From a virus: a DNA stretch of 34,956 bases. Positions 1 through 34,956 of the stretch are shown piece by piece. Where the stretch lies: IMG/VR virus record IMGVR_UViG_3300046000_011764, positions 1 through 34,956 of that record; one strand, written 5' to 3'. Position numbers and translations under genes: made by a program. The notes under the pieces are model-generated. The model searched no databases. It was not told the origin of the DNA and was given only the letters and a program-made list of their open reading frames with translations. How positions within the stretch are numbered: position 1 is the stretch's first letter; each line of letters starts with the position of its first letter.

Positions 1-2
1 AG

Positions 3-752
3 CAACTGCCCAGCGCAGTCAACAACTTCAAAACCAAGCACTTGAATGAGTGGGTCAATGCCGATACGGCATGGATGGATATGCGGGCATGGGACGCATG
101 CGCAGACACCAGCTTGGACATTGATAATTTTATTGGTCAGCCCTGCTGGATCGGATTGGATCTTGCAAGCAAAACGGACATCGCCGCACTGATTTTGATC
201 TTTGCACATCCCGAGATTTCTGATGCGTATCTAACGTTCGGCAAATACTACCTGCCTGAAGACACTGTCCATAGCGCCGGCAATAGCCAGTATTCAGGTT
301 GGATGCGCATAGACCGTCTGACTGTCACACCCGGCAATGTGATTGACTTTAGTTGGATTGAGGCTGACCTCCTCGATATGGCTTCTCGCTTTGCCATTCA
401 GGCTGTCGCTTTTGATCCGTTCCAGGCGACGCAATTATCAACACGGATGCTGGCCGAAGGGCTGCCAATGATTGAAGTGCGTCCTACCGTACTCAACTTC
501 AGTGAGCCCATGAAAATCCTTGAAGCGCTGGTGCTCCAGAAAAAACTCGCGCATGACGGCGATCCGGTCCTGACTTGGATGGCCAGCAACGTCGTCGCGC
601 ATCTGGATGTCAAAGACAACATCTATCCGCGCAAGGAGCGGCCAGAAAACAAGATTGACGGCATCGTGGCACTCATCATGGCCCTCTCCCGCGCTATCAA
701 GCCAGGTGACGCAGTAGTGCTAGGCGCCGATTACGAGTTAATGCTGCTTTAA
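3..752 (+). CDS. Phage terminase large subunit, C-terminal part (5' end outside window)
   Basis: This is the DNA-packaging motor and nuclease of the phage. The reading frame is open from the first bases of the window, so the gene is cut by the edge; the TTG at 42 is an internal Leu codon rather than a start. The visible 249 residues cover the RNase H-like nuclease domain. It opens after a PSAVNNFKTKHLNEW stretch typical of Terminase_1 proteins, followed by GLDLASKTD, whose first Asp is the expected metal ligand. Further acidic positions are the Asp of AFDPFQ and the Asp of NKIDGIVAL near the C terminus. The ATPase domain lies upstream, outside the window. The gene ends 3 bases before the portal gene, the usual head-module order. 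Family assignment is firm; the exact subfamily was not determined. Confidence 0.93.
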   Translation, partial: QLPSAVNNFKTKHLNEWVNADTAWMDMRAWDACADTSLDIDNFIGQPCWIGLDLASKTDIAALILIFAHPEISDAYLTFGKYYLPEDTVHSAGNSQYSGWMRIDRLTVTPGNVIDFSWIEADLLDMASRFAIQAVAFDPFQATQLSTRMLAEGLPMIEVRPTVLNFSEPMKILEALVLQKKLAHDGDPVLTWMASNVVAHLDVKDNIYPRKERPENKIDGIVALIMALSRAIKPGDAVVLGADYELMLL

Positions 753-755
753 CCC

Positions 756-2255
756 ATGGGATTACTAAGTTTTTTTGATCGGTTCAAAGCGTATCGAGCC
801 GACCGATCGCCCTGGGGCGATTTTTATTTTGAGCCAACCGGGGCAAGAAGTGTATCCGGTATGCGTGTGTCTGCCGATGCTGCACTGCGCTTAGCGGCCG
901 TCTATGCATGCGTTCGCATCTTGTCGGAAACCATGGCATCGCTCCCTATCGTAATTTACCGAACCCGGCCCGATGGCGGCAAAGACCGTATTAAAGATCA
1001 CTGGCTGTATCACCGGCTGGCCCGCACGCCCAACCGATACCAGAACCCGTTTGAATGGCGCGAGATGCTTCAGGGGCATCTGACGCTACGCGGCAATGCG
1101 TACTGCCAGATTCTAGCCAATGCAAAAGGCGAAATTACCGAATTGCTGCCCATTCACCCAGATCGGGTGAAGCTGGAGATGCTCACCAACGGTGACTACC
1201 GATACCGGATCAGTCAGGCCGGAGGGACTGAATTGATTTTGCCTCGCGGCGAAGTTTGGCATCTGCGGGGGTTGTCGTCCGACGGTCTTTTGGGTATGAG
1301 TCCGATTGAGCTCGCTCGCGAGAGTCTGGGAATGGCTCTGGCTGCACAAGACTATGGCGCACGATTTTTTGCAAATGACGCCAAGCCCACCGGAGGCTGG
1401 ATCGAGTTCCCAGGCAACTTCAAGGACGCAGAGGCCAAGCGGGTGTTTCGTGAGTCCTATCAGCAAGCACAGGCTGGCGCGAACCGGGGCAAAGTACTCG
1501 TCCTTGAAAACGGCATGAAATTCCACGAGGTGGGTGTCACCAACAAGGATGCGCAATTTCTGGAACTACGCAAGTTTCAGATAACGGATATTGCGCGTCT
1601 GTTTAGAGTACCACCCCACATGATCGCGGATCTTGATCGGGCCACCTTTTCCAATATCGAACAGCAGAGTCTGGAATTCGTTATGCACACGATGACACCC
1701 TGGGCTGAGCGTTGGGAAGCATCCATCGGTCGTGATTTGATTTTCGATAGCGAGGCGTTAGAAGTCGAATTCGATTTTTCTAATTTGATGCGTGGTGATG
1801 TGGCTAGTCGCTCAGCGTATTACCAAAGCGGCATCCAAAACGGCTGGCTGACTCGTAACGAAGCGCGAGCAGCTGAAAACTTAAATCCTATTGCCGGTCT
1901 TGAACAGCCGCTGCGGCCACTCAACATGGTCGAAGAGTCTGATGCGCAAGAGCCTGAAACAGAAAACACATCACCTGCTTCTGATACCGCTTCGGAGACG
2001 GAGTCCGATCAAACAGCAAACCCAACTGACGCCCATATGCGCTTGCGATTTGGCGCATTAGTTTCATCGAATGCGCATCGACTGGCACGACGCATTCACA
2101 AAAAAGGCGTCATCGGCGTGAACGATATTTCGCTTATTGCAGACGCTTTGGGCCTGAGCGACGGATTAGTCAAGCAATGGGCAAAAAACTGCGATCCCAT
2201 CCCTGACGAAACCACCTTGCGTAAATTATTAATTACATTGGGAACAACACTATGA
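756..2255 (+). CDS. Phage portal protein, HK97 family
   Basis: Forms the dodecameric ring at the capsid vertex through which DNA enters and leaves. The protein has 499 residues and matches the HK97-type portal family throughout its first roughly 390 residues, for example AVYACVRILSETMASLPI near residue 50 and RVPPHMIADLDRATFSNIE near residue 290. After residue 390 comes an acidic, Ser/Thr-rich linker and then about 75 residues of mixed helical sequence with an Arg/Lys-rich start, longer than a minimal HK97 portal. The start ATG at 756 follows the terminase stop by 3 bases. The last bases overlap the protease start (ATGA), suggesting translational coupling. Confidence 0.95.
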   Translation: MGLLSFFDRFKAYRADRSPWGDFYFEPTGARSVSGMRVSADAALRLAAVYACVRILSETMASLPIVIYRTRPDGGKDRIKDHWLYHRLARTPNRYQNPFEWREMLQGHLTLRGNAYCQILANAKGEITELLPIHPDRVKLEMLTNGDYRYRISQAGGTELILPRGEVWHLRGLSSDGLLGMSPIELARESLGMALAAQDYGARFFANDAKPTGGWIEFPGNFKDAEAKRVFRESYQQAQAGANRGKVLVLENGMKFHEVGVTNKDAQFLELRKFQITDIARLFRVPPHMIADLDRATFSNIEQQSLEFVMHTMTPWAERWEASIGRDLIFDSEALEVEFDFSNLMRGDVASRSAYYQSGIQNGWLTRNEARAAENLNPIAGLEQPLRPLNMVEESDAQEPETENTSPASDTASETESDQTANPTDAHMRLRFGALVSSNAHRLARRIHKKGVIGVNDISLIADALGLSDGLVKQWAKNCDPIPDETTLRKLLITLGTTL

Positions 2256-3187
2256 ATCCTTCATTACTGCTTGGAGAATTTCTAAGCACACCTTGGGCGC
2301 TGATGCCTGATCGCCTGCAAACGATTGCTAGTGTCCTGTCACGATGGTCTAATGGACGAGAGCCTGAGGATAGTGTGCAGTTTCAGATCAATACAGACCG
2401 CGTGGTTCGCACTACACGCAAACAATATGCAGCCGAACACTCTGCTCTCGGAATTGCTGTGCTGCCGCTTTACGGTGTCATCACACAGCGTGGCAATATG
2501 GTCGACAACATCTCGGGTCCGGGCTGTACCAGCACCGAACAATTTTCGGCGGCGTTTCGGCAGCTGCTGGCCGATACATCAGTCGGTCAGATACTTATCG
2601 ACATCGATAGCCCCGGTGGTAGCGTCTACGGGGTAGCTGAATTGGCCAACGAAATTTTTAAAGCACGTTCACAAAAACCCATTATTGCAATCGCCAACAG
2701 CTTAGCAGCGTCAGCTGCCTATTGGATCGGTTGCTCGGCCAGCGAGTTCTACGTCACTCCTGGTGGCGAAGTCGGCAGTATTGGCGTGTGGCAAGCGCAT
2801 CAAGATTTCAGCAAGGCGTTTGATGACGCCGGAATCAAAACAACGCTAATTTCTGCCGGCACTTACAAAGTGGAAGGCAATCCTTACGGCCCACTAGATT
2901 CCGAGGCTCAAGCATTCATGCAATCTCGGGTGGAGGACTACTACCAGGCATTTGCACAATCGGTTGCCAAGGGCAGAAACATATCGGTCTCTGACGTCAT
3001 CTCAGGTATGGGACAAGGTCGCGTACTAGGCGCTGACGCTGCAATGAAACAAGGCATGGTCGATGGCGTTGCCAGCTTTGATCAAGTACTGCTCAAAATG
3101 CAAAAACAGGCGCGCACTACAAACCCGTTGAGATCCACGCAAGCGCCTCGTATTCAACATGCACGTGATGCGATAGCCCTGATGTAA
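2252..3187 (+). CDS. Prohead protease, S49 (SppA-like) serine peptidase family
   Basis: Likely head maturation protease that cleaves the capsid delta domain and then itself. It has 311 residues. The S49 core is clear: IDIDSPGGSVYG at about 117-126 and a nucleophile Ser at about 154 in LAASAAYW. The general-base Lys at about 206 lies in TYKVEGNPYGPL. The ClpP/SppA fold is the one used by lambda gpC-type proteases. Unlike lambda C there is no C-terminal scaffold fused in frame; the protein ends soon after the peptidase domain. It starts within the portal stop (ATGA). The following 113 bases before the capsid gene hold a terminator hairpin. Confidence 0.93.
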   Translation: MNPSLLLGEFLSTPWALMPDRLQTIASVLSRWSNGREPEDSVQFQINTDRVVRTTRKQYAAEHSALGIAVLPLYGVITQRGNMVDNISGPGCTSTEQFSAAFRQLLADTSVGQILIDIDSPGGSVYGVAELANEIFKARSQKPIIAIANSLAASAAYWIGCSASEFYVTPGGEVGSIGVWQAHQDFSKAFDDAGIKTTLISAGTYKVEGNPYGPLDSEAQAFMQSRVEDYYQAFAQSVAKGRNISVSDVISGMGQGRVLGADAAMKQGMVDGVASFDQVLLKMQKQARTTNPLRSTQAPRIQHARDAIALM

Positions 3188-3257
3188 AAATTTAAATTTG
3201 ACTTATGCGCTCCGTTGAGCGCTGCAACCCTCGCGACCCAAAGGCCGCACCCAAATC

Positions 3258-3283
3258 GCCACCCTTACGCGGGTGGCTTTTTT
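3258..3283 (+). terminator. Intrinsic terminator-like hairpin directly ahead of the capsid gene
   Basis: A 7-bp perfect stem (GCCACCC / GGGTGGC, loop TTACGC) is followed by six T residues. The Shine-Dalgarno GGAGAG starts 7 bases later and the capsid ATG lies at 3301. The position between protease and capsid suggests punctuation of the late transcript or protection of the 5' end of a capsid message. The structure is seen directly; its function is inferred. Confidence 0.8.
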
Positions 3284-3300
3284 ATTTATGGAGAGACCTA

Positions 3301-4626
3301 ATGAGTAATAAATTGCGCGAGCTTCAGTCTCGCAAAGCCAACCTGGTCAAGGATGCACGCACCCTGACTGATATTGCTGCTTCAGAAGAGCGTGACATGA
3401 CCGACGAAGAATTGTCGGCCTTTGATGTGCTGAAATCGAAAATCGAAGCGGCGTCCGGTGCAATCGACCGCGAAGCGGCATTGATCTCTGAAGAGGCGCA
3501 GATGGCACACGTCGCTTATTCAGCACCGATTACCCCCTCAGCCATTATTTCCGTGACGGACAACCGTGAAGGCAATCCAACCCATGGCTTTCATAGTGTT
3601 GGCGAGTTTTTGAAAACCGTCTGCCAAGCCCAGAAGCCCGGCAGCACAATCGATGAACGCTTGATCTTAGGTTCAGCCCGTGGCGCAGCGGTTCCAGCGA
3701 ATTTTGGGAATGAAGGCTCTGCCCAGGACGGTGGCTTTTTAGTCCCACCACAATTTGCCAGTGAAATCTTCCAGCTCTCATTAGGAGAAGACTCACTGTT
3801 GCCGATGACGGATAACGTTGAGATCACCGGTAACACGATGGCTTTCCCGAAAGACGAAACCACGCCTTGGGGCAGCAACGGTATTCGTGCGTATTGGCAG
3901 GGTGAAGCCACGCCTGCGGCCAGCACGAAACCGGTACTGGGACTGTCTACTTTGCGACTTAAAAAATTGATGGCGCTCGTTCCCGTCACCGACGAGCTGC
4001 TCGACGACACCAATGCCCTGTCGAGCTATCTGCCAGAAAAAATCGCCACCTCCATTCGCTGGAAAACCAACGAATCCATCCTCTTTGGTTCAGGGACTGG
4101 AGTACCGATGGGCTGCATGAACAACAGCACTACAGTAACCGTTGCGAAAGAGCAGAACCAGGCAACGCAAACCCTCACACCGCAAAACCTGGCAAAGATG
4201 ATTTCGCGACTGCCACCGGGAAGTTTTGGGAAATCGGTCTGGATCGTCAATAACGATGTGCTCCCTGCCCTCTTCACACTCACGTTGGGTAACTATCCGA
4301 TCTATCTCCCCACCGGCTTGTCAGTCGGCGGCATTCAGATCTCTCCCTACGGCAGCCTTCTGGGCAGACCTGTATTTGTTTCACAGCATGCGAACACCTT
4401 CTCAGGCCAAGGGGACGTACTGCTGGCTGATTTGTCCTACTACCAGACCATCACCAAAGCAGGTGGCATGCAAACGGCAACCTCCATGCATCTTTATTTC
4501 GACGCAGATCTAACGGCATTTAGGACCACTTTCCGCATGGATGGGCAGTCCAAGATTGCCACACCAATTACACCTGCTAAGGGTACTGCGTCGATGTCCC
4601 CGTTTATTCAACTGGGTGCGCGTTGA
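3301..4626 (+). CDS. Major capsid protein, HK97 fold
   Basis: Main shell protein, 441 residues from the ATG at 3301. A longer reading frame begins at 3205, but that start would run through the terminator hairpin and lacks a ribosome site, whereas GGAGAG lies 6 bases before 3301. Residues 1 to about 75 are charged and helical, the delta/scaffold domain expected to be removed by the upstream S49 protease. The mature part begins near residue 110-140 and carries HK97 family features: the DGGFLVPPQFASEI stretch, a P-domain with LVPVTDELLDDT, and the RWKTNESILFGSGTGVPMG segment. Family assignment is strong. The cleavage position is not readable by eye. Confidence 0.95.
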   Translation: MSNKLRELQSRKANLVKDARTLTDIAASEERDMTDEELSAFDVLKSKIEAASGAIDREAALISEEAQMAHVAYSAPITPSAIISVTDNREGNPTHGFHSVGEFLKTVCQAQKPGSTIDERLILGSARGAAVPANFGNEGSAQDGGFLVPPQFASEIFQLSLGEDSLLPMTDNVEITGNTMAFPKDETTPWGSNGIRAYWQGEATPAASTKPVLGLSTLRLKKLMALVPVTDELLDDTNALSSYLPEKIATSIRWKTNESILFGSGTGVPMGCMNNSTTVTVAKEQNQATQTLTPQNLAKMISRLPPGSFGKSVWIVNNDVLPALFTLTLGNYPIYLPTGLSVGGIQISPYGSLLGRPVFVSQHANTFSGQGDVLLADLSYYQTITKAGGMQTATSMHLYFDADLTAFRTTFRMDGQSKIATPITPAKGTASMSPFIQLGAR

Positions 4627-4653
4627 TCGCCCCAAGACTTAAGGAGAATAACT

Positions 4654-5100
4654 ATGTTTCCAAATGCAAAGGGTAGCGAATTAGTCGCGATCCTCGCCAC
4701 GCTGGATCCTTCAAGCCAGGCAGCTAGCACGGTCTCTACCGGATGGATTTCATCAGGCAATCATCACAGCCTGTTAGCTGTCATTCAGACTGGAGTGCTT
4801 GGGACGGGAGCGACTGTCGATGCCAAACTTCAACAGGCAATTGATGCGACTGGTGCGAGTGCAAAAGATATCAGTGCTAAGGCGATCACGCAGATAGTCA
4901 AAGCGACTGGTGATAACAAACAAGTGCTCATTAATGTCAGGCCTGAAGAGTTAGACATTACCAATGGGTTTGGCTTTCTTCGGCTGTCATTGACTGTGGG
5001 CGTTGCTGCGAGTTTAACTTCTGCACAGATTCTTGGAATTACGCCACGAGTTCTACCAGCAGACACCGCTAATCAGTCAGCAGTGGTGCAGATCGTCTAA
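4654..5100 (+). CDS. Small head-associated protein of unknown function
   Basis: This 148-residue protein is not recognised by name. It has a very good ribosome site (AAGGAG, 8 bases before ATG) and sits between the major capsid and the connector. That is where many siphophages place head decoration or stabilisation proteins. The sequence is rich in Ala, Ser, Thr and Val with few charged residues. It carries a Gly/Ser/Thr-rich N-terminal part and ends in alternating hydrophobic segments suited to beta strands. No transmembrane helix or signal peptide is evident. A structural head role is inferred from position and composition alone. Confidence 0.7.
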   Translation: MFPNAKGSELVAILATLDPSSQAASTVSTGWISSGNHHSLLAVIQTGVLGTGATVDAKLQQAIDATGASAKDISAKAITQIVKATGDNKQVLINVRPEELDITNGFGFLRLSLTVGVAASLTSAQILGITPRVLPADTANQSAVVQIV

Positions 5101-5103
5101 GCG

Positions 5104-5727
5104 ATGGCAATGCAAATCGTCACACCACCCTCAGAGGAGCCGGTGTCGCTTGCCGAAGCCAAGCTCCACTTGCGGGTGGATGGTGACGATGACGATGCGC
5201 TCATCAGCACACTCATCATTGCGGCTCGCCAGGCAGCAGAGACCCTTACCGGAAGGCAGATGATCACTGCACGATGGAAGCTCGTGCTGGATGCTTTTCC
5301 TGGGGCCGCAATGATGGGCGCTCACCATGCCGCATCATTTAGTTTTCCTAGCCACGCAATTGTGGTTTCAAAGTGCCCGGTTCAGTCTGTCGTGGGTATC
5401 CAGTATCTCGACATGAATGGGAGCATTCAAACGTTATCCCCAGCTGACTATGTGGTGGATGCAGCGTGTGAACCTGCACGTATCACACCTGTATTTGGTA
5501 AGACGTGGCCACCAACCTTGCCGCAGATTGGTTCGGTCACCGTGATGTTCGATGCTGGATATGGCGCCGCAGCGGCGGTTCCTGCAGGCATTAAGAGTTG
5601 GATCAAGCTGCGAATTGGCAGTCTCTATGCGCATCGGGAAGAGATGTCGGTCTTAATGCGTGGTCGCATCGATCCCTTGCCGTTTGTGGACGGCTTGCTT
5701 GATCCTTACCGAGTTGCTTGGGTATGA
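5104..5727 (+). CDS. Head-tail connector protein, gp6-like / phiE125 gp8 family
   Basis: Likely adaptor ring below the portal. The 207-residue protein opens with the family signature: PVSLAEAKLHLRVDGDDDDALI followed by a helix containing AARQAAETLTGR (about residues 13-55). The rest resembles the phiE125 gp8 type connectors of Burkholderia siphophages, with a mid-part of beta strands (SVVGIQYLDMNG) and a C-terminal helix carrying YAHREEM. It starts 3 bases after the previous stop, and its own stop overlaps the next start (ATGA). The context between capsid and head-closure genes agrees. Confidence 0.9.
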   Translation: MAMQIVTPPSEEPVSLAEAKLHLRVDGDDDDALISTLIIAARQAAETLTGRQMITARWKLVLDAFPGAAMMGAHHAASFSFPSHAIVVSKCPVQSVVGIQYLDMNGSIQTLSPADYVVDAACEPARITPVFGKTWPPTLPQIGSVTVMFDAGYGAAAAVPAGIKSWIKLRIGSLYAHREEMSVLMRGRIDPLPFVDGLLDPYRVAWV

Positions 5728-6074
5728 CAGTTGTGTCCGCTGGCCAGTTGATTCATCGAATTGCTTTGCAACGCGCAACAACTACGATCGATGCGCTCGG
5801 TGCTCCTTCGCGTACTTGGCTGCCGGTCAAAACCGTATGGGCCAGCATCACTCCGATCTCTGCACGCAATCTCATTGTTTCGCAACGCATTTCGACAGAA
5901 ATCACGCATGAAATAACGGTACGTTATCTGCCTCTTTTTTCTGACTTGCGAGATCTGTCGAATTACCGAGCGATGTATAAGAGTCGTATATTCAAAATAC
6001 ACGGTGGTATTAACGAGGATGAGAAAAAAGTTATTGTCACTCTCTATGCATCAGAAGGAATCGATGATGGCTAA
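5724..6074 (+). CDS. Head closure protein (phage head-tail joining family)
   Basis: Likely stopper that closes the head after packaging (SPP1 gp16-like, Phage_H_T_join type). It is 116 residues from the ATG at 5724, which overlaps the stop of the connector gene; a TTG two codons upstream is also possible but less likely. Typical family features are the N-terminal LIHRIALQRATTTIDALG, then TVWASITPISARNLI, and a C-terminal beta-rich part containing RIFKIHGGINEDEKK. The gene overlaps the start of the gp10-like gene by several bases. Position between connector and gp10-like protein is canonical. Confidence 0.85.
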   Translation: MTVVSAGQLIHRIALQRATTTIDALGAPSRTWLPVKTVWASITPISARNLIVSQRISTEITHEITVRYLPLFSDLRDLSNYRAMYKSRIFKIHGGINEDEKKVIVTLYASEGIDDG

Positions 6075-6552
6075 GTTTGAACGCATGCAGATAAAGGGTG
6101 CGGCAGAGTTAGTGAAACTATTAAACCAGTTACCCGCGCGTGTAGCAAAAAATGGACTTCGTAATGCCGTGTATGTTGGCGCGAAGGTGGTACGTGATGA
6201 GGCTAAATCTCGCGCACCGAAAGCCGCTGAAGCTATTCCCAATCAGCCACCACCCGGTACCTTGAAGCGTTCCGTCATCATGAAGCATATTCCTGAGCTA
6301 TCGAGCCTGACCCGTCAGACATTCTTTGTCACAGTTCGTCACGGAAAGAAGTATCGCCTGCAAGGTAAAAAGAAAAATCTCTCGCAGGATGCCTGGTACT
6401 GGCGCTTCATTGAGTTCGGTACGACCAAGATGGCCGCCCGTCCTTTTTTGCGCCCAGCGCTCGAAAATAAGCGGCAAGAAGCGGTGACTGCGATTACGAC
6501 GCGACTGGCTGAAAGAATAGAAGTCGAAGCGAAGAAGCTCGCAAAAATTTAA
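6067..6552 (+). CDS. HK97 gp10-like phage protein (tail completion/neck)
   Basis: 161 residues from the ATG at 6067, which has AAGGA seven bases upstream; the frame is open further 5' to 6004, but that region lies inside the head-closure gene. The protein shows the HK97 gp10 family pattern. There is an N-terminal KGAAELVKLLNQLP helix, then AVYVGAKVVRDEAKSRAPK, and a C-terminal YWRFIEFGTTKMAARPFLRPAL stretch. The family is needed for joining tail and head in siphophages. Basic residues are abundant (many Lys/Arg). The stop shares bases with the next start (TAATG). Confidence 0.9.
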   Translation: MAKFERMQIKGAAELVKLLNQLPARVAKNGLRNAVYVGAKVVRDEAKSRAPKAAEAIPNQPPPGTLKRSVIMKHIPELSSLTRQTFFVTVRHGKKYRLQGKKKNLSQDAWYWRFIEFGTTKMAARPFLRPALENKRQEAVTAITTRLAERIEVEAKKLAKI

Positions 6553-6887
6553 TGCAAGAATTTTATCAAGCGATCAAGCACCTGGCGCAAACCAGAGTGT
6601 TTGCATTAATCGCACCAAGCGAGACCATCTTTCCCTGCATTGTCTATACCCCAGTGGCTACTGAACAAGTCATTGGCATTAATGGTCTGCATGGTGTGGT
6701 GCGAATACGCATGCAAGTTGATGCGTATGCCAAGACATTACAAGCTGCCAATCAACTTCAGGATGAAGTGTTGGGATCCGTGATGGCGGCAATCGATACG
6801 GTCTCAGATGTACGAATGGTCAATAGTGGATTTGATGAAGAAGCACGTGTTTACCGAATCACTGTTGACTATACCTACCTCCATTAA
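6552..6887 (+). CDS. DUF3168 family protein, probable tail terminator
   Basis: 111 residues, start overlapping the previous stop (TAATG). It matches the DUF3168 pattern: a short N-terminal helix, then IFPCIVYTPVATEQV with an I-P-C-I-V-Y strand. A VVRIRMQVDAYAKTL strand-helix and a C-terminal YRITVDYTYLH strand follow. DUF3168 proteins are related to lambda gpU-type tail terminators that cap the tail tube and bind the head. The gene lies immediately before the tail tube gene, as expected. A 50-base gap with a ribosome site (AGGAG) follows. Confidence 0.85.
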   Translation: MQEFYQAIKHLAQTRVFALIAPSETIFPCIVYTPVATEQVIGINGLHGVVRIRMQVDAYAKTLQAANQLQDEVLGSVMAAIDTVSDVRMVNSGFDEEARVYRITVDYTYLH

Positions 6888-6937
6888 CTGTTTCAAATTT
6901 AGGCCCAACAGGGCAACTCATCGATAGGAGAATAATC

Positions 6938-7348
6938 ATGTCAAGTACAGCCATCATTGCTCAAGGCATCACGATTGCCCGGATGGGCACTACTGCTTTC
7001 GAGACGATACCGAACGTCGTTTCCTTTCAAGGCCCGGGTGGGCAGGCGCAGGTCATTGATGTGACAAACCTGTCCTCAACGGCAAAAGAAAAGCGTATGG
7101 GACTGAGAGACGAAGGCTCACTTTCCTTGTCCTTACATTTTGATCCAGACAATGCAGTTCACGATGGGCTCCGGTCCGATCGTGCTAACAGAACACGACA
7201 GCAGTTTCGTATCACTTTTACTGACACCATCCCTACTGTCTGGACGTTTTACGGGTATGTCACCCAGTTCAGCGTTCAAGGAGGAGTAGACGCAGTCGTT
7301 GAAGCGTCGGTGACGATTGAGATCGATGGCGATATCACGGAGGCGTAA
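6938..7348 (+). CDS. Major tail tube protein
   Basis: 136 residues, with AGGAG eight bases before the ATG. The protein is beta-rich and similar to lambda gpV N-domain-type tube proteins. Residues 1-30 form the IIAQGITIARMG segment, then VIDVTNLSSTAKEKRMGLRD, then LSLSLHFDPDNAVHDGLRS. A last strand region contains FYGYVTQFSVQGGVDAVVEASV, a hallmark of this family. It has no C-terminal Ig-like domain as in lambda gpV. Its location before the chaperone pair and tape measure fits. High late expression is expected, in keeping with the strong ribosome site. Confidence 0.9.
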   Translation: MSSTAIIAQGITIARMGTTAFETIPNVVSFQGPGGQAQVIDVTNLSSTAKEKRMGLRDEGSLSLSLHFDPDNAVHDGLRSDRANRTRQQFRITFTDTIPTVWTFYGYVTQFSVQGGVDAVVEASVTIEIDGDITEA

Positions 7349-7352
7349 GAAC

Positions 7353-7697
7353 ATGAATCTGCTTAATAAAGAATATATCCTCGCTGCTAATGATCTCCCA
7401 CTGGAGTGCCTCGCCATTCCCGAGTGGGGTGGCGATGTGATGGTTCGTACCATGACTGGAGCAGACCGGGATGCGTTTGAGGCAAGCCTGATCGGCAAAG
7501 AGGGCCGTATGGAAAACGTGAGGGCCCGCTTAGTGTCGCTCACGCTCTGTGACGCTGATGGCGTGCGCCTTTTTACCGATGCTGAAGTGGCAGCGCTAGG
7601 TAATAAAAGTGCCAAAGCCCTAGATAGAGTATTCACCATCGCGCAACGTATCAACGGCATCGGTACTGACGCGGTTGATACCGCAAAAAAAGTCTAG
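7353..7697 (+). CDS. Tail assembly chaperone, lambda gpG-like
   Basis: 114 residues from the ATG at 7353, which is served by GGAGG at 7339-7343; an in-frame start at 7317 would lie inside the tail tube gene. The N-terminal LPLECLAIPEWGGDVMVRTMTGADRD is typical of Phage_TAC proteins that coat the tape measure during tail assembly. The C-terminal end reads through an A-rich run and stops four bases after it. The next gene is in the -1 frame and open all the way back to that run, so this is the G half of a G/G-T frameshift pair. Whether the short form is the main product, as in lambda, is inferred. Confidence 0.88.
   Translation: MNLLNKEYILAANDLPLECLAIPEWGGDVMVRTMTGADRDAFEASLIGKEGRMENVRARLVSLTLCDADGVRLFTDAEVAALGNKSAKALDRVFTIAQRINGIGTDAVDTAKKV
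7685..7691 (+). promoter_or_regulatory. -1 programmed ribosomal frameshift site (A AAA AAA)
   Basis: Seven A residues lie exactly in the X XXY YYZ register of the G-like gene (GCA AAA AAA GTC TAG). A one-base backward slip places the ribosome on AGT CTA GAG GCT. This frame has no stop through 57 bases up to the ATG at 7748 and then continues to 8026. Only a weak GGCT/AGCC stem is visible downstream, so no strong pseudoknot is claimed. Confidence 0.85.
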
Positions 7698-7747
7698 AGG
7701 CTCAGCACAGTCGTCGATTTGTATTTCGGCTGGCGCTAGCCTTAGGG

Positions 7748-8026
7748 ATGACAGTACGAGAACTACTGCAAAAAATTGGCTCAGATGAGCTCACTGAATG
7801 GATGGCCTTTTATGAGTTGGAACCCTTTGGAGAGTTTCGTGCAGATTTCAGAGGCGGCTTAATTGCGGCCACCTTTGCTAACGCACACCGCTCATCACAT
7901 TCCCGTCCTTTCACCCCAGACGATTTCATGCCGTTCATTAAAAAGCAGACCCAATCCGATCAATCCCAGCAACACATTGCGCAATTCAAGGCAATGTTTG
8001 CCCATAAGTTAAAAAAGAATGACTGA
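7748..8026 (+). CDS. Tail assembly protein T (T half of the G-T fusion; DUF4035-like)
   Basis: The 92 residues from ATG 7748 start with VRELLQKIGSDELTEWMAFYELEPFGEF. This resembles the GpT/DUF4035 pattern that links the chaperone to the tail tube. The codons between 7691 and 7748, read in the same frame, encode RRFVFRLALALG just before that Met. That segment is also part of the usual family N terminus, which supports expression mainly as a G-T fusion (slip at 7691, total span 7353-8026). No good ribosome site precedes 7748. The last bases overlap the tape measure start. Confidence 0.85.
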   Translation: MTVRELLQKIGSDELTEWMAFYELEPFGEFRADFRGGLIAATFANAHRSSHSRPFTPDDFMPFIKKQTQSDQSQQHIAQFKAMFAHKLKKND

Positions 8027-10853
8027 TATTGGCTCCCTTGTCGTCAAACTCGCGGCCGAAACCGCTGAGTTTCAGGCAGATCTGGGGAAAAGTGCGCGTC
8101 TGTTGGATAAGCACGCCAATGAGATGAAAGCTTCATTGCAAAGTGTCGCCAATGTAGCCAAGTCAGCCTTCGTTATTGCAGTGGGTGTGACATCGGTTGC
8201 TGCAATCAAGGAATTTGTTCTTCAAACCATCGAGGCTGCTGCTGCATTGCAAGGGCTGTCCGAGCAAAGCGGCGCAAGTGTTGAAGCGTTGTCTGGATTT
8301 CAGGCAGTGGCCACTATTTCGCACACTACGCTTGAAAACATTGGTGGGAGTTTGACGAAACTTGCCAAGGGCATGGCAGGTGTTGACGATGAGACGGCTG
8401 GGGCTACCAAGGCACTGCAGTTTCTGGGGGTTGACGCAAAAGATGCAGCAGGAAATTTGCGCGATCCGGCCATAGTCTTAAACGATATTGCGCTAAAACT
8501 TGCGCAATTCGAAGATGGCGCAGGAAAGACTGCCATAGCCATGGAATTATTTGGCAAGTCTGGTGCTGGCATGCTGCCATTTCTTAAAGATTTGGCGGAC
8601 AACCAAGATCTGAATATTCGTCTCTCAGCTGAACAAGTGTTATCTGCAGAGCATGCAGTCAAAGCACTCGCGCGTATGAGAGCGGAGTACAGCTTTATCG
8701 CGCAAACGATCGTTACGTCATCCATTCCCGCTATGACGGTATTGGGCGAAGAACTTCGCAAAGTATTACTGGGAACGGATGACGCAGTTGAAGGGATGAA
8801 AAAACTTCAGCAAGATAAAGCAATCACTACCTGGGCTGAGAACACTGCCTATGCACTTGCTGTTGTCATTGATGCTTTGCGTGCCATTGCCAAGTCGATT
8901 CAGGCGGTGGTGGGAAGTTTCCAAGCTGTCTGGGCCGATGTTGAATTGGCAGGCACCTTTTTAGCTGGTGGTGAAGGACTCAATCCTTTTTCGGAAAAGA
9001 ATCGCGCCAAGTTGCAAGAGGCGCTCACTAAGCGTAATGAGATAGTTCGTCAGGCGAACCAGAATTACAAAGATCTTTGGCAGATGCCATTACTCGCTGA
9101 CTCGATTGAAAAGCGTTTTGCAGATATTCGCAAAGGGTTAGATGGTGCATCTCATGCGCAAGATGCTTCACGTAAGCGTTTAAATTACAACACAGCGTCG
9201 AGCACGAATTCGAGTAATGCTTTGTCTGCGATGGAAAATCAGATTCGCTCATTAGACAGAGCAGTCGGCGAAGAAAGCAACTTGCTGCGCGACCGTCAAC
9301 GGATCATCGATAGCTACCAAAGCGCTGGACTGATCAGCATAGAAGAAGCGACAACAGCGCGTGCCAACGCTGAAGATGAGTATCTGTCCAAGATACGCTC
9401 GATTTACGATCAAGAAGAAGCGTTGGTCAAAAAGAGTTTGCAGACTAATGCAAAAACAGTTCAGGAAAAATTAAAGCTTCAGGATAAGCTCAGTGAAATT
9501 GCGTCGAAACGCTCGAACCTTGAGCGTCAAGCTTCTCAATCTAATCTAGAAAATTTCTTCAAAGCGTCGTCTATCAATGCAGGTCAGTCGATGGCTGGTA
9601 TTGAGTCCGAAGTCAAAGAATTACAGCGCTTAGTCGATGAAGAGTCCGGCATCTTAAAAGACCGCCAGCGGTTAATCGACCTTTATGAAAACGCCGGCTA
9701 CATCAGTTTTAAAGAAGCTAGCCAAGCTCGAGTCGCAGCGCAAGAAGACTTCGTAAATAAAATAGGTGCGCTGTATGCTGAACAGGAAATGCTGCTTGAA
9801 ATTGCGCTTCGCAAAGATGCAAAGACGGTTCAGGATAGATTAAAGTTCGAAGATAAATTATCTGAAATCGCAAAGAAGCGTGCAACGTTAGAGCGCGATG
9901 TACAGCAGTCAAATGTAGAGCGTTTAATTCGTCAGCCAAGCGAAACCCTCAAAGATTTGCAAGAGCAGGCGCAGCGTGGCCAGATGGAATTGGCCTCTAT
10001 TGAAGAACAGATAAAAACGCAACGTGAATCTCGCTCGATTTCCGAAGTCGCATCATTAACCTTACTCTCGCAAGCCCGACAGCGAAGTGCTGAGGAGCTA
10101 ACTAAGTTGGCTGCACAAGCAGAAGCTATTGCGTCCGCTTCGCCGGGTAACGAAAAATTTGCTGACTCTTTTAAAAGCATTGCTGAGGCGGCTCAACGCG
10201 CAGCTACAGCGTCTGAGCAACTTGCACAGCGCGCTCGTGAGTTGTCTGATCCTTCTGCTGGAATTGGTAAGGCGTTGAAAGACGTCGCGGAAGAAGCTTC
10301 TCAAGTCGGACGTCAAATGGAGAATGCAACCCGCAGTGCTTTCACCGGCATGACTGATGCTCTGACGCAGTTCGTGATGACGGGCAAGCTCAGTTTTAGA
10401 AACCTTGCTCTTTCCATCATTCAGGATTTAATTCGTATACAGATTCAAAGTGCCATTACTGGCCCTCTGGCTAAAGCCATAGGCTCGATGTTCCCCTTCG
10501 CAGGTGGCGGCATCATGACTGGCAACGGACCCGTTCCCCTTCGGGCTTATGCCTCTGGCGGTGTGGCGACCTCGCCGCAATTGGCCCTCTTTGGTGAAGG
10601 CTCAAGGCCTGAAGCCTATGTGCCTTTGCCTGATGGACGGTCGATTCCCGTCACCATGCGAGGTGCTGGGACTGCATCTGCTGGCGGTGATGTTTTTAAT
10701 ATTTCGGTCAATGTGACCGAGGCAGGTACTGCGGCCCGAGGAGATGAAGCAGGCGGACGCGACTTGGGTCGTGCAATAGCCAGTGCCGTTCGGCAAGAGC
10801 TACTGGCACAAAAGCGCGCGGGTGGTTTATTGGATTCTCGGCGAGCGATGTAA
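8019..10853 (+). CDS. Tail tape measure protein
   Basis: 944 residues, the longest head-to-tail structural protein except the tip, setting tail length. The N-terminal part has long helices and a hydrophobic segment at about 45-65. Residues about 405-640 hold two tandem copies of a roughly 120-residue coiled-coil module (see the repeat entry). A Gln/Glu/Ala-rich coiled coil follows. The C-terminal 150 residues match the lambda-type tape measure tail: ALTQFVMTGKLSFRNLALSI, a hydrophobic IQSAITGPLAKAI segment, and a Gly-rich FAGGGIMTGNGP to LFGEGSRPEAYVPLPDG stretch. It starts inside the stop of gene T (ATGACTGA) and ends directly next to gene M. Confidence 0.95.
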   Translation: MTDIGSLVVKLAAETAEFQADLGKSARLLDKHANEMKASLQSVANVAKSAFVIAVGVTSVAAIKEFVLQTIEAAAALQGLSEQSGASVEALSGFQAVATISHTTLENIGGSLTKLAKGMAGVDDETAGATKALQFLGVDAKDAAGNLRDPAIVLNDIALKLAQFEDGAGKTAIAMELFGKSGAGMLPFLKDLADNQDLNIRLSAEQVLSAEHAVKALARMRAEYSFIAQTIVTSSIPAMTVLGEELRKVLLGTDDAVEGMKKLQQDKAITTWAENTAYALAVVIDALRAIAKSIQAVVGSFQAVWADVELAGTFLAGGEGLNPFSEKNRAKLQEALTKRNEIVRQANQNYKDLWQMPLLADSIEKRFADIRKGLDGASHAQDASRKRLNYNTASSTNSSNALSAMENQIRSLDRAVGEESNLLRDRQRIIDSYQSAGLISIEEATTARANAEDEYLSKIRSIYDQEEALVKKSLQTNAKTVQEKLKLQDKLSEIASKRSNLERQASQSNLENFFKASSINAGQSMAGIESEVKELQRLVDEESGILKDRQRLIDLYENAGYISFKEASQARVAAQEDFVNKIGALYAEQEMLLEIALRKDAKTVQDRLKFEDKLSEIAKKRATLERDVQQSNVERLIRQPSETLKDLQEQAQRGQMELASIEEQIKTQRESRSISEVASLTLLSQARQRSAEELTKLAAQAEAIASASPGNEKFADSFKSIAEAAQRAATASEQLAQRARELSDPSAGIGKALKDVAEEASQVGRQMENATRSAFTGMTDALTQFVMTGKLSFRNLALSIIQDLIRIQIQSAITGPLAKAIGSMFPFAGGGIMTGNGPVPLRAYASGGVATSPQLALFGEGSRPEAYVPLPDGRSIPVTMRGAGTASAGGDVFNISVNVTEAGTAARGDEAGGRDLGRAIASAVRQELLAQKRAGGLLDSRRAM
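9231..9929 (+). repeat. Tandem duplication of a ~120-residue module inside the tape measure gene
   Basis: Copy 1 (about 9231-9590) and copy 2 (about 9591-9929) encode the same order of motifs at a 360-base spacing. These are EES.LRDRQRIIDSYQSAGLIS versus EES.LKDRQRLIDLYENAGYIS, then KTVQEKLKLQDKLSEIA versus KTVQDRLKFEDKLSEIA, then SNLERQASQSN versus ATLERDVQQSN. The copies have diverged in DNA, so the duplication is old. Confidence 0.8.
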
Positions 10854-11192
10854 TTGGCGACCTTTACTTGGATTGCCTCAACTGGTGCGAGTCTGACGAT
10901 TCGTCCCATCGTTCGACGTGTGGCATTTGGTGATGGTTATGAGCAGCGACTGGCCTTTGGTCTGAACACGCAGCCAGAGGTGTGGACATTAGAGTTTCGG
11001 GCACTAACGACTGCGAATGCTTCTGCGATTGATACCTTCCTTCGGTTGCATGGAGCAGTTCGAACTTTTGACTGGACTACACCTTCAGGTCTAACCGGAA
11101 AATTTATTTGCGAGGAATGGAGTCGATCGATTGATGAACCAAATATCGAAACTGTTCGGGCAAACTTCAAACAAGTGTTCGATTTGTCATGA
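10854..11192 (+). CDS. Minor tail protein M homologue
   Basis: 112 residues matching the phage minor tail protein family (PF05939, lambda gpM). The pattern is RPIVRRVAFGDGYEQRLAFGLN, then WTLEFRALTTANASAIDTFL, and then FDWTTPSG. The start is a TTG directly after the tape measure stop; there is no ATG in the first part, and the family N terminus (FTWIASTG) begins two residues later. Translation is probably coupled to the upstream gene. In lambda, gpM joins the tape measure to the tail tip complex. The stop overlaps the next start by 4 bases. Confidence 0.9.
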   Translation: MATFTWIASTGASLTIRPIVRRVAFGDGYEQRLAFGLNTQPEVWTLEFRALTTANASAIDTFLRLHGAVRTFDWTTPSGLTGKFICEEWSRSIDEPNIETVRANFKQVFDLS

Positions 11193-11893
11193 CACATCAG
11201 TTGATTGCCAGAGAGATTCAACAACTAGCACCCAGTGCCGTCATTGAACTATTTGTGCTGGATTTATCGCTCTTTGGTCAGGGGATGATTTATTTTCATG
11301 CTGGGACCAATGCACTACAGCAGCGACTAGTTTGGCAAGGTAATGTCTATGAAGCTTTTCCCATCCAAATTGAAGGGTTTGAATTCAACGGCAATGGTCA
11401 GATTCCAAGACCCAAACTAAAAGTAGCTAATGTCACTGGTGCGATCACCGCTTTAGTGCTGACCTATCAGGATATGGTGGGCGTAAAAATTACGCGTAAG
11501 CGAACGCTAGCCAAATATCTGGATGCAGTAAATTTCCCAGGTGGCGTTAACCCTACATCAGACGCTTCTGCTGAATTTGCGGACGACATTTATTGCATCG
11601 ACCGCAAATCACGTGAGACGCGCGATGTGATTGAATTTGAACTTGCCGCATCGTTTGATCTGGAAGGTGTGCATTTACCGCGCCGGCAAATTGTGCAAAA
11701 CGTGTGTCCTTGGCGTTATCGCAGTAGCGAGTGTGGCTACACAGGCACCAGCTACTTCGATGCGAATGACCAGAGAGTCGCTACCAACTCGCAAGACATC
11801 TGCGGCAAACGTCTCTCGTCTTGTCAGGCACGTTTCGGACAAAACGCCGAATTGCCATTTGGTGGATTTCCGGCTGCGGGCTTATTTCGCTAA
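11189..11893 (+). CDS. Minor tail protein L homologue, iron-sulfur type
   Basis: 234 residues, lambda gpL-like tail hub protein. The family feature is a C-terminal domain with four conserved cysteines. Here they are Cys173 and Cys182 (VCPWRYRSSECGYTG) and Cys205 and Cys212 (ICGKRLSSC). Lambda gpL is known to bind an Fe-S cluster through such cysteines. The N-terminal domain contains the typical GFEFNGNGQIPRPKLKVAN stretch near residue 63-80. It overlaps gene M by 4 bases and gene K by 1 base (TAATG). Confidence 0.9.
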   Translation: MTHQLIAREIQQLAPSAVIELFVLDLSLFGQGMIYFHAGTNALQQRLVWQGNVYEAFPIQIEGFEFNGNGQIPRPKLKVANVTGAITALVLTYQDMVGVKITRKRTLAKYLDAVNFPGGVNPTSDASAEFADDIYCIDRKSRETRDVIEFELAASFDLEGVHLPRRQIVQNVCPWRYRSSECGYTGTSYFDANDQRVATNSQDICGKRLSSCQARFGQNAELPFGGFPAAGLFR

Positions 11894-12609
11894 TGCTGGC
11901 TAATAACAAAACACTGGCGTTAGAACACGCTCACGACGCTTATCCGCGTGAAGCTTGCGGACTATTAATCGTTCGTAAGGGACGAGAAATTTATATTCGT
12001 TGCCGCAATATCGGCGTGGGTACCGACCAATTTGTTATTTATCCTGAAGATTACGCAGCGGCTGAGGGTGAAGGCGAAATCATAGGCGTCGTGCACAGCC
12101 ACCCGGGCTTACCACCTGAGCCTAGTCAAGCCGACAAGGTGGCCTGTGAGGCCAGTGGCCTGCCTTGGCACATCGTTGGCATCCCAAGTGAAGAATGGAC
12201 GCGTATTGAACCTTCTGGGTATGTCGCGCCACTCGTTGGCCGGCAATGGTCTCACGGTGTCCTGGATTGTTATGCGCTGGTGCGCGACTGGTTTCATCAG
12301 GAGCGCGGTATCACCTTGCCGGACTTTGACCGCTTTGATGAATGGTGGAAGCGCGGCAAGAACTTGTATGTAGAAAATTTCGCCAATGCCGGATTCACCG
12401 ACATTGATTTTAAAGAACTTCAAGAGGGAGACTGTTTTTTAATGCAAGTCGCCTCACCCGTGCCGAACCATGCCGCTGTGTATTTGGGGGATGGCTTGAT
12501 TCTGCATCATTTGCAGGGACGACTCTCCAGCCGTGATGTTTATGGCGGCTACTGGCAAAAAATTACGACCCACATTCTTCGCTATGGTCACAGTCATACT
12601 TCTTGGTGA
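11893..12609 (+). CDS. Tail assembly protein K homologue: JAB/MPN peptidase plus NlpC/P60 domain
   Basis: 238 residues from the ATG at 11893, which overlaps the L stop; a longer frame starts at 11821 but lies within gene L. The N-terminal half is a JAMM metallopeptidase: Glu20 in REACGLL, His68-Ser-His70-Pro, Ser78 and Asp81. The C-terminal half is an NlpC/P60 cysteine peptidase with Cys126 (GVLDCYALV), His193 (PNHAAVYLGD) and a later polar His. The same two-domain layout is known from lambda gpK. It may process tail components or open peptidoglycan on entry. The end overlaps gene I by 26 bases. Confidence 0.93.
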   Translation: MLANNKTLALEHAHDAYPREACGLLIVRKGREIYIRCRNIGVGTDQFVIYPEDYAAAEGEGEIIGVVHSHPGLPPEPSQADKVACEASGLPWHIVGIPSEEWTRIEPSGYVAPLVGRQWSHGVLDCYALVRDWFHQERGITLPDFDRFDEWWKRGKNLYVENFANAGFTDIDFKELQEGDCFLMQVASPVPNHAAVYLGDGLILHHLQGRLSSRDVYGGYWQKITTHILRYGHSHTSW

Positions 12610-13177
12610 GCTTGGTAAAACCTATGGTCGCAGACATCGTTTGGCAATTACATCGGCGGCTGAGGCCATTCGTGCACTGGTGGCCAATTTTCCATCCCTT
12701 GAGCGTGAATTGGTTGCCTCTGGCGAGCGTGGCGTGGGATACCGGGTTCTGGCAGGTCGCGATGCCTTGACTATCGATCGTCTTCATGATCCTGTTGGCC
12801 TGCAAAACGTCACCATCGCACCTGTCATCTCGGGTGCTGGTGGCGACGGGCTTGGACAGATTCTTCTGGGTGTCGCCTTGCTTGCAGTAGCCTGGTGGAA
12901 CCCGATGGGTTGGGCGGCTTCTGGTGCGTTCTTATCCCAGTCCACGCTTTACTCTGTCGGTACCGCGATGATTCTTGGTGGTGTCACCCAAATGATCGCA
13001 CCCACTCCTAAGGCAGCTGATCCATTTGAGCAGCCCGAGAACAAACCGAGTTACAGCTTTAATGGTGCAGTGAATACGACCGCACAAGGTCATCCGGTCC
13101 CAGTTGGTTATGGAAGGTTGATCGTGGGCTCTGCAGTCATTAGCGCTGGAATCGATGTGGATGAGGTGGCAGTGTGA
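12584..13177 (+). CDS. Tail assembly protein I homologue
   Basis: 197 residues from the ATG at 12584; an upstream in-frame start at 12533 would lie deep in gene K and precedes the family N terminus, which here is VILLGELGKTYGRRHRLAI. The typical AAEAIRALVANFP helix follows. A Gly/Ala-rich hydrophobic middle (residues about 85-140) contains a possible membrane-interacting stretch, ending in the SYSFNGAVNTTAQGHPVPVG segment common to gpI and gpJ neighbours. The exact role of gpI in tail tip assembly is unknown even in lambda. Its stop overlaps the GTG start of gene J. Confidence 0.9.
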   Translation: MVTVILLGELGKTYGRRHRLAITSAAEAIRALVANFPSLERELVASGERGVGYRVLAGRDALTIDRLHDPVGLQNVTIAPVISGAGGDGLGQILLGVALLAVAWWNPMGWAASGAFLSQSTLYSVGTAMILGGVTQMIAPTPKAADPFEQPENKPSYSFNGAVNTTAQGHPVPVGYGRLIVGSAVISAGIDVDEVAV

Positions 13178-16100
13178 CGTCCCTCATCATTGGCGCTGGT
13201 GGGGGTGGTAAAAGCGGCGGTGGTTCTGCCCGAGTGGCCCAAGAAGCACCAGACAGTCTGCGCTCCAAAGCCTATGCACGCGTCGTTGATCTGATCTCCG
13301 AAGGTGAGATAGAAGGTTTAGTTGCAGGGTTGCAGTCGGTGTATCTTGATGACACCCCAATTCAAAATGTTGATGGGACAAATAATTTCACAGGCATCAC
13401 GTTAGAGACGCGGAACGGTACTCAACAGCAAAATTATGTACCGGGATTCTCTTCTGTTGAAAACGAAATCTCAGTGGGTGTGGAGATCAAGGCTAGTCAA
13501 CCCGTCGTTCGCTCAATAACAGATGCCGATGTAGATGCTGTGCGTGTGAAGGTAAGTGTTCCTCAATTAACCAACCAAAACACAACCAACGGTGACTTAA
13601 ATGGCAGTCAAGTGAGCTTTGCCATCGATCGCCAAACGAATGGCGGTGGATTTATTGAAGTTATTAAAGACACGATTTCTGGTAAGACCACAACCAAGTA
13701 TCAGCGCAGCTATTACGTTCCTTTGACAGGTAGTGCGCCTTGGGAGATTCGCATACGTCGTATTACAGCGGACTCAACGTCTACAGCAATTCAGAACAAA
13801 ACGTTTTTAGAATCGTACACCGAGGTTATTGAAAGTAAGCTCAGGTATCCGAACAGTGCGTTGGTCGCTTTGCGTGTAGACGCAGCGCAGTTTTCATCCA
13901 TTCCACGCAGAAGCTATGACATGAAGCTTTTGCGTGTTCGGATCCCAGTTAACTATGACCCAACTACACGCTCATACAGCGGTGTCTGGAATGGTAGTTT
14001 CAAGATTGCATGGACGGATAATCCCGCATGGTGTTTTTACGATATCTTAACCAGTACCCGTTATGGTTTGGGGAGTTATATCCCCGAAGCGCAAATCGAC
14101 AAATGGGCGTTGTATCGAGTAGCGAAGTATTGTGATGAGCAAGTACCGAACGGCTTAGGCGGTTTTGAGACACGATTTACGTGCAATTTATATCTCCAAA
14201 CTCGAGAGCAAGCATACAAAGTTGTGCAAGACATGGCCTCTATTTTTCGGGGGATGGTGTACTGGTCTGGCGGCGCAATTACTGTTACGCAAGATGCGCC
14301 AGTCGATGCGGTTTATCAGTTCGCACCTAGTAATGTGATCGATGGTGAATTCGCCTATCAAGGGTCATCTGCCAAGGCGCGTCATACAGTCGTTTTGGTC
14401 AGTTGGAATGACCCAGAGGATTTTTATCGTCAGAAAGTTGAATACGTCGAAGATGCAGCAGGTATAGCTCGCTACGGTATTGTACAGAGTGAAATCACTG
14501 CTCTTGGATGCAACTCTCGCGGTCAAGCGCATCGCGTTGGCAAGTGGCTTTTGTATTCCGAGCAGTCTGAATCCGAGATTGTCACCTTTCGAACAGGTTT
14601 AGAAGGCGCGGTCGTGCGCCCTGGAGACGTGATTAAGGTAGCTGACCCGGTTCGAGGTGGGCTGCGTTTGGGTGGACGCGTTGCATCTGCGACGACAACA
14701 TCCATTTTGCTTGACCAAGACGTGCCAGCGCCTCGAGCTTGGCGCCTGTCCATCATTCTGCCTAACGGCACAGTGGAAGAACGACGCGTGGGTCCGGCCT
14801 CTGGCCGTACGGTTACAGTAACGAGTCCATTCAGTATTGCACCCGAACCCAATGCTATTTGGGTGCTGGGTTCAACCGAAGTTGAGCCGCAGCTCTTTCG
14901 AGTCGTTGCCGTTTCCGAGCAAGACCCTGGCGTTCACGAGGTCACTGCGCTTGCCCACAATCCGGGCAAATACGCTGCCATCGAACAAGGCTTGGCACTC
15001 CAGCCCCGATCGATCACGACTCTCTCAGACCAGCCATCTGCTCCGACTGGTCTGTCGATTAAAGAGAGCCTGTATCGTGTCAAGGATCAGGCAAAGGTAC
15101 TAGTACAAATATCGTGGCAAGAAGTGCAAGCGGCGATTGCCTATCGATTGTCCTACCGGGCCAATGGTGGAAATTTTATTAGCCTGCCACAGACCAGCGC
15201 TAACTACATCGAGATTCGAGACGCGGTTGAAGGCCCGTATGAGTTTAGCCTTCGTGCCATTGGTGTGACTCGCAAGGAAAGCGCGGCGACAACGTTTAAT
15301 GCCACCGTGTTGGGTAAGACGTTGCCACCCTCGGATGTCATGGGCTTTATTGTTCAGCGAAGGATGACTGATCTACTGCTCACCTGGAACGAGGTGACCG
15401 ACGCAGACTTGGCAGGTTATGAAGTGCGTGTTGGTTCGAACTGGGATCAAGGTCAATTAGTCGCAAAGACTGCAGCAACCCAAATGATTCACGACCAGTC
15501 AATGGCAGGACTCTATGCGTATCACATAAGAGCGATTGATACGTCGGGCAATTTCAGCACCAACGTCACGACTCATCTGTTGGATCTGAAAGCACCGATA
15601 ACGGTAATTCAATTCGATGTGGTGCAGTCAGCTAATCGACTGGAGTTTCGCTGGCAGCCCAATCCTGAGCCGGAAGTGGTGGGTTATGAACTACGGGAGG
15701 GCTCAGCGTGGGACGCCTCACTTTTTGTGGCTGAGATCAAGTCCACCAGCTACACCTTGCCTTCAGGCTTTGATGGCGAACGCAAATTCTGGATCAAGGC
15801 AATTGCTTCACCTGGTATCTACAGCCATGCACCGACGTTTGTCTCAACTGTCGTCGCACAACCGCAAAACGCTAACCTCATTCTTGAACGAGATGAGCAA
15901 GCATCAGGATTTCCGGGGATTCGGCATTTCGCATCAGTAGTGTCAGTCAACGGAAAGGATGTGCTGCGCATGGATAGTGGGGCAGTGAGCGCGGAGTACT
16001 TGTTTGAGGTGGATCTGATTTCAACGACTCGAGCGCAGAACACGCTGCAAAATAGTTTAGGCGCTTCACAAGATGACCGTACAACCTGGCTGGAAGTTAG

Positions 16101-16674
16101 CTATCCGTGGAGTAGCGAAGCCGCAGGGCGTCAGTGGTCTTACGACGGATCACTCGCAAATGTAGATGCACGATTGCAGATCGCTCGAGAGGATGCAATG
16201 CAAGACGGTGAACTATACGGCTGGCGCCTAAACGGATCACTCACAGGCTTCGGGAATCCGACCACCAACCAATCCGCTGGTATCAGCTTTGATGGCGGTC
16301 GCTATGGCGACGGATTAATGATCAAGGACACTACGCGAGCAGCATGGAGCGTCACGATTCCAGCCGCGTTTCATATCTCGTTCTGGTTTATCCCATCACA
16401 TGTCACCACTTGCGTGATTTGGCGTGCGATAGGTCCTGATGGCTTACTACTAGTGGGCTACGACTCCGGTACAGGAATGTTTTTCTTGGAAGATCACTTA
16501 TCGCGTCAGGTAACGGTGCCCTTTGCTATTGCAGCAGAAGATCCGATCTGTCTTGGCGTATGTCAGACCACCTCAGAGCGTCGACTTTTTGTATCACGCT
16601 TTGGCGGAGACGTTGAATCAGGAAGTGCTGCATTAGCTCCAGTGGGTCAACTAACCAGTCTGCAGCTCTACTAG
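13174..16674 (+). CDS. Tip attachment protein J homologue (host specificity)
   Basis: 1166 residues, GTG start overlapping the I stop (GTGA). The N-terminal 600 residues match the central tail tip hub of lambda gpJ: KAYARVVDLISEGEIEGLV near residue 32, SALVALRVDAAQFSSIPRRSY, and DILTSTRYGLG. Three fibronectin-III-like domains follow at about 620-715, 718-806 and 807-890. The final 150 residues (from about 1014) look like a LamG/concanavalin-like domain, with the ISFWFIPSH strand. Such ends are variable in phages and usually contact the host surface. A strong terminator follows the stop. Confidence 0.95.
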   Translation: MTSLIIGAGGGGKSGGGSARVAQEAPDSLRSKAYARVVDLISEGEIEGLVAGLQSVYLDDTPIQNVDGTNNFTGITLETRNGTQQQNYVPGFSSVENEISVGVEIKASQPVVRSITDADVDAVRVKVSVPQLTNQNTTNGDLNGSQVSFAIDRQTNGGGFIEVIKDTISGKTTTKYQRSYYVPLTGSAPWEIRIRRITADSTSTAIQNKTFLESYTEVIESKLRYPNSALVALRVDAAQFSSIPRRSYDMKLLRVRIPVNYDPTTRSYSGVWNGSFKIAWTDNPAWCFYDILTSTRYGLGSYIPEAQIDKWALYRVAKYCDEQVPNGLGGFETRFTCNLYLQTREQAYKVVQDMASIFRGMVYWSGGAITVTQDAPVDAVYQFAPSNVIDGEFAYQGSSAKARHTVVLVSWNDPEDFYRQKVEYVEDAAGIARYGIVQSEITALGCNSRGQAHRVGKWLLYSEQSESEIVTFRTGLEGAVVRPGDVIKVADPVRGGLRLGGRVASATTTSILLDQDVPAPRAWRLSIILPNGTVEERRVGPASGRTVTVTSPFSIAPEPNAIWVLGSTEVEPQLFRVVAVSEQDPGVHEVTALAHNPGKYAAIEQGLALQPRSITTLSDQPSAPTGLSIKESLYRVKDQAKVLVQISWQEVQAAIAYRLSYRANGGNFISLPQTSANYIEIRDAVEGPYEFSLRAIGVTRKESAATTFNATVLGKTLPPSDVMGFIVQRRMTDLLLTWNEVTDADLAGYEVRVGSNWDQGQLVAKTAATQMIHDQSMAGLYAYHIRAIDTSGNFSTNVTTHLLDLKAPITVIQFDVVQSANRLEFRWQPNPEPEVVGYELREGSAWDASLFVAEIKSTSYTLPSGFDGERKFWIKAIASPGIYSHAPTFVSTVVAQPQNANLILERDEQASGFPGIRHFASVVSVNGKDVLRMDSGAVSAEYLFEVDLISTTRAQNTLQNSLGASQDDRTTWLEVSYPWSSEAAGRQWSYDGSLANVDARLQIAREDAMQDGELYGWRLNGSLTGFGNPTTNQSAGISFDGGRYGDGLMIKDTTRAAWSVTIPAAFHISFWFIPSHVTTCVIWRAIGPDGLLLVGYDSGTGMFFLEDHLSRQVTVPFAIAAEDPICLGVCQTTSERRLFVSRFGGDVESGSAALAPVGQLTSLQLY

Positions 16675-16703
16675 CTCAATACCATCAACAAGTAATTTCA
16701 ACC

Positions 16704-16738
16704 ATGGCGTTGCACGCAAGTGCAGCGCCATTTTTTTT
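16704..16738 (+). terminator. Strong intrinsic terminator after gene J
   Basis: A stem of about 12 bp (ATGGCG-T-TGCAC / GTGCA-G-CGCCAT, one G-U pair, loop GCAA) is followed by eight T residues. The Shine-Dalgarno GAGGA of the next gene begins at the end of the T run. A reading frame that starts in the stem itself (16704) is therefore not the true start of the next gene. Confidence 0.88.
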
Positions 16739-16748
16739 GAGGAATTTC

Positions 16749-17195
16749 ATGATCCAGGAATCCATGCAACTTCATGGCGCGATGACCTTATTCATCTCTC
16801 GTGCTAATGGCGATACAGAGACTGTCTATCAAGACAATTTGATTGTTAACGTTGGCTTTGATTTCATTGCTGACGCCATCGGCAAATCAACAAGCCGACC
16901 AAGCGTGATGGGATACATTGCGCTCGGTACAGGCACAACGGCAGCAGCAGCCACGCAATCGGCGTTAGTAACTGAAATTGATCGCAATGCCGCAACCTAT
17001 GCTCACACTGCCGGCACCAAGACATTTACATTTACTGCGGACTTCTTGGCAGGGGATGCAACGGGAGCGATTACCGAGGCCGGTGTATTCAATGCAGCAA
17101 CTGCTGGAATTATGTTCGATCGCGTTGTCTTCCCGGTCGTAAATAAAGGCGCAGATGACAGCTTAACTGCTGTCTTTACCTTCACGATGAGTTGA
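16749..17195 (+). CDS. Putative distal tail protein
   Basis: 148 residues from the ATG at 16749 (GAGGA seven bases upstream). The function is not established. The sequence is beta-rich and Thr/Ala-rich, with a central MGYIALGTGTTAAAATQSAL and a C-terminal AITEAGVFNAATAGIMFDRVVF segment. This pattern is common in phage tail and fibre-associated proteins encoded after gpJ. It lies between gpJ and a long repeat protein and overlaps or nearly touches the latter. A separate transcript may start here or read through the upstream terminator. A virion role is inferred from position. Confidence 0.75.
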   Translation: MIQESMQLHGAMTLFISRANGDTETVYQDNLIVNVGFDFIADAIGKSTSRPSVMGYIALGTGTTAAAATQSALVTEIDRNAATYAHTAGTKTFTFTADFLAGDATGAITEAGVFNAATAGIMFDRVVFPVVNKGADDSLTAVFTFTMS

Positions 17196-17200
17196 TTGTC

Positions 17201-18553
17201 ATGCCTGACGTGGTGACAGTGACGGAAAATGCCGGGGCTCGCTACACGTGGGCCTCGGGCAGCTTTACCTGGTCGAGTGCTAGTGCTGGCAAAAATTGGG
17301 AAAGCGCATATCCAGCAGTCTATGCATTTGCAGTCGCCGTTAGTCTCTCGATGCTCGAATCAGCCTCTCGTCAATTTAATAAACCTGTTGGTGAGGCATT
17401 TGGCGTCATTGAAGGCGCCACACGTCAGGTGAAGTTTCAGCAATACGAGACTTTGTTATTTGCTGAAACCTATGCAGATCTGATCGCTTATGTGCTGCGC
17501 TTCGTTGAGTCATTTTCTTTTGTCGAGAATCTTTTTAAAGATGATCAGAAGCGATTCAACGAGACATGGTCACTGGTGGACAATTTATCGAAATGGACAT
17601 CTAAAGAGTTTAGCTCTGCAGTGGGATTAGAAGATGCTTTATATCGACAATCAACTGTAAATCAATCTGAAATATTTCCGATAAGTGATTCGCACCGCAA
17701 GTCGATCATTCAATCCCATCATGAAGATTTGGAATTTTCAGAAGCTTTAAAGCGTGATCTGATCAAAGCGTGTTCAGAGACATTTGCGCTGGCTGAAACT
17801 TATGCCGATCTGATTGCATACGTTCTCCGTATCAGTGAAAACCTGAATGTTATAGAACAACCTTCTAAGAAACTAAATAAGCCTCTACCTGAGAGCTTTG
17901 GCTTAGCAGGCTCCAAAGGATTTGGCACCGTAAAACGTGTAGTCGAAGCTATTGCTTTGGCCGACGCGTGGGGAAGAACCGTCGCTTATCGCCGCTATCT
18001 GAATGAAGGGCTAAGCATTACAGATGCTCTTCGTCGATCACTCAAGATTAAAAGCGTTGAAGCACTTTCACTGGCAGAGCAATATCGTCGACATGCCAAC
18101 GGTGTGGTCAGCGACATGATTGTCTCAAGCATGTTAATTACTGAGGAAGATTTTGCAAGCATCGTGCAAAACGGTCATCCACCGGGATACACGAATTTTC
18201 GGGATTTCATTCAAGGGGACTATACCTATCAGCGAGCGCTTTTTCGGGCCATCTTGAAATCCAATAACGCCGATCGGGGTTATATCGATGCGCTGCGTTT
18301 AACGATTGATGTTCCCGATATCTTCGACCGAGGCGTCGCAGAAATCACAAATTCTGCTACTGGCATCACGGTTCAGTTTTCTCGAAGTTTTCGCTTCACA
18401 CCACAAGTGACGATGACTCACAAAGGTGGAACAACCACAGCCATACCTCGCATCCTCGGCACACCCACAACATCCGGTTTTACAGCTGTTCTGGAAGATA
18501 AGACCGGGGCTCGAGTGAGTGGCTCATTTTCTTGGCTCGCACAGGGGTGTTAA
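17201..18553 (+). CDS. Repeat-containing tail/fibre protein
   Basis: 450 residues from the ATG at 17201 (a TTG at 17192 overlapping the previous stop is the alternative). Residues 1-45 are Trp/Ser-rich. Residues about 46-305 consist of about fourteen degenerate repeats of 18-19 residues with the pattern (S/V)E-x-(hydrophobic)-x-(hydrophobic)-x-(E/D)-x3-(K/R)-x5. Two copies are nearly identical (AETYADLIAYVLR). The C-terminal part, from about residue 320, resembles the end domain of some gpJ and fibre proteins: GDYTYQRALFRAILKSNNADRG, then DVPDIFDRG and beta strands. Probably a long shaft with a distal head, built next to gpJ and the fibre. The function is inferred. Confidence 0.78.
   Translation: MPDVVTVTENAGARYTWASGSFTWSSASAGKNWESAYPAVYAFAVAVSLSMLESASRQFNKPVGEAFGVIEGATRQVKFQQYETLLFAETYADLIAYVLRFVESFSFVENLFKDDQKRFNETWSLVDNLSKWTSKEFSSAVGLEDALYRQSTVNQSEIFPISDSHRKSIIQSHHEDLEFSEALKRDLIKACSETFALAETYADLIAYVLRISENLNVIEQPSKKLNKPLPESFGLAGSKGFGTVKRVVEAIALADAWGRTVAYRRYLNEGLSITDALRRSLKIKSVEALSLAEQYRRHANGVVSDMIVSSMLITEEDFASIVQNGHPPGYTNFRDFIQGDYTYQRALFRAILKSNNADRGYIDALRLTIDVPDIFDRGVAEITNSATGITVQFSRSFRFTPQVTMTHKGGTTTAIPRILGTPTTSGFTAVLEDKTGARVSGSFSWLAQGC
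17336..18115 (+). repeat. About fourteen tandem 18-19-residue protein repeats
   Basis: The period is visible at the protein level only; the DNA copies have diverged, mostly by synonymous and conservative changes. Unit starts in protein numbering fall near 46, 64, 83, 102, 120, 138, 156, 175, 193, 212, 231, 249, 268 and 287. The two most alike units (83-101 and 193-211) are 110 residues apart, that is six units. Confidence 0.75.
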
Positions 18554-19612
18554 ATGCAAAATTTCACAACCATACCGTCGTCCGAGACGCTGACCAATTC
18601 ACTGGCGCCTCTGTTAAACAACGACAAGTCAGCGCTCTCTAATTCCAGCGGTACAGTTTTTCCAACGACTGAACTGCAGGTAGGGATGAAATGCTGGCGT
18701 ACAGATCAGCAAAAACTTTACCTGTTAACAAACGCTTCACCTGCGACATGGATTTTGCTTGCTGATTTAAGCAGCGGTACTACCAGTGTGGCAGCAGCTA
18801 TTGCTGCACAAAGCGCTAGTGATGCCACTGCACTTGGCGGTCAACTACCGAGCTACTACACCGACATCACCGCACGTTTGGGATTTACTCCGCTTAATAA
18901 GGCGGGAGACACAGCAACTGGACTGCAATATCAAGTACGAGCAGCCGGCGCCTTTCAATATTGGGGGCTGACAGCAGCGAACTATTTATCAGTCGGCCAA
19001 AGCTCGACTGGTGATGCCTATGTAAAGAATGCCTATCCAAGCAAGAGTTTGATTTTGGGAGCGGGTAACACTGACCATGTCGTCATAAACGCTGCAGGCG
19101 CTGTGGGGGCAGGTGGCGCTAACTTTGGTGCAGCTGGGCAGGTTTTGACCTCGGCTGGAAGTGCCGCACCTCCTGGTTGGCAGACTTTGCCTGAAGAGTT
19201 TGCCAGTGGGACAAGGCTGCTCTTTCAGCAAACCGCTGCACCGACTGGATGGACAAAAGATACGACGCACAACGACAAAGCACTTCGCGTAGTGAATGGT
19301 GCAGTGAGCTCGGGAGGCACCGTTGCATTTACTTCTGCATTCATATCGCAGGCTGTGAGTGGAACCGTTGGAAGCACGACTCTCGTTGAGAGCCAAATAC
19401 CTAGCCATACCCATACGCATCGTGGTTATGTTTCTGTAAAGGGAGGATCCGCTTGGCCTAATAGTGGCGGCGGCGGTGGTGCCACCATTAGTACCTCGGG
19501 ACTCACAACAACGGCGACAGGGGGCGGTGGATCGCACAATCACTCGTTTGCGGCCAACTCAATCAATCTCGCCGTTCAATACGTCGACGTCATTATCGCT
19601 ACCAAGAACTAA
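18554..19612 (+). CDS. Tail fibre protein with His-rich, Gly-rich tip
   Basis: 352 residues, starting right after the previous stop. The N-terminal third is low-complexity with the phage fibre motif DATALGGQLPSYYTDITARLGFTPLNKAG. The C-terminal third has the features of T4 gp12/collar-like fibre tips. These are LLFQQTAAPTGWTKDTTHNDKALRV, then PSHTHTHRG, a Gly-rich loop, and GGGGSHNHSF, and finally a beta-strand end AVQYVDVIIATKN. In gp12-type tips the HxH motifs bind metal inside the trimer. It is probably the receptor-binding fibre. No separate chaperone gene of known family was recognised downstream. Confidence 0.9.
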   Translation: MQNFTTIPSSETLTNSLAPLLNNDKSALSNSSGTVFPTTELQVGMKCWRTDQQKLYLLTNASPATWILLADLSSGTTSVAAAIAAQSASDATALGGQLPSYYTDITARLGFTPLNKAGDTATGLQYQVRAAGAFQYWGLTAANYLSVGQSSTGDAYVKNAYPSKSLILGAGNTDHVVINAAGAVGAGGANFGAAGQVLTSAGSAAPPGWQTLPEEFASGTRLLFQQTAAPTGWTKDTTHNDKALRVVNGAVSSGGTVAFTSAFISQAVSGTVGSTTLVESQIPSHTHTHRGYVSVKGGSAWPNSGGGGGATISTSGLTTTATGGGGSHNHSFAANSINLAVQYVDVIIATKN

Positions 19613-19614
19613 TC

Positions 19615-19911
19615 ATGGAAATAAAGCCAGGAAATTATTGCCCTCTTTTAAAAAAAGATTGCATCGGACTCCAATGCGCTTGGTTTACGCAGATGCGCGG
19701 CCACAACCCCAATACGGGGAAAGAAGTCGACGAATGGTCTTGTGCCATGACTTGGCTTCCAATACTTCTAATTGAAAACAGTCAGCAGCAACGATCGACT
19801 GGTGCGGCGGTAGAGAGCTTTCGGAATGAAATGGTGAAAGCCAATGAAAGTTCGCAGCAAGCTTTATTAGCAATGGCCGCTAAACAATCTGTCTTGGAGA
19901 TTACAGAATGA
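19615..19911 (+). CDS. Small Cys-containing protein, unknown function
   Basis: 98 residues beginning 2 bases after the fibre stop. The N-terminal half holds four cysteines: Cys9, Cys16, Cys21 (CPLLKKDCIGLQC) and Cys43. This suggests a small metal or Fe-S site, with Trp and Met near the last one. The C-terminal half is a predicted amphipathic helix rich in Gln, Ser and Ala. Similar short proteins with a Cys-rich start are common after fibre genes in environmental phages; no function is assigned. It overlaps the next gene by 4 bases (ATGA). Confidence 0.7.
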   Translation: MEIKPGNYCPLLKKDCIGLQCAWFTQMRGHNPNTGKEVDEWSCAMTWLPILLIENSQQQRSTGAAVESFRNEMVKANESSQQALLAMAAKQSVLEITE

Positions 19912-20207
19912 ATTCACCAATGAGAGTGACGATTATCCCGATAGATAAATTTTGCGCGGTGGATGGCGTGGGATTTGTCGGCGTCGACATAACAAGCATA
20001 GCGATTGATGTGCACGCTGTGCAGTGGTTCGGCACGTGGGGAGAGCAAGAGATTTTGGATCTCAAAACTGCTCGTATCGAAAGAAACGAAAAAATACAAA
20101 GCCTCGATGCCTATCAATCTGTTCTGAGTTCTTATTGGAAGATCAGGACTGCGCATGATGTGGCTGAGCGAGAAGCCATTAACGAGCAAACTATTATTGA
20201 GGTTTAG
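19908..20207 (+). CDS. Hypothetical phage protein, possible fibre-assembly-type
   Basis: 99 residues. An N-terminal beta part has the order VTIIPIDKFCAVDGVGF then DVHAVQWFGTWGEQE. It is followed by a charged helix with KTARIERNEKIQSLDAYQSVL. The VDG..(F/Y).. and VHAVQW..G pattern is frequent in small proteins next to tail fibres in myophages and siphophages. A role in fibre folding or attachment is possible but unproven. It overlaps the preceding gene by 4 bases and is followed 1 base later by the next start. Confidence 0.68.
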   Translation: MNSPMRVTIIPIDKFCAVDGVGFVGVDITSIAIDVHAVQWFGTWGEQEILDLKTARIERNEKIQSLDAYQSVLSSYWKIRTAHDVAEREAINEQTIIEV

Positions 20208-20208
20208 T

Positions 20209-20718
20209 ATGGATACAAAAGCTTTTCCTGCGTTTGGCTACATCATCATAAGGCACCAAATACTAAAGAATGAGGTATTGAATGATGAGATATACCCAGA
20301 TGGTCTTGTCAACGTGACTGTGCCGTTTGAAACGTGCTGGTTATATACAAAAGGATTGGTAAATCAAGTCAACATAGATACTCAAGAAATATCTGTGCGT
20401 GAACCCGGCTTCTGCAATGCGTTGATCAAAGAAACAGCCGGTATTTGGCGTGCAGATTTCAAAGAAGATTCGACTGTATTTTGTGTGCCGCAGCCTAAGC
20501 CTGCTAATCCATTATTTCTGCTGATTGACAATCTTCAAGTGTTTTCACTTAAAGCGGGGCAGAGCACTACCCTTGCACAAGGTACTAAGCTTTCTCTTTG
20601 CCAAGGTCAATTAAAAATTGGTAGCGCAACTATTCGCGATCTTCGGCAAATTGAATTTAAAAGTGGCAGTCGGTCAGTTACGGCAATCGAAGATTGTTTC
20701 GGTCTAATTTTTCCATGA
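20209..20718 (+). CDS. Unknown protein of the accessory block
   Basis: 169 residues from the ATG at 20209; the frame is open to 20155 but that part lies in the previous gene. No family was recognised. Most of the sequence looks beta-stranded (VNVTVPFETCWLYTKG, LFLLIDNLQVFSLKAGQSTTL), giving a cupin-like or jelly-roll impression, with four scattered Cys. No signal peptide or membrane helix is seen. It overlaps the desaturase start (ATGA), so it is probably co-translated with it. The region becomes visibly AT-richer here than the tail genes. Confidence 0.65.
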   Translation: MDTKAFPAFGYIIIRHQILKNEVLNDEIYPDGLVNVTVPFETCWLYTKGLVNQVNIDTQEISVREPGFCNALIKETAGIWRADFKEDSTVFCVPQPKPANPLFLLIDNLQVFSLKAGQSTTLAQGTKLSLCQGQLKIGSATIRDLRQIEFKSGSRSVTAIEDCFGLIFP

Positions 20719-21437
20719 AACAGTTTTTCAAAATAAATGTTTGGAACTCGTCGCTAGCTTGTCTTGCGAGTGAGTTTGCTGCTATTTATGCTATTTATCT
20801 TATTTTCAGCGGGTATGTGTCGTCACTTTGGTTGGCACTAACTTTTATTGTTTACATGGCTATACAGATTTCTGTATCTGTTGGTTTGCATCGGTATTAC
20901 ACGCACCGCACCTTTGAATGCGCAACATTCTGGCAGTATTTTTTTGCCCTTGTGGGTACTCTCAGTTTTCACGCAAGTCCGATTGCTTTTGTTCACGCGC
21001 ATCATACTCATCATAATTTTTCTGACACAGACAAAGACTCTCATATCGTAGGCTGGCAGTTTTTCTTTGTCAGGCGTTATAGAGTTCCTGCTGGTATGAA
21101 ATCAAGGGTGCTGATTCGACTTGCTCGCGATCCGTTTCAGTTATTCCTGCTTGATTACGGCGCATTACTTTGTTTCTTGATATTTGGGTTGCTTTACTTT
21201 ATTTCGCCGATTCTTTCTTTGTTTGGTTATGTTTTACCGGTGGCTTTATATTTTTTCTTCACGGCAGTACATCAAACGATTAGTCATTCGAGACATGGTC
21301 CTCGTGACATGCAGTGGTTGGAGTTACTTATGCCAACATGTGAATGGCGACATGCTTACCACCATAAATACCCGAATAGATGGGACTGGGGAAAGTTCGA
21401 CACGGGATCGCATTTAATACGTTTGATTAAAACATGA
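20715..21437 (+). CDS. Membrane fatty-acid (acyl) desaturase
   Basis: 240 residues from the ATG at 20715 (overlapping the previous stop). It has the three His boxes of membrane di-iron acyl desaturases. These are HRYYTH at 59-64, HHTHH at 96-100 and HAYHH at 213-217. Hydrophobic segments at about 15-55, 75-92 and 145-185 fit four membrane passes. The enzyme would insert a double bond into a fatty acyl chain using O2 and an electron donor that is not encoded nearby. It is shorter than most stearoyl-CoA desaturases (about 300 or more residues) but keeps all boxes, so it is likely active. It overlaps the following oxygenase gene (ATGA). Codon use is AT-rich compared with tail genes, a sign of recent transfer. 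Confidence 0.88.
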   Translation: MKQFFKINVWNSSLACLASEFAAIYAIYLIFSGYVSSLWLALTFIVYMAIQISVSVGLHRYYTHRTFECATFWQYFFALVGTLSFHASPIAFVHAHHTHHNFSDTDKDSHIVGWQFFFVRRYRVPAGMKSRVLIRLARDPFQLFLLDYGALLCFLIFGLLYFISPILSLFGYVLPVALYFFFTAVHQTISHSRHGPRDMQWLELLMPTCEWRHAYHHKYPNRWDWGKFDTGSHLIRLIKT

Positions 21438-21982
21438 ATTATTTTAGTCAAATTGCGCTTCAATTTGAGGTGCCAGACTTTGATGCGTCCTCATGGCCGA
21501 TGCCCCAAGTTGCAGACGTGCCGGATAGAGCGCGCTACAAATATACGTTGTGGGAAAAAGAAATAGCTCCACCAACACCGCTTCATGTCTATGCAATCCC
21601 AGAAACCATTGCAAATAAATTGCTCTCGCAGCTACCACGAGCAGTGCTGGACCGTGAAGTACCAGGTGTTTTTTACATGAAAATGGAAAAGCCACATCTT
21701 GACTCAACCGTACCGCCACACGTTGATATTGGAAGACGTTCGGCAATCAATGTTTACATCAACTGTGCACAAGAAACCACCGAGTTTTTTGAGGCTGATG
21801 AAGAAACGAAAAGCCTTACTTCTCAGGGAAAATTTGTCGCAAAAGAAGGCGAGGCATGGTTATTGAACGTTGCTAAGCCTCATGCAGTTCGAATGTCTCG
21901 CACTAATTTACGCTCGTGTATTTCATTTAGCTTTCGCAGGCTTAGATTTTCTGAGTTGGTAAGTTTGCTTCCTACTTCTTAA
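21434..21982 (+). CDS. 2-oxoglutarate/Fe(II)-dependent oxygenase-like protein
   Basis: 182 residues with a complete facial-triad pattern: His96-Val-Asp98 (PPHVDIGRRSAINVYIN), His150 (NVAKPHAV) and Arg160, ten residues after the second His, as expected for 2-oxoglutarate binding. The surrounding strands FYMKMEKP and SCISFSF fit a double-stranded beta-helix. The family includes hydroxylases of amino acids, lipids and nucleobases; the substrate here is unknown. It overlaps the desaturase by 4 bases and is followed 3 bases later by a second oxygenase-like gene, so the three are probably made together. Confidence 0.75.
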   Translation: MNYFSQIALQFEVPDFDASSWPMPQVADVPDRARYKYTLWEKEIAPPTPLHVYAIPETIANKLLSQLPRAVLDREVPGVFYMKMEKPHLDSTVPPHVDIGRRSAINVYINCAQETTEFFEADEETKSLTSQGKFVAKEGEAWLLNVAKPHAVRMSRTNLRSCISFSFRRLRFSELVSLLPTS

Positions 21983-21985
21983 AAA

Positions 21986-22690
21986 ATGATGAACTGCTCA
22001 CTTCATTACTTGTTTCCTACTGCTGTGGGTATGTTTAAAAGCGACAGCCACGAGACGTTCAAGCGTGTGTTTTTTGACCGAATGCCCGAGCACTGTATTA
22101 CACACGAAAGTGGTCAAGGTCTAATTTCCGGCGAAAGTTCAGGAAAGGTATACCTGCATACCGATGAGGCATTTAGATCATTTTTTGAATTTGTGTCGCG
22201 GTGTATAGAAAGCTATCTCGATCAGTTAGCTTATGACCGATCACGTGTCGATATCCACATCGTAAAAACATGGATCAGTGCTACTGATAATCGAACCGTG
22301 ACTCCTACGCATGCACACGGTACTAGCCACCTGTCGTTCGTCTACTACATGAATATGCCTAAAGAAGCTGATGCGATCGCGTTTCAAATTCAGGCTTCAC
22401 CTAACGAGCCGTATTACGGCGCGTTTTCAGAGGGCACCAATCGGCAGCGTTCAATGATCCTCGAACGCAATGCTCTCAATGCTAATCAATCGATCATGCT
22501 TGTTGAAGAAGCGCAGCTACTGGTTTTCCCAAGCCATCTTCAGCATGGCACAGTGAAAATGGGGGACATGGGAAATGAACAGCGCATTGCCTTATCTGGC
22601 GATGTGCTGCTAGTTTTTAATGAAGAAGAGCCGAACTATGCGACTGGTGTATTTGACCCGCGCACCTGGCGATCATTTGGAAATTTGTAA
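21986..22690 (+). CDS. Putative 2OG-Fe(II) oxygenase (PF13759-type)
   Basis: 234 residues resembling the 2OG-FeII_Oxy_5 family often seen in environmental phages. Motifs are THAHGTSHLSFVYYMN (His109 and His111 as ligand candidates), VFPSHLQHGT (His187) and QRIALSGD (Arg200). The N-terminal YLFPTAVGMF is also typical (family proteins often open with LFPTPV). No signal peptide is present. It is the last gene of the accessory block; a terminator hairpin follows 41 bases later. The substrate is unknown. Confidence 0.75.
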   Translation: MMNCSLHYLFPTAVGMFKSDSHETFKRVFFDRMPEHCITHESGQGLISGESSGKVYLHTDEAFRSFFEFVSRCIESYLDQLAYDRSRVDIHIVKTWISATDNRTVTPTHAHGTSHLSFVYYMNMPKEADAIAFQIQASPNEPYYGAFSEGTNRQRSMILERNALNANQSIMLVEEAQLLVFPSHLQHGTVKMGDMGNEQRIALSGDVLLVFNEEEPNYATGVFDPRTWRSFGNL

Positions 22691-22731
22691 ATTTATCGAG
22701 TAACAATCAATCTCACCGTAATCCCTCTTTG

Positions 22732-22769
22732 ATGCCTGCCAAGAATTTTTTTGGTAGGCATTATTTTTT
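22732..22769 (+). terminator. Intrinsic terminator between accessory block and lysis cassette
   Basis: An 11-bp stem (ATGCCTGCCAA / TTGGTAGGCAT with one G-U pair; loop of 8) is followed by TATTTTTT. GGAGA of the next gene starts at the next base and its ATG is at 22780. This repeats the hairpin, T-run, Shine-Dalgarno layout seen before the capsid and small tail genes. Confidence 0.85.
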
Positions 22770-22779
22770 GGAGAAATGA

Positions 22780-23070
22780 ATGGCAACAGAATATGACAAT
22801 CATGACTTTTTGAATCTTCGGCCTGAAGATCTCGATGAACTACTGATTCGTGCAGCTGAAAAGGGAGCTGAGCGTGCGTTGGCAGCACTTGGGCTGGAGA
22901 ACGGCCATGCGGCAAAAGATATCCGGGATCTGCGAGGACTCATCGAAGCTTGGCGGCAAGCCAGACAAACCGCTTGGCAGACTCTAATTAAGTTACTGAC
23001 CACAGGCATTCTAGTTGCTCTGATTGTGGGCGCAAGTATTAAGTTGAAACTCTACGGGGGCGTCCAATGA
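22780..23070 (+). CDS. Small lysis-region membrane protein, DUF6127-like
   Basis: 96 residues with GGAGA five bases before the ATG. The first 65 residues are charged and helical (LNLRPEDLDELLIRAAEKGAE, then DIRDLRGLIEAWRQARQTAW). One hydrophobic segment at about 68-88 is followed by a short basic end. This layout, a soluble helix bundle with a C-terminal membrane anchor, resembles DUF6127 proteins found next to holins in phages of alpha- and betaproteobacteria. It may be a holin partner or antiholin; this is inferred from position. It overlaps the holin gene by 4 bases. Confidence 0.72.
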   Translation: MATEYDNHDFLNLRPEDLDELLIRAAEKGAERALAALGLENGHAAKDIRDLRGLIEAWRQARQTAWQTLIKLLTTGILVALIVGASIKLKLYGGVQ

Positions 23071-23543
23071 TCGAGACGCTTCTTGGCGGTTTGTTGGGTG
23101 GCGCTTTCCGTTTGGCTCCTGAGATATTGAAGTGGATCGACCGAAAAGGCGAGCGTGGCCACGAACTGGCAATGCAGGATAAGGCCATTGAATTCGAGAA
23201 GCTGCGCGGAGCCCAACGTATGGCCGAAATCGGTGCTGCATCCGATGCGGCATGGAATACCGGCGCCATAGAGGCCCTAAAAGAAGCTGTGGCTGCTCAA
23301 GGGGGGCCCTCGGGCGTTAAGTGGGTTGATGCGCTCTCAACCAGCGTCCGTCCCGTGATCACTTACTGGTTCATGGCACTTTACTGCACAGCTAAGGCAG
23401 CGGCATTCGCAGCCGCAGTCACTGCCGGGGCGACCTGGGGTGTGGCTATCCTTAATGCGTGGACGGGTGCCGATCAGGCGTTATGGGCTGGGGTGCTGAA
23501 TTTCTGGTTTCTGGGTCGCGTGTTTGATAGGGTGCGTCCGTGA
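23067..23543 (+). CDS. Holin, 3TM type (GTA_holin_3TM-like)
   Basis: 158 residues. It opens with a hydrophobic Gly-rich stretch (LLGGLLGGAFRLAPEI) and then a charged cytoplasmic-type loop containing WIDRKGERGHELAMQDK. Two membrane segments follow at about 95-123 and 137-153. The pattern matches the 3TM holins of gene transfer agents and many proteobacterial phages. It would make the membrane lesion through which the following endolysin, which has no export signal, reaches the cell wall. It overlaps both neighbours by 4 bases (ATGA upstream, GTGA downstream). Confidence 0.85.
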   Translation: MIETLLGGLLGGAFRLAPEILKWIDRKGERGHELAMQDKAIEFEKLRGAQRMAEIGAASDAAWNTGAIEALKEAVAAQGGPSGVKWVDALSTSVRPVITYWFMALYCTAKAAAFAAAVTAGATWGVAILNAWTGADQALWAGVLNFWFLGRVFDRVRP

Positions 23544-23995
23544 CTGCTGTGCCGCAGGCAGCGATTGAGCTTGCAAAAAGCTTTGAGGGCTTTTGCCGAG
23601 TACCGAAGAACGATCCTGTTCGAGCGTATCCGTACATCTGCCCGGCGGGTTACTGGACAATCGGATACGGCCATCTTTGCGATCCAAAGCATCCGCCGAT
23701 CACTGAGGCTGAAGGTGAAGTTTACCTTTCCAACGATCTGCAAACGGCACTAGCCGCGACACTGCGTTATTGCCCGGTTCTTACTAATGAGCCAGAAAAT
23801 CGACTCGCCGCCATTGTGGACTTCACGTTCAATCTTGGGGCGGGCCGGCTGCAGACATCAACGCTACGAAGGCGGATTAACCAAAGGGACTGGGCTTCGG
23901 CAAAACAAGAGCTGCGCCGATGGGTCTACGGGGGTGGAAGAGTACTACCCGGCCTCGTATTGCGTCGTGATATAGAAGCTAATTTGCTGGGTTGA
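23540..23995 (+). CDS. Endolysin, GH24 lysozyme family
   Basis: 151 residues, GTG start in the holin stop. T4-type muramidase: catalytic Glu16 in SFEGF, then Cys34 and Thr40 in CPAGYWTIGYGH. The usual Asp of the E-D-T triad is a Cys here, a known natural variant in this family, and the Glu-to-Cys spacing is longer than usual because of a KNDPVRAYPY insertion. The C-terminal part shows the family segments (LAAIVDFTFNLGAGRLQTSTL and ELRRWVYGGGRVLPGL). There is no signal peptide or SAR segment, so export depends on the holin. No Rz/Rz1 spanin pair was found after it. Confidence 0.93.
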   Translation: MTAVPQAAIELAKSFEGFCRVPKNDPVRAYPYICPAGYWTIGYGHLCDPKHPPITEAEGEVYLSNDLQTALAATLRYCPVLTNEPENRLAAIVDFTFNLGAGRLQTSTLRRRINQRDWASAKQELRRWVYGGGRVLPGLVLRRDIEANLLG

Positions 23996-24048
23996 TTAAT
24001 AAGTAGCTTCTTGCCTATCTTTTCGCGCAACCTTGGAATCCCAAACAA

Positions 24049-24071
24049 GATTCGAATCCCCGGTCACACCA
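24049..24071 (+). other. Candidate attR: tRNA 3'-end-like sequence
   Basis: TTCGAAT (T-loop-like), CCCC and GGTCACACCA follow each other like the 3' end of a tRNA gene, only 54 bases after the endolysin stop. The 5' partner strand of a T-stem is absent, so no full tRNA is present, as expected for a prophage attachment-site remnant. The spacing of the acceptor part is one base off a perfect tRNA, so the call is weak. Confidence 0.3.
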
Positions 24072-24219
24072 AAAAACGATGTATCACGACCTGAGCAGGT
24101 TAGTGCTACGACAGTTTCTAGCCCTCCAAGACTTACCCTTCTAACCCCTTCTGCATAAGCCATGGCGATGACTCGAGCAGCACAACGGGCAAGGGAAGTT
24201 GCTCTGACCGGTCTGTATC

Positions 24220-24420
24220 TCACAGATCCTTGACGAATTCGGACCATCTGGGAATTTTCTGGATCTTATCGATTGCCAGGACATGAAATTGCCCGAGCGG
24301 AAGGTACCTAGCCTTGGCTCGAGCCTGTGTCCATTTGGCGATAATACATTTTTCAATGGCTTTTGCCCCAGGTTTTGGCTGGACGATGCTGGCGGCATCA
24401 TTGAATGGGTCGACGGCCAC
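24220..24420 (-). CDS. Unassigned short frame, possible gene fragment
   Basis: 66 codons from a GTG at 24420. The composition looks protein-like (DPFNDAASIVQPKPGAKAIE at the start; an FHVLAIDKIQKIPRW stretch near the end). It lies directly downstream of the broken second cusF gene and, by chance or descent, in the same frame after its stop codon. There is no ribosome site and no recognised family. It may be the remnant end of a gene removed when the prophage or the copper cluster arrived. Confidence 0.25.
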   Translation of the reverse strand: MAVDPFNDAASIVQPKPGAKAIEKCIIAKWTQARAKARYLPLGQFHVLAIDKIQKIPRWSEFVKDL

Positions 24421-24432
24421 CGTCGGCTTAGA

Positions 24433-24768
24433 TTACTTCGCCAATTGAATGTCTGTGACGAAAAAGACACCGTCTAATTTATTAGCGACAAATTTGACTT
24501 TATCACTAGCTTTGAATGTTTCCAATAAAGTGGCATTTCGAATGGGAAAAACCATAGTCATACGAGGCATGTCCAGATTTTTTAGCTCGCCATGCTTGAT
24601 CGTCATCTTTTTGTTTTCTCGATCGACCTTTCTAACCTCGCCATCTGCCATATTATCAAAGGACATAACGCCCGCAGGCTTTTGGGGTTTATCCTCCGCA
24701 TGGACCGTCTCAGATCAAGTAACGGAAGCCACCAGCAAGGCTGCAAAAAGATTTTTAGAAGGTTTTAT
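24433..24768 (-). pseudogene. Second cusF-like copper chaperone, broken start and signal peptide
   Basis: The mature part is a clear CusF domain: DGEVRKVDRENKKMTIKHGEL, then MPRMTMVF, with the Cu(I) ligands His and two Met at the family spacing. Upstream in the same frame lies a normal signal peptide pattern (KPSKNLFAALLVASVT, then SETVHA before EDKPQ). Two lesions are seen. The start position with a good GAGGA seven bases away is ATA (24766-24768) instead of ATG, and codon 24715-24717 is TGA inside the signal peptide. The remaining ATG at 24666 would give only a cytoplasmic protein. It is last in the copper cluster, 28 bases after the cupredoxin gene. Confidence 0.75.
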
Positions 24769-24796
24769 AAAGTATTCCTCAAATGAATTTTCTAAA

Positions 24797-25318
24797 TTAA
24801 TGTTTGTGCGCCGGGTCGTGAGCAGGAGCATATCCCTTGGCCTTACTTACCAACACAGCGCCCTTCATACCAGCGTCGTAGTGTCCAGGTTGCATGCATG
24901 CAAAATTAACTTTACCCACCTTTGTGAATTGCCAAATGATCTCACCAGATTTTCCTGGTTGTACCGATATTTGGTTCTCATCAGCGTGCTCCATTTCAGG
25001 ATTTTTCTTCATTACTTCAGAGTGTTCTTTTAGCTCTTTTTCTGTGCCCAGCACCATTTCGTGCTTCACCTTGCCAGAGTTTTTAACAACGAATTTAATA
25101 GTTTCACCTTGTTTGACCGTGATGCTTTGTGGATTGAAACGCATGCTGTCAAGCATGTCGACTGTGATGGTTCGCTTGGCATCGACAGCTTTACCCGGTT
25201 TACCAATGGCATCTGAGTCTGCATGGCCGCCTGCGTGATTGCCAGTTGCAAAACTCAGTGTGGCGGTCGATACGAGCAAAACAGTCGATATAGCCGCAAT
25301 GATAAGTTTAAATTTCAT
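24797..25318 (-). CDS. Periplasmic cupredoxin (plastocyanin/azurin-like)
   Basis: 173 residues with an N-terminal signal peptide (KFKLIIAAISTVLLVSTATL, cleavage near 24). The type-1 copper ligands are all present: His86 (KHEMVLG), Cys141, His146 and Met151 in CMQPGHYDAGM. An insertion rich in Glu, Lys and Met (about 93-112) and a His-rich tail (HDPAHKH) may hold extra copper. Members of this group are commonly encoded next to multicopper oxidases and CusF in Burkholderiales and probably bind or shuttle periplasmic copper. It lies 30 bases after the oxidase gene, probably in one operon. Confidence 0.92.
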   Translation of the reverse strand: MKFKLIIAAISTVLLVSTATLSFATGNHAGGHADSDAIGKPGKAVDAKRTITVDMLDSMRFNPQSITVKQGETIKFVVKNSGKVKHEMVLGTEKELKEHSEVMKKNPEMEHADENQISVQPGKSGEIIWQFTKVGKVNFACMQPGHYDAGMKGAVLVSKAKGYAPAHDPAHKH

Positions 25319-25348
25319 GATATTTCGTATCAGGGAGTTAAAAAAATT

Positions 25349-26761
25349 TCAATGGCCAGAGTGGCCTGAGGGTTTACGTATTTGAACTTCTATCTCTTTT
25401 TGGGATGGCGTTGCCTGCGGCATTGACTGCCCGCTCTCAGCTTTAAATCGTGCAGGCTCAGGCATAGAACCGTTCCACTCAAAAGCAACACTTCCCGGTG
25501 GATGTTTGTACCAATCAGGATTTTTATAGTTTCCTGGCTTTTGGTCTTTGCGCACCTTCAGCACCGAGAACATACCGCCCATTTCAACACCGCCAAAGGG
25601 GCCTTGGCCCGTCATCATTGGAACGGTGTTGTCTGGAAGCGGCATTTCCATCTCGCCCATATCTGCCATGCCGCGTTCGCCCATCACCATGTAGTCGGGA
25701 ATTAAATTGGTGATTTTTTTCGTGACACCTCGGTGGTCTACGCCAATCATGGTCGGCACATCGTGACCCATGGCGTTCATGGTGTGGTGGCTTTTGTGGC
25801 AATGAAATGCCCAGTCCCCCTCTTCATCTGCCACAAACTCAATTTGACGCATTTGTCCCACCGCTATATCCGTGGTTACTTCAGGCCAGCGCCCTCCTTT
25901 AGGTGTTGGACCACCATCCGTTCCTGTTACTTGAAACTCATGGCCGTGCAAATGGATAGGGTGGTTAGTCATAGTGAGGTTACCGATCCGAATCCGCACC
26001 TTATCGTTCAAGCGTACATTCAAGCTGTCAATCCCTGGAAAAATACGGCTGTTCCATGTCCATAAATTGAAATCCAGCATAGTCATGATCTTAGGCGTAT
26101 AGCTACCCGGGTCAATGTCATAAGCGTTCAACAGAAAACAGAAATCACGCTGAACCTCATCAATGAGAGGATTCTTTTCTTTGGGGTGGGTGACCCAAAA
26201 TCCCATCATACCCATAGCCATTTGTGTCATTTCGTCGGCATGCGGGTGGTACATGAAAGTTCCTGGTCGACGCGCGACAAACTCATAGACAAAGGTTTTT
26301 CCGGGCTCGATGCCAGGCTGGTTGAGCCCAGTGACACCGTCCATGCCATTAGGCAGTCGTTGACCGTGCCAATGCACACTGGTGTGCTCTGGTAGTTTGT
26401 TGGTCACAAATATACGGACACGGTCCCCTTCAACCACTTCAATGGTCGGTCCTGGACTTTGACCGTTGTAGCCCCAGAGGTGGGCTTTCATACCAGGTGC
26501 CATTTCACGCACCACGGGTTCAGCGACCAAATGAAACTCCTTGATACCTTGGTTCATGCGCCATGGCAGGGTCCAGCCGTTTAGGGTGACTACGGGGTTG
26601 TACGGGCGGCCAGTGTTGGGTACCAGCGGGGGCATAGTGTCGGGTAGAGCTTGGCTGATGGGTTCGGGTAGAGCTGCCATCGCCACTCTGCTGACGGTCG
26701 TGACTGCAACGGCGGCAGTCACTGCACCGGCGCCGCGTAAAAAATTTCTTCGTGAATTCAT
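25349..26761 (-). CDS. Multicopper oxidase for copper resistance (CopA/CueO-like)
   Basis: 470 residues with a twin-arginine signal (SRRNFLRGAG, then a hydrophobic Ala/Val stretch), so it is exported folded. The four copper-binding clusters are present: HWH at 130-132, HPH at 172-174, HPIHLHGH at 267-274, and HCHKSHH at 320-326. It probably oxidises Cu(I) in the periplasm. After residue 350 comes a Met-rich segment (MADMGEMEMPLPDNTVPMM) and a His/Ser end, likely for extra copper binding. It is shorter than classical 600-residue CopA. It lies 58 bases after the TolC-type gene. Confidence 0.92.
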   Translation of the reverse strand: MNSRRNFLRGAGAVTAAVAVTTVSRVAMAALPEPISQALPDTMPPLVPNTGRPYNPVVTLNGWTLPWRMNQGIKEFHLVAEPVVREMAPGMKAHLWGYNGQSPGPTIEVVEGDRVRIFVTNKLPEHTSVHWHGQRLPNGMDGVTGLNQPGIEPGKTFVYEFVARRPGTFMYHPHADEMTQMAMGMMGFWVTHPKEKNPLIDEVQRDFCFLLNAYDIDPGSYTPKIMTMLDFNLWTWNSRIFPGIDSLNVRLNDKVRIRIGNLTMTNHPIHLHGHEFQVTGTDGGPTPKGGRWPEVTTDIAVGQMRQIEFVADEEGDWAFHCHKSHHTMNAMGHDVPTMIGVDHRGVTKKITNLIPDYMVMGERGMADMGEMEMPLPDNTVPMMTGQGPFGGVEMGGMFSVLKVRKDQKPGNYKNPDWYKHPPGSVAFEWNGSMPEPARFKAESGQSMPQATPSQKEIEVQIRKPSGHSGH

Positions 26762-26819
26762 GTTGTTCTCTCTTTAGGCGGCATTGCTGGCGGCCATGCC
26801 GCCCATTGGTGGGATCAAG

Positions 26820-28205
26820 CTAGATTTTGCCAATCAAGGCCATTTCCAAGTCAGCCTGGGCTATCCAGAAGTCACGCAGTGCCTCAATGGCGCTATTTAC
26901 GCTGGTGATCTGGATACGGGCATCGGCCAGCAGTTCAAAGACACCAATCAGCATCCCGTTGTAGCGAAGCTGGTTTTCTTCGCTGATTCGCTTTTTGATT
27001 GGCACGATCTCATTGCGGTAGTGACGGGCAATGTCGTAGCTGGAGTGATAGCCCTGATAAGCTTCGCGCACCTCAGAACGGGCATTGATGGCCATCTGCG
27101 CGACTACGTTGACCGACTGCATGTAAAGCGCCTCGGCCTTGGCGACCTTAGCCGTACCCCAATCAAACAACGGCAACTGTAAAGACACTTCGTAGCCTTT
27201 CTTGTAGCCAGAGTCCGCTGTACCTTCGAGAACCCTGGCCGGGCCGAACTCCAAAACGTTGATGAAGCGTGTGGCCTTGGTCAGCCCCAGGTTCTTGGCC
27301 AGCGCTTCCGTTTGCAAGCGTGCGGCCTGCACATCCAGCCGCTGGGCCATCGCCATTTTCTCAACGTTGGGCAACTCGTTGGGTGCTTGTGGTAGGTCTG
27401 GAAGGCGTTCAGGCAAGGTGAACTGTGTTTGCTGTCCCCATAAGCCCAGCAGACGCGTCAAACGTTCGCGGCTGGCTACTGCGATTTTTTCTGCTCGTGC
27501 CAATCCAAGCGCGGCATCGGCATAGAAGTCTTGTTCTCGCGCTTGGTGTAACTTATTAAAGTTGCCAACCTTAGTCATGCGACGAGCAAGTTCGGCGCTG
27601 GCTTCGGCGGCTTGGCGCACCTGCTTGGCATAATGCACCGATTGATCGGCAGCCACGGCAGTGTAGTAAGCCTTGCGCGCCTCAGAAGCCAGGCGCAGCA
27701 TTTCCAAACTCACCATACGCTGGGTCTGTTCGAAGCGCCGCCGCTCGATGGCACTAGCCTTTGGCATCGTCACCAAGGAGAACAGGTTGAGGGTGATCGC
27801 CTGCTCGATCTTGTAGTCGCGTCCGTCTAGGCCTGGCTTACTAGCCCGAAGCATGGAAAAGCTAGGATTGGGCAAGCGACCGGCTTGCACTAGGTCAGAT
27901 TCGCTGATCGCCAGCTCGGCAAAAGCTGCTTGAAGTCCCCGGTTGTTCAACAAGGCTACTTGTACGGCATCGTCGACACTTAGCGGGTTGCCCAGCAATT
28001 CAGTGACACGTTTGGTGATGGTTTCTTGATCTGCCTCGGATTTGACCCATGTGACATCCTTGCCAAGCCGTTTGTGAGCAGTGTTAGCAACGTTGCCAAA
28101 TCCGCCGTCTTGGCTGAATGAGGCGCAGCCAGCCAACAGGAAAATGACCAGGCCCGAAACGGCTACACCCGTTACGCGCCTCTGTGTGGTGTCCATGGAG
28201 TTCAT
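26820..28205 (-). CDS. TolC-family outer-membrane efflux lipoprotein (CusC-like)
   Basis: 461 residues; ATG at 28205 preceded by GGAGG at 6-base spacing. The N terminus has a lipoprotein signal (LVIFLLAGCASF, lipid on the Cys of LAGC). The body shows two outer-membrane-efflux repeats of long helices (for example ASAELARRMTKVGNFNKL and a later ISEENQLRYNGMLIGVFELL). It would form the outer-membrane channel of a metal efflux complex. No inner-membrane pump or adaptor gene is in the window, so the partner must lie elsewhere. It overlaps the 117-residue gene by 4 bases. Confidence 0.92.
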   Translation of the reverse strand: MNSMDTTQRRVTGVAVSGLVIFLLAGCASFSQDGGFGNVANTAHKRLGKDVTWVKSEADQETITKRVTELLGNPLSVDDAVQVALLNNRGLQAAFAELAISESDLVQAGRLPNPSFSMLRASKPGLDGRDYKIEQAITLNLFSLVTMPKASAIERRRFEQTQRMVSLEMLRLASEARKAYYTAVAADQSVHYAKQVRQAAEASAELARRMTKVGNFNKLHQAREQDFYADAALGLARAEKIAVASRERLTRLLGLWGQQTQFTLPERLPDLPQAPNELPNVEKMAMAQRLDVQAARLQTEALAKNLGLTKATRFINVLEFGPARVLEGTADSGYKKGYEVSLQLPLFDWGTAKVAKAEALYMQSVNVVAQMAINARSEVREAYQGYHSSYDIARHYRNEIVPIKKRISEENQLRYNGMLIGVFELLADARIQITSVNSAIEALRDFWIAQADLEMALIGKI

Positions 28206-28555
28206 GGCTGGCCTCCGTGGTGTCCAGCATGGTCTTTGTCCGGTGCAGATGCAGGCACGGTTGCCGGTGCTTCGGGTTGAAGGGATTCTTTGCCATAAGC
28301 CCGCCAGCCACCGATCTTGGCAGCCAGATCGTTACTGCTCTTCCATGCTGCGACTGGCTCTTCGGACAGTGGCAGGTAATTTGTAAAAGATGATCGGTAT
28401 AAAAGCGCAGGGACCGGCGCATCGGCGTTTGCCGGATCGACCAGTTGCGGCTTTTTAGCGTTGCTTGGGGTCTGTGCTTGGGCAAATGTCAAAGTCAGCA
28501 ACAGTGTGGCTGGCACGATGCCTCGTACCCATTTATGCAGGATGAAAATTTGCAT
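28202..28555 (-). CDS. Small exported protein of the copper cluster, unknown function
   Basis: 117 residues with a signal peptide (IVPATLLLTLTFAQAQ, cleavage near 28). The middle contains a conserved-looking stretch (LLYRSSFTNYLPLSEEPVAAW and IGGWRAYGKE), also known from proteins beside TolC and multicopper oxidase genes in betaproteobacteria. The end is Pro/Ala-rich with a His pair (HAGHHGG). The function is unknown; an accessory role in periplasmic copper handling is inferred from position. An AAGGA site precedes the ATG, and the stop overlaps the TolC-type start. Confidence 0.78.
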   Translation of the reverse strand: MQIFILHKWVRGIVPATLLLTLTFAQAQTPSNAKKPQLVDPANADAPVPALLYRSSFTNYLPLSEEPVAAWKSSNDLAAKIGGWRAYGKESLQPEAPATVPASAPDKDHAGHHGGQP

Positions 28556-28829
28556 GAATTCCTTATGTAATCATTTGAACTCACCCACACGCTTGGCGTA
28601 CGGGAACGGTATGGCAGCGATTGCTCGACTCTATCGTGTTCAGTGGTGTGACCAACACATGTACTTGATAGCCGAGTTGGAACTCAAGGGCCAGCCCACC
28701 ATCGACGCAGTCGGCAGCCACCGAAATGGAATAAGAGGTTTTAATGGGTATTCTCTTTAAGGTGGCACCGGCACGAGGGGATAGAAACCCGGCCAGCGCA
28801 AAAGGCAACATTGTTTGTAGCGATTTCGA
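28556..28829. other. Intergenic gap in the copper cluster
   Basis: 274 bases between the first cusF gene and the 117-residue gene. A - strand frame at 28581-28811 has no ribosome site or recognisable family and is not called. No obvious terminator was found, so read-through from the cusF promoter is possible. A small gene may have been lost here. Confidence 0.5.
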
Positions 28830-29189
28830 TTACTCGGTTTTCTCGATGGAGCGCAACACATAACCACCATCGACCTTATCGGGGATGAACCGAATCTTAT
28901 CGGCAGCTTGGAATCCGTCAAGCTGCTTCGGTGACTTCAGGCGGAAATTCATCGTCATTCCCCCCATACCGTATTTCTTGATTTCCTCGTGCTTGATCGT
29001 GACCTTGTTGTTCTCGAGATCGATCTTGCGGATCACGCCAGAGACCTTCGTATTTTCGTATTCGTTAGCATCGCCATTGACATGGTGCTCATGGTCTTTG
29101 TTGTGCTCGTGCTCTTGTGCAAATGCCGGCAAGCCCGTCAGCGCGGTCGCAGCCAGCAGGGCGGCGGCAAGGGTGCTTAGTTTCTTCAT
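28830..29189 (-). CDS. cusF: CusF-like periplasmic copper-binding protein
   Basis: 119 residues from the ATG at 29189 (GGAG six bases upstream); a TTG four codons earlier is rejected. Signal peptide KKLSTLAAALLAATAL with cleavage near 24 (AFA-QE). A His-rich linker (EHEHNKDHEHH) is followed by the CusF barrel: VSGVIRKIDLENNKVTIKHEE, then MGGMTMNF. The Cu(I) ligands at CusF spacing are His67, Met78 and Met80; the Trp that caps the site in E. coli CusF is Met75 here. It is divergent from copR and first gene of the - strand copper cluster. Confidence 0.9.
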   Translation of the reverse strand: MKKLSTLAAALLAATALTGLPAFAQEHEHNKDHEHHVNGDANEYENTKVSGVIRKIDLENNKVTIKHEEIKKYGMGGMTMNFRLKSPKQLDGFQAADKIRFIPDKVDGGYVLRSIEKTE

Positions 29190-29304
29190 CGAAATCTCCA
29201 ATCATTATTAATTTTGAAAATGAACCCGGCGGGTTGCTATGAGTTACACCGCCAGATTTCAACGAAGTATCCAAGACCCGCCCCAACAGCTACCTGACCG
29301 GCAC

Positions 29305-29320
29305 ATTACAAAAATGTCAG
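29305..29320. promoter_or_regulatory. Candidate CopR/CusR binding box
   Basis: ATTACA-AAAA-TGTCAG is an imperfect inverted repeat (TTACA/TGTCA, one mismatch) in the 191-base region between the divergent cusF and copR genes. CopR-type regulators bind related TTACA-n4-TGTAA-like sites. It lies 61 bases before the copR start and about 116 bases before cusF. Found by eye only. Confidence 0.5.
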
Positions 29321-29380
29321 TTTTTTGCTGTCCTCGGGCAAAATAGGCACACTACCCACTGTGGCTACATGGAGCATCTT

Positions 29381-30049
29381 GTGAAGATTTTGATTGTCGA
29401 AGACGAACCGAAAACGGGCGATTACCTGCGAAAAGGGTTGCGCGAGGCCGGCTTTGTGGTCGAGCTAGCGCAGAACGGTATCGATGGTTTACATTTGGCG
29501 CTTGAGGGAGACCATGACCTCGCCATCTTCGACGTGATGCTGCCAGGTATAAATGGCTGGCAGTTGCTGGACACGGTACGCCGCGCGGGCAAGACCTTCC
29601 CCGTCCTGTTTCTCACAGCCCGCGATCAGGTAGAAGACCGCATCAAGGGGCTGGGACTCGGGGCTGATGATTACCTGGTCAAGCCGTTCTCGTTTGCCGA
29701 ATTGCTGGCCCGGGTTCGAACGGTATTGCGGCGCGGGCGTCCCGCGCAAGAAATGACGACCTTGCAATTTGCCGACCTCGAGCTGGACCTGATCAAACGG
29801 CGTGTCACGCGCCATGGGCAGAGAATCGGCCTGACCGCTAAGGAATTCGGGCTACTCGAACTACTGCTGCGCCGACAAGGCGAAGTACTGCCGCGGTCCT
29901 TGATTGCATCGCAGGTCTGGGACGTGAACTTCGACAGCGACACGAACGTAATCGAGGTCGCGGTTCGCAGGCTACGCGCAAAAATCGATGACGGACATGA
30001 CCGCAAGTTGATTAATACTGTGCGTGGTATGGGCTACGTGATCGAATGA
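29381..30049 (+). CDS. copR: Copper response regulator, OmpR/PhoB family (CopR/CusR-like)
   Basis: 222 residues from a GTG at 29381 that has GGAG six bases upstream; this gives the family N terminus [16 protein letters not shown]. The ATG at 29369 would add four residues. Receiver domain: acidic pair Glu7-Asp8, phospho-acceptor Asp51 (IFDVMLPG), Lys in VKPFSFAEL. The C-terminal winged helix has the heavy-metal regulator features ([44 protein letters not shown]). It is 10 bases before the kinase gene, with which it forms the regulatory pair. Confidence 0.93.
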
Positions 30050-30059
30050 CGAGGGTGAC

Positions 30060-31448
30060 ATGAACCTTCCCCGATTTTCGCTGACCACGCGACTAACGAC
30101 TTTTTATTCGTTGGTATCGACGGCTGTTCTGTTTGGCATGGGCTTGTTGGTCACTGTACTGGTCGAACGACATTTCGAGGAAATGGACCAGCGTTTTCTA
30201 GACGATAAAATCGAGCTCGTTCTAGAGTTGAGCAAACATGCGTCGTCGAATGAAGATTTACGATTGCGGCTCACTGATGCGCTCAATCATCACGCAGATC
30301 TGCACGTCCTGGTTCGTGATGAAAAAGGGATAATCCTGTTCGTTATGCCGGACCAGCTTCCGATCGAGGAGCTGGGTGATGATCAGGTACTCGAAACCGG
30401 CGGCATGGCCAGTAAAGGCCATATTTACCGCGTTCGCTCAACCGATACTGTTAGAAATTTTTCGCCATACGGATCACTACGCGTCGTTACAGCATTTGAT
30501 ACGGAGAGACATGCCGGCTTTCTTAGTAGCTTTCGTCAAACACTTTGGTGGTATGGCAGCGCTGTGGCTATTCTCAGTGGCCTGCTCAGCTGGTGGGCTG
30601 CGCGTAGTGGTCTTGCTCCGCTTGGCAGGATGCGCGATCGTGCGCTGGCCGTCACCGCCAACAAGCTTGACCACCGCATGCCGGTGGAGGCCGTGCCGAT
30701 CGAGATGGCCTCACTGGCGAAATCTCTAAATCAGATGTTTGAGCGGCTCGAACAAGATTTCAATCGGCTTTCAGAATTCTCGACCGACATCGCTCATGAA
30801 TTGCGCACGCCAATCAGTAATCTGATGACGCAGACGCAGGTCGCCCTTGCCCAGCATCGCTGCGCCGACGAGTACCGCGATATTCTTGCCTCGAATGCCG
30901 AGGAGTTTCAGCGACTGGCGCGCACAGTATCGGAGATGCTTTTTCTGGCCAAGGCGGAGAACATACGTTCGCTACCAAATACTGAAATCATTGAGCTTGC
31001 CGATGAGGTCAAGTCGTTGCTGGATTTTTACGAGGCGCTAGCTGAGGAAACAGGAATCACTTTCCGGCTTGAGGGAGAGGGAAGAATGACGGGCGACCGA
31101 CTGATGGTACGCCGCGCCTTAAGCAATTTGCTGTCGAACGCGCTGCGGCATGCCGATGCCGACAGCACGGTCAATGTAGGTATCAGATCAGTGGCAGATC
31201 AATTGACTGTAACAGTGTCCAACAAAGGCGAGCCTATCGATCCGGCAGCTATCCCTCGCTTATTCGACCGATTTTTCCGAGCTGATAGATCACGTCGTCA
31301 AATCGATGCAGAAGGTGCTGGCTTAGGCTTGCCGATTGTCGCGGCGATTATGCACGCGCACGGTGGCACTGCCAGCGTTCAATCGATTAGCCGCACAACC
31401 GCAGTCAAATTGATTTTCCCAGCAAATGCAAGGCTGGATCAGATTTGA
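30060..31448 (+). CDS. copS: Heavy-metal sensor histidine kinase (CopS/CusS-like)
   Basis: 462 residues with GAGGG four bases before the ATG. Transmembrane helices at about 15-37 and about 160-180 enclose a periplasmic sensor of some 120 residues. Then come a HAMP region, the phospho-acceptor His246 (AHELRTPISNL), an N-box (ALSNLLSNALRHAD), and a G-box (GAGLGLPIVAAIMHAHGG). The family (TIGR01386-like) senses Cu/Ag and phosphorylates CopR. The probable targets are the divergent cusF cluster and its own operon. The gene is followed by about 270 bases of non-coding sequence before the IS. Confidence 0.93.
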   Translation: MNLPRFSLTTRLTTFYSLVSTAVLFGMGLLVTVLVERHFEEMDQRFLDDKIELVLELSKHASSNEDLRLRLTDALNHHADLHVLVRDEKGIILFVMPDQLPIEELGDDQVLETGGMASKGHIYRVRSTDTVRNFSPYGSLRVVTAFDTERHAGFLSSFRQTLWWYGSAVAILSGLLSWWAARSGLAPLGRMRDRALAVTANKLDHRMPVEAVPIEMASLAKSLNQMFERLEQDFNRLSEFSTDIAHELRTPISNLMTQTQVALAQHRCADEYRDILASNAEEFQRLARTVSEMLFLAKAENIRSLPNTEIIELADEVKSLLDFYEALAEETGITFRLEGEGRMTGDRLMVRRALSNLLSNALRHADADSTVNVGIRSVADQLTVTVSNKGEPIDPAAIPRLFDRFFRADRSRRQIDAEGAGLGLPIVAAIMHAHGGTASVQSISRTTAVKLIFPANARLDQI

Positions 31449-31718
31449 GTCAATGCAAATTTTTCCGTTAATGTTGGCAGCTGACTGGACGCAGGATGCG
31501 CATTTTTGGAAACTGGTGATGAATAAGTTTTCAATTTTGAATTAAGAACGGTTCTATAACGTTATCCGCCAAAATGAAAAAGACTTGCCCACGGCGCCGT
31601 GGATATGTCTAGCTCCTCGAACACAAAAATTCAGACAGTCCCTGGACCGTCAACACAAAGTCTTCTAAACTGCTGGGCAGGCCTTGAGGCGGCCTCAGGT
31701 CCCGCCCCACGCGGGGCT
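31449..31718. other. Non-coding stretch between copS and the IS element
   Basis: No gene is supported. The stretch holds a perfect 14-bp palindrome (31589-31602, CCACGGCGCCGTGG) and, next to the IS, a TGAGGC-G-GCCTCA palindrome (31685-31697) and a GCCCC-ACGC-GGGGC hairpin (31704-31717). Their roles are unknown; the last two may form part of the IS target. Confidence 0.6.
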
Positions 31719-31725
31719 TAATGAG

Positions 31726-31738
31726 ATGGTCACCCTCC
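31726..31738 (+). repeat. Left inverted repeat of the IS1111-type element
   Basis: ATGGTCACCCTCC, identical to the reverse complement of 33069-33081. It lies 52 bases before the transposase start and inside a longer, unused open frame. Confidence 0.85.
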
Positions 31739-31789
31739 ACCCCACGAGCGGTTACGCTATGGGGTGGTTTCATTTCAGCGGAGGCCATC

Positions 31790-32815
31790 ATGGAAGACGT
31801 TACCCTTATTGGCATCGATTTCGGCAAGCACACCTCCCACCTGCACGCGCAGGATCGCGCCGGTCATGCGGTCTGGCGAAAGAAGTGCAACCGGTCGCAA
31901 TTGATGATCCTGCTGGCCAATACACCGCCCTGTACCGTTGTCACGGAAGCCTGTGCCGGCGCGCACCAGATGGCGCGTGATCTCATTCGATTCAATCACA
32001 CTGTCAAGCTGATCTCGCCACAGTTCGTGCGACCCTTCGTCAAGACCAACAAGAACGACTTCATCGACGCCGAAGCAATTTGCGAAGCCGCTTCACGGCC
32101 TTCGATGCGGTTTGTGACGCCCAAGACCGAAGCCCAGCAATGCCTGGGCGCCTGGCACCGGGTGCGCGAATCGTTGGTCTGCGACCGGGTACAAGTCACG
32201 AACCAGATCCATGCGTTTCTGATGGAATTCGGTATCAGCCTGCCCAAGGGAGCAGCCGTCATCAAGCGCCTGCCTTCCGTGCTGGCAGAACAGCGCCTGC
32301 CAGCACGGCTAGTCATCTTGCTCGAGCGCTTGCGTGATCAGTACCGGGCGCTGGACGCGCAGATTGCCGAGATCGAACGAGACCTGGCGGCGCAATTACG
32401 CGAGGACGAGTCGGGGCGCCGTTTGCTAAGTGTTCCGGGCATCGGCCCGGTGACAGCCAGCTTGCTGGCGGCGGAGATGGGCGATGGCAAGCAGTATGGC
32501 TGTGCGCGCGACTTTGCCGCTTCGCTGGGATTGGTGCCACGCCAGTACAGCACTGGCGGGCGAGCGCATCTGATGGGCATAAGCAAGCGCGGCGACAAGA
32601 ACCTGAGACGCTTGCTGGTCCAATGCGCTCGCGTGTACATGCAGAATGTGGCTCGGCAGACCGGCCGGCTGGCTGATTGGGTCCGAGACCTGTTGCAGCG
32701 ACGGCATTCGAATGTGGTGGCGTGCGCCGTGGCCAATAAGTTCGCCCGGATCGTGTGGGCTATGACGGCCAGGCGCGTCGATTTCGAGCGCATCGGGGAG
32801 GCCCTGCCAGCCTGA
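31790..32815 (+). CDS. IS110-family (IS1111 group) transposase/recombinase
   Basis: 341 residues from the ATG at 31790, which has GGAGG five bases upstream; the frame is open to 31721 but crosses the inverted repeat. The N-terminal RuvC-like DEDD domain is complete: Asp10 (GIDFGKHTS), Glu53 (TEACAGAHQ), and Asp90 and Asp93 (NKNDFIDAEA). The C-terminal Tnp domain has LLSVPGIGPVTASLLAAE and then the catalytic Ser region RQYSTGGRAHLMGISKRGDK. These recombinases are guided by an element-encoded bridge (seek) RNA. The gene appears intact, so the element may still move. Confidence 0.94.
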   Translation: MEDVTLIGIDFGKHTSHLHAQDRAGHAVWRKKCNRSQLMILLANTPPCTVVTEACAGAHQMARDLIRFNHTVKLISPQFVRPFVKTNKNDFIDAEAICEAASRPSMRFVTPKTEAQQCLGAWHRVRESLVCDRVQVTNQIHAFLMEFGISLPKGAAVIKRLPSVLAEQRLPARLVILLERLRDQYRALDAQIAEIERDLAAQLREDESGRRLLSVPGIGPVTASLLAAEMGDGKQYGCARDFAASLGLVPRQYSTGGRAHLMGISKRGDKNLRRLLVQCARVYMQNVARQTGRLADWVRDLLQRRHSNVVACAVANKFARIVWAMTARRVDFERIGEALPA

Positions 32816-33068
32816 GCCCCCAAGGCGCTGACCGCTTTACTGCAGTACCGAACCACCCACCTGGTTTTGCGACCGCTGACATTGGATGACGTGAACGGCA
32901 CACCGGCCTGACGGACAACCTGGCAATGCAATTGGCCATCAAGGCCGAGGGCTTTTTAAGGACCGACAGGCGCGACTCTCATCGTGGCGCAGGGGGCTTG
33001 CCCCCGCCAAGACGCCGGATAGATTTACGCAAGCCACCCCACGCCAATCAACAAAGCGCTTGCAAAAA
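32816..33068 (+). ncRNA. Probable bridge/seek RNA region of the IS
   Basis: About 250 bases of non-coding DNA between the transposase stop and the right inverted repeat. This is the place where IS1111-group elements encode their guide RNA. It contains a strong hairpin GGGGG-CTTG-CCCCC at 32992-33005 with further pairing around it, and several GC-rich segments. The RNA is inferred from family knowledge; its ends and loops cannot be read safely by eye. Confidence 0.45.
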
Positions 33069-33081
33069 GGAGGGTGACCAT
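33069..33081 (-). repeat. Right inverted repeat of the IS1111-type element
   Basis: GGAGGGTGACCAT, exact reverse complement of the left repeat at 31726-31738. It is followed by three bases to the proposed right end. Confidence 0.85.
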
Positions 33082-33266
33082 AGATTTGCTTTGGGCTCCT
33101 GACTGACTCCATATTTACCCAACCCCGAAATTCCTATCAAACCCGGTTTCGTCTGAATACCTGATGATTTTTTGTGCGAGGTATGGAACTATTTTTTCAA
33201 AAACAAGAGCTAAATTTTTTTCCTTAAAATTAGTTTTTCTACGTTTTAATTCATATGTGGCACATC

Positions 33267-33605
33267 TCAGGTGATGTCCGTCGGCTGTAATGCAATGATG
33301 ATCATGCCAATCAGCTCCGCAGACGTCCCTGCCAAGTCCCATTGGCTAGGCACGATACAATCCACCACCCATAGCCAGACAAGCGCGATGGCAATGTACC
33401 TCCCGCAATAGGTTGCATAGGTACGGCCCGCTGCGCTTGGGTGCAGCGTCAGGAGGCAGGCGAAGAGTACCAGTGCGCCCGCAGCTGGCAGCAACAACCA
33501 CAACGATTTACCTTGTTTGAGCACCAGCCACGGCAAGTAACAACCCACGATCTCGGCGACAGCCGTGAGCGCGAACAGGGCAGCAGTCTTGGTGAGCTCG
33601 ATCAT
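33267..33605 (-). CDS. YnfA/UPF0060 family small membrane protein
   Basis: 112 residues from the ATG at 33605 (an ATG one codon earlier is also possible; GAGGG lies just upstream); the frame runs on to 33806 inside the transporter gene, but family length and N terminus ([25 protein letters not shown]) set this start. Four hydrophobic helices span the protein, with the family [20 protein letters not shown] and [15 protein letters not shown] segments. YnfA proteins resemble small multidrug-resistance pumps. It starts 7 bases or less after the transporter stop, so it is probably co-transcribed with it and the metal regulator. Confidence 0.88.
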
Positions 33606-33612
33606 CATGCCC

Positions 33613-34668
33613 TCAATGCAGATGTTGATGGTGCGCATCCGGGAAATGCGGATGCGCGTGCGTGATGCGGTGATGCCGGTGTTGATGGCTATGGCGCGTG
33701 CCCGCAGGTACCGGCTCGTCATGCTCATGCATGTGGTGTTCGTCGCCCGCACCGTGAGCATGCGCGTGCGTGTGTTCGAGCGGCTCGTGCATATGTTCAT
33801 GCACATGACGCTCGGTCAGGTGCAGTGCCACGCCCACGGCCATTAGAGTGCCGCCCAGCAGCAATGCCACGGTAACCGGCTCGTGAAGCAGTGCCAGGGC
33901 CATCAACGCGCCGAAGAAAGGTGCCACGGAGAAATAAGCGCCGGTGCGGGCAGTACCGAGATGTCGCAGAGCGACCACAAACAGCGTGAGACTGGTTCCG
34001 TAGCTAAAAAAGCCGACCAAGGCCGCGCCGAGTACAGGTGCTGCGCCCGGCCATGCTGCGCCCAAGCTTACGGCCACGACGAGGTTCGTTGCACCTGCTG
34101 CCAGCCCCTTGACCATAGCGATCCACGAAGCATCGGACAGCGCCACTTTGCGGGTGAGGTTGTTGTCGATGGCCCACGCAAGACACGCGCCCAGCACAGC
34201 TAGCGCAGGCCAAAGGCTCGCGAACTCTACCGTCCCTTCGGCGGGCCAACTCAATACCACTGCACCGGCCACGATGGCAATCATGCCCAGTGCAATGCGC
34301 CGGTCGAAGTTCTCCTTGAAGACGAACCACGCCAAGAGCGCCGTGAAGACTCCTTCTGCATTGAGCAACAATGCCGCGCCCGAGGCTGGCATAACTGTTA
34401 GACCCGTCATCAGCAACACTGGACCTGCCACTCCACCGGTGGCAACAGCTCCAGCCAGCCAGAGCCAATCGCCGCGTGCGAGTTGGGTCGTAGGCGACTG
34501 CCGTACTTGGCGCAATAACCAAAGCCCAAGACCGGAGCCTAGGTATAGCAACGCAGCCAGCAACCAGGGGCCAGCATGCTCAAGCAGCAGTTTCGCCAGC
34601 GGCGTGCCTGCGCCGAAAAGTACGGCAGCGGCCAGCGCGGCGGGGATGCCGGAGTCGTTCAATTTCAT
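33613..34668 (-). CDS. EamA-family (DMT) transporter with His-rich C-terminal tail
   Basis: 351 residues. The first 280 residues form about ten membrane helices with two EamA repeats ([21 protein letters not shown] at the start of the first and [20 protein letters not shown] at the start of the second). The last about 69 residues contain roughly 25 His ([16 protein letters not shown] and HSHQHRHH blocks). Such a tail suggests metal sensing, buffering or transport. It overlaps the regulator gene by 4 bases (ATGA), tying it to Pb/Cd-type control. Drug/metabolite transporters are usually exporters; the ion is not known. Confidence 0.9.
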
Positions 34669-34956
34669 TTTCTCTTGTCCTTTATGGACTTGCGTTCAAC
34701 GGAACGACCGTGCGCACCATGCACGTGTCCGGCCGCGCTGGAGCCGCCCTCGGAGCCTTGGCGAGCAAGCTCATTCAAGATGCCGCAGTGAGCAGCATCC
34801 CGTGCTTCCTGACACAAATCCCGCAGCCCTTTGAGTTGCCGCTCCAGCGAACGCAATTCTCGAATGCGGGCGGCGACATGGCCGATGTGTTCATCAAGCA
34901 AAGCATTTACCTCACCGCAGTTCTCGTTGGGCGCATCCTTGAACCGCAGGAGGACG
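34665..34956 (-). CDS. MerR-family Pb(II)/Cd(II)-responsive regulator, C-terminal part (start outside window)
   Basis: The frame is open to the window edge, so only the last 96 residues are seen; the DNA-binding domain lies outside. The sensor helix and metal site are typical of PbrR/CadR: ENCGEVNALLDEHIGHVA, then LRDLCQEARDAAHCGIL. The three cysteines are spaced 35 and 9 residues apart, the PbrR pattern (CadR has 35 and 7, as I recall). A short His-containing tail (AGHVHGAHGRS) follows, as in CadR. It overlaps the EamA-family gene start, so regulator and transporter are co-expressed. Confidence 0.88.
   Translation of the reverse strand, partial: VLLRFKDAPNENCGEVNALLDEHIGHVAARIRELRSLERQLKGLRDLCQEARDAAHCGILNELARQGSEGGSSAAGHVHGAHGRSVERKSIKDKRK

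Follow-up and report, generated by a model that had tools for sequence, protein, structure and literature searches.

A predicted desaturase and 2OG-Fe(II) oxygenases in an exchangeable cassette behind the tail fibre of a freshwater siphoprophage

Phage desaturases and 2OG-Fe(II) oxygenases have so far been listed singly, with guessed roles in membrane fluidity or nitrogen signalling. Single viral desaturases were published and read as auxiliary metabolic genes (PMC7300359), among them those of cyanophages (Roitman 2018, as cited in PMC7300359), and 2OG oxygenases of cyanophages are likewise already described (Sullivan 2010, PMC3037559). The closest known counterparts of the desaturase reported here, termed P2, are the vFAD proteins of cyanophages and sea-ice phages, which share with it phage origin, an integral-membrane di-iron architecture with three histidine boxes and a relationship to SCD1 (4ymk/4zyo; PMC7300359). 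In contrast to vFAD, P2 is a minimal protein of 240 aa and belongs to a fixed cassette with several oxygenases, downstream of the fibre gene in a betaproteobacterial siphoprophage. We found no description of this cassette, or of a desaturase-hydroxylase pair, in the open-access literature. The cassette and the pairing of a desaturase with an AspH-type hydroxylase therefore appear to be new, whereas phage accessory genes, single desaturases and 2OG oxygenases are known.

The locus lies in a window of 34,956 nucleotides, an IMG/VR virus record that is prophage up to about 24.0 kb and host DNA beyond. Four genes on the plus strand, P1 (20209..20718, 169 aa), P2 (20715..21437), P3 (21434..21982, 182 aa) and P4 (21986..22690, 234 aa), lie tightly packed: P1 overlaps P2, and P2 overlaps P3, by ATGA, and a gap of 3 bases separates P3 from P4. 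The first-pass annotation had described four packed genes at 20209-22690, and we found the open reading frames, overlaps and gap exactly as it claimed. The position between fibre and lysis genes was also confirmed, with the fibre gene and two small genes on the left (18554-20207) and genes for a 96-aa protein, a 158-aa protein and a lysozyme on the right. The AT-rich composition, taken earlier as a sign of separate acquisition, proved to be a property of some alleles. The block has 43.1% GC as opposed to 50.4% for the phage part, but such AT-richness is limited to the alleles of the window and of two other loci, L085 and L091, whereas the cassettes of L095, L088, L096 and L089 have 49-51% GC. 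AT-richness is thus not general evidence of separate acquisition.

A metagenome-assembled genome (MAG) labelled Polynucleobacter (JAIPCX010000001.1, locus L095) carries the same prophage in the same host locus with the same host flank, at 98.7% DNA identity to the window over 22076-32687. Further left on the same MAG contig (L115), genes for a resolvase-type serine recombinase and a LexA-like repressor were assigned by eye from the sequence. Provided that the MAG label is reliable, the window would thus hold a temperate siphophage whose host is a freshwater member of the Burkholderiales. In the family to which the MAG belongs, a further genome (G158) shares the right flank of the phage, on a contig that ends within P4; in total, a cassette-type P4 was seen in 2 of the 294 genomes of this family.

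P2 is membrane-embedded by hydropathy. Its three histidine boxes (H59xxxxH64, H96xxHH100 and H213xxHH217, of the forms HxxxxH, HxxHH and HxxHH) and an extra ligand histidine (H191) are invariant in eight homologues. P2 alone gave no desaturase match in Pfam; PF00487 was matched by six of the eight P2-family members, and the profile of the eight homologues matched the acyl-CoA desaturase 4ymk over the full length (E=7e-26). The NxxxH motif of SCD1-type enzymes is absent, the Asn position being occupied by Gln in P2 and by Thr or Asn in its relatives; this motif is a feature of a sub-type and does not define the PF00487 family. P2 is hence predicted to be an integral-membrane di-iron desaturase of the acyl-CoA desaturase superfamily. 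Cassette desaturases come in two types, P2a as in the window and P2b, with about 25% identity between them, and P2 is about 22-29% identical to the other viral desaturases found. Recent theft of a host gene was rejected: with the cassette profile, the copy in the cassette of the Polynucleobacter MAG scores 398 bits, and the other desaturase of this MAG, a much remoter protein, 86 bits. A desaturase match in the Acinetobacter "phage" MD-2021a was set aside, as bacterial chromosomal genes flank it.

The first-pass annotation had also claimed two oxygenases with an HxD/H...H signature. This stood for P3, where the motif H96xD98...H150...R160 is invariant among homologues. P3 alone (P0003) had no Pfam match, remaining below the gathering cut-off; PF05118 was weakly matched by 5 of the 12 P3-family members (best E=6.5e-5), and the L095 copy scored 21.5 bits against a cut-off of 22.6. 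The AlphaFold model of P3 (pLDDT 86) had AspH (5apa) as its top PDB match (E=3e-5), and the best small-molecule match of the P3 profile was a weak one to L-proline cis-4-hydroxylase (E=0.014). From the model and the conserved ligands, P3 is predicted to be an AspH-type 2OG-Fe(II) hydroxylase with a double-stranded beta helix. It resembles the AspH/LpxO/OlsC-type hydroxylases (PF05118) in fold and in the HxD...H...R ligands, although P3 itself, unlike them, lacks a Pfam match. Lipid-hydroxylating enzymes such as LpxO and OlsC belong to the AspH fold class.

The claim did not hold for P4, whose motif is H109xH111...H187...R200, thus HxH...H...R and not HxD. This motif is common to its cyanophage relatives and PDB 2rg4 and is therefore normal for the family. 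P4 matched PF13759 at 47.1 bits (gathering cut-off 27) and also phrog_81, and scored 47.2 bits against the NCBIfam subfamily TIGR02466, under the curated cut-off of 62.5; we assign it to the PF13759/TIGR02466/phrog_81 2OG-Fe(II) oxygenases. With 59-86% identity between allele groups, it is the best conserved member of the cassette. P4 is homologous to the T4-like cyanophage oxygenases of this family (31% identical to that of P-HM1). In P-HM1 and P-HM2, in contrast, the homologue adjoins mazG instead of following a fibre gene; no cassette neighbours were found there, and a desaturase or P1 partner has not been reported. Taken together, homology and conserved ligands support the earlier view of an accessory block of probable O2- and iron-dependent enzymes.

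P1, always the first gene of the cassette, had no match in Pfam, PHROG or NCBIfam. Its predicted model is all-beta (overall pLDDT 65, C-terminal half about 88) and gave weak matches in the PDB to cyclic-nucleotide-binding domains, pirins and HutD (TM 0.3-0.5, for a moderate model) and a better match to uncultured phage proteins (TM 0.71). This moderate model suggests a half-barrel resembling cupins or cyclic-nucleotide-binding domains. Eight P1 homologues were tested for the metal-binding histidines of cupins and had no invariant His, which rules out a metal cupin enzyme and makes a binding or structural role likelier than catalysis. P1 was also considered as a homologue of the gene in the corresponding position of P-SSM2, S-SCSM1 or CRP-361, but those genes proved to be homologues of s99, the small gene that precedes P1.

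To find further cassettes, we scanned IMG/VR and GTDB with P4, P3 and desaturase profiles and obtained the near-identical L001, L085/L086/L087, L088, L089/L090, L091, L095, L096, and L100, which reaches the end of its contig. The co-occurrence check proposed in the first-pass annotation thus showed the four proteins together again in phages that are independent of one another. P1, a desaturase, one or two AspH-type hydroxylases and a PF13759 oxygenase are carried by at least six phage allele groups, and homologues of P1, P2, P3 and P4 are all present in every fully sequenced cassette found. We also looked for loss of catalytic residues in the relatives, and all catalytic histidines were kept. 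The scan with the P2b type returned eight loci, all eight in cassettes. The gene order varies: it is P1-P2a-P3-P4 in the window and L001, P1-P2a-P3-P2b-P4 with two desaturases in L091, P1-P3-P2b-P4 in the L085 and L089 groups, and P1-P3a-P3b-P2b-P4 in L088, L095 and L096, with L100 the same as far as its contig end. P1 and P3 have only 27-40% identity between the most distant groups. The dN/dS values of 0.08-0.31 for cassette genes in comparable pairs (P2a was left out, its only close pair being identical) argue that these genes are maintained by purifying selection as working proteins, and chance open reading frames were ruled out by conservation together with dN/dS.

This persistence bears on the reading of the desaturase as an ordinary auxiliary metabolic gene, which would raise membrane unsaturation or fluidity in the cold, at lysis or during assembly, with the other genes as unrelated passengers. 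Such a role is how the desaturases of cyanophages and sea-ice phages have been read in print (PMC7300359, citing Roitman 2018). However, the set stays joined through changes of order, duplications (P3a/P3b, P2a/P2b) and swaps of alleles, and P4 rather than the desaturase is best conserved, so that we regard this reading as improbable.

The comparison with the sister prophage L095 revealed where the alleles are exchanged. Window and L095 share 95-100% DNA identity up to about 19300 and again from about 22500 on, and the host DNA adjoining the prophage is 100% identical. Being otherwise 97-100% identical, the two prophages differ only in the fibre tip (46-80%), s98/s99 (53-80%) and the cassette, where P1-P3 have about 40-50% identity and are unrelated at the DNA level (30-53%) and P4 is graded from 61 to 91%. 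L001, on the other hand, differs from the window only from the fibre tip to mid-P1 and is identical from 20497 on. Fibre tip and cassette are therefore parts of a single hypervariable segment, in which breakpoints of at least two kinds occur, and these comparisons mark the cassette, at the 3' end of the tail operon, as an exchangeable allele. We also asked whether fibre-tip type co-varies with cassette type, which was rejected: between groups, tip identity is about 65-79% with any combination of cassettes. Tip and cassette lie side by side in the exchanged segment, and no coupling between them was seen.

Exchange of this kind could also mean that the fibre operon merely has at its 3' end a moron hotspot that collects recombined cargo, in which case the co-occurrence would reflect linkage and no joint pathway. 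The hypervariability of the neighbouring fibre tip and the breakpoints within conserved flanks fit such a hotspot. Of the classical moron traits, a terminator is present, and promoter-like sites in the cassette region are at chance level. Nevertheless, the same four protein families recur in every group, even though identity is down to 25-40% and the gene order has changed, and a homologous desaturase-AspH pair is found in unrelated phages; we give the hotspot a slim chance.

The gene upstream, for a tail-fibre or collar protein of 352 aa (18554..19612, plus strand), has an N-terminal part of 222 aa identical to that of L095 and a hypervariable C-terminal part that starts at about 19300, spans 130 aa and contains the motifs SHTH and SHNH; a similar fibre tip is found in gp128 of cyanophage S-SCSM1. 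It is followed on the same strand by the small conserved gene s98 (19615..19911) and by s99 (19908..20207), which varies between alleles and ends one base before the start of P1. The s99 HMM matched gp41 of roseophage CRP-361, annotated as a tail assembly chaperone (E=9e-17), and PSSM2_030, annotated as a tail fiber protein (E=5e-7). On the other side, an intrinsic terminator (22730..22769, plus strand; a 15-bp stem followed by a T-run, z=-6.05) closes the cassette, and its stem is kept in L088 and L096 through compensatory changes. The right flank (22780..23995, plus strand), with genes for a DUF6127/phrog_10540 protein, a phrog_6637 protein and the lysozyme, is conserved relative to the sister prophage (95-98% DNA identity for the first gene, 95-100% for the others). 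The simplest reading of this arrangement is that the cassette forms the last part of the tail operon and would be expressed late. Given this position and the lack of an internal promoter above chance, expression in the lysogen seems less likely.

Does the cassette then act on the fibre? The 2OG enzymes could add hydroxyl groups to fibre-tip side chains, or to those of the fibre's chaperone, during late assembly, with P1 as a fibre-associated structural protein and the desaturase as an added or separate activity. Consistent with this, the cassette always stands straight behind the fibre tip, s98 and s99, in a late-operon position, and homologues of s98 and s99 follow tail fibres in P-SSM2, S-SCSM1 and CRP-361. 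Moreover, 2OG oxygenases lie right beside these homologues and the tail-fibre genes, one in P-SSM2 (PSSM2_031) and several in S-SCSM1 (gp121, gp123, gp124, gp129, gp131 and gp132), and in L087 a second collar-type fibre is followed by two more 2OG-like genes. However, it is hard to see what a membrane-integrated di-iron desaturase would do to a soluble fibre, no co-variation of tip sequence with cassette type was seen, and CRP-361 has the fibre-s98-s99 arrangement with no annotated oxygenase there. We consider modification of the fibre or virion possible but rather doubtful.

Outside these cassettes, clustering at 85% identity gave another 31 lineages of viral desaturases. Their desaturases and AspH-type proteins (C0 and C1) are homologous to those of the cassette by profile comparison (P2 with C0, E=1e-60; P3 with C1, E=6e-10). 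In 24 of the 31 lineages, a P3 homologue of the Asp_Arg_Hydrox type is encoded no more than five genes from the desaturase, and in 16 the two are direct neighbours, as opposed to 4.6 expected from the background frequency on these contigs (P about 2e-6, the lineages being partly related). In a Pfam tally of flanking against more distant genes, Asp_Arg_Hydrox reached 22/150 versus 11/142 (P=0.07 alone) and TauD 17/150 versus 1/142. The recurrence in 24 lineages argues that the desaturase-hydroxylase pairing, as judged from gene content, is general in aquatic phages. Pelagibacter phage Mosig EXVC030M was the one cultured example found, and its cluster runs into, and ends at, tail-fibre genes. 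Mosig and the 24 uncultured lineages differ from the cassette in adding TauD, aminotransferase, FMN reductase and methyltransferase genes, and orthologues of P1 and P4 were not detected in them. AspH genes of Mosig and two Mtd_N adhesin genes flank the desaturase clusters, which again would suit an action on the virion.

The company of the marine pair points elsewhere. PLP-aminotransferase-like genes and TauD are each nearby in 19 of the 31 lineages, and FMN reductase, methyltransferase and GNAT genes also accompany the marine clusters. Desaturases may act on amino-acid-like or other metabolites, as does the dihydrorhizobitoxine desaturase RtxC, and the cassette could thus make a small molecule, decorated by the hydroxylases, that inhibits host enzymes or competitors. 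The weak match of the P3 profile to L-proline cis-4-hydroxylase is in line with this, and a cupin-like P1 could bind a ligand. The Polynucleobacter-type cassette, however, lacks an aminotransferase or synthase gene, and the desaturase is homologous to acyl-CoA desaturases. We regard a small-molecule product as unlikely, ranking it below modification of the virion.

The best explanation, to which we assign a probability of roughly 0.35, is that the cassette would tailor envelope lipids oxidatively late in infection. We favour it over the fibre or a metabolite because the desaturase is membrane-embedded, is homologous to acyl desaturases and is paired with a class that includes lipid hydroxylases. 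A membrane-embedded enzyme together with soluble hydroxylases fits a membrane substrate. The cassette would be transcribed at the end of the tail operon; at the inner membrane, P2 would desaturate an alkyl or acyl chain. That molecule, or one next to it, would be hydroxylated by P4 and the one or two AspH-type enzymes, and P1, as a metal-free cupin-like protein, may bind or present the substrate or product. The likeliest product would be a modified envelope lipid (lipid A, an aminolipid or a phospholipid) that is made shortly before the cell lyses. The altered surface, as seen by the adjacent variable fibre tip, might reduce re-adsorption to debris or infected cells; alternatively, the modified lipid might change the behaviour of the membrane at lysis.

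Several observations speak against lipids as the substrate. P2 has Gln at the Asn position of NxxxH, the enzyme behind the best small-molecule match of P3 acts on a free amino acid, and the TauD, aminotransferase, FMN reductase and methyltransferase genes around the marine pair look like amino-acid or small-molecule chemistry. Furthermore, the 2OG oxygenases that accompany fibres without a desaturase, in P-SSM2, S-SCSM1 and at the second fibre of L087, point to the fibre itself, and fibre-tip type does not follow cassette type.

Whatever the substrate, related viruses keep the set together yet swap its versions, which suggests a phage route to chemically altering the cell surface or their own particles. 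Tentatively, aquatic phages of several families may share a fibre-linked oxidative tailoring, with a desaturase and AspH core and lineage-specific partners, that acts chemically on the envelope of the host or on the virion itself and whose alleles are swapped to track receptor changes; we hold this broader proposal to be rather less probable than the lipid reading. A fixed but exchangeable set beside the receptor-binding fibre, together with the recurrent pair, turns scattered annotations into one testable question: which molecule is modified, and whether the modification governs who infects the cell or the fitness of progeny particles. The near-identical prophages that carry different cassettes offer a ready natural comparison. 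Rfam and tRNA scans of the window returned no matches. The host part of the window contains a copper-handling locus and an IS110 transposase.

The tip of the tail-fibre/collar gene in the window (18554-19612) carries SHTH and SHNH motifs. Fibre tips of T4 contain metal-binding HxH motifs, which those of the window recall. The tip gene of Synechococcus phage S-SCSM1, gp128, is similar to the window's fibre tip, and in this phage (L125, 1500-10522) a short tail fibre and homologues of s98 and s99, the two small genes between fibre and cassette in the window, are surrounded by at least six genes of 2OG-oxygenase type. In P-SSM2 (L124, 2437-6470), a collagen-like tail-fibre gene with G-P-x repeats is followed a few genes further downstream by one for a PiuC-type 2OG hydroxylase, and the two products plausibly form a prolyl-hydroxylase/substrate pair. 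At another cassette-bearing phage locus (L087:4069-6060), a second collar-type fibre gene immediately 3' of the cassette is followed by two further 2OG-oxygenase-like genes; each fibre apparently comes with an oxygenase set of its own.

Five tandem desaturase-family genes occur on a single viral contig (L019). Large aquatic-phage clusters (L036, L049, L059 and others; protein clusters C0-C12) join desaturase, AspH, TauD and PLP-aminotransferase-like genes, together with FMN reductase, peroxiredoxin, methyltransferase and GNAT genes, and look like a biosynthetic cluster.

The host flank of the window (24433-28555 and 31721-32815) contains multicopper oxidase, cupredoxin-like and efflux-like genes as well as an IS110-family transposase. 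The MAG labelled Bacteroidetes (G002), source of cassette locus L096, holds two portal gene copies 72-74% identical to the window's burkholderial-type phage, and its phage contigs are therefore probably mis-binned. The contig of phage record CAKLQH020000002.1 (L122), labelled 'Acinetobacter phage MD-2021a', resembles a piece of bacterial chromosome, with trp, baeSR and btuB among its genes.
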